From positions 3,720,001 to 3,784,000 of the forward strand of contig NZ_CP026377.1 in NCBI RefSeq assembly GCF_002953195.1: a DNA stretch of 64,000 bases, given 5' to 3'. Source of the stretch: Mixta gaviniae. GTDB lineage: Bacteria; Pseudomonadota; Gammaproteobacteria; Enterobacterales; Enterobacteriaceae. Position 1 is the stretch's first letter, and each line of letters starts with the position of its first letter. A model generated the notes under the pieces. The model saw only the letters and a list, made by a program, of their open reading frames with translations. It ran no database searches and had not been told where the DNA came from. This document shows, piece after piece, positions 1 through 64,000 of this stretch. Position numbers and translations under genes: made by a program.

Positions 1-1
1 G

Positions 2-493
2 CCGGAGTGGCACTTTATCGGGCCGCTGCAATCGAACAAAAGCCGCCTAGTGGCCGAGAACTTTGCCTGGTGCCACACCCTTGATCGGCTGCGCATCGCA
101 ACGCGCCTCAACGATCAGCGCCCTGCCCATCTGCCGCCACTGAATGTGTTAATTCAGGTAAACATCAGTGACGAAAGCAGCAAATCTGGCATTATGCTGG
201 AGGCGCTGCCGGAGCTGGCGCAGGCGGTAGCGGCGTTGCCGCGTCTGCGGCTGCGCGGGCTGATGGCGATTCCGGCGCCGGAGCAGAGCTATGCGCGGCA
301 GCTGGCGGTCGGCCAGCGCATGGCGGACGCGCTGGCGTCGCTGAAGAAGCATTATCCATCCGTCGATACACTTTCTCTGGGAATGAGCGACGATATGGAC
401 GCCGCCATTGCGGCAGGCAGTACCATGGTCCGGATCGGCACCGCCATTTTCGGCGCGCGCGATTACGGTGCCACCACCCACAACAATAATTGA
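2..493 (+). CDS. yggS: YggS family PLP homeostasis protein, 5' truncated
   Basis: This is the C-terminal 163 residues of a YggS/PROSC (PLPBP) protein; the N-terminus, with the PLP-binding lysine, lies before the window. The reading frame is open from base 2 and begins with the family segment PEWHFIGPLQSNKS. Later motifs include the GLMAIP strand and, near the end, GSTMVRIGTAIFGAR, which binds the PLP phosphate in this family. Family members bind PLP in the cytoplasm, keep free PLP in balance and show no known catalysis. An internal GTG at 50 is not a start. It lies 8 bases before yggT, the usual yggS-yggT arrangement of enterobacteria, so co-transcription is likely. Confidence 0.95.
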   Translation, partial: PEWHFIGPLQSNKSRLVAENFAWCHTLDRLRIATRLNDQRPAHLPPLNVLIQVNISDESSKSGIMLEALPELAQAVAALPRLRLRGLMAIPAPEQSYARQLAVGQRMADALASLKKHYPSVDTLSLGMSDDMDAAIAAGSTMVRIGTAIFGARDYGATTHNNN

Positions 494-501
494 GGAACCT
501 C

Positions 502-1053
502 ATGCTGACGTTGACTTTTTTGGTATCGACGCTGCTTAACCTGTACGTAAAAGTGCTGCTGCTGCGCATCTGGATGCAGTGGGCAAGATGCGATTTCTAT
601 AACCCATTTTCTCAGTTCGTGGTCAAAATCACCCAGCCGGTGGTGAAGCCGCTGCGCCGCGTTATCCCCTCGATCGGGCCGCTGGACACCGCCTCGCTGC
701 TGCTGGCCTATGTGCTGAGCGTGCTGATGTTTACGCTGGTCTTCGCGCTGCAGAGCCGTCTCTTCCTGTTCGATCCGGTCTTCCTCTATTTCGGCCTGGT
801 CTCGCTGGTGAAAGCGGCGGGCGTGTTGGTGTTCTGGGTCATTATCGTGCGCTCGCTGATGAGCTGGATAAGCCAGGGCCGCAACCCGGTCGACTATGTG
901 CTGATCCAGCTGACCGAGCCGCTGATGGCGCCGGTGCGTCGTTTCCTGCCGGCGATGGGCGGCATCGACTTCTCCGCAATGGTGGTGATTCTGATCCTCT
1001 ATATGCTGAACTTCCTGGGTATGGATTTCATTCCCGGCTGGGCGCAGCTGTAA
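502..1053 (+). CDS. yggT: YggT family inner membrane protein
   Basis: A 183-residue hydrophobic protein made of two copies of the YGGT domain. Each copy carries a membrane pair followed by a conserved Pro-Arg-Arg turn (QPVVKPLRRVIPSIGPLD, then EPLMAPVRRFLPAMGGIDF). The family is linked to osmotic shock tolerance and, through its usual neighbours, to cell envelope or division functions; no biochemical activity is established. The start is the ATG at 502, matching the usual N-terminus MLTLTFL; a TTG 12 bases earlier is a less likely start. The gene sits between yggS and rdgB, as in Escherichia coli. Confidence 0.93.
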   Translation: MLTLTFLVSTLLNLYVKVLLLRIWMQWARCDFYNPFSQFVVKITQPVVKPLRRVIPSIGPLDTASLLLAYVLSVLMFTLVFALQSRLFLFDPVFLYFGLVSLVKAAGVLVFWVIIVRSLMSWISQGRNPVDYVLIQLTEPLMAPVRRFLPAMGGIDFSAMVVILILYMLNFLGMDFIPGWAQL

Positions 1054-1086
1054 TTGTTTTTCGCCGTAAACGTTTCTGGAACTGAT

Positions 1087-1680
1087 ATGCAAAAAGTTGT
1101 CCTCGCCACCGGTAATCCCGGCAAAGTGCGTGAAATGGCCGATCTGTTGGCGGATTTCGGCCTGGATATTGTGGCGCAAACCGAGCTGGGCGTGGTCTCC
1201 GCCGAAGAGACCGGCCTGACCTTTATTGAAAACGCCATTCTGAAGGCGCGCCACGCCGCAGCGATCACCGGTCTGCCCGCTATCGCCGATGATTCCGGGC
1301 TGGCGGTGGACGCGCTCGGCGGCGCGCCGGGCATCTGGTCCGCGCGCTACGCCGGCGAGGAAGCCAGCGATGACGAGAACCTGCAGAAGCTGCTGCGCGC
1401 GCTGCAGGATGTTGCCGACGATCAGCGCCAGGCGCAGTTCCACTGCGTGCTGGTCTATCTGCGTCATGCAGCCGATCCGACGCCGCTGGTGTGCCACGGC
1501 AGCTGGTCCGGCGAGATCGCGCGCGCGCCGGCGGGCGAAGGCGGCTTCGGCTATGATCCGGTGTTCTTCGTGCCGGCGCTGGGCAAGACCGCTGCCGAGC
1601 TGAGCAAGGCGGAGAAGCATGCCGTCTCGCACCGCGGCAAAGCGCTGGCGCTGCTGCTGGAAGCGATGCGCAATGGCTAA
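1087..1680 (+). CDS. rdgB: RdgB/HAM1 dITP/XTP pyrophosphatase
   Basis: A 197-residue cytoplasmic enzyme, exactly the usual RdgB length. It hydrolyses non-canonical purine nucleoside triphosphates (dITP, ITP, XTP) to the monophosphate plus pyrophosphate, keeping deaminated bases out of DNA. Family motifs seen are the N-terminal [11 protein letters not shown] phosphate-binding segment, [37 protein letters not shown] with the metal-binding acidic residues, and [12 protein letters not shown] with SHRGKAL near the C-terminus. The start is the ATG at 1087 that gives [13 protein letters not shown]; upstream codons in frame are intergenic. The last 8 bases overlap the start of hemW, so the two genes are translationally coupled. 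Confidence 0.96.
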
Positions 1681-2809
1681 TCTTCCGCCGCTCAGCCTCT
1701 ATATCCATATTCCGTGGTGTGTGCAGAAGTGCCCCTACTGCGATTTCAACTCGCATGCGCTGAAAGGCGAGGTGCCGCATGAGGAGTATGTCTCTCATCT
1801 GCTGGCCGATCTCGATCGCGATCTGCCGCTGACCAGCGGCCGGGAGGTCGCCACCATTTTTATCGGCGGCGGCACCCCCAGCCTGTTAAGCAGCAGCGCG
1901 ATGCAGCAGCTGCTGGATGGCGTGCGTGCGCGTCTGCCGCTGGCGGCGGACGCGGAAATCACCATGGAAGCCAACCCGGGCACGGTAGAGGCCGATCGTT
2001 TCAGCGCCTACCAGGCGGCAGGCGTTAACCGCATCTCTATCGGCGTGCAGAGTTTCAGTCCGCTGAAACTGCAGCGACTTGGGCGCATTCATGGCCCGGA
2101 GGAGGCGAAGCGCGCCGCCCATCTGGCCACCGGGCTTGGCCTGCGCAGTTTTAACCTCGATCTGATGCACGGCCTGCCCGATCAGTCACTGACCGAGGCA
2201 TTGGACGATCTGCGCCAGGCGATTGCGCTTAATCCGCCGCATCTCTCCTGGTATCAGCTGACCATCGAGCCGAACACGCTGTTCGCGTCCCGCCCGCCAG
2301 TGCTGCCGGATGACGACGCGCTGTGGGATATTTTCGAACAGGGCCATCAGCTGCTGACCGCTGCCGGCTATCAGCAGTATGAAACCTCCGCCTACGCGAA
2401 GCCCGGCTATCGCTGCGAGCATAACCTGAACTACTGGCGCTTCGGCGATTATCTCGGTATCGGCTGCGGCGCACACGGCAAGCTGACTCAGCCGGACGGG
2501 CGCATCGTTCGCACGGTGAAAACGCGTCATCCGCGCGGCTTTATGGCGGGCGACTATCTGGATAAGCAGTATGAGGTGGCGGACACAGAGAAGCCCTTCG
2601 AGTTCTTTATGAACCGTTTCCGCCTGCTGGAACCTGCGCCAAGAAGCGATTTCAGCCGCTATACCGGGCTGCAGGAAACGCTGATCCGTCCGCAGATCGA
2701 TGCGGCGCTGGCGAAGGGCTATCTGACGGAAACGGCGGAAAGCTGGCAGGTAACGGAGAAAGGTAAACTGTTTTTGAATTCTCTGCTGGAACTGTTCCTG
2801 GCGGAGTAA
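1673..2809 (+). CDS. hemW: Radical SAM haem chaperone HemW
   Basis: A 378-residue radical SAM protein. Residues 1-30 contain LYIHIPWC followed by the Cys-x3-Cys-x2-Cys cluster motif CVQKCPYC, which binds the 4Fe-4S cluster and SAM. Further on are the [11 protein letters not shown]-contact loop, the MEANPGT strand and a C-terminal HemN-like domain. It resembles HemN but belongs to the HemW group, which binds haem and delivers it to respiratory enzymes rather than oxidising coproporphyrinogen. The start ATG at 1673 lies inside the end of rdgB. A hairpin 20 bases downstream ends the yggS-yggT-rdgB-hemW transcription unit. Confidence 0.95.
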
Positions 2810-2828
2810 TTATTTGATTAAGCAGAAG

Positions 2829-2881
2829 GCTCACCCTATTCAGCGACTTGATGTCAGCCGATACGGTGAGCTTTCTTTTTT
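2829..2881 (+). terminator. Probable Rho-independent terminator after hemW
   Basis: Inverted arms GCTCACC (2829-2835) and GGTGAGC (2865-2871) are followed directly by a T-rich run (2872-2880). The 29-base loop is long, so the strength is uncertain, but the position just after hemW fits. Confidence 0.6.
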
Positions 2882-3205
2882 GTACTAAGCCAGTGCCGAT
2901 GAATTAATGCGCAGGTGACTTTATTGATTTACGGTAAGCCAGGGCATTAATGACACGACAAGCGAGTAAGGGTTAGTCAGACCGGTAAGCCAGAACGCTA
3001 ATTATTCAAAATGCTATAGCAGCATAACGCATTGATGACTTATTAAATCAGTCGCCATTTAATCATTTCCTCCCGGTTAATCACTTCCTGCATAAAAGGT
3101 TATGGCGCTCCGCCGCGTCCGGCCGCATGCTAATTTCGCCTGCCATAACAATACTGGCCGGCGGGATAAAGGAATAGTGAGATGCGATAACAGGAGGTTA
3201 CAACG
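2882..3205. other. Intergenic region with three TAAGCCAG motifs
   Basis: No credible gene is seen. The octamer TAAGCCAG occurs three times in the same direction (2886, 2935, 2996), and each copy is followed by a variant of GC..TAAT. The sense of these copies is unknown. The last 14 bases hold the strong ribosome binding site AGGAGG (3192-3197) of the next gene. The region marks the left edge of an A+T-richer insert between hemW and yggN. Confidence 0.4.
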
Positions 3206-3658
3206 ATGGCCTACACGATTTTCATTCAGCGCAAATGGCAGACAGCGTTATCCACGATAAGCGAATTTACTCTTCCCGGTACGGATATCAAAGGCTACTT
3301 CCTTGAGTGCCCCGGTCCCGATACCATAACACCAGATTTAAAGAAAAGAATCCCTGAGGGCCATTACAGCCTGACCTGGCATAAAAGTAATAAGTTTTCC
3401 CAACACAGCCCTCTGCCACAGCTTTATAATGCGCAGGTGCCGATAAGTCGCTGGATACTTATTCACCCTGGGAATGACTATAACGATACTATAGGTTGTT
3501 TATTGCCGGGAAAAGTTAAGCTCGTTGATCGTGTTGGGGCAAGTAAAGATTTATATGACCGTATGAAATCATTTATGCGTACTGAAGGAATTGATAAATT
3601 CAGCGTTATCATTACCTCTCATTATGTTGATGGACACAATAAATCCGGAGATAAATAA
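3206..3658 (+). CDS. DUF5675 family protein, possible peptidoglycan-acting effector
   Basis: A 150-residue protein with the DUF5675 signature: an early IPEGHYSLTWH segment and the core SRWILIHPGNDYNDTIGCLLPG, with conserved His and Cys in an arrangement like that of L,D-transpeptidase/YkuD-type folds. DUF5675 proteins are small domains found in phages, in interbacterial toxin loci and alone; their reaction is not established, and cell-wall action is an inference from the motif. There is no signal peptide. The start is the ATG at 3206 after AGGAGG at 3192-3197. It is followed after one base by a secreted protein gene, so the two are coupled. The DNA is A+T richer than the core genes around it, which suggests acquisition. 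Confidence 0.75.
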   Translation: MAYTIFIQRKWQTALSTISEFTLPGTDIKGYFLECPGPDTITPDLKKRIPEGHYSLTWHKSNKFSQHSPLPQLYNAQVPISRWILIHPGNDYNDTIGCLLPGKVKLVDRVGASKDLYDRMKSFMRTEGIDKFSVIITSHYVDGHNKSGDK

Positions 3659-3659
3659 C

Positions 3660-4346
3660 ATGAAAATATTTATCACACTACTCTTTTTATTGATGACGCC
3701 AGCACTACAGGCAGAACAATTAATGAGTGAGGGTATCCTGCAGGCGTACTGGAAAGCAGAGTGGAATGATGATGCTACGATGAACACGCCAAAGCTAGCC
3801 TTGCGTTTTTTCCCAGCCACTGATTCATCTTTGCGGGACAAGGTTTTTGACATCCGTTTTAAAGACCAAAAAACGGCACTGACATTTGTAATAAAAAATT
3901 TCAAAACCCTCCCTGATAATTTCCTTAGATATAAAGAGTGGTTTACAAATCAAAAAGGGACTCTCTATCTTAAAAATCCAGAGCCTTATATTGAATGTAG
4001 GAGTGAAAACTATATGGCTGAAATTATTAATTTCATCCCTGACTTCTCAGTAAGTTTTTCTGATACCACATCTTATGAAGATATGGCTCACTGCGGCTAT
4101 AATGGCGACAGGCCTTTTCTGACTTCTTATTATCTTAACCCAGAGTATAAGATAGGCTACTTTAACTCAGAACCTGGTGATAATGTGGCTTATGTAAAAA
4201 CCTTTAATATCAGAGACAGAATAGTAAAAATCAGCACTGTTAATAAACAGTGGATTTACGCTGCCGTCTATGATGATACGAAACCGGACCGTTTAGGTGA
4301 CAGAAAAGGCTATGTAAATACAAAATATCTTACACCTTTTAACTAA
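3660..4346 (+). CDS. Secreted protein with C-terminal SH3-like domain, partner of DUF5675 protein
   Basis: A 228-residue protein of unrecognised family. The N-terminus MKIFITLLFLLMTPALQAEQ is a clear Sec signal peptide with probable cleavage after QA, so the protein should be periplasmic or secreted. The last 60 residues follow the pattern of a bacterial SH3 domain: a start like NVR (FNIRDR), then WIYAAVYD, then GYVNTKYLTPF. It begins one base after the DUF5675 gene ends, which implies paired function; a periplasmic immunity protein for a wall-active partner is one reading. No ribosome binding site is obvious, consistent with coupling. The start at 3660 is chosen because it gives the signal peptide. 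The coding sequence is markedly A+T rich. Confidence 0.7.
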   Translation: MKIFITLLFLLMTPALQAEQLMSEGILQAYWKAEWNDDATMNTPKLALRFFPATDSSLRDKVFDIRFKDQKTALTFVIKNFKTLPDNFLRYKEWFTNQKGTLYLKNPEPYIECRSENYMAEIINFIPDFSVSFSDTTSYEDMAHCGYNGDRPFLTSYYLNPEYKIGYFNSEPGDNVAYVKTFNIRDRIVKISTVNKQWIYAAVYDDTKPDRLGDRKGYVNTKYLTPFN

Positions 4347-4370
4347 ACCTGCTTATCCGCCTGGCGCTCA

Positions 4371-4407
4371 ACGCCCCGACCGTCCGCGAAGACTGTCGGG
4401 ACGTTTT
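4371..4407 (+). terminator. Terminator between convergent genes
   Basis: Arms ACGCCCCGAC (4371-4380) and GTCGGGACGT (4395-4404) pair with one mismatch and are followed by TTTT on the plus strand. It closes the two-gene island and lies directly beyond the yggN stop codon on the other strand. Confidence 0.6.
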
Positions 4408-4408
4408 A

Positions 4409-5122
4409 CTATTTGATGCCGGCCAGTACCGCTTTACGCTGTGTTTCCAGCGCCGAGACGCGGTTACAGACCTCGTGGCCAAAGTTCTGGAAATCCTGTT
4501 CCTGATTGCTCCACTCCGCCTGAATCGCCTGCTGCAGGCCACCGAGATTGCCCATAATCGCCTGCAGCGGGTTGCTGTTCTGCGACGCCTGTTTGGTGCC
4601 CATCTCGTTAAGGCTGTCCTGCACCACGCCGCCAAGGCTGCTTTGCACCAGGCGTTCGCCGTCGGCGCGCACCTGATCGATCGCCTGATGATGGAAAGTC
4701 AGGCCGTCGCTGCGATGTTCGATAATGCGGTTCATCTGCTGCTTCAGCTGTTTATCCAGCGTGGTAAGACGATTACGCACGTTGCTGTCGGCGCCGAGCT
4801 TATCGACAATGACCTTATCCAGCGCCATGCGGCCCTTCTCCAGCCGCTGTGAGGCGCCCTGATCGACCCACGGCAGATCGCGGCGCAGCGCCGCCTGATA
4901 ATCCAGCGCTTTCTGACGCGTCGCGTTATCGGCCTGAACCGGCTTACCGTTGTACTGCAAATCGCCTGTCGGCGAGATCACCAGATTGCCGCTGGCGCCG
5001 ATCACCTGTACCGCCTGCGGCGTAATCACCACATCATCCTGCGGTTTTACCGGACATTCATAGGCCGCGTGCGCCTGTGCCGCCGCCAGTAAGAGTGCGC
5101 CTGTCAACGCTTTACGCATCAT
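4409..5122 (-). CDS. yggN: YggN family DUF2884 periplasmic protein
   Basis: A 237-residue protein that starts with a signal peptide (MMRKALTGALLLAAAQAHA, cleavage before AYECP) and continues as a largely helical DUF2884 protein rich in Gln and Arg. It matches E. coli YggN in length and position, two genes upstream of trmB on the same strand. Its function is unknown. Two adjacent ATG codons (5122 and 5119) are possible; AGGAG lies 5 bases before the first, which is used here. The 118-base gap to yggL contains no gene. Confidence 0.9.
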   Translation of the reverse strand: MMRKALTGALLLAAAQAHAAYECPVKPQDDVVITPQAVQVIGASGNLVISPTGDLQYNGKPVQADNATRQKALDYQAALRRDLPWVDQGASQRLEKGRMALDKVIVDKLGADSNVRNRLTTLDKQLKQQMNRIIEHRSDGLTFHHQAIDQVRADGERLVQSSLGGVVQDSLNEMGTKQASQNSNPLQAIMGNLGGLQQAIQAEWSNQEQDFQNFGHEVCNRVSALETQRKAVLAGIK

Positions 5123-5240
5123 AACAACTCCTGGATCAGATTAGGGACATCATTGTCCTGCTTGCCCGCCGCCGGTAGAGCGTTAACGTCGCAGGCAGCG
5201 GCCGCCGCGCCCGCAGAAAGCGCAGGCGCGGCGTTAAAGC

Positions 5241-5567
5241 TTAGTCCCACCACACATCGAAGAGTTCCGTCACCGTCACGCTTTCCATGTTGCGCGCTTC
5301 CAGCCACTGGCGAACCATTTCACGATGCTCATCGGTGCATTTACCGATCTTTTGCAGACAGACCAGGCCTTCCCACTGCAGATAGCCACTGCCGTCGAAC
5401 GCCAGTCCGTTAGGTTCGATCACTTCATTGATAAAAGCGTCGACGGCGGCGTCGATCTCATCGACCGGCGTGCCCTGCGGGAACGTCCAGGCGACAGAAA
5501 AACCCAGTTCCTGAAACTCATCAATGTGCATCTTTTTCCGTAAACGACGGCTACGCTGTGTTGCCAT
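5241..5567 (-). CDS. yggL: YggL family DUF469 protein, 50S ribosome-associated
   Basis: A 108-residue cytoplasmic protein, the same length as E. coli YggL. It opens with the basic stretch [23 protein letters not shown] and ends with an acidic Trp-rich tail (ELFDVWWD). The family binds the 50S subunit, where it has been seen at the subunit interface, and is linked to ribosome maturation. The ATG overlaps the trmB stop codon by one base (TAATG), so it is translated from the trmB message. Confidence 0.92.
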   Translation of the reverse strand: MATQRSRRLRKKMHIDEFQELGFSVAWTFPQGTPVDEIDAAVDAFINEVIEPNGLAFDGSGYLQWEGLVCLQKIGKCTDEHREMVRQWLEARNMESVTVTELFDVWWD

Positions 5568-6286
5568 TATTTGGTCCTCTCAAACATCAAATCCCATACG
5601 CCGTGGCCCAGACGCTGCCCGCGCTGCTCAAATTTGGTTAATGGCCGCGTGTCGGGACGCGGCACATAGTCGTTGCTCTCAGACTGGTTTTTATAACCAT
5701 CCACGCTGTTCATCACCTCCAGCATGTGTTCCGCATACGCTTCCCAGTCGGTCGCCATATGGAAAACGCCGCCCAGCTTCAGCTTGCGCAGCACCAGTTC
5801 AGCGAACGGCGCCTGTACGATGCGGCGCTTGTTGTGGCGCGCTTTATGCCAGGGATCGGGGAAGAAGAGCTGCACCATGCGCAGCGAATTATCCGGGATC
5901 ATTTTCTCCAGCACTTCGACCGCATCGTGGCACATGACGCGCAGATTTTCGACGCCCGCTTCCTGCGCCGACCCCAGGCAGGCGCCGACGCCCGGCGCAT
6001 GCACCTCAATACCGAGGAAGTTCTGCTGCGGATTGGCGCTGGCCATCGCCACCAGCGAGGCGCCCATGCCGAAACCGATCTCCAGCACCACCGGTGCCTC
6101 ACGGCCAAACAACGCCACCAGATCCACCGGCTCCGCCTGGTACTCTACGCCCATAACCGGCCATAAGGTATCAAGCGCCTGCTGCTGGCCTTTGGTCAGG
6201 CGACCCTGACGGCGCACAAAGCTGCGGATACGACGCAAAGGGCGCCCGTTTTCATCAAATTCCGGTGTGATGACGTCATTAATCAT
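5567..6286 (-). CDS. trmB: tRNA (guanine-N7)-methyltransferase TrmB
   Basis: A 239-residue SAM-dependent enzyme that forms m7G at position 46 of tRNA variable loops. It shows the SAM motif [13 protein letters not shown], then [11 protein letters not shown], the catalytic region [20 protein letters not shown] with its conserved Asp, and the C-terminal [19 protein letters not shown], all typical of TrmB. The start ATG at 6286 matches the usual N-terminus, which includes [17 protein letters not shown]. It is the first gene of the trmB-yggL unit and diverges from mutY; the 154-base gap between them must hold both promoters. Confidence 0.96.
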
Positions 6287-6440
6287 GTCGGTGTCTGCCT
6301 GTCTGCATATTCAGGAAAACGGGCATTATGCAAAGTTACCGGACAGAAGCAAGCACTTGCAAAGTTCCGGTTTACTCCATGCAATGTCTATGCTGGAATG
6401 CCTGCCTGAGTGTAGAGCAATAACGGAAATTTTCCTTCTT

Positions 6441-7529
6441 ATGATGCAAGCGCAACAGTTCGCGCAGCAGGTGCTGGACTGGTATCAGCGCTTCGGACGT
6501 AAAACCCTGCCGTGGCAACAGGCCAAAACGCCTTATAAGGTCTGGCTCTCCGAAGTGATGCTGCAGCAGACCCAGGTCGCCACCGTTATCCCCTATTTTG
6601 AACGCTTTATGGCGCGCTTCCCGACGGTCAGCGATCTGGCCGCCGCGCCGCTGGATGAAGTGCTTCATCTGTGGACCGGTCTGGGCTATTACGCTCGCGC
6701 GCGCAATTTACATAAGGCGGCGCAAACCGTCGCCGAGCGCCATCACGGCGTTTTCCCGGAAACCTTTGATGAGGTCGCCGCGCTGCCGGGCGTCGGACGC
6801 TCGACCGCTGGCGCGGTGCTATCGCTGGCGCTGGGCCAGCACTATCCGATCCTCGACGGCAATGTGAAGCGGGTGCTGGCGCGTTGCTACGCGGTCGGCG
6901 GCTGGCCGGGAAAAAAAGAGGTGGAGAAACGTCTCTGGCAGATCGCCGAAGAGGTCACACCCGCGCAAGGCGTCAGCCAGTTTAACCAGGCGATGATGGA
7001 TCTCGGCGCGCTGGTCTGCACCCGTTCCAAACCGAAATGTGAAATCTGCCCGCTGAACAGCGGCTGCGTCGCTTATGCTGAAGGCAGCTGGGCCAGCTAC
7101 CCTGGCAAAAAGCCGAAGCAGACGCTGCCGGCGCGCACCGGCTATATGTTGCTGATGCAGCACGGCGACGGCGTCTGGCTGGAGCAGCGTCCACCGGTCG
7201 GGCTGTGGGGTGGTCTCTACTGCTTTCCGCAGTTCGCCGACGACGCCGGGCTGCGCGCGTGGCTCAGCGCGCGCCGCATCGACGATGCTACGCTGCAGCA
7301 GCTGACGGCGTTTCGCCATACCTTCAGCCATTTCCATCTGGATATTGTGCCAATGTGGCTGTCGCTGCCCTCTTCCGGCGCGGCGATGGATGATGGACCG
7401 GGTCTCTGGTATAACTTAGCGCAACCACCGGCCGTGGGTTTAGCCGCACCGGTTGAACGCCTGCTGCAAGAATTGCGGCATCCACAGCAAATATCGCTGC
7501 ATATGCGCGTTACTGAAGAGGAAGAGTAA
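6441..7529 (+). CDS. mutY: Adenine DNA glycosylase MutY
   Basis: A 362-residue base-excision repair enzyme that removes A paired with 8-oxoG. The N-terminal helix-hairpin-helix domain holds the catalytic Glu in [11 protein letters not shown] (Glu37 counted from the second Met), the hairpin [18 protein letters not shown] and the catalytic Asp in PILDGNVKR. The Cys-x6-Cys-x2-Cys-x5-Cys loop ([17 protein letters not shown]) binds 4Fe-4S. A NUDIX-like C-terminal domain ([28 protein letters not shown]) recognises 8-oxoG. ATG codons at 6441 and 6444 are both possible; the second gives the usual N-terminus MQAQQF. Codons further upstream overlap trmB's promoter region and are not used. The stop overlaps yggX by one base. 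Confidence 0.96.
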
Positions 7530-7801
7530 TGAGCCGCACAATTTTTTGTACGTTTCTGCAACGCGAAGCTGAAGGGCAAGATTTTCAGCTCTACCCGGGC
7601 GAACTGGGCAAACGCATCTACAATGACATTTCGAAAGAGGCCTGGTCACAGTGGATGACCAAGCAGACCATGTTGATCAACGAGAAAAAGCTCAACATGA
7701 TGAACCCGGAAGATCGCAAAGTGCTGGAGAAGGAGATGGTCAATTTCCTGTTCGAAGGCAAAGATGTGCATATCGAAGGTTACACCCCGCCAGAAAAATA
7801 A
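7529..7801 (+). CDS. yggX: Fe(2+)-trafficking/oxidative damage protection protein YggX
   Basis: A 90-residue cytoplasmic protein of the YggX family, which protects Fe-S proteins from oxidation and is proposed to handle ferrous iron. Conserved features are the N-terminal [10 protein letters not shown] with Cys7, [20 protein letters not shown], the [13 protein letters not shown] helix and the [16 protein letters not shown] tail. The ATG overlaps the mutY stop codon (TAATG). Pairing with MutY, itself a cluster enzyme, is conserved in enterobacteria. Confidence 0.96.
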
Positions 7802-7807
7802 AAATTT

Positions 7808-7833
7808 GGGCCTCGTTTGAGGCCCCCTGTTTT
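7808..7833 (+). terminator. Intrinsic terminator between yggX and mltC
   Basis: A 7-bp stem GGGCCTC (7808-7814) / GAGGCCC (7819-7825) with loop GTTT is followed by CCCTGTTTT. It may lessen read-through into mltC, which starts 25 bases later. Confidence 0.65.
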
Positions 7834-7850
7834 GGTTGCGCGCAGAGACG

Positions 7851-8930
7851 ATGAAAAAAAAACTGATTGCCTTGCTAGTGATAGCACCGCTGCTGGTTTC
7901 CTGTTCAGGCAGCAAAAAAGAAGCGTTCCATGAAGAGTGGGTAAAAGACACCAACGGCTTTGACATTTTGATGGGTCAGTTTGCCCACAACATCGAAAAT
8001 ATCTGGGGTATCAATGAAGTCCTGATCGCGGGTCCGAAGGATTACGTTAAGTACAGCGATAATTACTACACTCGCAGCCATATCAACTTCGAAAAAGGCT
8101 CGATCACTATCGAGACCATTACCGGCACCGATCCGGCCGCCAGCCTGCGCCAGGCGATCATCACCACCCTGCTGATCGGCGAAGATCCGGGTAATGTCGA
8201 TCTTTACTCCGACGCCAACGATGTGCAGCTCAGCAAAGAGCCGCTGCTCTATGGCCAGGTGCTGGACAATACCGGCCAGCCGATCCGCTGGCAGGGACGC
8301 GCCGCCAGCTTCGCCGATTACCTGATCCAGAATAAGCTGCAGCGCCGCGTTTCCGGCCTGCATGTGATCTGGTCGGTAACCATTCCGATGGTGCCGAACC
8401 ACCTCGACAAGCGCGCCCACAAATATCTGCCGATAGTGCGTAAGGCAGCAGAGAAATATAACGTTGATGCCTCGCTGATTCTGGCGATTATGCAGATCGA
8501 ATCGAGCTTCAACCCCTATGCGGTCAGTCATTCCGACGCGCTGGGGCTGATGCAGGTAGTGCAGCATTCGGCGGGCCTTGACGTGTTCCGTATGAAAGGG
8601 AAATGGGGCAAGCCGAGCCGTAGCTACCTGTTCGATCCGGAAAACAATATCGATACCGGCACCGCCTATCTGTCGATTCTGCAGGATAACTACCTGGCGG
8701 GCATCGCCAATCCGGTATCGCGCCGCTATGCGGTGATCACCGCCTACAACGGCGGCGCCGGTAGCGTGCTGCGGGTCTTCTCCAGCGATAAGGATCGCGC
8801 TTTCGCGCAGATTAACGCCCTGTCGCCGAATGAGGTTTACCAAACCCTGACCACCCGCCATCCTTCGGCGGAATCGCGCCGCTACCTTTATAAGGTCAGC
8901 AACGCCCAGCGTAGCTACCACCGCTTCTGA
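7851..8930 (+). CDS. mltC: Membrane-bound lytic murein transglycosylase C
   Basis: A 359-residue lipoprotein, the same length as E. coli MltC. The signal peptide ends in the lipobox LVSC (Cys near residue 18), so the protein is lipid anchored, probably in the outer membrane. An N-terminal DUF3393 domain ([19 protein letters not shown]) is followed by an SLT domain with catalytic Glu in [13 protein letters not shown], then [10 protein letters not shown] and [15 protein letters not shown]. It cleaves the MurNAc-GlcNAc bond to form 1,6-anhydro ends. The start ATG at 7851 gives the basic-hydrophobic N-terminus MKKKLIALL; five upstream residues in frame are dropped. Four tandem terminator-like repeats follow. 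Confidence 0.95.
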
Positions 8931-8940
8931 TCGCGCGGAA

Positions 8941-9162
8941 AGCCAGCCCCTCCCGGCTGGCTTTTTTATTGCTCGCGCGTTATTTCGCTAAACGCGAAAA
9001 GCCAGCCCTTCCGGCTGGCTTTTTTATTGCCCGCGCGTTATCTCGCTAAACGCGGAAAGCCCCCCTTCCGGCTGGCTTTTTTTATTTCCCGCGCGTTATC
9101 TTGCTAAACGCGAAAAGCCAGCCTCTCCGATTTTTTATTCCCCGCGCGTAATTTCGCTAAAA
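8941..9162 (+). repeat. Tandem array of about 58-bp units, each with a terminator hairpin
   Basis: Four units, with unit starts near 8942, 9001, 9059 and 9117, follow mltC. The first two hold near-perfect hairpins with arms GCCAGCC / GGCTGGC and a run of 6-7 T. The third has a damaged left arm and the fourth has lost the right arm. Between hairpins is a shared spacer of the form CGCGCGTTATTTCGCTAAA, which appears once more at the end. The mltC terminator has evidently been duplicated in tandem and the distal copies have decayed. Confidence 0.85.
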
Positions 9163-9298
9163 TACGATTTTTGCCGTTCGGCAAACTCTTTATTCTCTTG
9201 GCCTGCACACCGGGAAAAATTCCCCTGCGGCATCGCACGCGTTTTCGCCAACTCTCGCTGAAAGCGCTGATAATAATATTTAAGGGAATAATATATTT

Positions 9299-11287
9299 AT
9301 GAATAAATTTAAGTTTAATTATCTGTTCCTTAGCGTCACGCTTATTACCGGTAGCGTCGCGACGGCAGAGGCGGCGGTAACACCAGACGCTCAAGTCCGC
9401 CAGGAAATCAATAAAATGACCAACGCTAACGGCTCTGAAACGGTCAATATCAATGCCCCTTCCGCCAGCGGCATTTCACATAATAAATATTCGCGCTTCG
9501 ACATTAACGATAAAGGGTTGATTCTGAATAACAGCAAAGATCGCTCGCTGACCGCCGTCGCCGGCGTGATTGCCGGCAACCGCAACCTGAATGAAAGCGC
9601 GCCGGCGCGCGTCATCCTGAATGAGGTCACCTCCTCGCAGGCCAGCAGGCTGGAGGGCAACCTGGAGGTAGCCGGCCAGCAAGCGCATGTCATTATCGCC
9701 AACCCTAACGGCATTACCTGCAACGGCTGCGATTTCATCAATACCAGCCGCAATACGCTCACCACCGGCAAACCGGTGTTCAACAACGGTGAGCTAAGCG
9801 GTTTTCAGGTAGAGAAAGGCGCCATCACCATTACCGCCGCCGGTATGAAAGATAAATACAGCGAATACACCGATCTGATTGGCCGCTACGTTGCGGTTAA
9901 CGGCGGCGTAGCGGCGAATAACCTGACGATTGTCGCCGGACGCAACGAACATGTCAGTATTGCCAATGGCGGCGTGACCACCAGCAGCACGCTCAACGAT
10001 AGCGGTGCTGAGGTACTGATTGACGTCAGCGCGCTGGGCAGTATGTACGCCAATAAGATCACCATGGTCGCCAACAATAACGGCGTCGGCGTGCGTAACG
10101 CCGGGCTGATCAGCGCAGCTTCCAATCTCCATATCAGCGCGCGGGGCGATATCAGCAATGAACGGGGCGCCATCCTCTCAGACGCCGGCATAGTATTAAA
10201 CAGCGAAAGCCGGATAAAAAATCAGGGTGGCCTGATCTCTGCGCCGGTGGTCGGTCTGAAAGCGCAAGCGTTGATTAACGATAACGCCACCGTCGGCAAC
10301 TTTTTGCTGAATAAAACCTACGAAGGCAGAGTGGAAAGTCATTTCGCCTTGCTTAACGTAGAAAATAAGATCGCCAACGCCGGAAAACTTCTCGCCACCG
10401 ATTATATGAATATCAGCGCCCGTGAGCTGGAAAACACCAACGGTAACATTATCAGTGGCGGATCGCTGAATATCACCGCCGACAGCATTAGCAATATCTC
10501 CTCGGGCGGCTTTAGCGATGACAAACCGGATCTGACAACCGGCATCCTCAGCCAGGGCGACGTGAATATTAACGCCGCAAGCCTGATAAATAACGGGCAG
10601 ATCTATGCGATAAACGATATCGCGATTACCACCAATGAGCTGGATACCAAACAGGGGCATATTCAGGCAGCGAATAACGCCGTGCTGGATGTAAAAAATA
10701 CGCTGCATATGGCGGACGCGGTGATCGGCACCGGCCGCGATCTCACTATTAACGCGGGTAACGTGAACAATGATATCAACACCACTTTCCTCTGGCTGTT
10801 CCAGAAAAAAGAGACGAAGCAGGGCAAGATCAGCGCGGGCGGCGATCTCGCTTACCACGTCGGGCAATCACTCAGCAATCATAACGCCATCGCGGCGAAC
10901 GGCGCGGTATCGATAACGGCGGCGGGCGCCGTCCATAATCTCAGCGCTATCAGCGGCAACAGCCTCTCGCTGCGCGCCGGGGAGGTAAAAAACGCCGGCT
11001 GGCTAACCGCCGCTGATTGGCTGAGTGTGGAGGCTGACACTTCGCTGATCAACGACGGCGTGATGAAAGGCGCCCATAGCCTCGTGCTGAGCGCGCCGGT
11101 AGTGAAAAACAGCGGCACGATTGAATCAGCCTCGTCGCTGATCTATGCGCCCTCTTTCTATAACTCCGGCACCCTTGCGCCCGGCTTTAACATCATCAGT
11201 ACGCTGCGCCCCCATGCTGCCGACCGGACCGAAGCCGATACGACGGTCGACGTTGACGCCCAGCCGCTGGCCCTGCGCCGTAACTAA
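9299..11287 (+). CDS. Two-partner secretion exoprotein TpsA, filamentous haemagglutinin N-terminal domain
   Basis: A 662-residue secreted protein. It has a signal peptide (cleavage near AEAA, about residue 26) and then a TPS secretion domain with NPNGI at residues 135-139 and CNGCDF at 141-146. The rest is a beta-helical region of haemagglutinin-type repeats with many segments of the type I-x-N-x-G-x-L (about 230-640). The TpsB partner follows 54 bases later. It is far shorter than CdiA or ShlA-type proteins and ends (LALRRN) without any recognisable toxin, pretoxin or cytotoxic domain. It could be a small adhesin or a C-terminally truncated version of a larger one. The start ATG at 9299 has AAGGGA 11 bases upstream. 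Confidence 0.9.
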   Translation: MNKFKFNYLFLSVTLITGSVATAEAAVTPDAQVRQEINKMTNANGSETVNINAPSASGISHNKYSRFDINDKGLILNNSKDRSLTAVAGVIAGNRNLNESAPARVILNEVTSSQASRLEGNLEVAGQQAHVIIANPNGITCNGCDFINTSRNTLTTGKPVFNNGELSGFQVEKGAITITAAGMKDKYSEYTDLIGRYVAVNGGVAANNLTIVAGRNEHVSIANGGVTTSSTLNDSGAEVLIDVSALGSMYANKITMVANNNGVGVRNAGLISAASNLHISARGDISNERGAILSDAGIVLNSESRIKNQGGLISAPVVGLKAQALINDNATVGNFLLNKTYEGRVESHFALLNVENKIANAGKLLATDYMNISARELENTNGNIISGGSLNITADSISNISSGGFSDDKPDLTTGILSQGDVNINAASLINNGQIYAINDIAITTNELDTKQGHIQAANNAVLDVKNTLHMADAVIGTGRDLTINAGNVNNDINTTFLWLFQKKETKQGKISAGGDLAYHVGQSLSNHNAIAANGAVSITAAGAVHNLSAISGNSLSLRAGEVKNAGWLTAADWLSVEADTSLINDGVMKGAHSLVLSAPVVKNSGTIESASSLIYAPSFYNSGTLAPGFNIISTLRPHAADRTEADTTVDVDAQPLALRRN

Positions 11288-11292
11288 TCCAC

Positions 11293-11328
11293 CGCCGCGC
11301 CCTCGCTGACGGGGCGGCGTTTATTTTA
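11293..11328 (+). terminator. Hairpin between tpsA and tpsB
   Basis: Arms CGCCGCGCCC (11293-11302) and GGGGCGGCG (11311-11319) pair with one bulged base and are followed by TTTATTTTA. It may act as a partial terminator that keeps transporter expression below that of the exoprotein; this is inferred. Confidence 0.5.
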
Positions 11329-11341
11329 TCAGGGAAGCGAT

Positions 11342-13015
11342 ATGGGTTACTGGCTGCTATTTCCGGCATTGCTGATCTTGCCCGTCCGATCTTTTGCCAG
11401 CTCCGCCGCAGTAATGATTGAACAGCAGAGCCTGCATCAGCAGGCGCAGCAAAAAGCGCGGCAGCAAAGCCTGGCCACCACCGGCCGCGCGGTTCAGGGA
11501 AGCGTAACGGCTGATGGCGACGAGGCGGGCGCTTTTATTGATACCGAAGAGTGTCTGAAAATCACCCGGATCCGCCTCGAAAACCAGCACGACCTCCCCT
11601 TTTGGCTCTCTTTGCAGCGCATTGCAGATCGGGCGGTTGGCCGCTGCCTGAATGCGCCGAACGTGCGCCATCTCGTGCGCCTGCTGGAAAACCGTATGAT
11701 GAAAGCGGGCTATATCACCTCACGCGTTAGCGTGCCGCAGCAACAAGCGGGTGATGGCGATCTCAGGCTACGCATCGACATCGGGCGCGTCGGCAACATC
11801 GCCTTTAGTACCGGCAGCAGCGATAACGTTCGCCTGGCGGCCGCCTTGCCGCTGCATCCGGGCGATCGGCTGGATCTGCGCGCCGTTGAACAGGGACTGG
11901 AGAATATGCAGCGTATTCCCCATGCCGACGTCGCGATTCAACTGGCGCCCGGCGCCCGGCCCGGCAGCAGCGATATCACCATTACGCGCCGGCAAAGCCG
12001 GGGCTGGCGCGCCGCGTTTTGGCTGGATGACGCCGGCAGCCGCTATACCGGACGCTACCAGGGGGGCGTGGCCTTCTATCTTGATAATCCGCTGGCGCTC
12101 AACGATCTGTTTTACCTCTCCTGCAGCCGGACGCTGGATAACCAGCCACAGCGCGGCAGCCGCAGTTATGCCCTCTGGTATTCGGCGCCCTACGGCTACT
12201 GGCTGCTGGATCTCTACGCCAGCGCGAACCGCTACAGCCAGCCGCTCAGCGGCGATCTGGCGGATTACGCCTGGCGCGGCAACAGCGATAACCTCAGCGT
12301 TCAGCTCGGCCGCCTGCTGCACCGCGACGCCACGCAGAAAACCACCCTCAGCGCCCGGGTGAGCCAGCGCCGCTATCGCTACTTTCTTAACGATACGGAG
12401 ATCGCGCTGCAGCAAAAAACGCTGACCCATCTGCATCTGGCGCTCGCCCACCGCCACTATCTGCTAAACGGCGCGGTGGACGCCACGCTCGGCCTGCAGC
12501 GCAATACGCCCTGGTTCGGCAGCCGCCCCACTGCCGAGATGCGCTATAGCGGGTATCATCGCGCCGGCCGGCTGGCAACGCTCGATCTTCAGGCCTGGCT
12601 GCCGTTTCAGCTGGCCGGCGGTTCGATGAGCTATCAGCCGCGCTTGCTGCTGCAGGCCGCGCCGGACAAGCTGGTGACGCAGGACCGGTTCAGCATCGGC
12701 GGCCGCTGGAGCGTGCGCGGCTTTGACGGCGAACGCAGCCTGACCGGCAGCAGCGGCTGGTTTCTGAGCCATACCCTCACGCTGGATTTGCCGCAGCGCG
12801 ATCGCCAGCTCTATATCGGCGCGGATTACGGGCGCATCCTTCGCCGTGACGACGGCGCGGAGCCGGGAAAAGAGCTGGCGGGCGGCGTGGTTGGCCTGCG
12901 CGGCGAGCGCTGGCGAACCGGCTATCATCTGTTCGCGGGCGCGCCTCTCTGGAAGCCCGCAGGCTTCAGGACGAATGCGCTGACGCTCGGTTTTCATCTG
13001 CAGTGGGAATATTAA
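11342..13015 (+). CDS. Two-partner secretion outer membrane transporter TpsB (ShlB/FhaC/HecB family)
   Basis: A 557-residue outer membrane protein. A signal peptide (cleavage near SFAS) leads into an N-terminal plug helix, a POTRA region (about residues 75-210) and a 16-strand barrel. The Omp85 superfamily motif VRGFDGERSLTGSSGW is near residue 457, and the protein ends in a strand with aromatic residues (LGFHLQWEY), as expected for barrel insertion. It exports the TpsA protein encoded just upstream by recognising its TPS domain in the periplasm. The start ATG at 11342 follows AGGGAAG. The pair ends against a convergent terminator. Confidence 0.92.
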   Translation: MGYWLLFPALLILPVRSFASSAAVMIEQQSLHQQAQQKARQQSLATTGRAVQGSVTADGDEAGAFIDTEECLKITRIRLENQHDLPFWLSLQRIADRAVGRCLNAPNVRHLVRLLENRMMKAGYITSRVSVPQQQAGDGDLRLRIDIGRVGNIAFSTGSSDNVRLAAALPLHPGDRLDLRAVEQGLENMQRIPHADVAIQLAPGARPGSSDITITRRQSRGWRAAFWLDDAGSRYTGRYQGGVAFYLDNPLALNDLFYLSCSRTLDNQPQRGSRSYALWYSAPYGYWLLDLYASANRYSQPLSGDLADYAWRGNSDNLSVQLGRLLHRDATQKTTLSARVSQRRYRYFLNDTEIALQQKTLTHLHLALAHRHYLLNGAVDATLGLQRNTPWFGSRPTAEMRYSGYHRAGRLATLDLQAWLPFQLAGGSMSYQPRLLLQAAPDKLVTQDRFSIGGRWSVRGFDGERSLTGSSGWFLSHTLTLDLPQRDRQLYIGADYGRILRRDDGAEPGKELAGGVVGLRGERWRTGYHLFAGAPLWKPAGFRTNALTLGFHLQWEY

Positions 13016-13032
13016 GGAACCGCGGAAAAGAA

Positions 13033-13069
13033 ACAGCCGCGCAATCCGGCGGGCGGATAACGCGGCTGT
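13033..13069 (-). terminator. Terminator of the Tm-1-like/PEP-hydrolase-like operon
   Basis: A 9-bp perfect stem ACAGCCGCG (13033-13041) / CGCGGCTGT (13061-13069), followed on the minus strand by TTCTTTTCC. It lies 32 bases beyond the stop codon of the minus-strand operon and may also stop tpsB transcripts. Confidence 0.65.
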
Positions 13070-13101
13070 GGCAGAGAGGACCCTGGTGTTGGCGCTAAAA
13101 A

Positions 13102-13932
13102 TTAACGCTGAATAGTTTTAAACTGCTTCGTTGTATTGGTTAACGCGGTTTCCGTCGGCAGCCGCTCCATTGAGCTGGCGCCGTAGAAACCGTCGCACTG
13201 CGGACAGTTATCCATAATGTACTGCGCATCTTCCGGCGTGGCGATCGGCCCGCCGTGGCACAGCACGATCACATCTTCGCGCACTGCCTTCGCCGCCTGC
13301 GCCCAGGCGTTGATCAACGGCACGCAGTCTTCCAGCTTCAGCGCGGTCTCCGCGCCGATATTGCCGCCGGTGGTTAAGCCCATATGCGGCACGATAATAT
13401 CCGCGCCCGCTTCGGTCATCGCTGCCGCATCTTCCGCGCTGAAGACGTAAGGCGTGGTCAGCATATCTTTCTGGTGCGCCAGACGGATCATCTCCACTTC
13501 CAGCCCATAGCCCATGCCGGTCTCTTCCAGATTAGCGCGGAAGTTGCCATCGATCAGGCCGACGGTAGGAAAGTTTTGCACGCCGGAAAAACCCAGCGCC
13601 TTCAGATCGTCGAGAAACTTATCGAAATGGCAGAAAGGATCGGTGCCGTTGACGCCGGCCAGCACCGGGGTCTTTTTCACCACCGGCAGCACCTCTTTCG
13701 CCATATCCACCACGATCTCATTGGCGTTGCCGTAGGCCAGCAGCCCGGCAAGCGAACCGCGCCCCGCCATGCGATAGCGGCCTGAGTTATAAATAACGAT
13801 CAGATCGATACCGCCCGCTTCTTCGCATTTCGCGGAGAGACCGGTGCCGGCACCGCCGCCGATAATCGGCTCACGGCGGGCGATCATGGCGCGGAATTTC
13901 TCCAGCAACTCCTGTCGATTAAACGCAGGCAT
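13102..13932 (-). CDS. Phosphoenolpyruvate hydrolase family (PEP_hydrolase, TIM-barrel) protein
   Basis: A 276-residue TIM-barrel protein of the family named PEP_hydrolase (PF09370 type), related to the PEP mutase/isocitrate lyase fold. Visible segments are [33 protein letters not shown] at the N-terminus, then [14 protein letters not shown] and [17 protein letters not shown], typical of this group. The physiological substrate is not established. It is encoded 2 bases after a Tm-1-like ATP-binding protein; in other genomes the two are partners or one fused protein, so they likely form one enzyme system. The start ATG at 13932 follows the preceding stop almost directly. Confidence 0.85.
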
Positions 13933-13934
13933 GA

Positions 13935-15161
13935 TTAGAACTCCCTGGTGTTGATAGTACGAAACGCCTGAACTGCAGCGTCAGCAAATTCTGGATCATT
14001 AATGTTATAAGGTAATTTAATTATTTTTCTTTTTTCGGTCGGTATCAGCTCTGCTTCCAGCGTGGCGATAAATGCCTCATTCGCTTCGGGCGACCAGAAT
14101 GGCATGCCCGGCGCGTCGATGGCGGAAAATCCACCTTCTGGGATCAGAAACCGTACCTCTCCTTCGCAACGATTTAGCTTGGCGGCGATCCACTTCGCTA
14201 TTTCGCGGTTTTCCCCTGGTGTGGTGCGCATGAGCGTGACCTGAGCATTGTGGTAATAGAACAGCCGGTCCGCATATTTTTCCGGCACGCTCGACGGATG
14301 GCCGAAATTGACCATATCCAGCGCGCCGCAGGAAACAACATAAGGGATCTGCGCGTGGGCGATCGCATCGAAGCGGGTATCGCCGCAGGCCAGTACGCCG
14401 CCGGCCAGCAGATCGCAGACTTCCGTCGTGGTGAGATCCAGCACGCCAGCCAGCATGCCACTCTCCGCCAGTTTCTCCATCGCCATGCCGCCGCTGCCGG
14501 TAGCATGGAAAACCAGACAATCGAACGCGCTTTCCAGCTGCTGGCTTACCGCCTGAATGCAGGACGTCGTAACGCCAAACATCGTCAGCCCCAGCGCCGG
14601 CTTATCATCGGCGTTCTCTTCTGGCTGAAACAGCACCGCGCCGGCAATCTGATGGGCGGCGTTGCCCAGCACCTTACGCGAGATGCGGTTAAGCCCCGCC
14701 ACGTCGGTCACCGAATAGAGCATGCTGATATCGCTGGCACCGATATAGCCGGAGATATCGCCGGATGCCATGGTGGAGACCATCAGTTTCGGCACGCCGA
14801 CCGGCAACGCCTGCATTGCAGGGGTCACCATCGCGGTGCCGCCCGATCCGCCCAGCCCGAGGATGGCGGCGACGTCGTGACGAGATTTGAGAAAATTCTG
14901 GAAAGCGAGACTCATGGCGGCGATAGCCGGGCCACGGTCGTTGCAGAACACCGCCTCGATGCCCTGCGGATGAAACGCGGCGACCTCTTCAGGTTTGACG
15001 TCCGCCGTGGAAACGCGGCTAAGTGATTGTGTTGAAAGGTCAACTGTCTTTACTTGAAGACCAGTTTTGCTTATCAAATCACGAACGTAATAGAGTTCCC
15101 TTCCTTTAGTATCCGCCGTTGCAGCCACATAGATGTAACCGGTTTCTTCTTTCGTTTTCAT
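13935..15161 (-). CDS. Tm-1-like ATP-binding domain protein (UPF0261)
   Basis: A 408-residue UPF0261/Tm-1-like protein. The N-terminal segment [20 protein letters not shown] and the glycine-rich [34 protein letters not shown] loop are the family hallmarks; [22 protein letters not shown] and the C-terminal [16 protein letters not shown] complete it. The domain is that of the tomato Tm-1 protein, whose N-terminal half binds ATP; the bacterial reaction is unknown. It is the first gene of a two-gene operon with the TIM-barrel protein downstream. The ATG at 15161 follows AGGAACG. A TetR-type regulator diverges from it across 285 bases and probably controls it. Confidence 0.85.
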
Positions 15162-15446
15162 TAAACGTTCCTGTTATAATAGTCATTAAAGACTTGATAA
15201 AACTGAAATAAAAACCAAAATGCTTTTTGCTGGCGGGAAGGAAGCCGCGCGTCCGAGACAACAGTATCACTGACATGATTGATAAATCAAGTGAATGAAA
15301 TGCGCGTCTCAGTAATATTGAGAAAAAACTGATGATTAACCAGAGCGAATTGTTCGCTGTGAAAATCGTCAGTTCTGATATAGTGCCGACAGTGCTAAGC
15401 GACCAAGCGGGCAATCTGTCCGAAACAGAGAAAACAAGAGGTTAAA

Positions 15447-16082
15447 GTGATAGAAAGGGACACCCAGGCAGGCATGCCGATGACGTCCACGCGCGCCCGT
15501 ACGCGCCGGCTATTAATTGAAACGGCAATGAAAATGTTCGATAGCGGCAGTTTTCCTTCGATTACCGAAGTGGCTCAGGCCGCCCAGCTATCGCGCGCCA
15601 CGGCATATCGCTATTTCCCCACCCAAAGCGCCCTTGTTTCGGCCATCGTCACCGAAACGCTCAGCCCTATGAAAAACTTCCAGCCGACGCAGCCGGATGT
15701 TAGCGATCGCATCGACGAACTGCTGGCGTTCGCGTTCCCGCGTATGCTGCAGCACGAAGGCACGCTGCGCGCGGCTCTGCACCTTTCGCTGACGCAGTGG
15801 GCGCAGTCGCGCTCCACCGATCTGCCGGTGATCAAAGAGAAGCTGGTGCGCGGCAACCGCAAGCAGACTCTGCAGCGCGTGGTCGAGCCGCTGCGCGCCG
15901 AGCTGCCGCCCGACCTGCTGCAAAAGGTGATGTACGCGCTGTCGCTGGTTTACGGCTCTGAGATCTTTCTGGTAATGAAGGATATCTGGGGTTGCGATGA
16001 TGATGCGCTGCAGGATGTCGCCCGCTGGATAGCCAAAGCGATCGTACGCCAGGCGCGTGAGGATGCGCAGTCAGAAAGCTGA
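15447..16082 (+). CDS. TetR/AcrR family transcriptional regulator
   Basis: A protein of up to 211 residues with an N-terminal TetR helix-turn-helix (RTRRLLIETAMKMFDSG, then SITEVAQAAQLSRATAYRYFPTQSAL, about residues 18-68) and an all-helical ligand-binding domain without a recognisable ligand signature. It is transcribed divergently from the Tm-1-like/PEP-hydrolase-like operon, so it is the likely repressor of that operon. Its ligand might report the pathway's substrate. Start choice is open: GTG at 15447 has AGAGG 5 bases upstream, while in-frame ATG codons at 15474 and 15480 would give a shorter, more typical N-terminus. Confidence 0.88.
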   Translation: MIERDTQAGMPMTSTRARTRRLLIETAMKMFDSGSFPSITEVAQAAQLSRATAYRYFPTQSALVSAIVTETLSPMKNFQPTQPDVSDRIDELLAFAFPRMLQHEGTLRAALHLSLTQWAQSRSTDLPVIKEKLVRGNRKQTLQRVVEPLRAELPPDLLQKVMYALSLVYGSEIFLVMKDIWGCDDDALQDVARWIAKAIVRQAREDAQSES

Positions 16083-16112
16083 GCGCCCGCGCCGGCCCGG
16101 CACGCTGATGAA

Positions 16113-16270
16113 GCGCTATCAGCTTCCCTTTCACTGATAGCGCAGTAACGTCTTACAGCGCGAAAAGGTGCGCGCGGCGTCTTTTCGGCGCGCTGATAGC
16201 GCGCGACAGCCTCTTACCCTCCGTTGAGATGCCGTAACCCCGCTTCCCCCCGGCGCGCTGATAGCGCGCG
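16113..16270. repeat. Three hairpins sharing the motif CTGATAGCGC
   Basis: After the TetR gene there is a 10-bp perfect inverted repeat, GCGCTATCAG (16113-16122) / CTGATAGCGC (16134-16143). Then come two copies of a 20-base palindromic unit (16186-16205 and 16251-16270) whose core is GCGCGCT-GAT-AGCGCGC. All three carry the same half-site. There is no T-run, so simple termination is doubtful. Confidence 0.75.
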
Positions 16271-16543
16271 GCCCCCGCCCGATGCTTCGCCCTCGTGCAG
16301 CGCAGCCTGCCGCTCATCACGCCAACTTGTTTTTCCGCGCGATAAAAGAAGCGCCCCCTCTCCTCTCCGTCAGCAAGCCATTACGGTCGCGCTTTTCCCT
16401 GCTTGACACATATTCTTTTGTCCGCTGTACAAGCGCGCCGGAAAAAGCGAAAATCGGGGCAGGATTTTACCGGAATAGTTATAGCGTTCCGGAGCGGGTT
16501 TTGTAATTCAGATGCAAAACAACATCATCGAAATGGAGCCAGC
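16271..16543. other. Intergenic region upstream of luxI
   Basis: No gene is seen. The region changes from G+C-rich hairpin repeats to the A+T-richer luxI promoter zone and carries the promoter and operator candidates described at 16403-16432. Confidence 0.4.
16403..16432 (+). promoter_or_regulatory. Candidate luxI promoter with overlapping lux-box-like inverted repeat
   Basis: A perfect -35 hexamer TTGACA (16403-16408) is 17 bases from a weak -10 TGTACA (16426-16431). Overlapping the -10 is the imperfect inverted repeat TTGTCC-GCT-GTACAA (16418-16432), which resembles the GTAC-centred half-sites bound by EsaR-type regulators. If real, apo-LuxR bound here would block RNA polymerase, as in EsaR-type repression. 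The distance to the ATG is about 110 bases. Confidence 0.45.
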
Positions 16544-17194
16544 ATGATAAATTTTCTTGATATCAACTACCAAAAATTATCAGAACAGAGGTCAAGTGAA
16601 CTCTTTATCCTGAGAAAGGAAACCTTTAAGGATCGTCTGGACTGGGCTGTTAACTGCATCGACGGCATGGAATTCGATGAGTATGATAATGAGCATACCA
16701 CCTACGTTTTTGGCATCCATAACGATAACGTATTATGCAGCGTAAGATTTATCGAAACCCGCTATCCAAATATGATCAGCCATACCTTTTCGCCATGGTT
16801 TGATAAAGTCGAACTGCCGCAGGGCAACTATATTGAGTCAAGCCGCTTTTTCGTCGATAAAGATCGCGCGCGCAGCACCGATCTCTATCAATATCCCATC
16901 AGTAATATGCTGTTCCTGGCCATGGTGAATTATGCGCGCCATTACGGCTATGAGGGAATATATACGTTGGTCAGCCATGCGATGCTGCGCATTCTGAAAC
17001 GTTCCGGCTGGCAAATCTCTGTGGTCGAACAAACGCTTTCTGAGAAAAAAGAGAAAATCTATATTGTTTTCCTTCCCGTCGACGATCAAAGCCGCGACAC
17101 GCTGATTGAAAAAGCCAACCCGGATAAGCTTTTTATTGACAAAGAGTTAGCGGAGTGGCCGCTGAATTTTCAGCCTAGCCAGCAGCCGGTTTAA
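16544..17194 (+). CDS. Acyl-homoserine-lactone synthase (LuxI/EsaI family)
   Basis: A 216-residue cytoplasmic enzyme that makes N-acyl-homoserine lactone from SAM and acyl-ACP. The family's conserved residues are present: Arg24, Phe28, Trp34, Asp45, Asp48, Arg68 and the ESSR block at 98-101. Thr141, in the segment IYTLVS, matches the threonine that favours 3-oxo-acyl chains in EsaI, so a 3-oxo product such as 3-oxo-C6-HSL is a fair guess. The ATG at 16544 has GGAG about 9 bases upstream; the long upstream extension of the frame is intergenic. It converges with luxR, and the 3' ends overlap by 20 bases, the typical esaI/esaR geometry. Base composition is lower in G+C than in the neighbours. 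Confidence 0.93.
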   Translation: MINFLDINYQKLSEQRSSELFILRKETFKDRLDWAVNCIDGMEFDEYDNEHTTYVFGIHNDNVLCSVRFIETRYPNMISHTFSPWFDKVELPQGNYIESSRFFVDKDRARSTDLYQYPISNMLFLAMVNYARHYGYEGIYTLVSHAMLRILKRSGWQISVVEQTLSEKKEKIYIVFLPVDDQSRDTLIEKANPDKLFIDKELAEWPLNFQPSQQPV

Positions 17195-17912
17195 TCAGCT
17201 GCAGCTCAACGCCCATCCTGATGGCATGTTTCGCGTTCATCACGCCCAGCTTTTTAACCACGTTGCCGATGTGAAATTTCACCGTGCTGACTTTGATGCC
17301 CAGGATGAGCGCTATTTCCTGATAGGTTTTACCCACGCTCGCCCAGTAAAGGATCTCATTTTCACGCGGCGAGAAAATATCTTTGCTTAACTGCTTTTTA
17401 GCAGCGGTGCTGCTGTCCAGCTCACGGTAAAGCGAGATAATCTTGTCATGCACTTTTATCAGCAGCATCTGCAGCTTATCTTCATGCTCTTTAACAATCG
17501 CCTCGGTCTCATTGACGCCATTTTCATTCATCAGAATTGAGAGCAGCGCGAGGTTATTGTAATAATCGTGCAAAATAAACGTATGTCCGTTTACAATTTT
17601 ATAATTCTTTGACAGGTTAAATATTTTAGAAAAATTAAGCTCGGTGTTAATCGTAATATTCTCATCCCATGAGAAAGGCGCAATACGCGTAAAGGAAGCG
17701 ATAACAACCGGATCGATTTGTTGAAAATTATTTTCTTTATAGATATCCACCCACTCTGAGGGATAGTTGGAAATAATCACCATGTCGGCGGGATTTTTTT
17801 TGTTTAACACCATATAGGCGTATTTTAAATCACCGAACTGCTGTAATTTTCGGTCAAAATAATGCTGAGCGGTGTCGATGATCGCCTGATTTTCTGTGAA
17901 AAATAGTGACAT
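17175..17912 (-). CDS. LuxR/EsaR family quorum-sensing regulator
   Basis: A 245-residue two-domain regulator. The N-terminal autoinducer-binding domain (about 1-160) carries conserved YPSEWVDIYKENNFQQIDPVV, the Trp-Asp pair in FSWDENI and LHDYYNNLALLSI. A GerE-type helix-turn-helix (about 175-240) shows FSPRENEILYWASVGKTYQEIA and the recognition helix SVSTVKFHIGNVVKKLG pattern. Sequence pattern and gene order resemble EsaR, a repressor released by 3-oxo-C6-HSL. The ATG at 17912 is chosen because GAGG stands 6 bases before it and it aligns with EsaR's start; the upstream frame begins with TTG. Its 3' end overlaps luxI. Confidence 0.93.
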   Translation of the reverse strand: MSLFFTENQAIIDTAQHYFDRKLQQFGDLKYAYMVLNKKNPADMVIISNYPSEWVDIYKENNFQQIDPVVIASFTRIAPFSWDENITINTELNFSKIFNLSKNYKIVNGHTFILHDYYNNLALLSILMNENGVNETEAIVKEHEDKLQMLLIKVHDKIISLYRELDSSTAAKKQLSKDIFSPRENEILYWASVGKTYQEIALILGIKVSTVKFHIGNVVKKLGVMNAKHAIRMGVELQLIKPAAG

Positions 17913-18046
17913 CCTTAACCTCAAAATAACGTTGTATCTTCCCTAATCTACCCGCAAATGCAGGGCCCTATACCTAAGTCTAACTTACAACCTCGTTTGG
18001 TACATCGTAAAGTGTATGAAAGTAAAAGACAAAGATTAAATTTTAA
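17913..18046. other. luxR promoter region
   Basis: An A+T-rich stretch with no gene, bounded on the right by the terminator of the minus-strand decarboxylase gene. It must hold the luxR promoter, but no convincing -35/-10 pair or lux box could be assigned by eye. Confidence 0.35.
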
Positions 18047-18079
18047 GCAAAAAAAAACCTGACCATTTGAGATCAGGTT
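18047..18079 (-). terminator. Strong terminator downstream of the ornithine decarboxylase gene
   Basis: A stem AACCTGA (18056-18062) / TCAGGTT (18073-18079) with a 10-base loop, followed on the minus strand by an unbroken run of nine or more T. It lies about 75 bases past the decarboxylase stop codon and insulates luxR. Confidence 0.85.
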
Positions 18080-18154
18080 GCCATTTGGCCAACACCAGGG
18101 AAAATTTATCTAAAAATTATCATACAGTTAACGCTATGAGGTCAAGATAAACCC

Positions 18155-20298
18155 TCAGTCTGTAATGATATATCCATATAACCGTTTTACTCCCCGCTCA
18201 TCCGTTTCGCTATAAACGCCCTGCAGCTCCGGCGAAAAACCAGGCAACAGATTGAGCCCCTCCTCCAGCGCAAGGAAGTAACGCTGCGCCGCACCACCCC
18301 AGACTTCTCCCGGCACCACGCACAGCACGCCCGGCGGATAAGGCAGCGCGCCTTCCGCAGCGATACGCCCTTCCGCCTGCGCCACAGGCACCAGCTCGAC
18401 ATTACCGCGAATAAAAGCCTGATTGGCATCCTGCGGATTCATCTTTACCGCCGGCAGGCTCGCCTGACGGAACATCGCTTTCTGCAAATCCTTCACGCCG
18501 TAGCTGACGTAAAGATCGTGCATCTCCTGGCACAGGCGGCGCAGGCCGTAACCGCGATAGCGCGCCTCATGCTTGCTGTACAATACCGGCAAAACCTCGC
18601 TCATCGGCGAATCCGCCGCGATATGCTGCTCGAACTGCACCAGCATCGCCACCAGCTGCGCCATTTTCGCGGCGCTCTCCGCCGGCGTCAGCAGAAACAG
18701 AATCGAATTCAAATCGCTTTTTTCCGGCACGATGCCGTTTTCACGCAGAAAGTTGGCGAGGATTGCCGCCGGCACGCCAAACGCGCTGTATTCGCCGCTG
18801 GCGGCGTCGATACCGGGGTAGTCAGCAACAGCTTGCAGGGATCGATAAGATATTGATCTTCGGCGTAGCCGCTGAAGCCATGCCACCGCGCCTGCGGCGC
18901 AAAGCTGAAATAGCGCGCATCCTGCGCAATAGCGGCAGTCGGTGCCGCCTGCCACGGCGCGCCGTCGACGCTCTCCGGCACGAATGGCCGAATCAGCCGG
19001 CACTGCGCCAGAATCGCTTTGCGCGCCTCGATGCCGAGGGTCACGCACTCATGCCACAGCCGCCGCCCCGCCTCGCCCTGATGCATTTTGGCGTTGACAT
19101 CCAGCGCCGCGAACAGCGGGTAAAACGGGCTGGTCGAAGCGTGCAGCATAAAGGCGTTATTCAGCCGCTTATGGCTGCAGAAGCGTTTCTGCCCGCGAAT
19201 ATGGTTATCCTTTTTATGGATCTGCGAGGTTTGCGAAAAGCCGGCCTGCTGCTTATGCACCGACTGGGTAACAAAGATACCCGGATCGTTTTCATTTAGC
19301 TCCAGCAGCAGCGGCGAACAGGCCTCCATCATCGGGATAAACTGCTCGTAGCCCACCCAGGCGGAATCAAACAGAATGTAATCGCAGAGAGAGCCGATAC
19401 GGTCGATCACCTGCCGGGCGTTATAGACGGTGCCGTCGTAGGTACCCAGCTGGATAATCGCCAGGCGAAACGGCCGCGCTTCATCGGCGCGTTCCGGCGC
19501 CACGGCGCGCAGCTGCTCGCGCAGATAGGCCTCATCGAAACAGTGGGCGTCAATGCCGCCGATAAAGCCAAAGGGGTTGCGCGCCGCTTCCAGATAAACC
19601 GGTGTCGCCCCCGCCTGGATCAGCGCGCCGTGATGGTTGGATTTATGGTTATTGCGATCGAACAGCACCAGATCGCCGCGCGTCAGCAGCGCGTTGGCCA
19701 CGACTTTATTGGCGCTGGAGGTGCCGTTCAGCACAAAGTAGGTTTTATCGGCATTGAATACTTTGGCGGCGAACTTCTGCGCATCCTTCGCCGAACCTTC
19801 GTGGATCAGCAGATCGCCCAGCCTGACATCGGCATTGCACATATCGGAGCGGAACAGGTTTTCGCCGTAGAAGTCCCAAAACTGTCGCCCCGCCGGATGC
19901 TTTTTGAAAAACGCGCCGCCCTGATGCCCCGGACAGGCGAAGGTGCTGTTATTCATCGCGACATATTTGGTCAGGGTATCGAAAAAGGGCGGCAGCAGCG
20001 CGGACTCATACGCTTCCGCCGCCTGCGCCAGCCGCGCCAGAGATTCAGCACTGCCGTCCAGCAGGCCGGTTACGGGCGGCAGCCCCTGCTCCTCGCCAGG
20101 CTGCGCGATCGCAAGGAAAACCGGGAAGTCGAAGCCGGTGTGGCGCAGCAGCCCCAACACGCCGCTGCGCGCCTCCGCGACCGAGACGACAACCGCCGCC
20201 ACATCCGTAAAATCGGTGGCGTCGAGCGCCACAACTTCACGTCCGACGGTCAGGGCTGGCGCCAGCGCGGCGCTGGCGGCTATTTTCAGTGGTTTCAT
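18155..20298 (-). pseudogene. speC: Biosynthetic ornithine decarboxylase, single-base frameshift
   Basis: Two overlapping frames together match a full SpeC-type decarboxylase (about 713 residues; E. coli SpeC 711), which turns ornithine into putrescine using PLP. The N-terminal part (from ATG 20298) carries NSTFACPGHQGGAFFKKHPAGR, the DNHIRG region and the PLP-lysine motif TQSVHKQQAGFSQTSQIHKK. It follows the family up to DPCKLLLTTP and then turns to nonsense. The family sequence resumes in another frame at PGIDAASGEYSAFGVPA and runs to the natural C-terminus at 18155. One extra base in the C/G run at about 18813-18818 would restore it. The N-terminal sequence favours the constitutive SpeC form over inducible SpeF. 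The mutation may be real or a homopolymer error; everything else is well conserved. Confidence 0.9.
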
Positions 20299-20402
20299 AA
20301 CACAAATCCCCAGGCGTCAAGGATGAGTGGGTGCGCAAGGCACGGCAATGGGAATCAGCTTCCCGGCGAAAGGTGTCAAGAGGATGCGAAGCAGAACGGG
20401 GT

Positions 20403-20456
20403 TCAGCGGCAACCGATAGACATCAGTAAAACCAGAACGTCTCTGTTTTTACGCAT
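20403..20456 (-). other. Possible 17-residue leader ORF upstream of speC
   Basis: A short frame encoding MRKNRDVLVLLMSIGCR starts with ATG at 20456 and stops at 20403, 104 bases before the speC start. The ribosome binding site is weak (TGGA). It does not resemble the known speF leader SpeFL. It is reported only because polyamine genes are often controlled by leader peptides. Confidence 0.2.
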
Positions 20457-20675
20457 GTCCAACAGCGGGCGTGGGCTAGCCTCACCGCATAACGGGCGGC
20501 AAGGCGATCGGCAGAGAGATGAAAGCACGCCCAGGCGGCGACCATCGGCAATGACGGCGACCGTGGCGCAGGGCCGGTAACGATCCGAACATAGCGATAA
20601 CCTCGCGAATCATGCCAGGGGCGATAAAAGTGGCGCTCATGATGTCACTATTCATCGGTGATAACAACCATAAAA

Positions 20676-20693
20676 AGTGAATAAAAATTCACT
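20676..20693 (-). terminator. Small A+T-rich hairpin with T-run
   Basis: AGTGAAT (20676-20682) / ATTCACT (20687-20693) with a 4-base loop, followed by TTTTT on the minus strand. No minus-strand gene lies just upstream, so this may be attenuation in a leader or chance. Confidence 0.35.
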
Positions 20694-20909
20694 CAAAAAA
20701 TCCAGAAAACCTCCACAACAAAGAAAACAAAATTAAAAAACGTTTATTTACCCTGATTAAAGCAATTTTTATGCATTCGAATCACCCCTCTCCTTTAACA
20801 CTCCATGCTGTGCCAATGCTCGTGGCGCTGCCGCCGATTGACGCCTTTATCGCCACTGCGCATGATGCCTGTTCTGCAGTCCGACCCCTAATGAATGGAT
20901 GAGGTAACT

Positions 20910-21977
20910 ATGGCAAGCTTGTACCAGCCGGTAAACATCGGCGCACTGGCATTAAAAAACCGTATCGTGATGGCGCCGCTGACGCGTATGCGCGCGATCG
21001 AAGCGCGCACGCCGAATGAGGTAATGCTAAAGCACTATGTACAGCGCGCCAGCGCCGGCCTGATCCTCACCGAAGCGACCTCGGTATCGCCCCAGGGCGT
21101 CGGCTATCCCAGCACGCCGGGCATCTGGAGCGAAGAACAGGTCGCGGGCTGGCGTAAAATTACCGACGCGGTACATCAGGCGGACGGCAAAATTGTGCTG
21201 CAGCTCTGGCATGTCGGCCGCGTTTCCGATCCGATCCATCTCGACGGCGATCTGCCGGTCGCGCCCAGCGCCATCGCGCCGGAAGGCCATGTCACCCTGG
21301 TTCGTCCGCAGCGTCCTTACGTGACGCCGCGCGCGCTGGAGACCGATGAAATCCCCGCTATTGTGGAAGATTTCCGACGCGCGGCGGAAAACGCGCGTCA
21401 GGCGGGCTTCGATGGCGTCGAGATCCATGCTGCCAACGGCTACCTGATTGACCAGTTCCTGCATGACGGCTCCAACAAACGCAGCGACCGCTACGGTGGC
21501 CCGATTGAAAACCGCAGCCGCTTCCTGCTGGAAGTGGTTGACGCGGTGCTGACCGTCTGGTCGGCGGATCGCGTCGGCGTTCATCTGAATCTGATGTCCA
21601 ACGCCTACTCAATGTCCGATTCCAACCCGCCGGCGCTGTTCGGCTATGTGGCGGAGCAGCTCGGCGCGCGCAATCTGGCGTTTATTTTCGCCCGCGAGGC
21701 GCTGACCCAGGCGGAGCCGATCGGGCCGCTGGTGCGGGAAAAATTCAGCGGCGCGTTTATCGCCAACGAAGGCATTACGCGTGAAGAGGCGGAGAAGCTG
21801 ATTGAAGAAGGCCGGGCGGACGCAGTGAGCTTTGGCAAGCTGTTTATCGCCAACCCGGACCTGGTGGAGCGTTTCAAACGGCAGGCGCCGCTTAACGCGC
21901 TGGATAATGAGACCATCTATCGCATGGAGCCGCCTTACGAGCGCGGCTACACCGACTATCCGTTCCTGACGGAGTAA
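20910..21977 (+). CDS. Old Yellow Enzyme family alkene reductase
   Basis: A 355-residue FMN-dependent oxidoreductase of the NemA/OYE group, reducing activated C=C bonds or nitro compounds with NAD(P)H in the cytoplasm. It shows NRIVMAPLTRMRA near the N-terminus, QLWHVGR, the substrate-binding pair in VEIHAANGYLIDQFL (His and Asn), DRYGGPIENR and the C-terminal DAVSFGKLFIANPDL phosphate site. The usual VGxRLSP strand reads VGVHLNL here, His in place of Arg, as in a subgroup of family members. The start at 20910 has GAGG 5 bases before it; an in-frame ATG at 20895 lacks this. There is no operon partner, and the next genes converge on it. Confidence 0.9.
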   Translation: MASLYQPVNIGALALKNRIVMAPLTRMRAIEARTPNEVMLKHYVQRASAGLILTEATSVSPQGVGYPSTPGIWSEEQVAGWRKITDAVHQADGKIVLQLWHVGRVSDPIHLDGDLPVAPSAIAPEGHVTLVRPQRPYVTPRALETDEIPAIVEDFRRAAENARQAGFDGVEIHAANGYLIDQFLHDGSNKRSDRYGGPIENRSRFLLEVVDAVLTVWSADRVGVHLNLMSNAYSMSDSNPPALFGYVAEQLGARNLAFIFAREALTQAEPIGPLVREKFSGAFIANEGITREEAEKLIEEGRADAVSFGKLFIANPDLVERFKRQAPLNALDNETIYRMEPPYERGYTDYPFLTE

Positions 21978-22013
21978 GGGTTTCCGGCGCGCCGCTGGCG
22001 CGCCGTCATTGCG

Positions 22014-23329
22014 CTACGGCGATCCGGCGGCAGTCACGCGCCAGACGGTGTTACCCGCATCATCCGCAATCAACACCCCGCCCTGCTTATCCATCGCCAG
22101 CCCAACCGGCAGACCACGGACCTCTTTCTGATCGTCGGTTAAAAAACCGGTCACGACCGGCTCCGGCTTGCCGACCGGCCGACCATCCTTAAAGGCGACG
22201 AACGAGACGCGATAGCCGTTCAGCGGCGTTCTGTCCCAGCTGCCGTGTTCGCTGATAAAGGCGCCGCCGCGATATTTCTCCGGCAGGCTGCTGCCGGTAT
22301 AGAACATCAGCCCCAGCGGCGCCACGTGCGAACTGAGCGCATAATCAGGCTTGATCGCTTTCGCCACCAGCTCAGGCTTCTGCGGCATCACGCGATGGTC
22401 GATATGCTGGCCGAAATAGCTGTAGGGCCAGCCGTAGAAGCCCCCTTCCTGCACCGATGTCAGGTAATCCGGCACCAGATCGGCGCCAATCTCATCGCGT
22501 TCGTTAACGATGGCCCAGAGCTTGCCGGTTTGCGGCTCCCACTGCAGGCCGGTCGGGTTGCGCAGGCCGCTGGCATAGATACGGCTGCCGCCGGTGGCGA
22601 CATCCACTTCCAGCACCGCGGCGCGCCGGTATTCCGCCTCAAAGCCGTTTTCGACGATATTGCTGTTGGAGCCGACGCCGACGTAGAGCTTACGGCCATC
22701 GGGGCTGGCCAGCAGCGATTTGGTCCAGTGGTGGTTAATGCCGCCCGGCAGGTCGGTCAGCTCGGTGCCGGGATCGGTAATACGCGTCGCGCCGGTTTCA
22801 TAGCGGTAACGCATGATGCTGTCGGCGTTGGCGACGTAGAGCGTATCGCCTACCAGCTGCACGCCAAACGGCGAATGCAGGTTCTCAAGGAAAATATGTT
22901 TCTCCCAGGTAACGCCGTCGCCGCTGGGATTACGCAGCAGGGTAATGCGGTTACCCCCTTTACCCCCTTGCCGGAGGATTTCTGCACCAACCCCATCACC
23001 AGCTGCTTCGGCATGGTGATCGGCTCGGCGCCGGGGCTGTTGGCCTCTACCACCAGCACATCGTTATTGGGCAGCACATACACCTGGCGCGGATGCATAA
23101 AGCCGTCCGCCACCTTCGCGATGCGCAGGCCGCTGGCGACTTTCGGCATCTCGCCCTGCTTCCAGCTGACGCCTTTCGGCACCTGCATCGGCGGCATTAA
23201 AAAGTCCTGTGCCTTCGGCAGCACCGGATCCGGCCCCATCTGCTGCTCAGCGTCGACGGAAGCCTTTTCATCGCAGCCGCTCAGCAGCAGCGCGGAAGCG
23301 ATCGCCAACAATAAGATCGATTTTTTCAT
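22014..23329 (-). pseudogene. Sorbosone dehydrogenase-like PQQ-type beta-propeller lipoprotein, single-base frameshift
   Basis: Two frames together encode a protein of about 438 residues. The first (from ATG 23329) has a lipoprotein signal with lipobox LLSGC, then the propeller start MHPRQVYVLPNNDVLVVEAN. It loses register at GKGVKGVTALP, where the family reads GGxGGNRITLLR. The second frame carries on with ASPDGRKLYVGVGSNSN, LRNPTGLQWEP, EGGFYGWPYSYFG and ISEHGSWDRTPLNGYR to the end. One extra base in the C5 tract at about 22963-22967 restores a single frame. Such proteins are periplasmic sugar-aldehyde dehydrogenases of the L-sorbosone/glucose dehydrogenase propeller type, usually PQQ dependent; the substrate here is unknown. 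The start overlaps the DUF2231 gene stop by 4 bases. Confidence 0.85.
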
Positions 23330-23766
23330 CGCGCGACTCCTTCAGCGCTACGCAGGCGCAGGGCCAGCTGAATATTGGCCAGGCACAGCAGCGCCACCAC
23401 CAACGTTGAGAGGATAACGCCGGCAGGCGCCACCGCATACGCATCGCGGCTGTGTACAAAGGCATTGAAGATCGCCAGCACGATCGCCAGCAGGTTGGCC
23501 CAAAAATGGAGTTTCACCGGCGAGGTTTGCGGCCAGGAGACACCAACCCACACCTGCACCAGATTAATCAGCCGCGGGATAATGGCGATAATCAGGCCGA
23601 AAGCGATCAGCCAACTGGCGCTTTTGGTCCACATCGGGTTGTGGCTGTTCAGGTAAATAATGTCAAAAATCCAGGCGGCGGCGAAAAAGCCGAGCGGGAT
23701 CGGATTAAGCAATTCATACAGCGCCACAGCAAGCGCAGAGTTGCGTCTGGTCGCATGGGGGTTCAT
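23326..23766 (-). CDS. DUF2231 family membrane protein
   Basis: A 146-residue protein with about four membrane segments, fitting DUF2231: LNPIPLGFFAAAWIFDIIY at the start, SASWLIAFGLIIAIIPRLINLVQV, then HFWANLLAIVLAIFNAFVHSRD and a final helix. Function is unknown; DUF2231 proteins often neighbour redox lipoproteins and may act as membrane or haem-linked partners. Its stop overlaps the dehydrogenase start (ATGA), so the two form an operon in which this gene comes first. The start ATG at 23766 has GGAG upstream. Confidence 0.85.
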   Translation of the reverse strand: MNPHATRRNSALAVALYELLNPIPLGFFAAAWIFDIIYLNSHNPMWTKSASWLIAFGLIIAIIPRLINLVQVWVGVSWPQTSPVKLHFWANLLAIVLAIFNAFVHSRDAYAVAPAGVILSTLVVALLCLANIQLALRLRSAEGVAR

Positions 23767-23922
23767 CGGCGGGCTCCTGAAGTAACAAAAATGACCGGCA
23801 GCAACGCGCTTGCTGCCGTATCGCTAACCTGAAAAAGATTAGTAAACCTAAAGATTTTCGCGCACTAAACCGGCAAAAATAGTCAAATCCTTCCTGAAGG
23901 CGCACAAAAGGATCTTGAGGTT

Positions 23923-23934
23923 AAGATATATCTT
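23923..23934. promoter_or_regulatory. Perfect 12-bp palindrome, candidate PadR/YqjI-type operator
   Basis: AAGATATATCTT stands 40 bases before the ferric reductase start, in the only promoter region available to the reductase-PadR pair. PadR-type repressors bind palindromes of this kind, so this is the natural place for autoregulation. Confidence 0.5.
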
Positions 23935-23974
23935 GGATATGTTTCTACTTTCACTTCAGATGAGAGATCCCCCT

Positions 23975-24763
23975 ATGAGTGCAGAGATCACCGCCGCCAA
24001 CTGGCCGCTGCCCACCCGGAAGAAAAATGCGCTGCGGCTGCGTCAGCTGCGCGTACAGAGCAAAATGCGCATCGGCAGCTTCTACCGCATCGTCCTGACC
24101 GGCGATGACCTACAGGGCTTCACCTCCCACAGCTTTGACGACCATATCAAACTCTTTTTCCCCGACGACGCCAGCGGCGAGCTGCGCCTGCCGGAAGTCG
24201 GTGAACAGGGCATCACCTGGCCGGAGGGCAAACGCCCGACCTCGCGCGACTACACCCCGCTGGCGTATGACGCGGCGGCCAATACATTAACCCTCGATTT
24301 CTTTATCCATCCGGGCGGCGTGGCGAGCGACTGGGCGGAGCGGGCGCAGGTCAACGACCCGCTGGTGATCGGCGGGCCGCGCGGCTCTTTCTGCATGCCG
24401 ACCGACTATCCCTTCCAGCTCTACCTGTGTGATGAAACCGGCCTGCCGGCGCTGGGCCGTCGCCTGGCGGAGCTGCGCGCGGCGCAGGTCAGCGCGGAGG
24501 TGCATCTGATGATTATGGCGGATGAGGCGCAGAGCAAAGCCTATCTGCCGTCGCTGGAGGGCGTCACCTGTCACTTCCTGCCGGCGGGCGATACCGCTAT
24601 CGCGCGCGCCGCGCTGGCGCGACTGCCGATCCCGCAGCAAGGCTATTTCCTCTGGATCACCGGCGAAGGGAGTCGGGTAAAAACGCTGCTTGATGACCTG
24701 ACGGCACAGCGTCAGATTAACGACAGCTACCTGCGCGGCGTCGCCTACTGGCACAGTAAGTAA
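23975..24763 (+). CDS. Siderophore-interacting protein, ferric-chelate reductase (YqjH/ViuB type)
   Basis: A 262-residue cytoplasmic flavoprotein. An FAD-binding ferredoxin-reductase-like barrel shows SHSFDDHIKLFFP and the FAD motif RDYTPLAYD, followed by GVASDWAERAQVNDPLVIGGPRGSF. The C-terminal SIP domain has LYLCDETGLPALGRRL and YFLWITGEGSRVKTL. It reduces ferric siderophores with NAD(P)H to release Fe(II). E. coli yqjH is paired with the PadR-type metal regulator yqjI in the same manner as here. The start at 23975 (MSAEITAANW) is preferred on alignment grounds; an in-frame ATG at 23960 is possible. The palindrome at 23923-23934 probably controls it. Confidence 0.9.
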   Translation: MSAEITAANWPLPTRKKNALRLRQLRVQSKMRIGSFYRIVLTGDDLQGFTSHSFDDHIKLFFPDDASGELRLPEVGEQGITWPEGKRPTSRDYTPLAYDAAANTLTLDFFIHPGGVASDWAERAQVNDPLVIGGPRGSFCMPTDYPFQLYLCDETGLPALGRRLAELRAAQVSAEVHLMIMADEAQSKAYLPSLEGVTCHFLPAGDTAIARAALARLPIPQQGYFLWITGEGSRVKTLLDDLTAQRQINDSYLRGVAYWHSK

Positions 24764-24825
24764 ACGCCGATATCCGGCTGCGGCGCGGCCGGACGTTCTG
24801 CCCACTGTTTAAGGTGACCTACCTG

Positions 24826-25329
24826 ATGAAAGAGATAAACGGCCCCGCCTTTTTCGCTCAGAGAAAGCGCAAAGAGCGCCTGCTGGACGCCACCGAGGTG
24901 CGCCTGCTGATTTTAACCGTGCTGGCACAGCGCCCGGCGCACGGCTACGAGATCATTAAAGCGATCGAGGAGCTATCACGCGGCGAATACACGCCAAGCC
25001 CGAGTCTGGTTTACCCAAACCTGACGCTGATGGAGGAGATGGGCTATATCCAGGCGGCGGAAACAGACGGCAAGAAAAATCACCTGATCACTGCCGAAGG
25101 CGAAGCCTATCTGGCGCAGCAGCAGCCGCAGCTGGAAGCGGTGATGGCGCGGCTGGCGTCGCTGGCGGTGCTGGCCAACAACCGCAGCAAGCCGGAGGTA
25201 CAGCGCGCGATCCATAATATGAAGATGGCGCTAAACACCCGCCTGGCTGACGAAGCGCTTTCACAGCAGGCGCTCTATGCCATCGTCGACGTGCTGGACG
25301 AGGCGGCGAAAAAGATCGAGCGCAGCTAG
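24826..25329 (+). CDS. PadR family regulator, YqjI-like without the metal-binding N-terminal tail
   Basis: A 167-residue regulator with a PadR winged helix (about residues 20-95): VRLLILTVLAQRPAHGYEIIKAIEELSRGEYTPSPSLVYPNLTLMEE, then a beta-wing and an alpha-helical dimer region. It follows the ferric reductase gene by 62 bases, matching the yqjH/yqjI association. E. coli YqjI has a His/Cys-rich N-terminal extension that senses nickel; here the N-terminus (MKEINGPAFFAQRKRKERLLDATE) has no His or Cys. The effector may therefore differ. The ATG at 24826 is used with AAGGTG as ribosome binding site; a GTG at 24814 would start inside that site. Confidence 0.88.
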   Translation: MKEINGPAFFAQRKRKERLLDATEVRLLILTVLAQRPAHGYEIIKAIEELSRGEYTPSPSLVYPNLTLMEEMGYIQAAETDGKKNHLITAEGEAYLAQQQPQLEAVMARLASLAVLANNRSKPEVQRAIHNMKMALNTRLADEALSQQALYAIVDVLDEAAKKIERS

Positions 25330-25357
25330 CCGCGCTCAGGGTATGAACGCGCAGCAA

Positions 25358-25384
25358 TAAAAACGGCCTCCGACAGGAGGCCGT
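25358..25384 (-). terminator. Terminator of the minus-strand flavin oxidoreductase gene
   Basis: A 9-bp perfect stem ACGGCCTCC (25363-25371) / GGAGGCCGT (25376-25384) with a GACA loop, followed by TTTTT on the minus strand. Placed between convergent genes, it probably serves both. Confidence 0.85.
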
Positions 25385-25430
25385 GAAGAAAGCGTTGCGG
25401 CAGGCCCGCCATTAGCTGGCCTGAAGGCGA

Positions 25431-26531
25431 TCACTCGCTGACGCGATAGCGCTCCAGCCAGTGGGCGTAAGGCGCAGGCAGCACCCAGGCGGCCTTCTCT
25501 TCTTTCAGCGCCAGCGCGGCCTGGTATGGCCAGTGCGGGTTCGCCAGGTGCGCGCGGCCAACCATCACCAGGTCGAGCTGCTGCTCTTCCACGGTGCGGT
25601 TCGCGATGGCCGGCGCGTCGATGCCCCAGGCGGACGCTACCGGGATCTGCGCTTCGCGACGCACGCGCTCGGCGATCGGCGCCAGGAATGCCGGGCCCCA
25701 CGGAATGTTGGCGTCCGGCGCGGAGAAGCCGACGCTGACGCTCAGCAGATCCAGGCCGTTGGCGCGCATCTGACGGGTCACTTCAATCGACTCTTCCAGC
25801 GTTTCCTCATCGCGGCCATCATACTCGATCACGCCAAAGCGTGCGGTCAGCGGCAGGTTTTCCGGCCAGACGTGACGCACCGCGTCCAGGGTTTCCAGCA
25901 TAAAGCGGCTGCGGCCGGCGAGATCGCCGCCGTACTGATCCTGGCGCTGGTTGGCCTGCACGGAGAAGAAGCTCTGCGCCAGGTAGCCGTGCGCAAAGTG
26001 CAGCTCCAGCCATTCGAAGCCGGCGTCGCGGGCGCGACGGGCGGCGGTGGCGAAATCTTCGCGAACGCGGGCGATATCGTCCAGCGTCATCGCTTTCGGC
26101 ACCTGCGGCAGATTCGCGCCGAAGGCGACGGCGGAAGGCGCGATGGTTTCCCATCCGCGGCCGTCGTCTGCGGCGATATGGTCATCGCCTTCCCACGGAC
26201 GGTTGGCGCTGGCTTTGCGGCCGGCGTGAGCGATCTGAATACCCGGCACCGCGCCTGCAGCTTTGATATCACGCGCGATCTGCGCCAGCTTTTCTGCCTG
26301 TTCATCGTTCCAGATACCGAGGCAGCCTGGGGTGATGCGCCCTTCCGGCGATACCGCCGTCGCTTCGACAATCACCAGACCCGCGCCGCCGCGCGCCAGC
26401 CCGCTGTAGTGAACGCGATGCCATTCGTTGCTCAGGCCATCGGTGGCGGTGTACTGGCACATTGGCGGCACCGCGATGCGGTTGCGCAGCGTGACATCTT
26501 TTAATGAGAACGGTGAAAATAAACCTGACAT
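25431..26531 (-). CDS. NADH:flavin oxidoreductase, YqjM/XenA-type Old Yellow Enzyme
   Basis: A 366-residue FMN enzyme of the class III (thermophilic-like) OYE group. It shows LRNRIAVPPMCQYTATDGLSNEWH with the regulatory Cys, IQIAHAGRKAS, the substrate pair in LELHFAHGYLAQSFFS (His-x-x-His), DQYGGDLAGRSRFMLE and the phosphate-binding DLVMVGRAHLANPHWP. It reduces alpha,beta-unsaturated carbonyl or nitro compounds with NADPH. It is distinct from the NemA-type paralogue at 20910-21977. It lies alone, 210 bases after a sugar transporter gene on the same strand, with a hairpin between them. The ATG at 26531 follows AAGGGG. Confidence 0.92.
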   Translation of the reverse strand: MSGLFSPFSLKDVTLRNRIAVPPMCQYTATDGLSNEWHRVHYSGLARGGAGLVIVEATAVSPEGRITPGCLGIWNDEQAEKLAQIARDIKAAGAVPGIQIAHAGRKASANRPWEGDDHIAADDGRGWETIAPSAVAFGANLPQVPKAMTLDDIARVREDFATAARRARDAGFEWLELHFAHGYLAQSFFSVQANQRQDQYGGDLAGRSRFMLETLDAVRHVWPENLPLTARFGVIEYDGRDEETLEESIEVTRQMRANGLDLLSVSVGFSAPDANIPWGPAFLAPIAERVRREAQIPVASAWGIDAPAIANRTVEEQQLDLVMVGRAHLANPHWPYQAALALKEEKAAWVLPAPYAHWLERYRVSE

Positions 26532-26594
26532 GTTAACCCCTTCGTTCAGGAAGAAAGAATAGAGCAGAGCCGGTCTGCACCGGCCCTGAACGAT

Positions 26595-26619
26595 AACCGG
26601 CAGCGTAACGCTGCCGGTT
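26595..26619 (-). terminator. Stable hairpin between MFS transporter and oxidoreductase genes
   Basis: An 11-bp perfect stem AACCGGCAGCG (26595-26605) / CGCTGCCGGTT (26609-26619) with a 3-base loop. There is no T-run on either side, so it may be a weak terminator or an mRNA 3'-end stabiliser for the transporter message. Confidence 0.5.
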
Positions 26620-26741
26620 ATACCGCCGTGTGCGACGAGGTTCTGGCTGCCCCGGTCGCATCGGCATCTTGTCGCCTGACGCAGCGCCTGTGCGCTGGTT
26701 ATCAGGTCCGAAGCGGGCTGATAATAGCCCGTCCGCGTTTT

Positions 26742-28178
26742 TTAAACTTCGCCGTATTTGCTACGCATCATATTTTCGATCTCCTCCAGGCTCTTGCCGC
26801 GCGTTTCCGGCAGCATAAAGTAAACGAACGCGAAGGAGCCGATATTCAGCAGCACAAACAGGAAGAAGGTCTGGTTACCAATCAGGCTCAGCAGCAGCGG
26901 GAACGCGAAGGCGACCGTGGCATTACAGATCCACTGGAAGCAGACGGCGGAACCCGCCAGCGCGCCGCGGATCTTCATCGGGAACAGCTCTGACATCAGC
27001 AGCCAGTAAACCGGCGAGATACACATCTGCATAAAGAACAGGAATACCAGAATGCAGGCCAGTGCCAGATAGCTCTGTGTCAGGTTCTGCGGCAGCAGGG
27101 TCAGGGTCAGGCCCAGCGCTATCTGTGCCAGGATGACGATGGTCAGGCCGGTCATCAGCATATGACGACGGCTGAAACGGCTTACCGCCCAGATGCCCAC
27201 CAGCGTGGCCAGCACCGAGACGATCCCGTTGCCGATAGTGGCGGCGATAGAGGCATTCGTGCCCATGCCGGTGGTTTTCAGGATGATCGGCGTGTAGTAC
27301 ATAAAGGCGTTAACCCCGGTGAACTGCGCGACAAAGCCCAGCCCGCAGCCCAGCAACAGCACGCGCATGACCCAACGCTCTTTCAGCAGCTCCTTCACCG
27401 ACGGCCCCTTACGCGCCAGCCGCTCCTGTTTGCGCATCTCCGCCATCTCTTTGCGCACTTCGCGCGGCGTCTCGCGCAGCTTTTTCAGTACCTTCAGTGC
27501 TTCGGTGAAGCGCCCTTCCGACACCAGCCAGTGCGGCGAGGCCGGCACAAAGAAGGTGCCGATAAACAGCAGGATGCCCGGCACCATCGCCAGCGCCAGC
27601 ATATAACGCCAGATATGCGGATCGTGCAGCGCGTAGCTCATGATGGTGCTGACTACATAGGCGATCAGCTGACCGCTGACGATCATCAGCTCGTTGCGGC
27701 TCACCAGCGGCGCGCGCCGCTTTGGTCCGGCGATCTCGGCGATAAACACCGGCACGGTAGAGGAGCCGCCGCCGACGGCGATCCCCAATACGAAGCGCAT
27801 CGCAATCATGGTAGATACGCTCGGCGCCACGGCGGTGCCCAGCGCGCCGGCGATAAACAGCAGCGCCAGGCTGCGCAGCGTCATGCGGCGGCCAAAGCGG
27901 TCAGAGAAGAAGCCGCTCAGGAAGGAGCCGATCGCCGCGCCGAAAATCAGCGACGAAGCGACCAGCCCTTCGGTGAAGGAGTTCAGTCCCAGTCCGCCCT
28001 GCGACGGCGCGGCGGACATAAAGGGCAGCGAGCCGGAGATAATGCCGGTGTCGTAACCAAAGGCGAGCGCGCCCATGGTCGCTACCAGCACCACGATAAA
28101 GATGCGCTGTCTGACGGTGTCTCTGGTGGCGGTATCTGCCTCTGCGACAGCAGGTTGTTCAGTTGGATAGTCGGCCAT
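26742..28178 (-). CDS. MFS sugar porter family transporter
   Basis: A 478-residue inner membrane protein with 12 predicted helices, of the sugar porter family (GalP/XylE/IolT type). Family signatures are FGYDTGIISGSLPFM in helix 1, SDRFGRRMTL in loop 2-3, GGGSSTVPVFIAEIAGPKRRAPLVS after helix 4, the central PASPHWLVSEGR, QFTGVNAFMYYTPIIL in helix 7, and PETRGKSLEEIE at the C-terminus. It likely imports a hexose, pentose or inositol with protons; the substrate cannot be read from sequence. The start ATG at 28178 has AGGGAG upstream. No sugar-catabolic gene is adjacent. Confidence 0.93.
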   Translation of the reverse strand: MADYPTEQPAVAEADTATRDTVRQRIFIVVLVATMGALAFGYDTGIISGSLPFMSAAPSQGGLGLNSFTEGLVASSLIFGAAIGSFLSGFFSDRFGRRMTLRSLALLFIAGALGTAVAPSVSTMIAMRFVLGIAVGGGSSTVPVFIAEIAGPKRRAPLVSRNELMIVSGQLIAYVVSTIMSYALHDPHIWRYMLALAMVPGILLFIGTFFVPASPHWLVSEGRFTEALKVLKKLRETPREVRKEMAEMRKQERLARKGPSVKELLKERWVMRVLLLGCGLGFVAQFTGVNAFMYYTPIILKTTGMGTNASIAATIGNGIVSVLATLVGIWAVSRFSRRHMLMTGLTIVILAQIALGLTLTLLPQNLTQSYLALACILVFLFFMQMCISPVYWLLMSELFPMKIRGALAGSAVCFQWICNATVAFAFPLLLSLIGNQTFFLFVLLNIGSFAFVYFMLPETRGKSLEEIENMMRSKYGEV

Positions 28179-28625
28179 ATTGCTCCCTGTTATTGGTTTT
28201 GTAATGTTTTTTTCAGGCTTTTGTAATTGATTTAAAAGGTGTTTCTCCAGCTAAACATCAGAATGGTAAAGATAAGTTTAGACAGGCTTCGCCGAATGCG
28301 CCTGTTTCCGTGATGAAAGTCACAATGAAAGGGGTTACAGACGCAACGCCGCCGCTAAAACAGCGAAGAAGTGTGCGCTGATAAAGTGTGCGCTAAGAGA
28401 GGGAAACGCGGAAGGAGAAGAAACAGCGGCGGATTCGCGCGACACAGGCGGATGGACGAACAGCACCAGCAATGGCTACCGGATAGGGTGCGGCGCCCAG
28501 GCGCGGCGCGGTGTGCATGGCTGCTCAGAGGCATCGCAATGGCTGAATGTATGGCAGCTGCCCGGCGCGTCGCAACGGCTGAGTGCATCGCAGCTGGCCC
28601 GCGTTTGCTGACCGGTGAGCATTGA
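28179..28625. other. Intergenic region upstream of the sugar porter
   Basis: No credible gene. It should hold the transporter promoter near 28200-28330, where the DNA is A+T richer. It also carries a small direct repeat (AAGTGTGCGCT, twice near 28368-28395) and a pair of 35-bp imperfect repeats (listed separately). Confidence 0.4.
28531..28600. repeat. Two imperfect tandem copies of a 35-bp unit
   Basis: Copies at 28531-28565 and 28566-28600 share GC.TCGCAA.GGCTGA.TG followed by .GCAGCTG.CCCG. A weaker related segment may precede them near 28514. No function is apparent. Confidence 0.5.
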
Positions 28626-29707
28626 TTAGCCTTCTTTGTTAGTCGCCCGACGCGCCGCCTCCAGCGCCTGATTAAAAATGTTAACCCTTTCCCGCAGCTG
28701 TGCATTCACCACATCGTCCGCATCCATCACCGGCCAGTAGCGATAGCCCGGCGGCGTCGAAACGCATTTCAGGCTCCAGGTCGAGTAGAGCTGTTTTGAA
28801 GGGGCAAAAATACGGTAATCATTTTCACCCACCGTTAAATAGCGCGCGCCGGGCAGCGCCTTTATCGTCAGATAGCGATCGTTGCAGGAAAAGGTATTGC
28901 GGGTATCCAGCGCCACGGTGCGGGTCATTACGTAGTTGAATAGGGTCTGCAGATTTACGTTAAACGCGACGTAAAATATCATCCATGAGGAAACAATCAA
29001 CAACATAAAGGGTAACGCAGGCAGGGTAATAATATAGTCAAGCCTGGGTTTCGCCACCGTCTCCTTTTTCTCCAGAAAAGTGAGAAATACGCTGCCGCAC
29101 ATCACCAGAGAAAAATAAAACAAAATAAAATAGATACAGGCCAGTGAGATGACCGTCAATTTAGTGGCTGACGCCTCAAAGGTAATATCCGCCACTTCCA
29201 TCATGGCGTTCTTCGCAATGACATAGCTAATAAAAAACACCACCAGCCATGAACAGCGAAAGATAAAGCTAAACAGCACCTTATAGCGCCCCCCGTATCC
29301 CCTTTCATCATGGCGGCATCAAAAAGATAAAAGTAGAGCGCGGTCATCGCAGTCAGCGCAAAAACAATTATCAGCATAAAAAATAGCGTCGCATCGCTTC
29401 CCGGCGTGAGCTTGCCTAACAGCGCTATCAACGCCAGCAGCAATAGCGAAAAATGCAGCATACTTTCGCTAACGGCATGGCCCGGCTTGATGCTGTTTAA
29501 CAGCTGCAGGCGATAACCGCGCAGCGGCTTTTCATTGCTGACCCGATCCTTCAGCCAAAAATAGAGCGGCATCATTATTGGTGACAGCAGCAGCAGGCCG
29601 ATAAAGGGATAAAGGTGCCCCCAAAAGAGAAAAAGAAACAGCAGATACCAGTAGAGCAGATAATTAGGATAATAGCGCGAGTAAGGGTTAAGGATAACTG
29701 AATGCAA
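28626..29707 (-). pseudogene. Uncharacterised multi-pass membrane protein, single-base frameshift
   Basis: The N-terminal frame has an aromatic-rich start (SRYYPNYLLYWYLLFLFLFWGHLYP) and four or five membrane helices, and runs into nonsense after MMKGDTGG. The C-terminal frame picks up at RYKVLFSFIFRCSW, adds three more helices and ends in a soluble tail (about 100 residues) with two Cys. One extra base in the C6 tract at 29289-29294 would give one protein of about 360 residues. A TTG at 29707 with GGAGG 5 bases upstream is the best start; a GTG at 29746 is the next upstream option. No family is recognised; a soluble domain after six to eight helices is all that can be said. It diverges from the exbD-tonB operon. 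Confidence 0.65.
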
Positions 29708-29987
29708 AATGGCCTCCTTGTTTGCCGGGCGCGTACACTTTCTCACCCGTAGCGTGCGCAGACAACTCTCCCGCCGCGCTATTTTTCGCGCCGCTATGCA
29801 CTTTTCCCGCGATACGCCTCCCCCTTACTGCAGCCCCTCGCGCCGGCTCATTACATAAGCAAAAAACCTCTTTCCCGACCATTTCGAAACGCGTGCAGGG
29901 TTGTCATTGTGAAAATTCTGTCGTCCAAACGTAACAAAAAATAAACATAGCTTCCCTATAGTGGCTGCTTTCTCACGCGGAGGCTGC

Positions 29988-30392
29988 ATGCGAACCTGGA
30001 ACGAACCGAAGAAAAACAAAGCGCATATCGAACTGATCCCGATGATTGACGTGATGATGTTTCTGCTGGTGTTTTTTGTGCTGATCAGCCTGAACGTTAT
30101 TCCGGCGCAGGGGCTGAAAACGCAGCTGCCGGGCGCGACCAGCGCGCAGCAGCTGAAGCCGCAGAAGAAGGCGATCGTCACGCTGGCGACGAACGACCAG
30201 CTGCAGCTGGATGGGCAGCCGGTCGCGCTGGATCAGCTGGTGCCGGCGCTGAAGCGGCAGCAGAGCGAACAGACGCTAACCATTATCCTCAACAGCGACA
30301 AGAGCGTCGCCGTGGACCGGCTGGTGGCGGTGATGGACAACCTGCGGCAGGGCGGCTTTACCTCCGTCTCTATCACCACGCGGAAACAGTAA
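29988..30392 (+). CDS. exbD: ExbD-like biopolymer transport protein
   Basis: A 134-residue ExbD/TolR family inner membrane protein: a short basic cytoplasmic tail, one membrane helix with the essential proton-path Asp (Asp21 in IELIPMIDVMMFLLVFF) and a periplasmic domain. With ExbB it forms the proton channel that powers TonB. The ATG at 29988 has CGGAGG 5 bases upstream; an earlier in-frame start codon is not preceded by such a site. It is the first gene of a five-gene operon (exbD-tonB-receptor-exbB-PLD), an order unlike the usual exbB-exbD pair. tonB starts 1 base after its stop. Confidence 0.93.
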   Translation: MRTWNEPKKNKAHIELIPMIDVMMFLLVFFVLISLNVIPAQGLKTQLPGATSAQQLKPQKKAIVTLATNDQLQLDGQPVALDQLVPALKRQQSEQTLTIILNSDKSVAVDRLVAVMDNLRQGGFTSVSITTRKQ

Positions 30393-30393
30393 T

Positions 30394-31182
30394 ATGTATC
30401 TGCTCTATCGCTCTCGTCATCTGCTGGGCTGGCTGCCCGCCCTGGCGGCGGCAGGCTGGATGTTATGGATTAACCAGCAGGCCGCGCTGAAAGTGCAGCC
30501 GCGCTACGATGAATCAACCCTGGAAGTGGTGCTGGCGGAGCCGCCCGCGCCGGAGCCGCTGCCGGAAACCACGCCCGCCGCGCCGCCGGTTTCAGAACCC
30601 TTGCCTGAGCCTGAACCGCCGCCGGAGCCGCTGCCGGAGCCGACGCCGCCAGTACCGACGCCTGCGCCGGTCGAGGCCGCCAAACCGGCAGCCGCTCCCA
30701 GAGCAAGGCCTGAACCGCAGCCCAAACCGAAACCGCAGACGAAACCCAGGCCGCAGGCGCAGCCCAAAGCGAAAACGCGCGCTGAACCGACACCGACGCA
30801 GCCCATTGCCCGATCTGTCGCTCCGGCGGCGCCGCGCGCCGCGCCCGCCGTCAATCGCCCCGCCCCGGCCAACGCCGGCGCGCTGGAAAGCGGCTATTTG
30901 CAGGCGTTGCGCCGCGATCTGGAGCAGCGCAAGCGCTATCCCACCGGACGTCAGGCATCGCTTGAGCGCCCGGAAGGCAGCGTCGAGGTCTGGCTGGAGG
31001 TCGATCGCAGCGGCCAGATCACCGCTTCAGGCATCAGCGCTAAAGCGCGCAGCATGCTGCTGAACCGCGCCGCCGCCAGCACGCTGCAAAGCATTACCCA
31101 GCTTAAACCGTTCCCTGCGGAGGCCTTTGCCGGCCAGCAACGGAAACGCTTTACCGCCACCTTTAATTACCGGGCTCCGTGA
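30394..31182 (+). CDS. tonB: TonB-like energy transducer
   Basis: A 262-residue protein with one N-terminal membrane helix (about residues 9-28) and a long periplasmic spacer with Pro-Glu repeats (about 48-90) then Pro-Lys repeats (about 100-130). A TonB C-terminal domain follows (about 165-262), with YLQALRRDLEQRKRYP and VWLEVDRSGQI. The membrane helix lacks the Ser-x3-His motif seen in E. coli TonB, so its coupling to ExbB/ExbD may differ. It is dedicated to the receptor gene 38 bases downstream, judging by the operon. The acidic-then-basic Pro spacer is typical for spanning the periplasm. Confidence 0.92.
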   Translation: MYLLYRSRHLLGWLPALAAAGWMLWINQQAALKVQPRYDESTLEVVLAEPPAPEPLPETTPAAPPVSEPLPEPEPPPEPLPEPTPPVPTPAPVEAAKPAAAPRARPEPQPKPKPQTKPRPQAQPKAKTRAEPTPTQPIARSVAPAAPRAAPAVNRPAPANAGALESGYLQALRRDLEQRKRYPTGRQASLERPEGSVEVWLEVDRSGQITASGISAKARSMLLNRAAASTLQSITQLKPFPAEAFAGQQRKRFTATFNYRAP

Positions 31183-31220
31183 TGAGCCGGACACCCTCAT
31201 AGCGCCACAGGAAGAAAAAA

Positions 31221-33461
31221 ATGAAAACATTTACGCGTTCAGGAATCAGTCTTGCGGTTATCGCTGCGCTGCTGCCGGGCATGGCGCAGGCGGAAGAGAA
31301 CACCGATGTCGGCACCATTGACGTACAGGGCGTCTCGCTGGGCGGCGGCATGATGGTACAGGAGGAGACGCCGAAGGCGCGCTCTACCGTCACCAAAGAG
31401 GCGATGGATAAGATGCCCTCCGCCGCCAACGCCATCGACAAGCTGAAATATACGCCGGGGCTGAACGTCAACAGCACTGACGCCAGCGGCCTGAGCGGCG
31501 TCGACTACACCATGCGCGGCATGAATTCCGATCAGATCGGCCTCTCGGCGGACGGCATTCCGATCAACGACTCCGGCAACTATGCGGTCTACCCTAACCT
31601 GCTGGGCGATGCGGAAAACCTGCAGGAGATTTTCGTCACCCAGGGCGCGTCGGAAGCGGACGGCCCGCATATCGGCTCCAGCGGCGGCAATATCGGCCTG
31701 GTAACGCGTCGCCCGGCAAAGGATTTCGGCGGCTTCGTCAAGCAGACGCTGGGCAGTAACGATCTGAGCAAAACCTTCGCCCGTTTAGAGACCGGCGACT
31801 ATAACGGCTTCAGTAACTGGCTCTCTTATTCGCATACCGAAGCGAAAAAATGGCGCGGTGAAGGGCGGCTCTACTCCGACAAATTTGAGATGAACTCGCT
31901 GTTCGAGGCGGAAAACGGCAACAGTAGCAACCTGATCGTGAAATATAACCGTCAGGAGAACAGCAACTACAACTCTCTCAGCAAAGCGCAGTTTGAACGC
32001 GACGGTCGCGACGGTGATTTCCCCACCTCGCCGGAATATAACAGCCGCGGCCAGCTTAGCCGCTACTACAAGCTGAACCGCAACCCGTTTGAAAACCTGA
32101 CCGTCAGCTTCAGCCAGAAACTGCAGCTGCGCGATAACCTGAGCTGGACCATTCAGCCTTACTACTACTGGGGCAACGGCGGCAGCTTCAGCAGCCAGAG
32201 CGCCTCTACCCTCTCCCCTGCTTCCGATCGCGCCGGGCAGTACGACCTGAGCAATCTGAGCAGCAACACCTACTATCGTCCGTCATGGACGCAGACCTGG
32301 CGGCCCGGCGTCACCACCAAACTGAAGTGGGACATTAACGAGCAGCACAGCCTCGATCTCGGCTACTGGTATGAGCGCGCGCGCCAGCTGCAAACTCAGC
32401 CCTTTATCACTATCAACCCGGACGGCAACCCGGCGGATCTGTGGGGCGAGCCGGGCGGATCGCATCAGGTGAAAGACGCCAACGGCAACAGGGTGCAGGG
32501 ACGTAATCAGTACACGGTGACGCCGGCGCAAAAAATCTGGGCGCAGGATAGCTGGTATCTCACGCCCGACTGGACGCTGGTGGGCGGCCTCGCCTGGCAG
32601 CACGTTGAGCGTCGCGGCGAAAACAAAGGCAGCCTGACCAACAGCCCGGAAAACCGCCGCGCCAGCTACCATAAATTCCTGCCTAACGTCAGCGCCAGCT
32701 ATCGTCTGAACCCGGAAAATCAGTTCTTCTACAGCCTGTCGCGCAATATGCGCACGCCGCCGAATTACGTGCTGTATAACGTCGGCGATTCGATCAGCAC
32801 CAAACCGGAGCTGAGCTGGAACCATGAACTGGGCTGGCGCTTCCAGCGGGAAGATATGCTGCTGAGCGCCACGCTGTTCTATCTGCGTTACAGCGATCGT
32901 CAGGTCTCCACCACCAACCTCGCCGGCGACTTTGAAATGATGAACGTCGGCAAAGTCGAGAACCGCGGCATCGAGCTGGAGTGGAGCGGCCAGCTGCCCT
33001 ACCACTTCAACTACTACGCCTCCTATACCTGGACCGAATCGGAGCAGAAAGAGGATGTCTCCTCTGAAGGTGTGCGGCTGCCCACCGCCGGCAAGCAGCT
33101 GCCTAACGTACCGAAAAACCTGCTTAACCTGACGCTTGGCTATGACGACGGCCTCTACTACGGCGGCCTGACCGGTAAATATGTCGGCGCCTTTTACGGT
33201 GATCTGACCAACGATGAGCAAGTCGGCGGCCGCACGCTGTTCGACGTCGCGGCGGGCGTGCATCTGCCGGTGGATAAGAAGATTGTGAAAAGCGCCGCGT
33301 TGCGCTTCGGCATCGACAACCTGTTCGACAAAGCGTACCTCACCTCGGCGCGCACCACGGTGTTTAACGCCGGCGCGCATAACGGGCTGGACGCCAGTAC
33401 GCCCTATTACAACGTTGGCGAGGAGCGCACCTTCAGCGTCTCGCTGGAAGCCACCTTTTAA
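31221..33461 (+). CDS. TonB-dependent outer membrane receptor
   Basis: A 746-residue outer membrane receptor. The signal peptide is cleaved after AQA (residue 24). A TonB-box-like segment (TIDVQGV) is followed by a plug domain (about 50-170) with KYTPGLNVNSTDASGLSGVDYTMRGM and a 22-strand barrel ending in the classic aromatic C-terminus (VSLEATF). There is no N-terminal signalling (STN) domain, so FecA-type surface signalling is not expected. The ligand is not predictable; overall pattern resembles ferric-chelate receptors, but the PLD partner in the operon raises other substrates. Lying between its own TonB and ExbB genes, it appears to have a private energy supply. Confidence 0.93.
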   Translation: MKTFTRSGISLAVIAALLPGMAQAEENTDVGTIDVQGVSLGGGMMVQEETPKARSTVTKEAMDKMPSAANAIDKLKYTPGLNVNSTDASGLSGVDYTMRGMNSDQIGLSADGIPINDSGNYAVYPNLLGDAENLQEIFVTQGASEADGPHIGSSGGNIGLVTRRPAKDFGGFVKQTLGSNDLSKTFARLETGDYNGFSNWLSYSHTEAKKWRGEGRLYSDKFEMNSLFEAENGNSSNLIVKYNRQENSNYNSLSKAQFERDGRDGDFPTSPEYNSRGQLSRYYKLNRNPFENLTVSFSQKLQLRDNLSWTIQPYYYWGNGGSFSSQSASTLSPASDRAGQYDLSNLSSNTYYRPSWTQTWRPGVTTKLKWDINEQHSLDLGYWYERARQLQTQPFITINPDGNPADLWGEPGGSHQVKDANGNRVQGRNQYTVTPAQKIWAQDSWYLTPDWTLVGGLAWQHVERRGENKGSLTNSPENRRASYHKFLPNVSASYRLNPENQFFYSLSRNMRTPPNYVLYNVGDSISTKPELSWNHELGWRFQREDMLLSATLFYLRYSDRQVSTTNLAGDFEMMNVGKVENRGIELEWSGQLPYHFNYYASYTWTESEQKEDVSSEGVRLPTAGKQLPNVPKNLLNLTLGYDDGLYYGGLTGKYVGAFYGDLTNDEQVGGRTLFDVAAGVHLPVDKKIVKSAALRFGIDNLFDKAYLTSARTTVFNAGAHNGLDASTPYYNVGEERTFSVSLEATF

Positions 33462-33479
33462 TTAACCGGAGTTGACGCG

Positions 33480-34124
33480 ATGAACGCCACCTTACTGCAC
33501 GACATTATTTTCTGGATCATGTACTTTTCCCTCGCCGTGGCACTGGTGATCATCATTGAGCGCGCCATCAGCTTCGCCTGGACAACGCGCCAGGCGACGC
33601 AGCTGGAGCAGGCGCTGACGCCGCAGGTACGCCATATCGAAGCGCTGCCCGCCGAGCTGCTGCGCCGCCGCAGCCTGCCGCTCAGAACCATTCAGCCGAT
33701 CCTGATGCAGAAAGATCGGCATAATGCGCAGACGCTGAATGACCTGGTCGATGCGCAGTATCTGTTGAGCAAGCCGCAGCTGACGCGCGGACTGTGGCTG
33801 CTGGAGACCATCGTCACCGCCGCGCCGCTGCTCGGGCTGCTCGGCACGGTGATGGGAATTATCGATACCTTTAAGGCGCTTTCCGCTTCCGGCGTCTCCG
33901 AGCCGAGCCTGGTATCGGCAGGAATGGGCACCGCGCTTTACGCTACCGGCCTCGGCATCGCCATCGCGCTGATAAGCCTGGTGGGCAATAATTATCTGCA
34001 AAGCCGCATGGAGCGCATCAGCGAGCTATTAAAAGTGCTACTGATCCGCGCGGCGGGCGCCGCGCTGCCGCACTCTGAACCGGCCGGCAGCTGGATGGAA
34101 AGCGGAGCGCAGCGCTATGCCTGA
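33480..34124 (+). CDS. exbB: ExbB/TolQ family proton channel protein
   Basis: A 214-residue inner membrane protein with three membrane helices, MotA/TolQ/ExbB family. The first helix is IIFWIMYFSLAVALVIIIERAI; a cytoplasmic loop follows; helices 2 and 3 hold the conserved WLLETIVTAAPLLGLLGTVMGIIDTFKAL and GTALYATGLGIAIALISLVGNNY. It forms the pentameric channel around ExbD. It starts 18 bases after the receptor gene. Its last 8 bases overlap the phospholipase gene, so the phospholipase is coupled to the TonB system. Confidence 0.93.
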   Translation: MNATLLHDIIFWIMYFSLAVALVIIIERAISFAWTTRQATQLEQALTPQVRHIEALPAELLRRRSLPLRTIQPILMQKDRHNAQTLNDLVDAQYLLSKPQLTRGLWLLETIVTAAPLLGLLGTVMGIIDTFKALSASGVSEPSLVSAGMGTALYATGLGIAIALISLVGNNYLQSRMERISELLKVLLIRAAGAALPHSEPAGSWMESGAQRYA

Positions 34125-35385
34125 CATATATCTCCACGGGCGGCGACATCGCCGTCTGTGGCAACTGCTATGGAGTAGTACCCTGTTGATAGTGAGTTAC
34201 GGCGCCGACGCGCGCTTTGAAAGCGAAGGTTATGAGCTGGTCTACACCGCGCCGGTGGAGACGCAGCTGCAGGCAGACGATTTGCGCCGCAGCGACGAGG
34301 TGTGGCGCGACATGTTCGCCGCCGCGCATCAGCGCATCGATATCGCGCAGTTTTATGTGGCCAATCAGTCTGGATCGCGGCTGGACGCGGTGCTGCAGGC
34401 GCTACGCGCAGCGGGCGAACGCGGCGTGAAAATCCGCTTTTTAATGGAGGAAAAGGGGCTGCGCAACAGCACGCCGGAGACGCTGGCGCAGCTGAAAGCC
34501 ATTCCTCATCTGGAACTGCGGCTGATGCCGTTTGGCCGCCTCAGCGGCGGCATTATTCACGCCAAATATTTTGTCATTGACGATCGGCAGGCGTTTGTTG
34601 GCAGCCAGAATTTCGACTGGCGCGCGCTGGAGCATATTCAGGAGACCGGGCTGCGCATCACGGATCCGCCGGTGGTGGCGCAGATCGCCGCGATCTTCGC
34701 CCAGGACTGGCAGGCACAGGCGCTGATCGCTGAAGATCGACCGGTGCCGACCATCGATCATCATGCGCAGCGGACGGACGCACGCAGCGGTAACTATCTG
34801 GTCGCCAGTCCGCGCGCCTGGAACCCGGTGGGGGTACTGGATTCGCAGGAGATGCTGCCGCAGCTGCTCGCTTCCGCCACCGACAGCGTGCGCGTGCAGG
34901 TAATGGATTACGCCCCGCTCTCCTGGGGGCCGCAGCGCAGCCGCCCTTTCTATCCGGTGATCGACAACGCCCTGCGCAGCGCGGCGGCGCGCGGCGTGCG
35001 CATCGAACTGATGGTTGCCGACTGGAATACCGGCCAGCCCGATATCAGCTGGCTGAAAAGCCTGGCGCTGGCGCCGAACGTCACCATTAAGGTGGTCACC
35101 ATTCCGCAGGCCAGCAGCGGTTTTATTCCTTACGCCCGGGTGATCCACAGCAAGATCATGATCGTTGACGATCGGCTCGCCTGGGTCGGCACCAGCAACT
35201 GGCGCGGCGGCTATTTCGATAATTCGCGTAACCTGGAGCTGGTGCTGAATAACGAGCCGATGGCGCAGCGGCTTAACCAGCTTTATCAACAGTTGTGGAG
35301 CAGCCCCTACGCCGCGCCGCTGCGCATCGCTGACGACTATCCGCAGCCAGCGCCGGGCGGCGGGAAGCCGTCGCCCTCGCCGTAG
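34117..35385 (+). CDS. Secreted phospholipase D-like protein with PLD3/PLD4-like motif pattern
   Basis: A 422-residue protein with two HKD motifs: His148-x-Lys150-x4-Asp155 (IIHAKYFVIDDRQAFVGSQN) and His344-x-Lys346-x4-Asp351 (PYARVIHSKIMIVDD), followed by WVGTSNWRGGYFDNSRNLEL. A hydrophobic stretch at 14-30, ending GADA, suggests export to the periplasm, either cleaved or anchored. The surrounding sequence (IDIAQFY, GSQNFDWRALEHIQETG, FYPVIDNALRSAAARGVRIELMVADW, IPYARVIHSK, WSSPYAAPL) follows animal PLD3/PLD4 and poxvirus K4/p37 proteins rather than classic bacterial PLD or cardiolipin synthase. PLD3/PLD4 are 5' exonucleases or lipid transphosphatidylases, so a nuclease or lipase role is open. 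The C-terminal tail is Pro/Gly rich. It overlaps exbB by 8 bases. Confidence 0.9.
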   Translation: MPDIYLHGRRHRRLWQLLWSSTLLIVSYGADARFESEGYELVYTAPVETQLQADDLRRSDEVWRDMFAAAHQRIDIAQFYVANQSGSRLDAVLQALRAAGERGVKIRFLMEEKGLRNSTPETLAQLKAIPHLELRLMPFGRLSGGIIHAKYFVIDDRQAFVGSQNFDWRALEHIQETGLRITDPPVVAQIAAIFAQDWQAQALIAEDRPVPTIDHHAQRTDARSGNYLVASPRAWNPVGVLDSQEMLPQLLASATDSVRVQVMDYAPLSWGPQRSRPFYPVIDNALRSAAARGVRIELMVADWNTGQPDISWLKSLALAPNVTIKVVTIPQASSGFIPYARVIHSKIMIVDDRLAWVGTSNWRGGYFDNSRNLELVLNNEPMAQRLNQLYQQLWSSPYAAPLRIADDYPQPAPGGGKPSPSP

Positions 35386-35394
35386 CCCGCCACG

Positions 35395-36798
35395 TCAGGT
35401 TTTCGGCGCCTGGCGCGGCACCATCAGCGCAATCGCCAGGAAAGAGATCGCGCAGAACAGCACGTTAACCAGCAGGCCGGTGGTGGCGGCCACCGCCGCG
35501 CCCTGTGGCAGCATCGCCGCGTAGACGGAAGCGGAAATCGCAATACCGAAGGCGCCGCCCAGCGAGCTGGCCATTTTATAGATGCCGGACGCCACGCCGA
35601 TTTTATCCTCCGGCGCGCTGGAGATGGCGGTATCGGTAGAGGGCGTGGCGTAAAAGCCCAACCCCAGCCCGAACAGGATATAGCCGATAAACACCGCCGC
35701 CAGATAAAGCCCGTCGGGCAGCAGCGTCAACGCCATCAGCGCCACGCCGAGACCGGTGATCGCCGTGCCCCACAGCATCGGCCTGCGCGCGCCAACCCTT
35801 TGCAGCAGCTTCTCCCCTACGCGGATCATGCTCAGCACCGCCACCAGATAGCCGATGGTCAACATGCCGGCGTGAAAGGCGCTGAAGCCCCGTCCCTGCT
35901 GCACATAGACGCTGGCGACGATCAACGTGCCGGCGACGGCGTTCAGCAGGAAATTAGAGAGCGTCGCGCCGCTGTAGGCACGCTGTTTAAACAGCGCGAA
36001 ATCGATAAAGCTGGCGCTTTTTTTCCGCCGCGCGCCGGTGAAAAACAGCAGCGCCGCCAGCAGGCACACGCCGCCGGGGATCACGACCCAGCCGCTCAGC
36101 CAGCCGAACGCGCTGCCTTTGGTGATCGCCCAGTTCAGGCAGAGCAGCATCACCACAAAGGTAAACAGCCCAGGGTAGTCGAAGCGGTTTTTCTGGGTCG
36201 TGGGGACTTTGCTTTCCGGCGTGCCGCGGATCAGCGCCATTCCCGCCACGGCGCAGATAATCGACAGGATAAATACCCATTTCCAGCCGCAGTAAGTGGC
36301 GATCGCCCCGCCCGCCAGCGAACAGAGCCCGGAACCGCCCCAGGAGCCGATCGACCAGTAACTCAGCGCCCGCTGCCGCGCTTCATCCTGATAGTAGGCT
36401 TTAATCAGCGACAGCGTGGCGGGCATAATACAGGCGGCCGACAGCCCCTGAATAATGCGTCCCACGGCGAACAGCAGGGCATTTTGCGAAATGATCAGGC
36501 AGAGGCAGCCGATAATACTTAACAGCAGCCCCAGCTGGGTTATTTTCACCCGGCCGAAGCGGTCGGCGAAGCCGCCCGCCGCCACAATAAAGCAGCCGGA
36601 AAACAGCCCTGTCAGGCTTATGGCTAAATTAAGCGACGCCAGCGGCATCGCCACCTCCTGCTGAATAGCCGGCACAATATTCACCACCGACTGGGCAAAA
36701 AGCCAGAAGGTCAGCACCCCGGCAATAATCCCAAGGATCAGCCGGCCGCTTCCCTGCCAGGCGGCGGGCGCCGCAGCGTTGAGATCTGTAGAGGACAT
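35395..36798 (-). CDS. MFS transporter
   Basis: A 467-residue inner membrane protein with 12-14 helices, major facilitator superfamily, in pattern like the DHA2-type drug:H+ antiporters. Visible signatures are GGFADRFGRVKITQLG in loop 2-3 and GRIIQGLSAACIMPATLSLIKAYY in helices 4-5. A second half (GVASGIYKMASSLGGAFGIAISASVY) follows. The start ATG at 36798 has GGGAG 6 bases upstream; an ATG at 36813 lacks one. The M20 amidohydrolase gene begins transcription 83 bases upstream on the same strand, so the pair may import and hydrolyse, or export, an amide-linked compound. Its stop nearly abuts the convergent PLD operon. Confidence 0.88.
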   Translation of the reverse strand: MSSTDLNAAAPAAWQGSGRLILGIIAGVLTFWLFAQSVVNIVPAIQQEVAMPLASLNLAISLTGLFSGCFIVAAGGFADRFGRVKITQLGLLLSIIGCLCLIISQNALLFAVGRIIQGLSAACIMPATLSLIKAYYQDEARQRALSYWSIGSWGGSGLCSLAGGAIATYCGWKWVFILSIICAVAGMALIRGTPESKVPTTQKNRFDYPGLFTFVVMLLCLNWAITKGSAFGWLSGWVVIPGGVCLLAALLFFTGARRKKSASFIDFALFKQRAYSGATLSNFLLNAVAGTLIVASVYVQQGRGFSAFHAGMLTIGYLVAVLSMIRVGEKLLQRVGARRPMLWGTAITGLGVALMALTLLPDGLYLAAVFIGYILFGLGLGFYATPSTDTAISSAPEDKIGVASGIYKMASSLGGAFGIAISASVYAAMLPQGAAVAATTGLLVNVLFCAISFLAIALMVPRQAPKT

Positions 36799-36880
36799 AA
36801 TGACTCCCTTCATTGTTTATCGTCTGCGGCCAGCTATTTCCCGACGGCAGTGGGCTGTAGTAGCGCGCGTTACGCTCACG

Positions 36881-38050
36881 CTATTGCAAAAAGCGTTCGG
36901 CCAGGCGGCTGAAAAAGAGGGCGCCGGGCGCGATCAGCTCATCGTTAAAGTCGTAGCCGGGATGATGCACCATGCAGCGATCCGGCTCGTCCCCGGCACC
37001 GAGAAACAGGTAGCCGCCGCGCGGATTCTGCTCCAGCATAAAGGCGAAATCTTCACTGCCCATCACCGGCGCGGCATCGGTGCAAATCATCTCCTCGTCC
37101 ACCAGCTCGCGCGCCACCCCGACGGCGAACGCCGTGGCGTCGGCATCGTTGATCAGCGCCGGGCAGCCGTTGATATGCTCGATGCGCACCCCGGCGCCGA
37201 AGCTCTGCGCCTGGCCCTGAGCGATCTCCTGAATACGCTGCAGCAGATGCTGGCGCACGCTGTTATCCAGCGCGCGCACGCTCAGCTTTAACAGCGCGCT
37301 GGCGTTAATGATGTTAGGCGCCTCGCCGGAGCAGAGGCTGCCGACCGTAACGACGGCCCGATCGAAGGGGGAAACGTTGCGTGCAACGATGGTCTGCAGC
37401 GCCAGCACAATCTGGCAGGCCACCAGCGTGGCGTCGGTGGTTTTTTCCGGGAAGGCGCCGTGGCCGCCCTTGCCGATCACTTCAATATGCAGCGTATCGG
37501 CGGAGGCGAGCATAGCGCCGGTGCGGGTATGAAAATGCCCTTTTTTAATCCCGGGCATATTGTGCAGCGCGTAGATGGCGTCGCAGGGGAACTGGCGGAA
37601 CAGCCCATCCTCCAGCATCATGCGGCCGCCGTAGAGCAGCTCCTCGCCCGGCTGAAAGATCAGATGCAGCGTGCCCCTGAAGCGGCGGCTGCGCGCCAGG
37701 TATTCGGCGGCGCAGAGCAGCGTGGCGGTATGGCCGTCGTGCCCGCAGCCGTGAAAGCGGTTCTCTGTGATGCTGCGCCACGGCTTGTCGTTCTGCTCGC
37801 GCATCGGCAGCGCATCCATATCGGCACGCAGCCCCAGCGTCTTTCCGCCGCTGCCAACGCGCAGCGTGCCGACCACGCCCGTTTTCGCCATGCCGCGATG
37901 CACTTCATAACCCCATGAGCGCAGCCTGTCGACGATAATATTACTGGTGCGCGTCTCTTCAAGGCCTAATTCGGGATGCTGATGCAGGTCGCGGCGCAGG
38001 GCAATAAACTCATCCTGGCTATGCATAATATGATGATATATCTGTTCCAT
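36881..38050 (-). CDS. M20 family metal-dependent amidohydrolase (hippurate hydrolase/IAA-amino acid hydrolase type)
   Basis: A 389-residue cytoplasmic enzyme of the M20D group. It shows RRDLHQHPELGLEE, the LGLRADMDALPM strand, the metal motif RFHGCGHDGHTATLL with Cys/His/Asp ligands, IFQPGEELLYGGRMMLEDGLF with the Glu general base, a dimerisation domain (KGGHGAFPEKTTDA) and PVMGSEDFAFML near the end. It hydrolyses N-acyl amino acids such as hippurate or auxin conjugates; the substrate is not set by sequence. A plant-associated host would make auxin conjugates plausible, but that is inferred. It precedes an MFS transporter on the same strand. The start ATG at 38050 follows CGGAG. Confidence 0.92.
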   Translation of the reverse strand: MEQIYHHIMHSQDEFIALRRDLHQHPELGLEETRTSNIIVDRLRSWGYEVHRGMAKTGVVGTLRVGSGGKTLGLRADMDALPMREQNDKPWRSITENRFHGCGHDGHTATLLCAAEYLARSRRFRGTLHLIFQPGEELLYGGRMMLEDGLFRQFPCDAIYALHNMPGIKKGHFHTRTGAMLASADTLHIEVIGKGGHGAFPEKTTDATLVACQIVLALQTIVARNVSPFDRAVVTVGSLCSGEAPNIINASALLKLSVRALDNSVRQHLLQRIQEIAQGQAQSFGAGVRIEHINGCPALINDADATAFAVGVARELVDEEMICTDAAPVMGSEDFAFMLEQNPRGGYLFLGAGDEPDRCMVHHPGYDFNDELIAPGALFFSRLAERFLQ

Positions 38051-38379
38051 GATTTTCTCCGCGCGCTATTTTAAAGAAGGGGTAATAGGGATTTTTACGC
38101 CGAATCACGGAAATAAAATGCGCGGATATTCACATAAAGCAGAAATAAAATTCGCAGTTAACTTTTGCGTTAATATATTATTAAACCGAATAACGCGATC
38201 AATTAAATAAATAATAATGATTAATTAAGCAAATTAAAATAACGCATTAACCGCCCCCCCTTTAAAAGATCGCGTTAAATAATACGCTACTATTATAACG
38301 CCGCGCACTTTCAACGTATCAATAGCAAAATAAACAAGGCAGAAGGGTTTCAACAACAATAATGCGCATTGCGCATAGC
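38051..38379. other. A+T-rich intergenic region
   Basis: About 330 bases with no gene seen. It is very A+T rich, with short runs such as TTAATTAAATAAATAATAATG, and must hold the promoter of the M20-MFS unit. Such composition is typical of H-NS-bound regions. Confidence 0.4.
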
Positions 38380-38401
38380 GCGGGGACGCTTGCGTCCCCG
38401 C
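38380..38401 (-). terminator. Hairpin downstream of yghU
   Basis: A 9-bp perfect stem GCGGGGACG (38380-38388) / CGTCCCCGC (38393-38401) with a CTTG loop, 12 bases past the yghU stop codon. It lacks a T-run, so termination may be weak. Confidence 0.5.
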
Positions 38402-38413
38402 CGGGGCTGCACA

Positions 38414-39277
38414 TCAGCCCTGTTTATCTTCGGTACGCAGATCGAAATCCGAGGCGTCGTGACGTTCGCGCAGCTGCTGTGACGGCTCGCCCCAGGTGCG
38501 GTTAACGATGCGGCCGCGCTTCACTGCCGGACGCTCGCCGATCTCTTTCGCCCAGCGCTGTAAATTGCTGTAGGTGCCCACGTCAAGGAACTCCGCCGCA
38601 TCATACAGGCCGCCCTGGACCAGCACGCCATACCACGGCCAGATCGCCATATCGGCGATGGTATATTCGTCGCCGGCGATATAGCGATGCTCCGCCAGCT
38701 GGCGATCCAGCACGTCCAGCTGACGTTTCGCCTCCATCGCAAAGCGGTTGATGGCGTATTCGATTTTTTCCGGCGCGTAGTGGTAAAAATGGCCGAAGCC
38801 GCCGCCGACAAACGGCGCCGAACCCTGCAGCCAGAACAGCCAGTTCAACGCTTCGGTGCGCGCGGCGCGATCCTGCGGCAGGAAGTGACCAAACTTCTCC
38901 GCCAGGTAAAGCAGGATGGCGCCCGATTCAAACACCCGCACCGCCGGGCTTACCGCGTTATCGAGCAGCGCCGGGATTTTGGAGTTGGGGTTGACGTCGA
39001 CAAAACCGCTGGAGAACTGATCGCCCTCGCTGATGCGGATCAGGTGCGCATCATACTCCGCGCCGCTGATGCCCAGCGCCAGCAGCTCCTCCAGCAGGAT
39101 AGTCACCTTCTGGCCGTTTGGCGTGCCCATAGAGTAGAGCTGCAGCGGATGCTTACCGACCGGCAGCGCCATCTCATGGGTAGCGCCCGCGATGGGACGG
39201 TTGATTTTCGACCAGCTGCCGGCGCCCTGCTGATCCCACTTCCAGACCTTCGGCGGCTGATAATTGTTCTCTGACAT
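38414..39277 (-). CDS. yghU: Glutathione S-transferase/disulfide bond reductase YghU
   Basis: A 287-residue cytosolic protein matching E. coli YghU, a Nu-class GST with disulfide reductase activity toward small disulfides and glutathione-linked substrates. It shows LQLYSMGTPNGQKVTILLEELLALG (thioredoxin fold start), NPNSKIPALLD (the cis-Pro loop), FESGAILLYLAEKFG and a helical C-terminal domain with QGSAPFVGGGFGHFYHYAPEKIEYAINRF. No catalytic Cys or Tyr is needed in this class; Thr/Asn residues contact glutathione. It is monocistronic; AGGACACCAC precedes the ATG at 39277. Confidence 0.95.
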   Translation of the reverse strand: MSENNYQPPKVWKWDQQGAGSWSKINRPIAGATHEMALPVGKHPLQLYSMGTPNGQKVTILLEELLALGISGAEYDAHLIRISEGDQFSSGFVDVNPNSKIPALLDNAVSPAVRVFESGAILLYLAEKFGHFLPQDRAARTEALNWLFWLQGSAPFVGGGFGHFYHYAPEKIEYAINRFAMEAKRQLDVLDRQLAEHRYIAGDEYTIADMAIWPWYGVLVQGGLYDAAEFLDVGTYSNLQRWAKEIGERPAVKRGRIVNRTWGEPSQQLRERHDASDFDLRTEDKQG

Positions 39278-39363
39278 GATGTGGTGTCCTTTATAAAGTG
39301 ATGAAGCGACGCGGGTCGTGCTGCTATCGAGTGTAGCAGTTGGCCTGTAACAAACTTAACCCT

Positions 39364-39438
39364 GCTGGCTCTGCCAGCGTCATAACGACACTGTACTGTC
39401 ATTTTGACGCGCAGCGCGCCTGTCAAAAAGACAGCCGG
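39364..39438 (+). ncRNA. Possible small RNA 3' end with intrinsic terminator
   Basis: Upstream of a plus-strand T7 run (39432-39438) lie a hairpin GCTGGC-TCT-GCCAGC (39364-39378) and a second hairpin with stem CTGTC (39420-39424) / GACAG (39430-39434 region, before CCGGCGC) and a looser G+C base. No plus-strand gene precedes this terminator, because yghU is on the other strand and starts at 39277. An unannotated transcript starting between 39280 and 39360 would explain it. No good promoter could be assigned. Confidence 0.25.
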
Positions 39439-39451
39439 CGCTTTTTTTAGC

Positions 39452-39466
39452 GATAATTATCATTTA
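39452..39466 (+). promoter_or_regulatory. Fur-box-like A+T-rich element
   Basis: GATAATTATCATT matches 10 of 14 positions of the 7-1-7 Fur consensus. It lies 76 bases before the small cysteine-containing ORF at 39543. Such a match can occur by chance in A+T-rich DNA. Confidence 0.3.
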
Positions 39467-39542
39467 CTTAAAGATGGCATACGGCTTGCATTACCCCAGG
39501 CAGAGACCTTTTTCCTTGGTACCCAACCGTTAAGGAGCCGCT

Positions 39543-39740
39543 ATGCCCTGGTATGATGACTTACAATGTCAGGTAGAGAAGTGTGTCAGCTGTGAGAATG
39601 GGCCATTGATGAGCGAGCTGATGGCTGAGATCGGCGTGGATGCGCTGGTCGCCCGCAGCGCGCGACCCGGCCTGTCGCGCCGCGCTGCCGGAAACATCTT
39701 CAGCCGTTTACGCCATCTTTTATTCCGTACCTCGCCTTAG
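39543..39740 (+). CDS. Small cysteine-containing protein, unrecognised
   Basis: A 65-residue frame with a good ribosome binding site (AAGGAG, 6 bases before the ATG). Its N-terminal half holds three Cys, two as C-x2-C (VEKCVSCENGP), and is acidic. The C-terminal half is basic with Arg-rich helices (GNIFSRLRHLLFR). No family is recognised. A small regulator, metal-binding protein or toxin are all possible. It ends 36 bases before a deoxynucleoside kinase gene on the same strand, so they may share a message. A Fur-box-like element stands upstream. Confidence 0.55.
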   Translation: MPWYDDLQCQVEKCVSCENGPLMSELMAEIGVDALVARSARPGLSRRAAGNIFSRLRHLLFRTSP

Positions 39741-39776
39741 GGAAGCTGCTGCTCCCGCCACGCAAAAGGATAACGA

Positions 39777-40418
39777 ATGAAAATCGTCGCCGTTGAAGCC
39801 AATATCGCCGCCGGCAAAAGCACCCTGGTCGGGCCGCTGGCGCAACAGCTGACGGCGCTGACCGGCGAAACGTGGCGGCTGATGGTAGAGCCGGTGGATG
39901 CCGATCCGCAGTTTCTGACTCTGCTACAGGATTTTACCGCCCGCCCCGATGACGCCGATGCGCGCATTCGCTTTCAGCTTTATATCACCCGTATGCGTCA
40001 GCGGCTGCTGCAACAGCTGCCTGACGGCAACTATGTGATTGAACGCTCGCTTTACAGCGACGTGGTGTTCTGCCAGACCAATTTTCTGCAAACCGAGCGC
40101 CCCGACGCCCGCTATATGGATTACTACTACCAGATTAAAGCGTGTTTTAACGATTACCCGCCGATCGACGTGGTGTTGTATATCGACCGTTGCCCGCAGG
40201 CATGCTTTGAGAGCTGTATGCAGCGCGCCCGCCCCGGCGAGACCGCCTATACGCTCGACTATTTTCTCGATCTGAAACGCTTTCATGATGCCTGCCTGCC
40301 GCAGCTGGTGCGCCACTACCCTGCCCGCCTGATGGTCTGGCCGGTGGCATCAGGCTTTGCCGATGCCGCAGCGCTGGCCGCTCACCTGATACAGCAGACC
40401 GGCTGGGGCGCCGCTTAA
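39777..40418 (+). CDS. Deoxynucleoside kinase (dNK/dCK-dGK family)
   Basis: A 213-residue cytoplasmic kinase. The P-loop EANIAAGKST is at residues 7-16, the ERSLYSDVVF motif (equivalent to the ERS/DRS motif that contacts the base and catalytic Glu/Arg) is mid-protein, and a lid region RARPGETAYTLDYFLDL follows. It phosphorylates deoxynucleosides to the 5'-monophosphate in salvage. Most enterobacteria use thymidine kinase instead and lack this family, which is known from Firmicutes, eukaryotes and some phages, so this gene may have been acquired. The start ATG at 39777 follows AAAGGAT. The terminator hairpin overlaps its 3' end. Confidence 0.88.
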   Translation: MKIVAVEANIAAGKSTLVGPLAQQLTALTGETWRLMVEPVDADPQFLTLLQDFTARPDDADARIRFQLYITRMRQRLLQQLPDGNYVIERSLYSDVVFCQTNFLQTERPDARYMDYYYQIKACFNDYPPIDVVLYIDRCPQACFESCMQRARPGETAYTLDYFLDLKRFHDACLPQLVRHYPARLMVWPVASGFADAAALAAHLIQQTGWGAA

Positions 40419-40437
40419 GCGCCCCGGCCGGTCTGTT
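40398..40437 (+). terminator. Terminator overlapping the kinase stop codon
   Basis: A 13-bp stem (40398-40410 with 40420-40432, one G-T pair) encloses the stop codon in its 9-base loop and is followed by CTGTTT. The gene end doubles as the terminator stem. Confidence 0.65.
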
Positions 40438-40699
40438 TAAGAAAATTCTCAGGAAAAAGTTACCACTACCCACACAGTGCCTAAGGTTTATAGTGTCGTA
40501 CCGGTAACGATCTGACGTTTATCAACAGCGATATTTTCACCTGAAAAGGATGCGTAATTACTCGTTAGTTTCAGGAAAACGCTTTGCATAACGCCTTTGC
40601 CGAATCATCAAAAGGCTATTCATACCCAACACGCTTTTCCTGCGTAATAAAAAATGCGCAGGGAACGGGCTGTTATTATTTAAATGATGAATGTACGTT

Positions 40700-41095
40700 A
40701 TGTCAGTTTTTAATACCCGCAGGAAAAACGTTTCCGTTCAGGTGGCACTGGCGCTGCTGCCGGTTTCCGTCTGTGCGGCTGACCTGAATATCGCCGACGG
40801 CGAGAACCTTTCCGCTCTTCTGGCGGATAACCGTCCCGGCGCCGCGTCAGCGCCAACCATTAAATTCAGCAATGATAATATTATCGTTAACGGCAGCGTT
40901 AATATCGACAGCGGTAATATTACCGCCGCGCAGGCTGAATATATTGTGCATGCTTACGGGCGCAGCATCGATTTAGGTCAGGGAACTTATATTACCTCCG
41001 GAAATAGCGCTAATATCCTGGCGGCCGGCGCTTCGGCTGATACTTCTCCGGCAGCGGCGGCACAGGCCGCCGGTCATCAAGCAGATGGCGAATAG
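40700..41095 (+). pseudogene. N-terminal fragment of an autotransporter/adhesin-like protein
   Basis: An open frame of 131 residues with a signal peptide (RRKNVSVQVALALLPVSVCAA) and then a beta-solenoid-like stretch (LNIADGENL, TIKFSNDNIIVNGSVNIDSGNI, GQGTYITSGNSANIL), as at the start of large autotransporters. The protein ends abruptly at 41095 with a low-complexity Ala-rich tail, inside the 3' end of ygbA, which is read from the opposite strand. The last 30 residues look like out-of-family read-through. A remnant left by deletion of the rest of the gene is likely. There is no good ribosome binding site. Confidence 0.45.
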
Positions 41096-41369
41096 CGAGA
41101 ATGGGGTGACGCCAGAGCATACGCGGCCCCGCCCAGCGCATGATTTGCTTCATCTCTTCGCGCTTTGCCGGCTGATAGCAGTGGATTGGGCACTGCTTAC
41201 AGGCGGGCTTCTCTTCGCCGAAGGCGCAGCGGTCAAGGCGCTTGAGCGCATAGCGGTGCAGCGCCTGATATCTCTCCGTATCGGGCGACGCCTGCGGGCA
41301 GCCTGACGCATACAGATCGATCATTTTAGCGATGGTGTGCTTTTCTCGCTGGATACGTTTTCCTGACAT
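41010..41369 (-). CDS. ygbA: YgbA family protein (nitrous oxide-stimulated promoter family)
   Basis: A 119-residue cytoplasmic protein matching YgbA/PF11756. It has a Cys-rich centre with four Cys (RCAFGEEKPACKQCPIHCYQP) and the flanking MIDLYASGCPQ and WAGPRMLWRHPILAIRHLLDDRRPVPPLPEK tail. E. coli ygbA is under NsrR control and responds to nitric oxide; its biochemical role is not settled. The Cys cluster would suit a metal centre. No NsrR site was assigned here. The ATG at 41369 has an AGG upstream. Its 3' end overlaps an adhesin fragment on the other strand. Confidence 0.88.
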   Translation of the reverse strand: MSGKRIQREKHTIAKMIDLYASGCPQASPDTERYQALHRYALKRLDRCAFGEEKPACKQCPIHCYQPAKREEMKQIMRWAGPRMLWRHPILAIRHLLDDRRPVPPLPEKYQPKRRPPGY

Positions 41370-41688
41370 AACGAAGCGCCTGATAGTTGAAGCGGAAAGA
41401 GATAACCCAGCGGATCGCGCTTCCGCCCGGCGGCGCTTTTTTACCCGAAACGGGCGCAGAAGGTGTTAACCAGGATCAAGACAGGTGGGTTATGCCGTGA
41501 GAAAAGGGATGACGAACCGGGAGAGCAACGCTGCCAGCCTGCAGGCCGGATCCGCGTGAGGCGCAGGGCTTCCCGGGCATCAGCCGGGGCGGAAAGCGGA
41601 TTGCGGATGCCGCTTGAAGTCGCCTGACAAACGGGCTAGCCTGCTTGAATTACATCTAATCGCAGCTTTATAACAGGTAACCCCGGCA
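41370..41688. other. Intergenic region between ygbA and yajD
   Basis: About 320 bases, G+C rich, with no credible gene. It must hold the divergent promoters of ygbA and yajD; no operator or -35/-10 pair was convincing. Confidence 0.35.
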
Positions 41689-42030
41689 ATGGCTCTGATC
41701 CCTAAAAACTACACGCGGCTGGAAAGCGGCTACCGTGAGAAAGCATTAAAAATCTATCCGTGGGTATGCGGACGCTGCTCGCGAGAGTTTGTCTATTCAA
41801 ACCTGCGCGAATTAACCGTCCACCATATCGATCACGACCATACCAACAACCCGGAAGATGGCAGCAACTGGGAGTTACTCTGTCTCTATTGTCACGACCA
41901 CGAACACTCAAAGTACACGGAAGCCGATCAGTACGGCACGAATGTTGTGGCGGGGGAAGACGCGCAGAAGGATATTGCCGCGGCCACCTATAATCCGTTT
42001 GCCGATTTGAAGGCGATGCTCAAAAAGTAA
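41689..42030 (+). CDS. yajD: HNH nuclease family protein YajD
   Basis: A 113-residue HNH-domain protein of the YajD type (E. coli YajD 115 residues). The zinc site is formed by two Cys pairs (CGRC near residue 27 and CLYC near 66), and the HNH core is HHIDHDHTNNPEDGSNWELLC followed by HDHEH. HNH domains cut DNA, but the biological target of YajD is unknown. The ATG at 41689 is chosen from alignment with MALIPKNY; upstream AGGTAACCCC is a modest ribosome binding site. It is convergent with tRNA-Phe, with the tRNA terminator in between. Confidence 0.93.
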   Translation: MALIPKNYTRLESGYREKALKIYPWVCGRCSREFVYSNLRELTVHHIDHDHTNNPEDGSNWELLCLYCHDHEHSKYTEADQYGTNVVAGEDAQKDIAAATYNPFADLKAMLKK

Positions 42031-42122
42031 GGGAACGAAAGCGCCGCCGCTGGCCCCGGAGGGGTGAGCCGCTGGCGGCGAATCATCGAACGCAGTTCGA
42101 TGGAGAGTCCGGTCCCGGAAAA

Positions 42123-42149
42123 GCAAAAACCCAGCCATAAGGCTGGGTT
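42123..42149 (-). terminator. Terminator of tRNA-Phe
   Basis: A 9-bp perfect stem AACCCAGCC (42128-42136) / GGCTGGGTT (42141-42149) with a 4-base loop and a T5 run on the minus strand, 11 bases past the tRNA 3' end. Confidence 0.85.
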
Positions 42150-42160
42150 CTCTGAATAAA

Positions 42161-42236
42161 TGGTGCCCGGACTCGGAATCGAACCAAGGACACGGGGATT
42201 TTCAATCCCCTGCTCTACCGACTGAGCTATCCGGGC
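42161..42236 (-). tRNA. tRNA-Phe (GAA anticodon)
   Basis: A 76-base tRNA read from the minus strand. It starts GCCCGGA, has the D-loop AGCTCAGTCGGTAGAGC, the anticodon loop TTGAAAA with anticodon GAA, the T arm TTGGTTCGATTCC, and an encoded CCA end. All stems pair by eye. tRNA genes can be attachment sites for islands, but no integrase or repeat of the tRNA 3' end was seen nearby. Confidence 0.97.
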
Positions 42237-42428
42237 AACGGGGCGCATTAAACCGTAAAGCCGCGATGTCGTCAAATGCTTTTCATCGAATTTTAACTGA
42301 TTGCGCTCTTTTGCAGCAATCGGCAAAACCATCGCCAAAAAGCCCTTTTCCGTCCTCTGCGCGCTTAACTTTTAAACAGCCAGGTCGATAACCATGGTGA
42401 AACCCTCATAACACAATAAAGGTTCGTC

Positions 42429-43751
42429 ATGTTTCGTTCTATTGCATCAGGATTAGCTTCACGCTTCACTTTACGGCAAGGCCTCGACGCTTCCGCCACG
42501 GTGGGCGCGCTTAACAAGGCGATCGCCATGATCGCCTTTACCCCAGAGGGGATCATCCTTAGCGCCAACGATCTGTTTCTCAGCCGTATGGGTTACCGCC
42601 TGGATGAAATTCAGGGGCAGCATCATCGTATGTTCTGTCCGGCGGAACTGGTCAACTCCCCCAAATATCAGGCCTTCTGGCAGCGCCTGGAGCGCGGCGA
42701 AAGCTTCAGCAATAAATTTCTGCGGCTGGATAAACAGGGGCGTCCGGTCTGGCTTGAGGCGAACTACGTGCCGGTGCGCAACCGCAGCGGCAAGGTGATC
42801 AAAATCATCAAGCTGGCATCGGATATCACCGTACATGTCCTTGATGCGCAAGAGCAACGCGCCATGACTAACGCCATCGACCGTTCGATGGCGGTGATCA
42901 GCTTTAACCCGCAGGGCGAAGTGCTGAAAGCGAACGCCAACTTCCTGAAAGCCACCGGCTATCGCGAAGAGGAGATTATCGGCCAGCATCACCGTATGTT
43001 CTGCACGCCTGAAATGCGCAGCAGCCAGGAATATCGAACGTTCTGGCAAAAGCTTAACCAGGGCGATTTCGTCTCCGGCCAGTTTCATCGCATCGATAAA
43101 CAGGGCCGTACGCTCTGGCTGCGCGCCACCTATAATCCGGTGTTCGACGAAGAAGGCCAGCTCTATAAGATTGTGAAATTCGCCGCCAACGTTACCGGCC
43201 AGGTAGAGAAAAACCAGCAGGAGCGGGAAGCGGCGCAGCAGGCGTATCAAACCGCGCTGCATACGGATGAAAGCACCCGCGTTGGCGCCGGCGTGGTGGA
43301 TGAGAGCGTGCTGAACATCAATGCGCTGGCGGGCGAGCTGCACGATATCTCCGGCGACGTCTCCAGCCTCAGCGCCCAGTCCGATCAGATCGGGCAGATT
43401 GTCGAAACCATCCGCAATATCGCCAGCCAGACCAACCTGCTGGCGCTGAACGCGGCGATCGAAGCAGCGCGCGCCGGCGCGCATGGACGTAGCTTCGCGG
43501 TGGTCGCCAACGAGGTGCGCTCGCTGGCGGCCAACATCAACCGCGCCACCAGCGAGATCGAAAAGATGGTGCGTGATAACCACCAGCTGGCGGGCAAAGC
43601 GCTGAGCGGCATCGAAAGCAACCTGCAGCGCGCCGACCGCGGCGTGGCGCTGGCGCAGAAGGCGGGCGAGCTGATTGCCGAAATTCGCGGAAGCGCCAGC
43701 GAAGTCGTAAACGCCATCAGCCATGTAACGCGTACGCTGGAAGAAGAGTAG
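42429..43751 (+). CDS. Soluble PAS-PAS methyl-accepting chemotaxis protein
   Basis: A 440-residue chemoreceptor without membrane helices. Two PAS domains in tandem (about 25-140 and 145-262) each contain the repeated pattern GQHHRMFC and [19 protein letters not shown] coiled-coil signalling domain follows (about 270-440) with the conserved MCP hairpin [46 protein letters not shown] domains of this subtype often bind FAD or haem, so redox or oxygen sensing (aerotaxis) is likely, but the ligand is inferred. The protein stops just after the signalling hairpin (TLEEE), shorter than membrane MCPs. It stands alone; no che genes are in the window. Confidence 0.92.
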
Positions 43752-43762
43752 CCGCGCCAGCC

Positions 43763-45628
43763 CTAGCCCGCTTGCCCATTTTCCTGCCCGGCGGGCAGGA
43801 AAATGTGGTCCAGAATATTGCGCACCACCGGCGCCGCCACCACTCCTTCGCCGCCGCCGTTCTCCAGGATCACCGCAATCGCCACGCGCGGCTGTTGATA
43901 AGGGGCAAAAGCGGTGTAAAACACATGGTCGCGCAGCCGCACCGGGATCATCTTCGCATTGTAGGTCTGGTTCTGCTTCAGGCTGAAAACCTGTGAGGTA
44001 CCGCTTTTCGCCGCAATGCCGTAAGGCGCGGTATGGAAATATTTATAGCCGGTGCCGTTCGGCGCGTTGGCCATACCGAACATCGCCCGGCGCACCAGCG
44101 CCCAGTAAGGCGAATGCGCATCGGCAATCTGCGCCGGCGGCGCGGCCGGCCGCCAGCGGGTGATCTGCCTGCCCTTGCGGGTGGCGTAGAGCAGATGCGG
44201 CGTCACCACCCGTCCGTTGTTAATCAACACGTCCAGCGCCTTCACCATCTGGATCGGTGTGGCGATCCAGTAACCCTGGCCAATACCGACCGACACCGTA
44301 TCGCCCTGATACCAGGCGCGCTTATGCACCCGCTGCTTCCAGGCGCGATCGGGCAGCAGGCCGCTGTACTCCTCTTTCAGATCGATGCCGGTGGATTTGC
44401 CGTAGCCGAACTGGCTCAGCATCTGATGGATGCGATCGATACCCATCTCCCACGCCACCTGGTAGAAAAAGGTATCGGCCGACTCCTCGATGGCTTTGGT
44501 GACATCAAGCATGCCGTGGCCGCTTTTCTTCCAGTCGCGGTAGCGCCGCTGAGTGCCCGGCAGCGTCCAGCTCGGCGCGCCGTAAAAGGTGGTATGCGGC
44601 GTGATCACGCCGCTCAGCAGCGCCGACATCGCCATATAGGGCTTCACCGTCGAGGCGGGCGGGTAAAGCCCCTGAGTAACGCGATTGATGAGCGGCAGCG
44701 CGCTATCCTTTAGCAGCTGCTGATAGGCGCGGTAGCTGATGCCCTTTACAAAGGGGTTGGGATCGTAGCTCGGGCTGGAGACCATCGCCAGCACCGAACC
44801 GTCGCGCGGATCTTCCACCAGCACCGCCGCGCGCTGGCCGCCGAGCTGGCTTTCCACATACTGCTGCAGATGCAGGTCGAGCGTCAGGTAGAGATTTTTT
44901 CCGGCCACCGGCGGCACCTCTTTCAGCACCCGCACAATACGGCCGTGATTATCGACTTCCACCTCCTGATAGCCGGTTTTGCCATGTAGCTGCGCTTCGT
45001 AGTAGCGTTCGATGCCCTGCTTGCCGATGTTATGGTCGGCGGCGTAGTTTTCCGCCACGCCCGCTGCGTTAAGGCGCTGATAGTCGCGATCGTTGATTTT
45101 GGAGACGTAGCCGACCACGTGCGCCAGCGCCGCGCCGTAGGGATATTGCCGGTCCTGGTAAGAATCGATCTGCACGCCATCAAAGCGATACTGATTTACC
45201 GCGAAGCGCGCCACCTGCTGCTCGCTCAGTTCGGTCTTCAGCACTACCGGCCGGTAGCGGCTGCTCTGGCGCAGCGCCTGGCGGAAAGCCGTCGCCTCCT
45301 CCGGCGTCAGGTCAACAATCGGCGTTAACGCCTGCAGCAGCGCCGCCATATCTTTTACCTTGTAGGGCATCACGGTAATGTCATACCAGGTGATGTTTTT
45401 CACCAGCGCAATGCCGTTGCGATCGTAGATCATGCCGCGCCGCGGAGCGATGGGGATCATTTTGATGTCGTTGCCGTCGGATCGGGTTTGGTAGTACTGA
45501 TGCTGCTGCACCTGTACATGCCAGAGGTTAACGACCAACAGGGCGAAACAGAGCGCCACCAGGCCAAAGGCGGCCAGCGCGCGCTGGCGAAACAGCCTCT
45601 CTTCAGCGGCGAAATCACGAATATTCAT
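43763..45628 (-). CDS. Penicillin-binding protein 2 paralogue (MrdA-like peptidoglycan transpeptidase)
   Basis: A 621-residue class B PBP: one N-terminal membrane helix (about 17-37), a PBP dimer domain, and a transpeptidase domain. The active sites are Ser in YPPASTVKP (SxxK), SAD in IEESADTFFY (SxN equivalent) and KSGTS (KTG box), with the family segment RYRDWKKSGHGMLDVTKAIEESAD and YQGDTVSVGIGQGYW. It matches PBP2 (MrdA) closely, yet no rodA, rlpA or dacA gene is adjacent as in the standard mrdA cluster. It is therefore likely an extra copy, as with Salmonella PBP2-SAL, which works in acidic intracellular conditions. The start ATG at 45628 has no clear ribosome binding site. Confidence 0.92.
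   Translation of the reverse strand: MNIRDFAAEERLFRQRALAAFGLVALCFALLVVNLWHVQVQQHQYYQTRSDGNDIKMIPIAPRRGMIYDRNGIALVKNITWYDITVMPYKVKDMAALLQALTPIVDLTPEEATAFRQALRQSSRYRPVVLKTELSEQQVARFAVNQYRFDGVQIDSYQDRQYPYGAALAHVVGYVSKINDRDYQRLNAAGVAENYAADHNIGKQGIERYYEAQLHGKTGYQEVEVDNHGRIVRVLKEVPPVAGKNLYLTLDLHLQQYVESQLGGQRAAVLVEDPRDGSVLAMVSSPSYDPNPFVKGISYRAYQQLLKDSALPLINRVTQGLYPPASTVKPYMAMSALLSGVITPHTTFYGAPSWTLPGTQRRYRDWKKSGHGMLDVTKAIEESADTFFYQVAWEMGIDRIHQMLSQFGYGKSTGIDLKEEYSGLLPDRAWKQRVHKRAWYQGDTVSVGIGQGYWIATPIQMVKALDVLINNGRVVTPHLLYATRKGRQITRWRPAAPPAQIADAHSPYWALVRRAMFGMANAPNGTGYKYFHTAPYGIAAKSGTSQVFSLKQNQTYNAKMIPVRLRDHVFYTAFAPYQQPRVAIAVILENGGGEGVVAAPVVRNILDHIFLPAGQENGQAG
43777..43805. terminator. Long perfect inverted repeat between convergent genes
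   Basis: CATTTTCCTGCC (43777-43788) and GGCAGGAAAATG (43794-43805) form a 12-bp perfect stem around a 5-base loop. It lies inside the last codons of the PBP2 gene and 26 bases past the chemoreceptor stop, so it may act as a bidirectional terminator. Confidence 0.6.
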
Positions 45629-45957
45629 TCAGTAAAGGATAATTCTACGCATTCTCATTTTGCCGTTCATGATAAAGCGCCTCCCTGCGCGCACTAGCGG
45701 AAAGATGCGTATGGGCGGGGAAAAGTGTGACATTTAGTGATGATGTAACAAAACACCCGCTGAAAGCAGTTAATGCGCCTTCAGCAGACGCAAATACGGG
45801 TGAAAATGCGAGTTAGTCGTATTCAGTTATCGAATTAATTATCTTTAAAATCAAAATATTAAAAACGGAAAAAGCGTAAAAAAAGCGTTTTGCTTTACGC
45901 CGCTTTGCTGCATAATTCGCCAAATCACTTTTGCCTGCCACCCTTCAAGGAATCGCT
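45629..45957. other. Intergenic region between PBP2 paralogue and ftnA
   Basis: About 330 bases without a gene; it should carry both divergent promoters. The part from 45830 to 45900 is A+T rich and contains a hairpin GCGTAAA (45874-45880) / TTTACGC (45894-45900), close to the ftnA start. No Fur or OxyR box was convincing. Confidence 0.4.
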
Positions 45958-46470
45958 ATGCTGACCAATGAAATGACCGCGCGTTTGAATGACCAGCTCA
46001 ACCTCGAGTTCTATTCCGCCAACCTCTATCTGCAGATGAGCGCCTGGTGCAGCGACAAAGGCTTTGAAGGCGCGGCGGCGTTTTTAAAATCCCATTCGCG
46101 CGAAGAGATGGAGCATATGCAGCGGCTGTTTGACTACCTCAGCGATACGGGCGCCATGCCGGTGCTGGGCAGCATCGCCGCGCCGCCGGTCTCTTTTATC
46201 TCGCTGGCGGATCTCTTTCAGCAAACCTATGAGCATGAGCAGTTGATCACCCGCAAAATCAATGAGCTGGCGCACGCGGCGATGACCAGTCAGGACTACT
46301 CGACCTTCCACTTCCTGCAGTGGTACGTGGCCGAGCAGCATGAAGAAGAGAAGCTGTTTAAATCGGTGCTGGATAAGCTGGCGCTGGTGGGCGACAGCGG
46401 CAAGAGCCTGTTCTTTGTCGATAAAGATCTGGCGCAGATGAATGGCGAAAGCCACGGCCCGGCGGCCTGA
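45958..46470 (+). CDS. ftnA: Non-haem ferritin FtnA
   Basis: A 170-residue four-helix ferritin subunit that oxidises Fe(II) and stores it in a 24-mer shell. Ferroxidase-centre ligands fit the pattern Glu in [14 protein letters not shown], Glu-x2-His in [12 protein letters not shown] and Glu/Gln in [16 protein letters not shown]. The closest bacterial type is E. coli FtnA (165 residues) rather than the FtnB form. The ATG at 45958 has AAGGA 7 bases upstream; upstream in-frame codons are dropped. The convergent neighbour is a PAS-GGDEF-EAL protein. Confidence 0.95.
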
Positions 46471-46478
46471 TAACAGCC

Positions 46479-46508
46479 CGCCCCGGCGCGCAACAGCCCG
46501 CCGGGGCG
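46479..46508. terminator. Hairpin between ftnA and the convergent PAS-GGDEF-EAL gene
   Basis: A 9-bp perfect stem CGCCCCGGC (46479-46487) / GCCGGGGCG (46500-46508) with a 12-base loop. There is no T-run on either strand. Confidence 0.45.
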
Positions 46509-46513
46509 AAGGT

Positions 46514-49408
46514 TTACAGCATGGTCAGCCGCAGCTCAGAGGGTTGCGGCCGGCCGAAGAAATAGCCCTGGAACAGCGTACATCCCTCCTCCTTCAGCTT
46601 GTCGAACTGCTCGCGGCTTTCTACCCCTTCGGCGGTGATCTGAATATCCAGACTGCGGCTCATGCCGGTAATGGCGCGAATGATCGCCAGCGCTTCCCGG
46701 CTGTCGCTCATATCACTGATAAACGACTTATCGATTTTAATCTTATCGAACGGGAAGGATCGCAAATAGCTGAGCGATGAGTAGCCGGTGCCGAAATCAT
46801 CCAGCGCGATCAGTACTCCCAGCGCCTTGAGGTTTTGCAGCGTGCGGATATTACCCAGCGTATCGTCAAGCAGCACCGATTCGGTGATCTCCATCTCCAG
46901 CCGCCACGGCTCCAGCCCTGACTCGCGCAGCGCCCCTTCCACCGTGGAGATCAGCGCGCTGTTTTTGAACTGCACCGGCGACAGGTTGACCGACACCGTC
47001 TGGCCGCCCGGCCAGTTCTTCGCTTCGCGGCACGCCTCATACAGCGCCCAGGCGCCGAGGCTATGGATCAGCCCGGTCTCTTCGGCGATGGCGATAAACT
47101 CGCCCGGCATAATCAGCCCCTTCGCCGGATGGTGCCAGCGCATCAGCGCCTCATAGCCGATAATGGTTTTCTGCTCGCTGTTGGTGATCGGCTGATAATA
47201 GAGCCGCAGCTGATTTTCAGTGATCGCCTCGCGCAGGTCATTCTCCATGCTGCGGCGGGTACGCGCCTGGGCATCCATCTCCAGTGTGAAGTATTCATAG
47301 CGGTTGCGTCCGTTGCGCTTCGCCTCGTAGAGCGCCATATCGGCACAGCGCAGCAGCTGCTCCGGCGAGGAAAGCTCGGCGTCGGCGAAGGCGATACCGA
47401 TACTCATGCCGACCGACAGGTTATGTCCTTCGACATTGACCGGCGGCAGCACGATATCGATCAGTCGCTGCGCCACCATGCTCGCTTCCTGCCGGTTGTT
47501 AAGGCCGGGCAGCACGATGGCGAACTCATCGCCGCCAATGCGCGCCAGCGTATCCTGCTCACGCAGCACCGCACGCAGCCGTTTAGCGATGGCGCGCAGC
47601 AGCTCGTCGCCCATCTGATGGCCCAGCGCGTCGTTAACGTTTTTAAAATTATCCAGATCGAGACAGAGCGCCGCGGTTTGCCGTTCGTGCAGCGCATCGT
47701 GACGCAGCGCGTCGCTCAGCCGCTGGCGGAACAGAATGCGGTTAGGCAGGCTGGTCAAATGATCGTGATGGGCCATATGGTGAATGCGCGCGTCGGCGGC
47801 GCGCTGATCGGTGACGTCGTCCACGATCAGCATCACATATTGCGTACGCGCGTCGCCGCCGCGCACCGTCGCCGCGCGGGTATGCAGAATGCGCTCGCCG
47901 CCGGCGGTCATCAGCTGCCGTTCGCTCTGATGGATGCCTTCGTTGCGCAGCGCCGCATCGGCCAGCGCGTTGAAATAGTCGCTCAGTTCCGGCGGCATAA
48001 ACTCATGCGGCTTTTTGCCGTGGATGCTGTTTTTTTCCATGCCGAACATCTGCTCGGCTTTGCGGTTCGCCAGCAGAACTTCGCGCGAAACGGCATCTTC
48101 CACCAGCACGCAGGAGGGAATGCTGGTGATAATGGTATCGAGAAAGCGCGACATAGAGGTCATGCGCTCGCTCTGCGCCTCCGCCAGATCTTTGGCGCGC
48201 AGGATCTGCTGTTCATACTCGCGCCGTTCAGTCACGTCGCGGGTGATTTTGGCGAAGCCGATCAGTCTGCCGCTCTCGTCGCGAATGGCGTCGATCACCA
48301 CGTGCGCCCAGAAAGCGCTGCCATCCTTGCGGTAGCGCCAGCCCTGATCTTCAAAGCGGCCGGTTCTGCGCGCGATATTCAGGTTAACGTCGGGGATTTT
48401 GCTCTGCCGCTCCTGCGCGCTGTAAAACAGCGAGAAATGCTGGCCGATAATTTCGCTGGTCGCGTAGCCCTTGGCACGCTGGGCGCCGGTGTTCCAGTTG
48501 ACCACATGGCCGCCGGGATCAAGCATATAGATGGCGTAGTCGGTGACGCTCTCCACCAGCAGGCGGAAGCGATCTTCCTGAGCGCGCTTTTCACGCTGCA
48601 TTTCGCGCTGTTCGGTGCAGTCGCGGGTAATTTTCGCATAGCCGAGCAGCACGCCGTTATCGTCAAGGATGGCATCGATCACCACATGCGCCCAGAAGGC
48701 GCTGCCATCCTTGCGGTAGCGCCAGCCTTGATCCTCAAAGCGGCCGGTGCGAAAAGCGATCTGCAGGTTTTTTTCCGGAATGTAGGCCATGCGCTCTTGC
48801 AGGCTGTAGAAGGTGGAGAAGTGCTTCCCGACAATCTCTTCAGCCGTATAGCCTTTGGCGCGCTGGGCGCCGCTGTTCCAGTTCACCACCATGCCGTCGG
48901 TATCAAGCATGTAGATAGCGTAGTCGGTGACCCCTTCGACCAGCAGGCGGAACTTCTGCTCCTGCTCGCGCTCCTGGCGCAGCAGCGCCTGCTGTTCAGT
49001 GCAGTCGCGGGTGATTACCGCGAAGCCCAGCATGCCGCCCTGATCCTCATAGATCGGATCGATCACCACCAGCGCCCAGTAGGCGCTGCCATCCTTACGG
49101 TAGCGCCAGCCTTCCATTTCGAAGCGGCCATCACGCTGGGCGACCGCGAGGTTATTGAGCGCGACGCCTTTGGCCCGCTCGCTTTCGCTGTAGAACACGG
49201 CGATGTTCTGGCCGACGATCTCTTCCGGCAGGTAACCGGTGACCCGCTCGGCGCCCGAGTTCCAGTTCGCGATGGTGCCGTCGGGGTGGATCATATAAAT
49301 GGCGTAATCGACTACGCTCTGGACCAGTAGCCGATAATATTTATCTGAATTTTCGTTCATCATGTTGCCCGATTGCTGCCCAAACAGGCGTCTGGGTTGG
49401 TTGGACAT
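46514..49408 (-). CDS. PAS-GGDEF-EAL c-di-GMP enzyme with three near-identical PAS modules
   Basis: A 964-residue cytoplasmic protein. Three PAS-PAC modules in tandem (about residues 20-140, 145-265 and 268-390) repeat almost word for word (DYAIYM, NWNSGA, GRFEDQGWRYRKDGSAFWAHVVIDAI, ITRDCTE). A fourth, divergent PAS follows (about 405-525). The GGDEF domain has an intact RIGGDEF and an upstream RxxD I-site (REQD), so product inhibition is possible. The EAL domain keeps YEALMRW, EITES, DDFGTGYSSLSYL, KIDKSFI and AEGVE, as active phosphodiesterases do. Net activity cannot be told from sequence. Start choice: ATG at 49408 has no clear ribosome binding site, and a Met-Met pair at residues 16-17 is an alternative. 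Confidence 0.93.
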   Translation of the reverse strand: MSNQPRRLFGQQSGNMMNENSDKYYRLLVQSVVDYAIYMIHPDGTIANWNSGAERVTGYLPEEIVGQNIAVFYSESERAKGVALNNLAVAQRDGRFEMEGWRYRKDGSAYWALVVIDPIYEDQGGMLGFAVITRDCTEQQALLRQEREQEQKFRLLVEGVTDYAIYMLDTDGMVVNWNSGAQRAKGYTAEEIVGKHFSTFYSLQERMAYIPEKNLQIAFRTGRFEDQGWRYRKDGSAFWAHVVIDAILDDNGVLLGYAKITRDCTEQREMQREKRAQEDRFRLLVESVTDYAIYMLDPGGHVVNWNTGAQRAKGYATSEIIGQHFSLFYSAQERQSKIPDVNLNIARRTGRFEDQGWRYRKDGSAFWAHVVIDAIRDESGRLIGFAKITRDVTERREYEQQILRAKDLAEAQSERMTSMSRFLDTIITSIPSCVLVEDAVSREVLLANRKAEQMFGMEKNSIHGKKPHEFMPPELSDYFNALADAALRNEGIHQSERQLMTAGGERILHTRAATVRGGDARTQYVMLIVDDVTDQRAADARIHHMAHHDHLTSLPNRILFRQRLSDALRHDALHERQTAALCLDLDNFKNVNDALGHQMGDELLRAIAKRLRAVLREQDTLARIGGDEFAIVLPGLNNRQEASMVAQRLIDIVLPPVNVEGHNLSVGMSIGIAFADAELSSPEQLLRCADMALYEAKRNGRNRYEYFTLEMDAQARTRRSMENDLREAITENQLRLYYQPITNSEQKTIIGYEALMRWHHPAKGLIMPGEFIAIAEETGLIHSLGAWALYEACREAKNWPGGQTVSVNLSPVQFKNSALISTVEGALRESGLEPWRLEMEITESVLLDDTLGNIRTLQNLKALGVLIALDDFGTGYSSLSYLRSFPFDKIKIDKSFISDMSDSREALAIIRAITGMSRSLDIQITAEGVESREQFDKLKEEGCTLFQGYFFGRPQPSELRLTML

Positions 49409-49709
49409 GGCAATGTAGTGCGTCTGGCGGGTCAGCGCTACGCTAAAGAAAAATTAATCTGTCCGCCCCGACGGATCCCGGCTGGCGGATTCTTTCCATG
49501 CATATCGGCAAGGGTGACAAATTTTTCAGCGCTTTACAGGTGAAATGATCTTAACAAAATGACTTAACCCAGATAGCGGGCAGGGTTTTAGCGCCGCAAT
49601 GGCCAGGATACGGGCGTCTCTTTTTCTACACGGGAAATCAAAAACGCTGTGCGTTAAACAGGTTATGCTTCCCCGCACGGCTTAACGGGTTTATCAGAGA
49701 GGGATGCGC
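49409..49709. other. Intergenic region between the PAS-GGDEF-EAL gene and mdcR
   Basis: About 300 bases containing the divergent promoters. No further gene is visible and no promoter motif was strong enough to call. Confidence 0.35.
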
Positions 49710-50660
49710 ATGAAAATCGACGCTGACATTAGCTTTCGCAAGCTGGAAATTTTTATCGCCTTTATGGCCAGCGGCAATATCGCCCGCGCCGCCGAACAGC
49801 TGAGCCTGAGCAACGTCAGCGTACATCGCGCCCTGCATACCCTTGAAGAGAACGTGCGCTGCCCGCTGTTTATTCATCAGGGACGCAGCCTGAAACCGCT
49901 GCCCGCCGCACATACCCTGCTGGAGTATGCGCTGGACGCGGTGGACGTGATGGCGAAAGGCATTACCGAAGCGCGCAATAAGGCGGGGCTGGGACAGAAG
50001 CGGATGCGCATCGGCACGCTCTATTCGCTGACGCTGGAGACCGTGCCGCGCCTGATCATGGGCATGAAGCTGCGCCGTCCCGATCTGGAGCTGGATTTAA
50101 CCATGGGATCGAACCAGCTGCTGCTGGAGAAGCTGCAGCAGGGCGAGCTGGACGCCATTCTGCTTTCGATTACCGATAGCCAGATTGACCGGCGGCGGCA
50201 TGAGGTGTTGCCGTTATTCGAGGACAATATTTTTATGGCGGCGCCGGCGGATGCGCAGCTGGGCGACGGGCCGTGCGCCGATCTGCGCGATTATCGCCAG
50301 CAAAAATTCGTCTCGCTGGCGGAGGGGTTCGCCACCTTTCATGGCTTTCAGGAGGCGTTCGGCATCGCCGGGTTCGACGCCAATATTGTGATGCGAGTGA
50401 ACGATATCTTCTCAATGCTGAGCCTGGTGCAGGCGGGCGTCGGCTATGCGCTGGTGCCCGGCCGGATGCGCCGCATCTATGAAAACAGCCTGCAGCTGCG
50501 CCCGCTGGCGGAGCCTTACCAGATGCGCCAGCTGATCGCCATCGTCTTCGATCGCAACCGCGAACACGATCCCAACCTGCTGGCGCTGGTAGCGGAAGGC
50601 CGCATGTACGCGCGCGAAATCGCTCTCAGCGTTGGGAGCGCGCCTGCTGCGCCAGCTTAA
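49710..50660 (+). CDS. mdcR: LysR-type malonate utilisation regulator MdcR
   Basis: A 316-residue LysR family regulator. The N-terminal winged helix-turn-helix (about 5-65) reads ISFRKLEIFIAFMASGNIARAAEQLSLSNVSVHRALHTLEE; the substrate-binding domain follows (RMRIGTLYSLTLETVPRLI onward). It is placed at the 3' end of the mdc operon in the opposite direction, as in other mdc clusters, and should activate mdcABCDEFGH in response to malonate. The ATG at 49710 has GAGGG 6 bases upstream; the ATG at 49704 abuts that site. Its last 35 bases overlap mdcH, so the two genes converge tightly. Confidence 0.92.
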   Translation: MKIDADISFRKLEIFIAFMASGNIARAAEQLSLSNVSVHRALHTLEENVRCPLFIHQGRSLKPLPAAHTLLEYALDAVDVMAKGITEARNKAGLGQKRMRIGTLYSLTLETVPRLIMGMKLRRPDLELDLTMGSNQLLLEKLQQGELDAILLSITDSQIDRRRHEVLPLFEDNIFMAAPADAQLGDGPCADLRDYRQQKFVSLAEGFATFHGFQEAFGIAGFDANIVMRVNDIFSMLSLVQAGVGYALVPGRMRRIYENSLQLRPLAEPYQMRQLIAIVFDRNREHDPNLLALVAEGRMYAREIALSVGSAPAAPA

Positions 50661-51528
50661 GCGCCAGCGCGATGCCAGACTGATCCAGCGACAGCGCATC
50701 GCCGCGCGTCAGCGGCGCGCGCGCCAGGCCGGTCAGCACCGCGCCGGGCGGCATCTCCAGCGCCAGGCCGACATCACGTTCGCTGGCCGCCTCCATCGCC
50801 TCGTGCCAGCGTACGGTGCGCGCCATATTCATTGCCAGATCGTCAGCAATCTGTTCCGGCTGCCACAGCTGGCGCGCGCTGCTGCCGCTGAGGTAGGCGT
50901 AGCGCGGGCGCGTCAGCGTAACATCGGCGAACGCCTGCGCCAGCCGCCGCGCCGGCGCGTCCAGCAACGCGCAGTGGGAGGGCACGCTGACCGCCAGACG
51001 ATGCACCTTCTGCGCGCCATGCGCTACCGCGCGCTGCCCCGCCTGCTGCATCGCCTCTTCGCTGCCGGCGATCACCATCTGCTGCGCGGCGTTAATATTC
51101 GCCAGGTAGCAGTCGCCCAGCAGCGGCTCGATTTCGCTTTGCGTCAGGCCGGTGATCGCCGTCAGGCCGTAGCCTGACGGATAAGCCTGCTCCATCAGTT
51201 CACCGCGCAGCGCCACCAGCCGCAGCGCATCGGCGAAAGGCAACGCGCCTGCCGCCACCGCCGCCGGAAACGCGCCGATCGACAGACCGCTGACGATATC
51301 CGGCTGCAGCCCCTGGCGCGCCAGCTCGCGCGTCCAGCCGACGCCGGATATCAGCAAACAGAGCTGCACCGCGCGGGTGTGGCGCAGCGCTTCAGCGCTA
51401 TCCAGCTGCGTAACATCTTCTTTCAGCGCCTCGCTCGCCTCCGCCAGCAGGGCGTCGCCATCCGGCAGCCCCTGCAGCATGCCGGGACGCTGCGGTCCCT
51501 GGCCGGGAAACATAAACATCACTTTCAT
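50626..51528 (-). CDS. mdcH: Malonate decarboxylase epsilon subunit, malonyl-CoA:ACP transacylase MdcH
   Basis: A 300-residue FabD-like acyltransferase that loads malonyl groups onto the malonate decarboxylase acyl-carrier subunit. The N-terminus MFMFPGQGPQRPGM is the transacylase start motif, the nucleophile Ser83 lies in SGLSIGAFPAA, and VSVPSHCALLD carries the catalytic His. It is the last gene of the mdc operon; it starts 4 bases after mdcG ends and its 3' end overlaps mdcR from the opposite strand. Confidence 0.93.
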   Translation of the reverse strand: MKVMFMFPGQGPQRPGMLQGLPDGDALLAEASEALKEDVTQLDSAEALRHTRAVQLCLLISGVGWTRELARQGLQPDIVSGLSIGAFPAAVAAGALPFADALRLVALRGELMEQAYPSGYGLTAITGLTQSEIEPLLGDCYLANINAAQQMVIAGSEEAMQQAGQRAVAHGAQKVHRLAVSVPSHCALLDAPARRLAQAFADVTLTRPRYAYLSGSSARQLWQPEQIADDLAMNMARTVRWHEAMEAASERDVGLALEMPPGAVLTGLARAPLTRGDALSLDQSGIALALKLAQQARSQR

Positions 51529-51532
51529 TAGC

Positions 51533-52150
51533 CTAAACCTCCATTTCGGCCCGCCAGGGATCGCTGACCAGCTGCGGCCCCCGGTTGGTTTTCAGCAGCG
51601 CCCTGCCGTCGCGCAGCCACTCGCTGAGGGCAAAAGCGCCGCAGGGCGTCTCCACCTGCGTATCCGCGCGGCACGGCAGGCGGCTCACCTGTCGCTGCCA
51701 GCTGGCAAACGCCTCCGGTGCCAGCGGCTGCGGGGCACGGATCAGCAGATCGAGATCGCTGCCGCTGTGCAGCACCGGCACCTCGGTCGCCAGCGCGTAG
51801 CCGCAGCTGCCGGTAATGCCCCACTGCCACGGCCAGCGCTGCTGCGCCAGCAGGATCGCCGCCTGCACCGGCGGCTGCGAGACGAAGATCGAACGCAGCA
51901 GCAGCCCGATGTCCGCCAGCGACTCCGGCGTGACGCGGCGCGTAATCGCCGCCGCGTCCAGCCAGGCGGCGGCGCGCCGCTCGCGTCCCATGCCGCGAAT
52001 GCCGACGGCGATCAGTCCCGCCGGGTGGCTATCACGCCGCACGACCAGCGGCAGCACGGGCCGCCACTGCTGCGCCACCCAGTCGGGCAGATTGCCCTGC
52101 AGCGCCTGGGGATCGTTCAGCCAGATTAAGTCATGGGGACGCGGCGACAT
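51533..52150 (-). CDS. mdcG: Malonate decarboxylase holo-ACP synthase (phosphoribosyl-dephospho-CoA transferase) MdcG
   Basis: A 205-residue nucleotidyltransferase that attaches the 2'-(5''-phosphoribosyl)-3'-dephospho-CoA prosthetic group to a serine of the MdcC subunit. The nucleotidyltransferase core is GSCGYALATEVPVLHSGSDLDLLI, with metal-binding Asp132 and Asp134. It receives the triphosphoribosyl donor made by MdcB. It starts 1 base before the mdcF stop region (ATG at 52150, mdcF ending at 52152), so translation is coupled. Confidence 0.93.
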   Translation of the reverse strand: MSPRPHDLIWLNDPQALQGNLPDWVAQQWRPVLPLVVRRDSHPAGLIAVGIRGMGRERRAAAWLDAAAITRRVTPESLADIGLLLRSIFVSQPPVQAAILLAQQRWPWQWGITGSCGYALATEVPVLHSGSDLDLLIRAPQPLAPEAFASWQRQVSRLPCRADTQVETPCGAFALSEWLRDGRALLKTNRGPQLVSDPWRAEMEV

Positions 52151-52151
52151 G

Positions 52152-53111
52152 TTACATTCCTGCGGTTAAAGAGATAAATAACGGTAAGGTGACGATACAT
52201 AGCACCGAGCTTATCAGCAAGGTCGCTTCCGCATCGGGCGACTGCACGCCGAAACGGTTGCCGAACACCACGCCGAAGAAGCCAGCGGAGAGCGCCACCA
52301 TCAGAATCGCGGTGATCGCCAGCGAACCGTGCAGCCCTAACGCCAGCACCAGCCCCCAGGCAATCAGCGGCTGGATCAGCAGCTTGGTGACGCTGGAGAG
52401 CGCGACCGCGCCGTTCAGCTTCAGCTGACGCGCCGACAGGATCAGGCCGGTAAGGAACAGGGCGGCGGCGGTAGCGGCCAGGCCCAGCGGTTTAATCGCC
52501 GTCAGCACCAGATCGGGCATAGAGATACCCAGCGCGGACAGTACCACCCCCAGCAGCGGCCCCCAGACGATCGGTTTTTTCACCGAGCGCCACATCAGCA
52601 CCGGCAGCATGGTCAGGGACGATCCCTGTACGGCGCCCGTTTCGCGCGCTTTTTCACGTTCGAGGATCAGCAGGCAGAACGGGGTCATCAGCACCGAGCC
52701 GCAGGCGATAGAGACCGCCACCGAGAGCGAAGTGCCGCCGTTTTCGCCCAGCACGCTGCCGAGGATCGGCAGGCCGAGCGCGGCGTAGTTCGGCAGCGCC
52801 ACCGTCAGGGTCAGCACTGCGGCGTCCTGCGGCGACTTATGAAACACTTTGATGCAGAGAAAATAGATGGCCGCGTAGGCGATCCACATCGCCAGCGTCA
52901 GCACCACCACCAGCGGCATCTGTTCGACAATGCCGCTCCAGGGCGTCTGAACGGTGGCGCTGAACAGCACGGCCGGCAGGGCAAAATCCATGACGAAGAT
53001 ATTGAGTAAAGCGACGTTCTTGTTATCCACCATTTTCGCCTTGCCGGCCATAAAGCCCAGCAGCATGATGACGAAAATCGGGGCGAGCGCGTGAAGAATA
53101 ATGTAAGTCAT
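52152..53111 (-). CDS. mdcF: Malonate transporter of the AEC family MdcF
   Basis: A 319-residue inner membrane protein with about ten helices, auxin efflux carrier (AEC) family. The N-terminus LHALAPIFVIMLLGFMAGKAKMVDNKNVALLNIFVMDFALPAVLF is the family pattern, and NYAALGLPILGSVLG in helix 5 is conserved. It takes up malonate for the decarboxylase encoded around it. The start follows AGGTGACCT. A 126-base gap with a hairpin separates it from mdcE, the largest gap in the operon. Confidence 0.9.
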   Translation of the reverse strand: MTYIILHALAPIFVIMLLGFMAGKAKMVDNKNVALLNIFVMDFALPAVLFSATVQTPWSGIVEQMPLVVVLTLAMWIAYAAIYFLCIKVFHKSPQDAAVLTLTVALPNYAALGLPILGSVLGENGGTSLSVAVSIACGSVLMTPFCLLILEREKARETGAVQGSSLTMLPVLMWRSVKKPIVWGPLLGVVLSALGISMPDLVLTAIKPLGLAATAAALFLTGLILSARQLKLNGAVALSSVTKLLIQPLIAWGLVLALGLHGSLAITAILMVALSAGFFGVVFGNRFGVQSPDAEATLLISSVLCIVTLPLFISLTAGM

Positions 53112-53184
53112 AGGTCACCTGTAAATATGAGTTAAATGTTGGCACAGGTGCGATGGTTTATTTTTTTACAGGCTGTTTTTATGG

Positions 53185-53203
53185 ATGGGCAACGGGTGCC
53201 CAT
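53185..53203 (-). other. Hairpin in the mdcE-mdcF gap
   Basis: A 7-bp perfect stem ATGGGCA (53185-53191) / TGCCCAT (53197-53203) with a 5-base loop. It could mark a processing or partial termination site between the enzyme genes and the transporter; no T-run is present. Confidence 0.35.
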
Positions 53204-53237
53204 CACGATCCACCTGGCAGGTTTGTCTTAACAGGGA

Positions 53238-54038
53238 TTACCAGAGTGCGCGCATGCGTTCGCGCACTAATGACGAGCTGCGGCGGTTCTCGCCGCGCAG
53301 GCGATGTTGCAGGCTGGGGTCGCCGTTGCGGGCATCTTCGATGGCGCGGATCAGCGCCTCCGTCACCTGCTGTTTCGCCTGATCGTCAGGCGCGTCAGGC
53401 CTGGCGATATTTAGCAGCTCATCCAGCAAGCCCAGCGTCTGGTAGTTTTTCACGTCATACGCCATCGGCGGCACCGTTGAGGCGAGCGCCATCAGAGCGT
53501 CGACGCTGCGCAGCGTAATGCGCGCCGCAGAGGCCTGGCCCATGGCGTGGATCACGACGCCGGGATCGTTAAAGGCGATCAGCCGGTTAGCCTGATAACC
53601 GTGCGCCAGAAACGCGCCGGACATCGCCTTGCCGACAATCAGCCCGACAATCGGGTGGCCGGCGAGACGCGCCTGCGCCCAGGCGGCGGCCGACGCAGCC
53701 AGCGCCTGATGGATGCCGAACGCTTCTTCGCGGCGGCCGTAGGCCTGGCTCGGCACATCGATCACCGCGACGATCGGACGTTTGCGTTCCGCCTGCGCGT
53801 CGGCGGCGATGGTTTCCTGCAGCACCTTCGCCAGCGTCCAGCCCTCCAGCAGGCCGACTTCGCCGTTGGCGGCGCGCGGGAAGTGGTTGTTTTCATCGGG
53901 TACCACGGCGATATAACGCACGTTTTCCCCATTCAGATCGGCGTCAGCCACCTGAACCGACGGGCACAGCCCCGCCAGGCGAGGCGCATTCTGGCTCAGC
54001 AGCGCCAGCCACGTTTCGCCACGACTGATTGAACTCAT
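53238..54038 (-). CDS. mdcE: Malonate decarboxylase gamma subunit MdcE
   Basis: A 266-residue crotonase-fold subunit that with MdcD decarboxylates malonyl-S-ACP to acetyl-S-ACP. It shows VIDVPSQAYGRREEAFGIHQALAASAAAWAQARLAGHPIVGLIVGKAMSGAFLAHGYQANRLIAF, the acyl-CoA binding loop of carboxyltransferase beta/alpha-like chains. The ATG overlaps the mdcD stop by 4 bases (ATGA), the standard coupling in this operon. Confidence 0.94.
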   Translation of the reverse strand: MSSISRGETWLALLSQNAPRLAGLCPSVQVADADLNGENVRYIAVVPDENNHFPRAANGEVGLLEGWTLAKVLQETIAADAQAERKRPIVAVIDVPSQAYGRREEAFGIHQALAASAAAWAQARLAGHPIVGLIVGKAMSGAFLAHGYQANRLIAFNDPGVVIHAMGQASAARITLRSVDALMALASTVPPMAYDVKNYQTLGLLDELLNIARPDAPDDQAKQQVTEALIRAIEDARNGDPSLQHRLRGENRRSSSLVRERMRALW

Positions 54039-54868
54039 AGCGAATCCTCCGCAAAAAATTGTTGGATCTGTTCACTGTCGACCTGCCGGCTGGTATCCAC
54101 CGCCTGCAGGCGCGCCAGCATGCGTGCGTAGTCGTCGGTACGATGCTGCGCGGGTACGCCGCGCGCCAGCGCCTCGTTGACCGCCTGTTTCACCGCGTGA
54201 ACGCCGTCATCCACCAGCACGTCCGCCAGGCCGCTGCGATAGCGCACTTCGCCGCCGGTGATGCTCCAGATAAAGGGCCGGTTGCGCGAGTCATACTCTT
54301 CAATGCCCGCCTCCTGCTCAATAACCTGCGGGCCGTTCAGGCCCAGACGCGCTTCACGGGTAACGATCAGCGAGCTGCAAAGCCCGGCGGCGATCGACAT
54401 GCCGCCGAAGCAGCCAACGGTACCGGCGATCACGCCGACCACCGGGGTGTAGCGCCGCAGGTCGACGATCGCGGCGTGGATATCGGCGATCGCCGCCAGC
54501 CCAAGGTTCGCTTCCTGTAAGCGCACGCCGCCGGTCTCGAGGCACAGCACCGCCTGGGTCGGCACGCCGCGACGGTGATCTTCCGCCGCCAGCTCCAGCG
54601 CGGCCGCCATTTTGGCGCCGGACACTTCGCCCATGCTGCCGCCCTGGAAGGTGCCTTCGATGGCGATAACCACCGTGGGCTTGCCGTCGATCGTGCCTTT
54701 CGCCACTACCATGCCGTCATCGGCCTGCGGCACGATGCCCTGCATCGGCAGCCACGGCGACATAACGCCGTCGAACGGGTCGAGCAGTTCGCGATAAGAT
54801 CCTTCATCCAGCAGCAGACGCGCGCGTTCACGCGCCCGCAGCTCAATAAAACTGCTGTCGTTACGCAT
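54035..54868 (-). CDS. mdcD: Malonate decarboxylase beta subunit MdcD
   Basis: A 277-residue carboxyltransferase-fold subunit, the catalytic partner of MdcE in decarboxylation of malonyl-S-ACP. Conserved regions are SFIELRARERARLLLDEGSYREL, GMVVAKGTIDGKPTVVIAIEGTFQGGSMGEVSGAKMAAAL, CLETGGVRLQEANLGLAAIADI and GTVGCFGGMSIAAGLCSSLIVT with the oxyanion-hole glycines. The ATG at 54868 (MRNDSSFIEL) lies 8 bases inside the end of mdcC and has a GGGG ribosome binding site; the longer frame start at 54910 is not used. Confidence 0.94.
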   Translation of the reverse strand: MRNDSSFIELRARERARLLLDEGSYRELLDPFDGVMSPWLPMQGIVPQADDGMVVAKGTIDGKPTVVIAIEGTFQGGSMGEVSGAKMAAALELAAEDHRRGVPTQAVLCLETGGVRLQEANLGLAAIADIHAAIVDLRRYTPVVGVIAGTVGCFGGMSIAAGLCSSLIVTREARLGLNGPQVIEQEAGIEEYDSRNRPFIWSITGGEVRYRSGLADVLVDDGVHAVKQAVNEALARGVPAQHRTDDYARMLARLQAVDTSRQVDSEQIQQFFAEDSL

Positions 54869-55160
54869 CGCTTGCCCCCTCAAAGACTTGTTCAATACGG
54901 ATCCGCGCAACGCCGGGCGTAGCGCCGAAATCGTGAATGGTCAGCTTGCCGGACGGCAGCCCGTTCAGCGTGCTGAGACGGTCAAACAGCGCGCGCCAGC
55001 GCGCTTCGAAATTCACTACCGAGGTGGTGATATCGACCTCAAGACGTTCGCCCTGATCGGCGACAAACAGGGCTTCCATATCGCCGGAGCCCACAACGCC
55101 AGCCAGCGCCTGCCCATGCAGGTTACGCGTGGCGGGGTAAGAAAGTGTGATTTGTTCCAT
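54861..55160 (-). CDS. mdcC: Malonate decarboxylase acyl carrier (delta) subunit MdcC
   Basis: A 99-residue acyl carrier subunit. Ser25 in AGVVGSGDMEAL is the site to which MdcG attaches the phosphoribosyl-dephospho-CoA arm that carries the acetyl/malonyl group, in place of 4'-phosphopantetheine. The C-terminal half (GLPSGKLTIHDFGATPGVARIRIEQ) is conserved. The ATG at 55160 with GAGG upstream gives the family's usual start MEQITLSYPATRN; a longer open frame upstream overlaps mdcB and is rejected. Its stop overlaps mdcD by 8 bases. Confidence 0.94.
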   Translation of the reverse strand: MEQITLSYPATRNLHGQALAGVVGSGDMEALFVADQGERLEVDITTSVVNFEARWRALFDRLSTLNGLPSGKLTIHDFGATPGVARIRIEQVFEGASDA

Positions 55161-55167
55161 AACATCC

Positions 55168-56028
55168 TCAATCTGTAGGTAAGCAAATACCATCGAGAAA
55201 CAGCGTGGCCGCCAGCAGATCCGCCGCGCCGCCCGGCGAGGCGTTTCTCCGCAGCATGTCGGCGTCAAGACGCGCCAGCGCCTGCTCCCCTTCCGGCGTG
55301 CCGCAGCCGCCCGCGCTCAGCACCTCGTGCGCCCCCTGACGCATCGCCTCCAGGCCAGCCAGCCCGGCGCGCGACAGCACGCAGGTGTCGCTCAGCGAGG
55401 TCATGATCGCCATCAGCGCATCAAGCCGCGCCTGCGTTTCCGGGGCGCCCGCTGCACGGCTGCGCCGCAGCTGCGGCAGCGCCAGACGGCGGATATGCGG
55501 AAATGCCTGCTGCGCCTCTTCGCGCGCTCCCGGCACGCGGTAGCGCTGCGTGGCGCGCAGCCCTTTGCTGAAGAGGCGCGGCGCGCGATCGTCCGGCAGC
55601 TGGGCCAGCGCGGCGGCGGTCTGACAGATCGCCTGCGCCGTGCTGTCGACATCGAGCATGGCGGCGGCGCTGACCAGCAGCCCCAGCGCCCAGATCGCGC
55701 CGCGATGGGTGTTGACGCCTTGGGTGGCCGCCATCATGCGCGCTTCGCCTTCGCGCCCCAGCTGCCCCACCTGCTGGCGCAGGGCGATATCCGCCGGGCG
55801 CCGCCAGCTGTTTAACGCCAGCGCGTAGAAGGTTGGCTGCAGGCTGCGCGCGGAGCGTTCCATCAGCGCCAGCGTCAGGTCGTGATGCGCCCCGCTGCCG
55901 CGGCTGTCTACCAGGCCCGGCTTCGGCGTCAGGCGCGCTTCATCGATCAGCGCGCCGCTGGCCCGCTCCGCCAGGCGCAGGGCCAGCGTTTCAGCGCGAT
56001 CGGTTGAGCGTTGCGGTTGCATCGCCAT
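55168..56028 (-). CDS. mdcB: Triphosphoribosyl-dephospho-CoA synthase MdcB
   Basis: A 286-residue CitG-family enzyme that makes 2'-(5''-triphosphoribosyl)-3'-dephospho-CoA from ATP and dephospho-CoA, the donor for the MdcC prosthetic group. Family motifs are DEARLTPKPGLVDSRGSGAHHDLTLALMERSA, GVNTHRGAIWALGLLVSAAAML, SLSDTCVLSRAGLAGLE and NASPGGAADLLAATLFLDG. Its ATG overlaps the mdcA stop by one base, and mdcC begins 7 bases after its own stop. Confidence 0.94.
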   Translation of the reverse strand: MAMQPQRSTDRAETLALRLAERASGALIDEARLTPKPGLVDSRGSGAHHDLTLALMERSARSLQPTFYALALNSWRRPADIALRQQVGQLGREGEARMMAATQGVNTHRGAIWALGLLVSAAAMLDVDSTAQAICQTAAALAQLPDDRAPRLFSKGLRATQRYRVPGAREEAQQAFPHIRRLALPQLRRSRAAGAPETQARLDALMAIMTSLSDTCVLSRAGLAGLEAMRQGAHEVLSAGGCGTPEGEQALARLDADMLRRNASPGGAADLLAATLFLDGICLPTD

Positions 56029-57683
56029 TACCAGCTCCGGAATTTAGCCGGCGGGTTGTAGAGACCGCCGGACCATTCCACCAGGTCGGCGACGCTGCCG
56101 GCGGCCAGCAGCGAACGGCTGGCTTCACTGCGGCGAATGCCTAAATCTTCCGGCCAGGCGATTTTGCCTTCGCGACGCAGCTGCTCTACGCGCTTCGCGT
56201 CAACGCCAAGGCCAATATCGGTAATGCCGGCTACCGCCGCTACCATCGCCCGGCGCTCTTCCATCGACTGTGCGCGATAGAGATAAGCGATGCCCTCTTC
56301 GGTCAGCACGTGGGTAACGTCATCGCCGTAGATCATCACCGGCGCCAGCGGCATGCCGGAGGCTTTACCCACCTCAATGGCATCGAGTTTTTCCACGAAG
56401 GTCGGCTTGCCGCCCGCCTGGAAGGTTTCCACCATCTGCACCACCAGCTTGCGGCCGCGCACCAGCGGATCGGGCTGGTCGATCATCGCCAGCCACGCCG
56501 GGGTGGCGTGACGGCGGCCGTGTGGATCGTGACCCATGTTCGGCGCGCCGCCGAAACCGGAGAGACGGCCGCGGGTGACGGTAGAGGAGTTGGCGTAGCC
56601 GTCGACCTGCAGCGTCGAGCCGATAAACATATCGACCGCATACTGGCCGGCGAGCTGGCAGAAGGCGCGGTTAGAACGCATCGAGCCGTCGGAGCCGGTA
56701 AAGAAGATGTCCGGGCGCGCGGCGATGTAGTTTTCCATCCCCAGTTCGCTGCCGAAGCTGTGGATACTCTCCACCCAGCCGCTTTCGATCGCGGGGATCA
56801 GCGTCGGATGGGGGTTCAGCGTCCAGTGACGGCAGATTTTGCCCTTCAGGCCGAGCTTCTCGCCGTAGGTCGGCAGCAGCAGCTCAATGGCGGCGGTGTT
56901 AAAGCCGATGCCGTGGTTCAGGGACTGTACCTGGTGTTCGGCGTAGATACCTTTGATGGCCATCATCGCCATCAGGATATGTTCCTGTTTGATCAGGCGT
57001 GGATCGCGGGTAAACAGCGGTTCGATAAAGAACGGCTGGTCGGCGACCACCACGTAATCGATCCAGGAGCCGGGGATATCGACGCGCGGCAGATCGTTTA
57101 CGTCATCCACCAGCTCGTTCACCTGGGCTATCACGATGCCGTTGCGGAACGCCGCGGCTTCCACCAGCGCCGGGGTATCTTCGGTGCTGGGACCGGTGTA
57201 GAGGTTACCCTGGCGGTCCGCTTTAAAGCCGGCGACCAGCGCCACGTTCGGCACCAGGTCGACATAGAGCCGGGCATAGAGTTCGATGTAGGTATGGATG
57301 GCGCCGATTTCCAGCTGGCCATCTTCCAGCAGCTGGGAAATGCGCAGGCTTTGCGTGCCGGAGAACGAAAAATCAAGTTTGCGGGCGATGCCCTTTTCGA
57401 AAATATCCAGATGTTCGCTGCGGCTGACGCTCGGCATAATCATATGCAGATCGTGTACCTTCTGCGGGTTGACCTCTGCCAGCATGCGCGACAGAAAATC
57501 GGCCTGTTTCTGGTTATTCCCCTCCAGCACTACGCGGTCGCCGGGGGCAATCAGTTTTTCCAGTACATTGGGTAAATCGTGGGTGGGCAGAACTTTGCCT
57601 GGAATAGCGAGTGATGCAATGCGTCGCTGTTTTTCAGTGCGACGGGTATCCCAGACGCGGCCTGATGATGATTCAGGCAACAT
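56028..57683 (-). CDS. mdcA: Malonate decarboxylase alpha subunit MdcA, acetyl-S-ACP:malonate ACP transferase
   Basis: A 551-residue CoA-transferase-fold subunit that swaps the acetyl group of acetyl-S-ACP for malonate, starting each turnover. Conserved blocks include LPTHDLPNVLEKLIAPGDRVVLEGNNQKQADFLSRML, HMIMPSVSRSEHLDIFEKGIARKLDFSFSGTQSLRISQLLE, PGSWIDYVVVADQPFFIEPLFTRDPR, and GSTLQVDGYANSSTVTRGRLSGFGGAPNMGHDPHGRRHATPAW. It is the first gene of the mdc operon. The ATG at 57683 follows a strong AGGAGG. A promoter and MdcR site should lie within the next 200 bases upstream. Confidence 0.95.
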   Translation of the reverse strand: MLPESSSGRVWDTRRTEKQRRIASLAIPGKVLPTHDLPNVLEKLIAPGDRVVLEGNNQKQADFLSRMLAEVNPQKVHDLHMIMPSVSRSEHLDIFEKGIARKLDFSFSGTQSLRISQLLEDGQLEIGAIHTYIELYARLYVDLVPNVALVAGFKADRQGNLYTGPSTEDTPALVEAAAFRNGIVIAQVNELVDDVNDLPRVDIPGSWIDYVVVADQPFFIEPLFTRDPRLIKQEHILMAMMAIKGIYAEHQVQSLNHGIGFNTAAIELLLPTYGEKLGLKGKICRHWTLNPHPTLIPAIESGWVESIHSFGSELGMENYIAARPDIFFTGSDGSMRSNRAFCQLAGQYAVDMFIGSTLQVDGYANSSTVTRGRLSGFGGAPNMGHDPHGRRHATPAWLAMIDQPDPLVRGRKLVVQMVETFQAGGKPTFVEKLDAIEVGKASGMPLAPVMIYGDDVTHVLTEEGIAYLYRAQSMEERRAMVAAVAGITDIGLGVDAKRVEQLRREGKIAWPEDLGIRRSEASRSLLAAGSVADLVEWSGGLYNPPAKFRSW

Positions 57684-57712
57684 GGCTAACCTCCTGGCTC
57701 ATTTATGATTTA

Positions 57713-57728
57713 TCTCAAATCGATGAGA
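57713..57728 (-). promoter_or_regulatory. Candidate MdcR operator upstream of mdcA
   Basis: The inverted repeat TCTCA-N6-TGAGA (57713-57717, 57724-57728) stands 30 bases before the mdcA start. LysR-type proteins bind dyads of similar size, though this one is nearer the start codon than usual for an activator. Confidence 0.35.
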
Positions 57729-58162
57729 AGAGTTTCTGCCTGTTGGCGGTGCGCATCAATTAAGCTGGCTGCAAAATTGTTAGCCTGAGAGTAATGGAAA
57801 TTTACCGCTGATGAGGTAGAGGTTATCTCCCGCGCCGCGCCGCCGCGCGCGCCGTTACGCTAAACCTCATCCCGGTCACAAAAGCGTGGTGAAGTGATTT
57901 AATCAGCCGAAGATAAAAAATGATCTGAGCCGGATTTCTCCTTTTTATTGCCAGACGCCGCGCACGCGCATTAATGGGAACCCGTCCGTTTTGCCGGTTT
58001 TAAACGCTGCCCTGGCGTCAGGTTAACAGAATAAAAAGCGTGATTACGGCGGCAGCGGAAAATAGGCTGTCAATTTTCCATGAAAAATAAATATAACGAT
58101 TGACCTTTTTCCCGTGTCGTTTAATTAGAGACAATTCTCACATTGGTCGTTGGGGGGCTGGC

Positions 58163-58168
58163 TATAAT
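58163..58168 (+). promoter_or_regulatory. Consensus -10 box for the response regulator gene
   Basis: A perfect TATAAT lies about 75 bases before the ATG at 58245. No good -35 is seen at 16-18 bases (CATTGG is closest), so an activator may be needed. Confidence 0.45.
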
Positions 58169-58244
58169 GCCCTGCGTTTTACCCCCTTATTGATTACGGC
58201 GCGATGACAGTCCGTCACGATTATTATTCTATTCAGGATCTATT

Positions 58245-58865
58245 ATGATTAGCAGCGTATTTATTGTCGACGATCATCCTTTTGTCTGCTCGGGCATTAA
58301 GGCCTATTTACGCGCCAACGGCTATGTTATCGCCGGCGTCGCGGCGGATGGCGCCTCGGTCATCGCCGATGTCGGCCTGCATCGCCCCGACGTGGTGATT
58401 ATGGATTTGAACATTCCCGGCCGCGACGGCATGCAAGTGATCGAGAGCCTTAAACGCATCAATATTCAGCAAAAAATCATTGTGCTAACCGCCTCAGACA
58501 GCGATTTTCATATGCATCGCTGTATGCTGCTGGGCGTTGAAGGCTATCTCTGCAAAAGCCATGATACCGCGCAGCTGCTACAGGCGATCCGCAGTATCGA
58601 TAAAGGCTTTAAATTCTATCCTAACAGCCACAGCGACGACGTTCCCACCATTCACCCGGAAAGCGAAAAGCTGATGTCGCTTTCCCGCCGCGAGCTAATG
58701 GTATTAAGAAAACTGGCGGAGGGGTATTCAAATAAAGATATCGCCCTGCAGCTGGCATTAAGTAATAAAACCATCAGCACCTGTAAAATTAAAATATTGC
58801 GCAAGCTGGGAATTAAAAGCGTGGTGGATATTAACGAAATCGCTAAAAGAAATTATCTGGTTTAA
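58245..58865 (+). CDS. EvgA/BvgA-like LuxR family response regulator
   Basis: A 206-residue NarL-family regulator. The receiver domain (1-120) has the acidic pocket Asp9-Asp10, phospho-acceptor Asp54 (VVIMDLNIPGRDG), LTAS and the conserved Lys in YLCKS. A GerE-type helix-turn-helix (about 145-206) reads LSRRELMVLRKLAEGYSNKDIALQLALSNKTISTCKIKILRKLG. The pattern is that of EvgA/BvgA/FimZ regulators, which act with hybrid sensor kinases. No sensor gene is adjacent, so the partner is elsewhere or absent. The start ATG at 58245 has AGGAT upstream. Confidence 0.9.
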   Translation: MISSVFIVDDHPFVCSGIKAYLRANGYVIAGVAADGASVIADVGLHRPDVVIMDLNIPGRDGMQVIESLKRINIQQKIIVLTASDSDFHMHRCMLLGVEGYLCKSHDTAQLLQAIRSIDKGFKFYPNSHSDDVPTIHPESEKLMSLSRRELMVLRKLAEGYSNKDIALQLALSNKTISTCKIKILRKLGIKSVVDINEIAKRNYLV

Positions 58866-58972
58866 GTTTTCCCGCGCCGCGCCCATGACGTTAAGCGCCA
58901 GTAAAAAACAGACGCCACGCCTTTATCCGGTGAGCGACAGCGGGCCGTTTATTTAACTGCCCCGCCCGTCGT

Positions 58973-59578
58973 TTAATGCTGATGAGAAAGCTGCTGCGCC
59001 ACGGGATGCCAGAAATCGGTTACCGCACCTTCGCCGCCCGTGATGGGATCAAACTGCGGCAGCGGCACACGTTTAATGTTCGCCAGCGCCTGCTCCATTT
59101 TGTCTTTATCATCGCGTAGCGTATCGGGCGTCATGCCTGCCGGATAGGCGCCGACGGTAAAGAAATCCTCGCTGGCCGCCACCTGCTGATGTCCGACGCC
59201 CGCCGGGATCAATACCGCATCGCCGACGCGCAGCGTCACCATGCGTCCGCTTTCGCCGCCAAACAGCACTTCCGCCCAGCCGGCGCCGACGCCCAGCAGT
59301 TCATGGGTGTTGGAGTGATAGTGCGTGTAAGGGAAAATCGGCGCACGCCAGCGGGCCGGCCACTGGTTGTCGTTAAAACGCTGTTCAAACCAGGCGGCGA
59401 TATCTTCAACGTCGTTCGGCACCACGCGCGGATAGATGATCAGCGGCAGCGGATTATTGGGCACGCCGTTAGAGGGCATGGCCAGCATCAGGTGCTGCGG
59501 GTTGCTGGAGGTTCCTGCAAACAGGGTGCCTGCCGCGAAGGACATCATAGCCATCAGAGGGCACGATGAGGAAAACAT
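58973..59578 (-). CDS. Cupin domain protein (YjlB-like)
   Basis: A 201-residue protein with one cupin core in which the metal ligands are visible: YTHYHSNTHELLGVGAGWAEVLFGG (motif 1 with two His and one Glu) and GDAVLIPAGVGHQQVAAS (motif 2 with His). The pattern is that of YjlB-type cupins, enzymatic role unknown. The N-terminus (MFSSSCPLMAMMSFAAGTLFAG) is hydrophobic and may be a signal peptide, unusual for this family. The ATG at 59578 has AGGAG upstream; the longer frame start at 59662 is not supported. Confidence 0.8.
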   Translation of the reverse strand: MFSSSCPLMAMMSFAAGTLFAGTSSNPQHLMLAMPSNGVPNNPLPLIIYPRVVPNDVEDIAAWFEQRFNDNQWPARWRAPIFPYTHYHSNTHELLGVGAGWAEVLFGGESGRMVTLRVGDAVLIPAGVGHQQVAASEDFFTVGAYPAGMTPDTLRDDKDKMEQALANIKRVPLPQFDPITGGEGAVTDFWHPVAQQLSHQH

Positions 59579-59939
59579 AACACGTCTCCTGTAAGTCGCA
59601 ATGTTAATTGATTTTGGCAAAAGTAAATAACTTTGCAACAGAAAGCATCTCTGCTGGCTCACATAAATGATTAATTTATAAGACTTAACTCAAATTTTTT
59701 CGCCCGGCGGGCAGACGCGCTAAAACCGCCCTTTTCTCTGCCTGAATATAGTCTCTCCGGCGCGCGTTAATGGTTTTTTTAACCATTCTGCGACGGAGGC
59801 CGCCGATGCCCTGGATGATCTTATTGCCGCCTTCAGGCTGCCGGGGATCGCCCTCTGTTATATCTTTGCCGCGATCAGTCATCCCGATGCTCTCCTGTTA
59901 CCTTTATTGCCGCGATCGGACGCCGGGGATCGCCCTCTG
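59579..59939. other. Intergenic region with tandem repeats between the cupin gene and the MocR regulator
   Basis: No gene is seen. It includes the cupin promoter (59600-59700, A+T rich), a hairpin AATGGTT (59769-59775) / AACCATT (59781-59787), and most of a 41-bp tandem repeat described separately. Confidence 0.5.
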
Positions 59940-59985
59940 CTACATCATTGCCGCTATCAGGCCGCCGAGGATCGCCGCCGCGGCC
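59784..59985. repeat. Tandem 41-bp repeats extending from the 3' end of the ydcR-like gene
   Basis: Successive units start near 59784, 59821, 59862, 59904 and 59945 with a period of about 41-42 bases. They share .ATTGCCGC.ATCAG.. then CCG.GGATCGCC and CTCTG.TA.. in variant form. The units at 59821 and 59904 are closest to each other. The last unit is the coding end of the ydcR-like gene (residues ILGGLIAAMM and stop), so the array seems to have grown outward from it. Confidence 0.7.
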
Positions 59986-61349
59986 TCCTGCGCGTCGTCC
60001 CACGGCCAGGCCGTGTTAAAGCGGAAATAGTTCTCATACTGCTGGCCCGAGGAAAACATACTGCCCGGTGCGATGCTGATATTGTGCTGCAGCGCGCGGT
60101 AGTAAAGCTGGGTGGCGTTGACCTGGCGCGGTAGCTCGATCCATAAAAAGTAGCCGCCGCGCGAATCGTTAATGCGGGCACCGTAGGGCAGATGGCGCTT
60201 CAGCGACTGGCGCGCCAGATTTTTCCGCTGCTCCAGCACCTGGCGCAGCTTGCGCAGGTGGCTGTCATAGCTGCGCGTGCCGAGATAGTTCGCCAGCGCC
60301 AGCTGCATCGGCGCGCTGGTGGAGAGCGTACTCATCAGCTGCAGATGCTGAATGCGCTGCGCGTGCCGCCCCGCCGCCACCCAGCCGACGCGAAACCCGG
60401 CCACCAGGCTTTTGGAAAATGAAGAGCAGTGCAGCACGCTGCCCTGGCGATCGAAGGCTTTTGCCGGCAGCGGCTTATCCGCGCCGAACCAGAGTTCGCT
60501 GTAAACGTCATCCTCAACCAGCGCCACCTGATGCGCCGCCAGCAGTTTCACCAGCGCCCGCTTCTTTTCCCGGCTGAGAGTAAAGCCCACCGGGTTTTGC
60601 TGGTTGGTCATCAGCCAGCACGCCTTTACCGGCCAGCGCTTCAGCGCCTGCGCCAGCTCATCCAGATCCATGCCGTGCTGCGGATCGGTGGCGATGGCTA
60701 CCGCCTTCAGCTTCAGACGCTCAATTGCCTGCAGCGCGCCGTAGAAGGTTGGGTTTTCCACTACCACCCAGTCGCCCGGCTCCGTGAGCGCCTGCAGGCT
60801 GAGGCTGAGCGCCTCCATCGCGCCGTTGGTGATCACTATCTCATCCGGCGAGACGGCGATCCCCTGCTGCGCATAACGGCGCGCCAGGGTTTTGCGCAGC
60901 GCCTCGTTGCCCGGCGGCAGATGGTTAATGGCGTCGCGCGGCGTCAGGCTATGGGAGACGTTGGTCAGAGCGCGCATCAGCTGGCGCTGGGGGAACAGCT
61001 CCGGGTCAGGAAAGGCGGAGCCGAAAGGCACAATCAGCGGATCGCGGCACGCCTGCAGCACTTCGAAAATAAACGCGTTGATATCGACGGTTTCCGCCAG
61101 CTGCACCTTTTGATGCGTCACCGGCTGGCTAAGGAATTCAGCGCGCGGCGCCACGTAGTAGCCGGACTGCGGCCGTGACACCAGCACGCCCTGGCTTTCC
61201 AGCACCTGATAGGCGTGCATCACGGTCATTAAACTCATGCCGCTCAGCCTGACCTGATCGCGCAGCGAGGGCAGCTTTTCGCCCGGCTGCCACACTTCGG
61301 CGTCGATTTGCGCCTGGATTTGCTCCACCAGCTGAAGGTACTTCGCCAT
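59940..61349 (-). CDS. ydcR: MocR-type PLP-dependent regulator YdcR-like
   Basis: A 469-residue fusion of a GntR winged helix (about 1-70: LVEQIQAQIDAEVWQPGEKLPSLRDQVRLSGMSLMTVMHAYQVLESQGVLVSRPQSGYYV) and a class I aminotransferase-like domain (about 100-469) with ITNGAMEALSLSLQAL, LVEDDVYSELWF and the PLP lysine motif SSFSKSLVAGFRVGWV. It matches E. coli YdcR (468 residues) along its length. MocR proteins use PLP as an effector to control neighbouring metabolic genes; no obvious target gene lies here. The start ATG at 61349 gives MAKYLQLVEQIQ. Its 3' end contributes to a tandem repeat array. Confidence 0.9.
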   Translation of the reverse strand: MAKYLQLVEQIQAQIDAEVWQPGEKLPSLRDQVRLSGMSLMTVMHAYQVLESQGVLVSRPQSGYYVAPRAEFLSQPVTHQKVQLAETVDINAFIFEVLQACRDPLIVPFGSAFPDPELFPQRQLMRALTNVSHSLTPRDAINHLPPGNEALRKTLARRYAQQGIAVSPDEIVITNGAMEALSLSLQALTEPGDWVVVENPTFYGALQAIERLKLKAVAIATDPQHGMDLDELAQALKRWPVKACWLMTNQQNPVGFTLSREKKRALVKLLAAHQVALVEDDVYSELWFGADKPLPAKAFDRQGSVLHCSSFSKSLVAGFRVGWVAAGRHAQRIQHLQLMSTLSTSAPMQLALANYLGTRSYDSHLRKLRQVLEQRKNLARQSLKRHLPYGARINDSRGGYFLWIELPRQVNATQLYYRALQHNISIAPGSMFSSGQQYENYFRFNTAWPWDDAQEAAAAILGGLIAAMM

Positions 61350-61456
61350 AAACGGTTACAGGTCCGCAGAAGAAAACTGGCGGCTATTATAGTTTTCCCG
61401 GCACCGGAGAGATATGGCCCCGCCCGGTTTATCCGCGGCGGGGCCGGAGGGCGGCG

Positions 61457-63541
61457 TCAGGAGACCGGATGGGTATCTTCTTTGCGGATAAACTCTTTCA
61501 GCTCATGCACGCGATCGGGCGGCAGCGGCTTGCCTAACAGGTATCCCTGCAGACTGTTGCAGCCCAGGTTGGTCAGGAAGGTTTGCTGCTCGGTGGTCTC
61601 CACCCCTTCCGCCACCACCTTCAGGTTAAGCGACTGCGCCAGCGCCACGATCGCCGAGACGATAGTGGCGTCGCCACTGTTCTCATGCAGCTCGTTGACG
61701 AAGGCGCGGTCGATCTTCAGCTCGCTGGCGGGCAGACGCTTCAGGTAGAGCAGGCTGGAGTAGCCAGTGCCGAAATCATCAATCGAGGCGCGTACCCCGA
61801 GATCGGTTAGCGCCGTCAGAATGCGTACGCTTTCGTCCGGATCGCGCATGGCGGTGGTTTCCGTCACTTCCAGCGTCAGCAAATGCGGCGGAATATGGTG
61901 CTGCTCCAGCGCCGTGACCACCGTATCCACCAGGCTGCTCTGCTCAAACTGCAGCGCTGAGAGGTTCACCGCCACCGACCAGTTTTGATGCCCTTCCAGA
62001 TGCCAGCAGCGCAGCTGACGGCACGCTTCGTTGATCACCCAGTTACCGACGTGGATGATCAGGCCACTTTTTTCCGCCAGCGGCAGAAACATATCGGGCG
62101 ACAGCAGGCCGTGCTGCGGATGCTGCCAGCGCAGCAGCGCCTCAAAACCGACGATCGGGCCGCTCGGCGCGGTATATTTCGGCTGGTAGAACAGCCGCAG
62201 CTCATTGCGATCCAGCGCCAGCCAGAGATCGTTAACCAGTTGCAGTTGCCGCTGTGCGATGGTGTTCATCGACGGCTGGAAGAAATTGTAGCCGTTGCGC
62301 CCGTTGTTTTTGGTGTGGTACATGGCGGCGTCGGCGTTAAAGATCAGCTCGCGTTCGTCGGCCCCGTCACCCGGATAAACGGCGATGCCGATGCTGAGCG
62401 ACACGATCAGTTCGTAGCGCGAGATAATAAACGGCTTCTCCACCAGCTTCACCAGCGCATCCGCAATGGTAGCGGCATCGTTAGGATCGTCGATTTCCGT
62501 TAGCAGCACGAACTCATCGCCGCCCAGCCGCGCCAGGGTGTAGTGGCCGGTCATACTGCCTGTCATACGTTCGGTCACTGCCACCAGCAGGCTATCGCCG
62601 ATATGGTGGCCAAAGGCGTCGTTGACCGCTTTGAAGCCGTCGAGATCCATAAACATCAGGGCGAAGCGGGAGTTTTCGCGCGTGGCTTTGTTGATCGCCT
62701 GATCGAGGCGATCTTCCAGCAGAATGCGGTTAGGCAAGCGCGTCAGGTTATCGTGCAGCGCCAGCTGCGCCAGCTCGCGGTTGGCCTCCGCCAGCGACGA
62801 CGCGAGCATGGAGGTACGCGCCTGCAGACGCGCGTCAAGCATCGATACCAACAGGGTGATGCCGAGAATGGAAACCGTCACCACCGCCACCAGAATCGCC
62901 AGCCAGTTGCTGTTAACGCCCTGATGCATGGCGTGGCTGGAGGCCGGGAAGCCGGCGGCAGCCATGCCGGTGTAATGCATGCCGGCAATGGCGAATCCCA
63001 TCACCACCGCCGCACCGGCGCGCAGCAGCGTCAGGCGGCCCGGCCCCTGGCGCAGCCGGAAGGCCAGCCAGAGCGCGGCGCCCGAGGCGAGCAGCGCGAT
63101 CACCACTGAGAGCGCGATCCAGCCCCAGTTCCAGACAATACCGGGTTCGAACATCAGCGCCGCCATGCCGAGATAGTGCATCGCCACCACGCCGCTGCCC
63201 ATCACCAGCGCGCCGAGGCCGAGCCGCAGGGCGCGCAGCTCGCCGTAGCAGACGATCCACAGCGCAAACACCGAGGCGGCGATAGCGATGATCATCGAGA
63301 GCAGCGTTAGCGGCCCGCTGTAGCTCATCATCATCGGCATATTCATCGCCAGCATGCCGATAAAGTGCATCGCCCAGATGCCGATACCCATGGAGAAGCC
63401 GCCGCCCAGCAGCCAGACGCGCGCGGTCAGTCCTGAACTGGTCACTACGCGGCCGGCCATATCCAGCGCGGTATAGGAGGCGAGAAAAGCGACGATGATG
63501 GAGACGACCACCATGAGCGTATCGTAAGAGGTTGCCAACAT
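61457..63541 (-). CDS. MHYT-GGDEF-EAL c-di-GMP enzyme
   Basis: A 694-residue membrane protein. An N-terminal MHYT sensor of seven helices (about 1-235) carries three copies of the motif M-H-[YF]-x-G-M (AMHFIGM, AMHYLGM, GMHYTGM), thought to bind copper and sense gas or redox state. The GGDEF domain (about 255-430) has intact RLGGDEF without an RxxD I-site. The EAL domain keeps FEALLRW, EVTETTAM, DDFGTGYSSLLYL, KIDRAFV and AEGVE. It follows YkoW/YdaK-type layouts rather than an E. coli homologue. The start ATG at 63541 precedes the membrane segment MVVVSIIVAFLASYTAL. Confidence 0.93.
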   Translation of the reverse strand: MLATSYDTLMVVVSIIVAFLASYTALDMAGRVVTSSGLTARVWLLGGGFSMGIGIWAMHFIGMLAMNMPMMMSYSGPLTLLSMIIAIAASVFALWIVCYGELRALRLGLGALVMGSGVVAMHYLGMAALMFEPGIVWNWGWIALSVVIALLASGAALWLAFRLRQGPGRLTLLRAGAAVVMGFAIAGMHYTGMAAAGFPASSHAMHQGVNSNWLAILVAVVTVSILGITLLVSMLDARLQARTSMLASSLAEANRELAQLALHDNLTRLPNRILLEDRLDQAINKATRENSRFALMFMDLDGFKAVNDAFGHHIGDSLLVAVTERMTGSMTGHYTLARLGGDEFVLLTEIDDPNDAATIADALVKLVEKPFIISRYELIVSLSIGIAVYPGDGADERELIFNADAAMYHTKNNGRNGYNFFQPSMNTIAQRQLQLVNDLWLALDRNELRLFYQPKYTAPSGPIVGFEALLRWQHPQHGLLSPDMFLPLAEKSGLIIHVGNWVINEACRQLRCWHLEGHQNWSVAVNLSALQFEQSSLVDTVVTALEQHHIPPHLLTLEVTETTAMRDPDESVRILTALTDLGVRASIDDFGTGYSSLLYLKRLPASELKIDRAFVNELHENSGDATIVSAIVALAQSLNLKVVAEGVETTEQQTFLTNLGCNSLQGYLLGKPLPPDRVHELKEFIRKEDTHPVS

Positions 63542-64000
63542 AGAGATTCCTGCGAATTAGCGCCCTTCAGGGAACGCTGAAATTGAAAGAATAAAAGCGC
63601 AAGGTTAATTGGCCCGTTGTATAAACTATCGGCAAACCTGCGCCAATGCTTATCATCGCGTCCATGAATAAAAGAGATTGCCGGGAGCAATAAAATTGTC
63701 CTGCCGCCGCACGCTGCATGGCCGATAGCCGCGTTGCCCGCCCCCCGTGCGCCACAGCTTACGCCTCTGCTCACACTGTTGATAAATGCAGCAAAAATCA
63801 TAAAATTTATTTTTGTTTTTCTTGAGTCAATAAACGACGCTTTTTCGCGCTTTTCTCGCTTTTTATTACCCGATTCATTTAAAAAATGGCTGCGAAAGGC
63901 TATTTTTTCAAACGTAGCGCGAAGGGAAAAACGGCAAAAATCGTGATTTCCCGCGCGAGCGCAAGAAAATAGCACTGTTAGCGATTTTCGCCTAGATGTT
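63542..64000. other. Terminal intergenic region
   Basis: About 460 bases, mixed composition, with no frame that resembles a gene. It holds the promoter of the MHYT-GGDEF-EAL gene. The next gene lies beyond the window. Confidence 0.4.

What the first reader, a model, noticed from the sequence alone, without database searches (positions are those of the whole stretch)
29988..35385. Operon joining a private ExbD-TonB-receptor-ExbB system to a secreted PLD3-like enzyme
Five plus-strand genes with gaps of 1, 38 and 18 bases and an 8-base overlap encode ExbD, TonB, an outer-membrane receptor, ExbB and a two-HKD phospholipase D-like protein with an export signal. Seen in sequence: the order, the overlap, both HKD motifs and the flanking PLD3/PLD4-type segments (IPYARVIHSK, VGTSNWRGGYF, SQNFDWRALEHIQETG). 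From family knowledge: PLD3/PLD4 are 5' exonucleases or lipid-modifying enzymes in animals. Inference: the receptor imports a nucleic-acid or phospholipid-derived compound, or the enzyme frees a ligand from it, so this would be a dedicated scavenging system unlike iron uptake.
Basis: partly seen in the sequence, partly recalled or inferred. Interest (0 to 1): 0.78.

Follow-up and report, generated by a model that had tools for sequence, protein, structure and literature searches.

The report
TonB-powered nucleic-acid scavenging operon
A five-gene bacterial operon pairs its own outer-membrane import machine with an exported enzyme of the same family as the animal nucleases PLD3 and PLD4, and relatives of its receptor sit beside genes that dismantle DNA and RNA, so it most likely harvests nucleic-acid fragments as food.

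Summary

The main new result concerns the receptor family. In the Collimonas-containing family, 69 of 75 receptor loci adjoin nucleic-acid or nucleoside genes on the same strand, 53 of 75 without counting PLD: 5'-nucleotidase 45, S1/P1 nuclease 23, adenosine-deaminase-like 19. About 0.2 nucleotidases are expected by chance. A receptor 42% identical to the window's sits in exbD-tonB-receptor-exbB-nucleotidase-PLD (L178). I conclude: TonB-dependent scavenging of nucleic-acid fragments. Ligand, enzyme activity and compartment are untested; no Fur box was found. Confidence about 0.7.

The parts
29988..30392 (+). exbD, 134 aa, one of three ExbD-family genes of the genome
   Evidence: Pfam PF02472 105.5 bits; 3 PF02472 matches in the genome, one of which may be TolR (not tested)
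30394..31182 (+). tonB, 262 aa, proline-rich, one of two TonB_C genes in the genome
   Evidence: PF03544 23.9 bits, 25.6 bits over cut-off in the whole-genome search
31221..33461 (+). TonB-dependent receptor, 746 aa, no N-terminal signalling domain matched in Pfam
   Evidence: PF00593 179.5 bits, PF07715 50.8 bits; model pLDDT 65.6, pTM 0.74; best folds PqqU and FecA
33480..34124 (+). exbB, 214 aa
   Evidence: PF01618 94.3 bits
34117..35385 (+). PLD3/PLD4/K4-family phosphodiesterase, 422 aa
34117..34212 (+). export signal, residues 1-32 (cleavage placed by comparison with SpPLD)
   Evidence: SpPLD first 32 residues predicted as signal peptide (PMC8004604); window residues 1-45 printed
34558..34581 (+). 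HKD motif 1, residues 148-155
   Evidence: H148, K150, D155 invariant in 52 of 52 aligned PLDs
35131..35133 (+). Tyr339, equivalent of the base-stacking Tyr411 of PLD3
   Evidence: Y in 10 and F in 42 of 52 PLDs; Y in PLD3, F in PLD4; role of Tyr411 from PMC10783504 passages
35146..35169 (+). HKD motif 2, residues 344-351
   Evidence: H344, K346, D351 invariant in 52 of 52; PLD3/PLD4 have E where these have D
29908..29962 (+). conserved upstream element (cGTAACAAAAAATAAACA at 29930-29947, -10-like TATAGT at 29957-29962), probable promoter; regulator unknown
   Evidence: alignment of 27 upstream regions; PhoP-like match 10 of 12 on the minus strand, reached by 15 of 300 shuffles; no Fur or Pho box above shuffles; the sigma-70 consensus scan found no promoter (0 sites)

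Best explanation
The operon is a TonB-dependent scavenging system for nucleic-acid breakdown products. A private ExbB-ExbD-TonB motor drives an outer-membrane receptor that takes up nucleic-acid-derived compounds: short single strands, nucleotides or nucleosides. The exported PLD is a PLD3/PLD4-like phosphodiesterase that trims single-stranded DNA or RNA, probably from the 5' end and probably to 3'-nucleotides as PLD3 does. In relatives the chain goes on with S1/P1 nuclease (3'-nucleotidase by family knowledge), 5'-nucleotidase, adenosine-deaminase-like protein and guanine deaminase; in this genome later steps would fall to general periplasmic phosphatases (not tested). Shown: gene order, co-divergence, enzyme family and active-site residues, receptor-family context. 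Inferred: substrate, direction of transport, compartment, and that enteric receptors keep the ligand class of their relatives.
For: Gene order kept in 37 of 44 loci. All 14 receptor genomes of 295 have the PLD; by the coordinates 13 of 14 have it directly downstream on the same strand, and G087 has the receptor turned round beside exbD-tonB-exbB-PLD. Distance correlations 0.845-0.981 over 38 loci (37 for ExbD), with shared departures from species order (Erwinia and Pantoea coffeiphila inside the Klebsiella group; Winslowiella with Serratia AKBS12) in PLD and receptor trees. PLD3-family membership; ssDNA-contact residues kept. In the Collimonas-containing family (245 genomes), 75 receptor loci in 69 genomes: same strand within 7 kb 5'-nucleotidase 45, PLD 34, S1/P1 nuclease 23, adenosine-deaminase-like 19, PF00860 permease 4, Bmp/PnrA-type binding protein 4; at least one of these six in 69 of 75, and in 53 of 75 if PLD is not counted; guanine deaminase 14 (families confirmed on examples). 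Opposite-strand hits: 2, both nucleotidase. Chance expectation for a same-strand nucleotidase about 0.2 of 75. Bridge loci L178 and L171: receptor 42% identical to the window's over 759 aa, operon exbD-tonB-receptor-exbB-nucleotidase, with PLD in L178. In 6 fetched of 37 PLD genomes without a receptor hit at 1e-100, 6 of 6 have an unrelated Oar-type receptor in the same slot of ADA-receptor-nucleotidase-PLD-S1/P1.
Against: No nucleotidase or nucleoside gene was found by these queries inside the Enterobacterales operons; the ushA-like gene about 1.9 kb upstream in three Klebsiella loci looks like an ancestral neighbour (its usual place near copA is recalled from E. coli). Receptors of the nucleotidase-rich groups are only 30-34% identical to the window's (42% in the bridge), so the ligand could have shifted. 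PLD occurs without receptor or Ton genes: 7 of 44 loci, 5 of 19 PLD genomes of the family, one of them with a broken PLD, 5 of 8 PLD genomes outside the family in the phylum sample. The three Pseudomonas-type loci carry an M20 peptidase after PLD, which nucleic acids do not explain. The family member F13 is annotated as a phospholipase and SpPLD was published as one; I saw no assay that settles it. The neighbour counts come from related genomes and were not set against a matched sample of other receptors.
Confidence: 0.7

Rival explanations
1. Phospholipid or other phosphodiester scavenging: the PLD cuts host or debris phospholipids (or glycerophosphodiesters) and the receptor imports the freed head group or phospho-compound.
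For: The ortholog SpPLD was published as a phospholipase D; poxvirus F13 in the same family is annotated as envelope phospholipase; a phytase-like esterase (PF13449) follows PLD in Samsonia L048 and a strong relative of it in L089; an M20 peptidase follows PLD in three Pseudomonas-type loci.
Confidence: 0.13
2. TonB-powered secretion: the private Ton motor and receptor export the PLD (and partner enzymes) through the outer membrane, as Oar does for protease PopC in Myxococcus.
For: Precedent for TonB-dependent protein secretion (PMC6434023, abstract start and passages; review PMC11658791 passages). In six related clusters the receptor slot is held by an Oar-type protein; Pfam shows its CarboxypepD_reg domain in L234.
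Against: The window receptor has no such domain match and no significant match to the Oar type (best E 0.05). The receptor pairs with nucleotidase, permease and binding-protein genes, which fits import.
Confidence: 0.06
3. Iron or other metal-chelate uptake with an accessory hydrolase that frees a ligand.
For: The receptor's best NCBIfam score is a siderophore-receptor subfamily (TIGR01783 154 bits, under its 223.5 cut-off); many PDB matches are siderophore receptors.
Against: No Fur-box match above shuffles (11 of 19, reached by 128 of 300 shuffles). No flanking gene cluster recurs beyond 13 of 44 loci, though the flanks were not scanned for siderophore genes. The best fold match is the PQQ importer PqqU, not a metal-chelate receptor, though FecA is nearly tied and the model is only of middling confidence.
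Confidence: 0.07

Closest known systems
SpPLD of Serratia plymuthica AS9 (PDB 7e0m; PMC8004604)
   Different: Published as a phospholipase D crystal structure: 'operon' and 'PLD3' do not occur in the text. I read the outline, section 2 and passages, not the Methods; no substrate test was seen there.
Human/mouse PLD3 and PLD4, lysosomal 5'-3' exonucleases
   Same: Next-best relatives by sequence, profile and fold; ssDNA-contact residues kept.
   Different: Bacterial enzymes are exported and encoded in a transport operon; second motif ends in D, not E, in 52 of 52; activity unknown.
TonB-dependent transporters with private Ton genes and a partner hydrolase
   Same: Receptor plus own ExbB-ExbD-TonB plus exported enzyme in one operon.
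   Different: Substrates named in the listings and passages I saw (siderophores, B12, saccharides, lignin aromatics, PQQ, PopC secretion) do not include nucleic acids; in the review 'oligonucleotide', 'DNA uptake' and 'nuclease' do not occur.
Extracellular-DNA degradation loci of marine-sediment bacteria (PMC8289736)
   Same: Co-located nucleases, nucleotidases and nucleoside transporters (passages).
   Different: 'TonB', 'SusC', 'outer membrane' and 'phospholipase D' do not occur in the main text.

Membership tests
PLD3/PLD4/K4 family (wide sense) | sequence closer to PLD3/PLD4 than to other PLD subfamilies | tested here: met
   profile: PLD3 198 bits, K4 190, PLD4 180, F13 100, NucT 37, Streptomyces PLD 30 or less; PLD3 region scores 100-155 bits against 59 bacterial family members, 17 or undetected against the genome's two cardiolipin-synthase-type paralogs
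PLD3/PLD4/K4 family (wide sense) | fold | tested here: met
PLD3/PLD4/K4 family (wide sense) | active-site His, Lys and Asn of both halves | tested here: met
   equivalents of H201, K203, N218, H416, K418, N432 invariant in 52 of 52 PLDs
PLD3/PLD4/K4 family (wide sense) | base-contact residues Y126, D220, Y411 of PLD3 | tested here: met
   Y126 52 of 52, D220 51 of 52, Y411 as Y or F in 52 of 52; PLD4 also has F
Animal PLD3/PLD4 branch | second motif HKE | tested here: not met
   HKD in 52 of 52, so the bacterial enzymes are not filed in the animal branch; in PLD3 this residue lies 20 A from the active site (PMC10783504 passage)
Animal PLD3/PLD4 branch | 5' exonuclease activity on ssDNA/RNA | not testable with these tools
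   needs an assay
TonB-dependent transporter | plug and barrel domains with Ton partners | tested here: met
   PF07715 and PF00593 over cut-off, ExbB and ExbD over cut-off; TonB_C just under and just over
Siderophore/iron receptor | score over a curated siderophore-receptor model | tested here: not met
   TIGR01783 154.4 against cut-off 223.5; all 21 listed models below their cut-offs
Siderophore/iron receptor | Fur box upstream | tested here: not met
   best 11 of 19 in the 250 bases upstream, equalled by 128 of 300 shuffles (consensus recalled)
Cardiolipin synthase / classical PLD | score over curated models | tested here: not met
   TIGR04265 61.2 against 290; ClsB 49.2 against 281
DISARM DrmC | score over the curated model | tested here: not met
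   NF038319 101.6 against 133; PADLOC DrmC models up to 80 bits, read as generic PLD likeness
DISARM DrmC | neighbouring DISARM genes | not tested
   no search for the other DISARM genes was made
Oar-type secretion receptor | N-terminal CarboxypepD_reg domain and Oar-type barrel | tested here: not met
   not matched in the window receptor, which has PF00593 instead; present in the L234 receptor

The most novel reading that the evidence does not exclude
A family of TonB-dependent outer-membrane importers for nucleic-acid strands or nucleotides exists in Proteobacteria, and this operon is its most compact form: private Ton motor, receptor, and a PLD3-like exonuclease that digests the incoming single strand from its 5' end. 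It would be a bacterial counterpart, and possibly the evolutionary source, of lysosomal nucleic-acid digestion by PLD3/PLD4.
Probability: 0.4. Interest if true: 0.87.

Novelty: new variant of a known kind. Interest (0 to 1): 0.74.

Why it matters
TonB-dependent uptake is known for metal chelates, B12, glycans and a few other compounds. A receptor family tied to nucleases, nucleotidases and purine deaminases would add nucleic-acid products to that list and explain how some plant-, soil- and insect-associated bacteria feed on DNA or RNA debris. It also gives a natural bacterial context, with a crystal structure already in hand, for the PLD3/PLD4 family, whose substrate (nucleic acid or lipid) has been debated. 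And it re-reads a protein filed as a phospholipase D as a probable nuclease.

Tried and rejected
Class-level search with the enteric receptor at E 1e-60 found only the window's own genome among 369, so the receptor family was reached instead with the Collimonas receptor. Regulation: consensus scans for Fur, Zur, Pho, PhoP, CpxR, CRP, PurR and a CytR-like palindrome (consensuses recalled) gave no clear regulator; a PhoP-like reversed box sits at one place in 26 of 27 related upstream regions but is left unassigned. In all 14 Serratia upstream regions a TGTGA-N8-TCACA palindrome is present; the window lacks it. The sigma-70 scan of 29600-35600 found no promoter. DrmC/DISARM likeness was set aside as generic PLD likeness. 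The PQQ glucose dehydrogenase beside the Chimaeribacter arupi operon suggested PQQ uptake because PqqU is the nearest fold, but a gene of that cluster was seen only in the three Chimaeribacter loci. The ushA-like gene in Klebsiella loci was rejected as evidence. Foldseek of the PLD model could not be run; VIA-align was run instead. K4 is in the sequence lists but not in the 50 rows; that says nothing about its fold. The PLD tree has very long branches to the cardiolipin-synthase outgroups, and the receptor tree is not cleanly rooted by its outgroups; score and fold comparisons carry the placement. Row L066 (broken PLD in Serratia rubidaea) was left out of trees and residue counts and was not mended.
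Full report
WHAT IS THERE. The window lies at 3720001-3784000 of a 4.53-Mb single-contig genome. Its closest named receptor and PLD relatives are from Pantoea alhagi and Mixta, so it is probably a Mixta-like Enterobacterales; that naming is inference. The next gene downstream is a minus-strand MFS gene; upstream lie two overlapping minus-strand ORFs with no Pfam or NCBIfam match. No terminator-like site on the plus strand and no sigma-70-type promoter was listed in 29600-35600. The genome has two TonB_C genes and three ExbD-family genes, so the set is a second, separate one. A congeneric genome, G130, lacks window bases 28341-35391; 231 bases stand there, 67 of which match the end of the first upstream ORF, which suggests loss in G130. 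In the other congener, G230, the aligned parts also skip the operon.

HOW WIDELY THE ORDER IS KEPT. A scan of named genomes seeded with PLD peptides gave 44 loci; 37 have exbD-tonB-receptor-exbB-PLD in that order on one strand (spacing). Hosts include Serratia, Chimaeribacter, Klebsiella (oxytoca group), Superficieibacter, Erwinia, Pantoea, Winslowiella, Samsonia, Pseudomonas rhodesiae, Collimonas, Herbaspirillum, Glaciimonas, Sapientia and Solimicrobium. The seven others are L036, L052, L053, L063, L064, L065 and L066. Among 295 family genomes (the two searches drew the same handles as far as listed), 19 have the PLD (E 1e-30) and 14 the receptor (E 1e-60); all 14 also have the PLD. By the coordinates, in 13 the PLD is directly downstream; in G087 the receptor is turned round beside exbD-tonB-exbB-PLD. 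Two same-genus genomes have neither. In a phylum sample 11 of 398 genomes have the PLD; three of these belong to the window's family. Of the other eight, three have the full operon and five have PLD without it. Pairwise distances of the five proteins correlate at 0.845-0.981 over 38 operon loci (37 for ExbD) and at 0.87-0.96 within Enterobacterales. PLD and receptor trees share departures from species order, which suggests that the operon moves between genera as a unit; in Chimaeribacter arupi it lies on a 353-kb plasmid.

THE RECEPTOR FAMILY IS THE KEY EVIDENCE. The Collimonas receptor (L057, 33% identical to the window's over 806 columns) was searched in 245 genomes of the family that holds Collimonas. 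(G1174 gives a 100% match on a 271,200-base contig, the length of the Collimonas sp. OK307 contig.) Receptors were found in 69 genomes, 75 loci; PLD in 73 genomes. I fetched all 75 loci (some cut by contig ends) and scored stop-to-stop frames with representative proteins. Same strand within 7 kb: 5'-nucleotidase 45, ExbB 40, TonB 40, ExbD 38, PLD 34, small MASE1-like membrane protein 27, S1/P1 nuclease 23, adenosine-deaminase-like 19, guanine deaminase 14, PF00860 permease 4, Bmp/PnrA 4, ECF sigma 4. At least one of nucleotidase, PLD, S1/P1, deaminase-like, permease or Bmp lies beside 69 of 75; leaving PLD out, 53 of 75 (16 loci have PLD as their only such gene). On the opposite strand: 2 nucleotidases, nothing else. 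The six without are L160, L172, L179, L196, L197 and L233; the contigs of L160, L197 and L233 end close by. Receptor-linked PLDs are 34 of 75. In 60 of the 69 genomes there are 90 PF02872 matches, in 47 genomes, so about 0.2 of 75 receptors would have one beside them on the same strand by chance (a density estimate that ignores operon structure and shared ancestry). Family identity was confirmed on examples only: nucleotidase PF02872+PF00149 (L055, L178), S1/P1 PF02265 (L165, L166, L170, L174, L175, L177), deaminase PF00962 (L166, L174, L234; below NCBIfam's adenosine-deaminase cut-offs), guanine deaminase TIGR02967 581 bits over its 375 cut-off (L166), PF00860 (L161) and PF02608 (L163; its ligand is open).

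BRIDGE AND REPLACEMENT. L178 and L171 carry receptors 42% identical to the window's over 759 aa, between the enteric/Pseudomonas group (56-81%) and the rest (30-34%). Their operons are exbD-tonB-receptor-exbB-nucleotidase, with PLD following in L178. In a receptor tree the window groups with Chimaeribacter, then enterics, then Pseudomonas; three unrelated receptors used as outgroup did not root it cleanly. Of the PLD genomes without a receptor hit at 1e-100 (37 of 73), I fetched six (L234-L239). All six read ADA-like, an Oar-type receptor, nucleotidase, PLD, S1/P1 (Pfam on L234). Two unrelated receptors filling the same slot argues that the slot's job is set by the nucleic-acid enzymes.

MECHANISM. 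Most likely: nucleic-acid strands outside or in the periplasm are cut by the PLD; the receptor, driven by its own Ton motor, moves strands or products across the outer membrane; phosphatases finish the job. A Ton motor makes most sense for cargo too big or too rare for porins, which favours oligonucleotides (inference). Most operon PLDs and the deaminase-like protein of L234 begin with signal-peptide-like stretches and many of the nucleotidases with lipoprotein-like ones (read by eye, no predictor run). The receptor model is only of middling confidence (pLDDT 65.6). Its best fold matches are PqqU with PQQ (E 2.7e-33, TM 0.71) and FecA, which does not decide the ligand.

AGAINST. Enterobacterales operons lack the nucleotidase. 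PLD persists without the other genes in several genomes, including a Duffyella plasmid, where it also lacks an obvious export signal at the start shown, and Chimaeribacter californicus, where 49-bit remnants of receptor and exbB remain. Pseudomonas-type loci add an M20 peptidase. Phytase-like neighbours in Samsonia and G151 fit any phosphoester. No expression data were found.

LITERATURE. Ten searches of the held library listed no paper whose title or abstract start describes this operon or a TonB receptor for nucleic acids; the listings were read, not all papers, and subscription papers are mostly missing. The Collimonas genome paper (PMC4690342, passages) mentions PLDs and Ton genes but not this link.

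VERDICT. Observation confirmed, interpretation supported and narrowed to nucleic acids. New variant of a known kind (TonB uptake plus hydrolase), interest 0.74.

Noticed in passing
window 28626-29746: Two overlapping minus-strand ORFs (217 and 181 aa) with no Pfam or NCBIfam match lie upstream; together with the operon they are missing from the congeneric G130, which keeps a 67-base remnant.
   Followed up: partly
L161, L208, L209, L162: Paralogous receptor operons of the same family with a PF00860 permease gene upstream and an ECF sigma factor downstream: a possible nucleobase-uptake branch.
   Followed up: partly
L163, L210, L211: Receptor operons followed by a Bmp/PnrA-type ABC binding protein gene, a possible nucleoside import chain.
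   Followed up: partly
L234-L239: ADA-like, Oar-type receptor, 5'-nucleotidase, PLD, S1/P1 nuclease clusters: an unrelated receptor in the same slot.
   Followed up: partly
27 of 75 loci (such as L180), also 10 of 44 (such as L057:2799-3368): A small MASE1-like membrane protein of unknown role is encoded just upstream of exbD.
   Followed up: no
L054, L100, L101: An M20 peptidase gene directly after PLD in Pseudomonas-type operons, unexplained.
   Followed up: no
L063:9224-11194: A 657-aa protein with trypsin-like and non-specific endonuclease domains sits after an orphan PLD in Sphingomonas.
   Followed up: no
L082 (NZ_CP119396.1): The Chimaeribacter arupi operon lies on a 353-kb plasmid beside a PQQ-dependent glucose dehydrogenase gene.
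   Followed up: no
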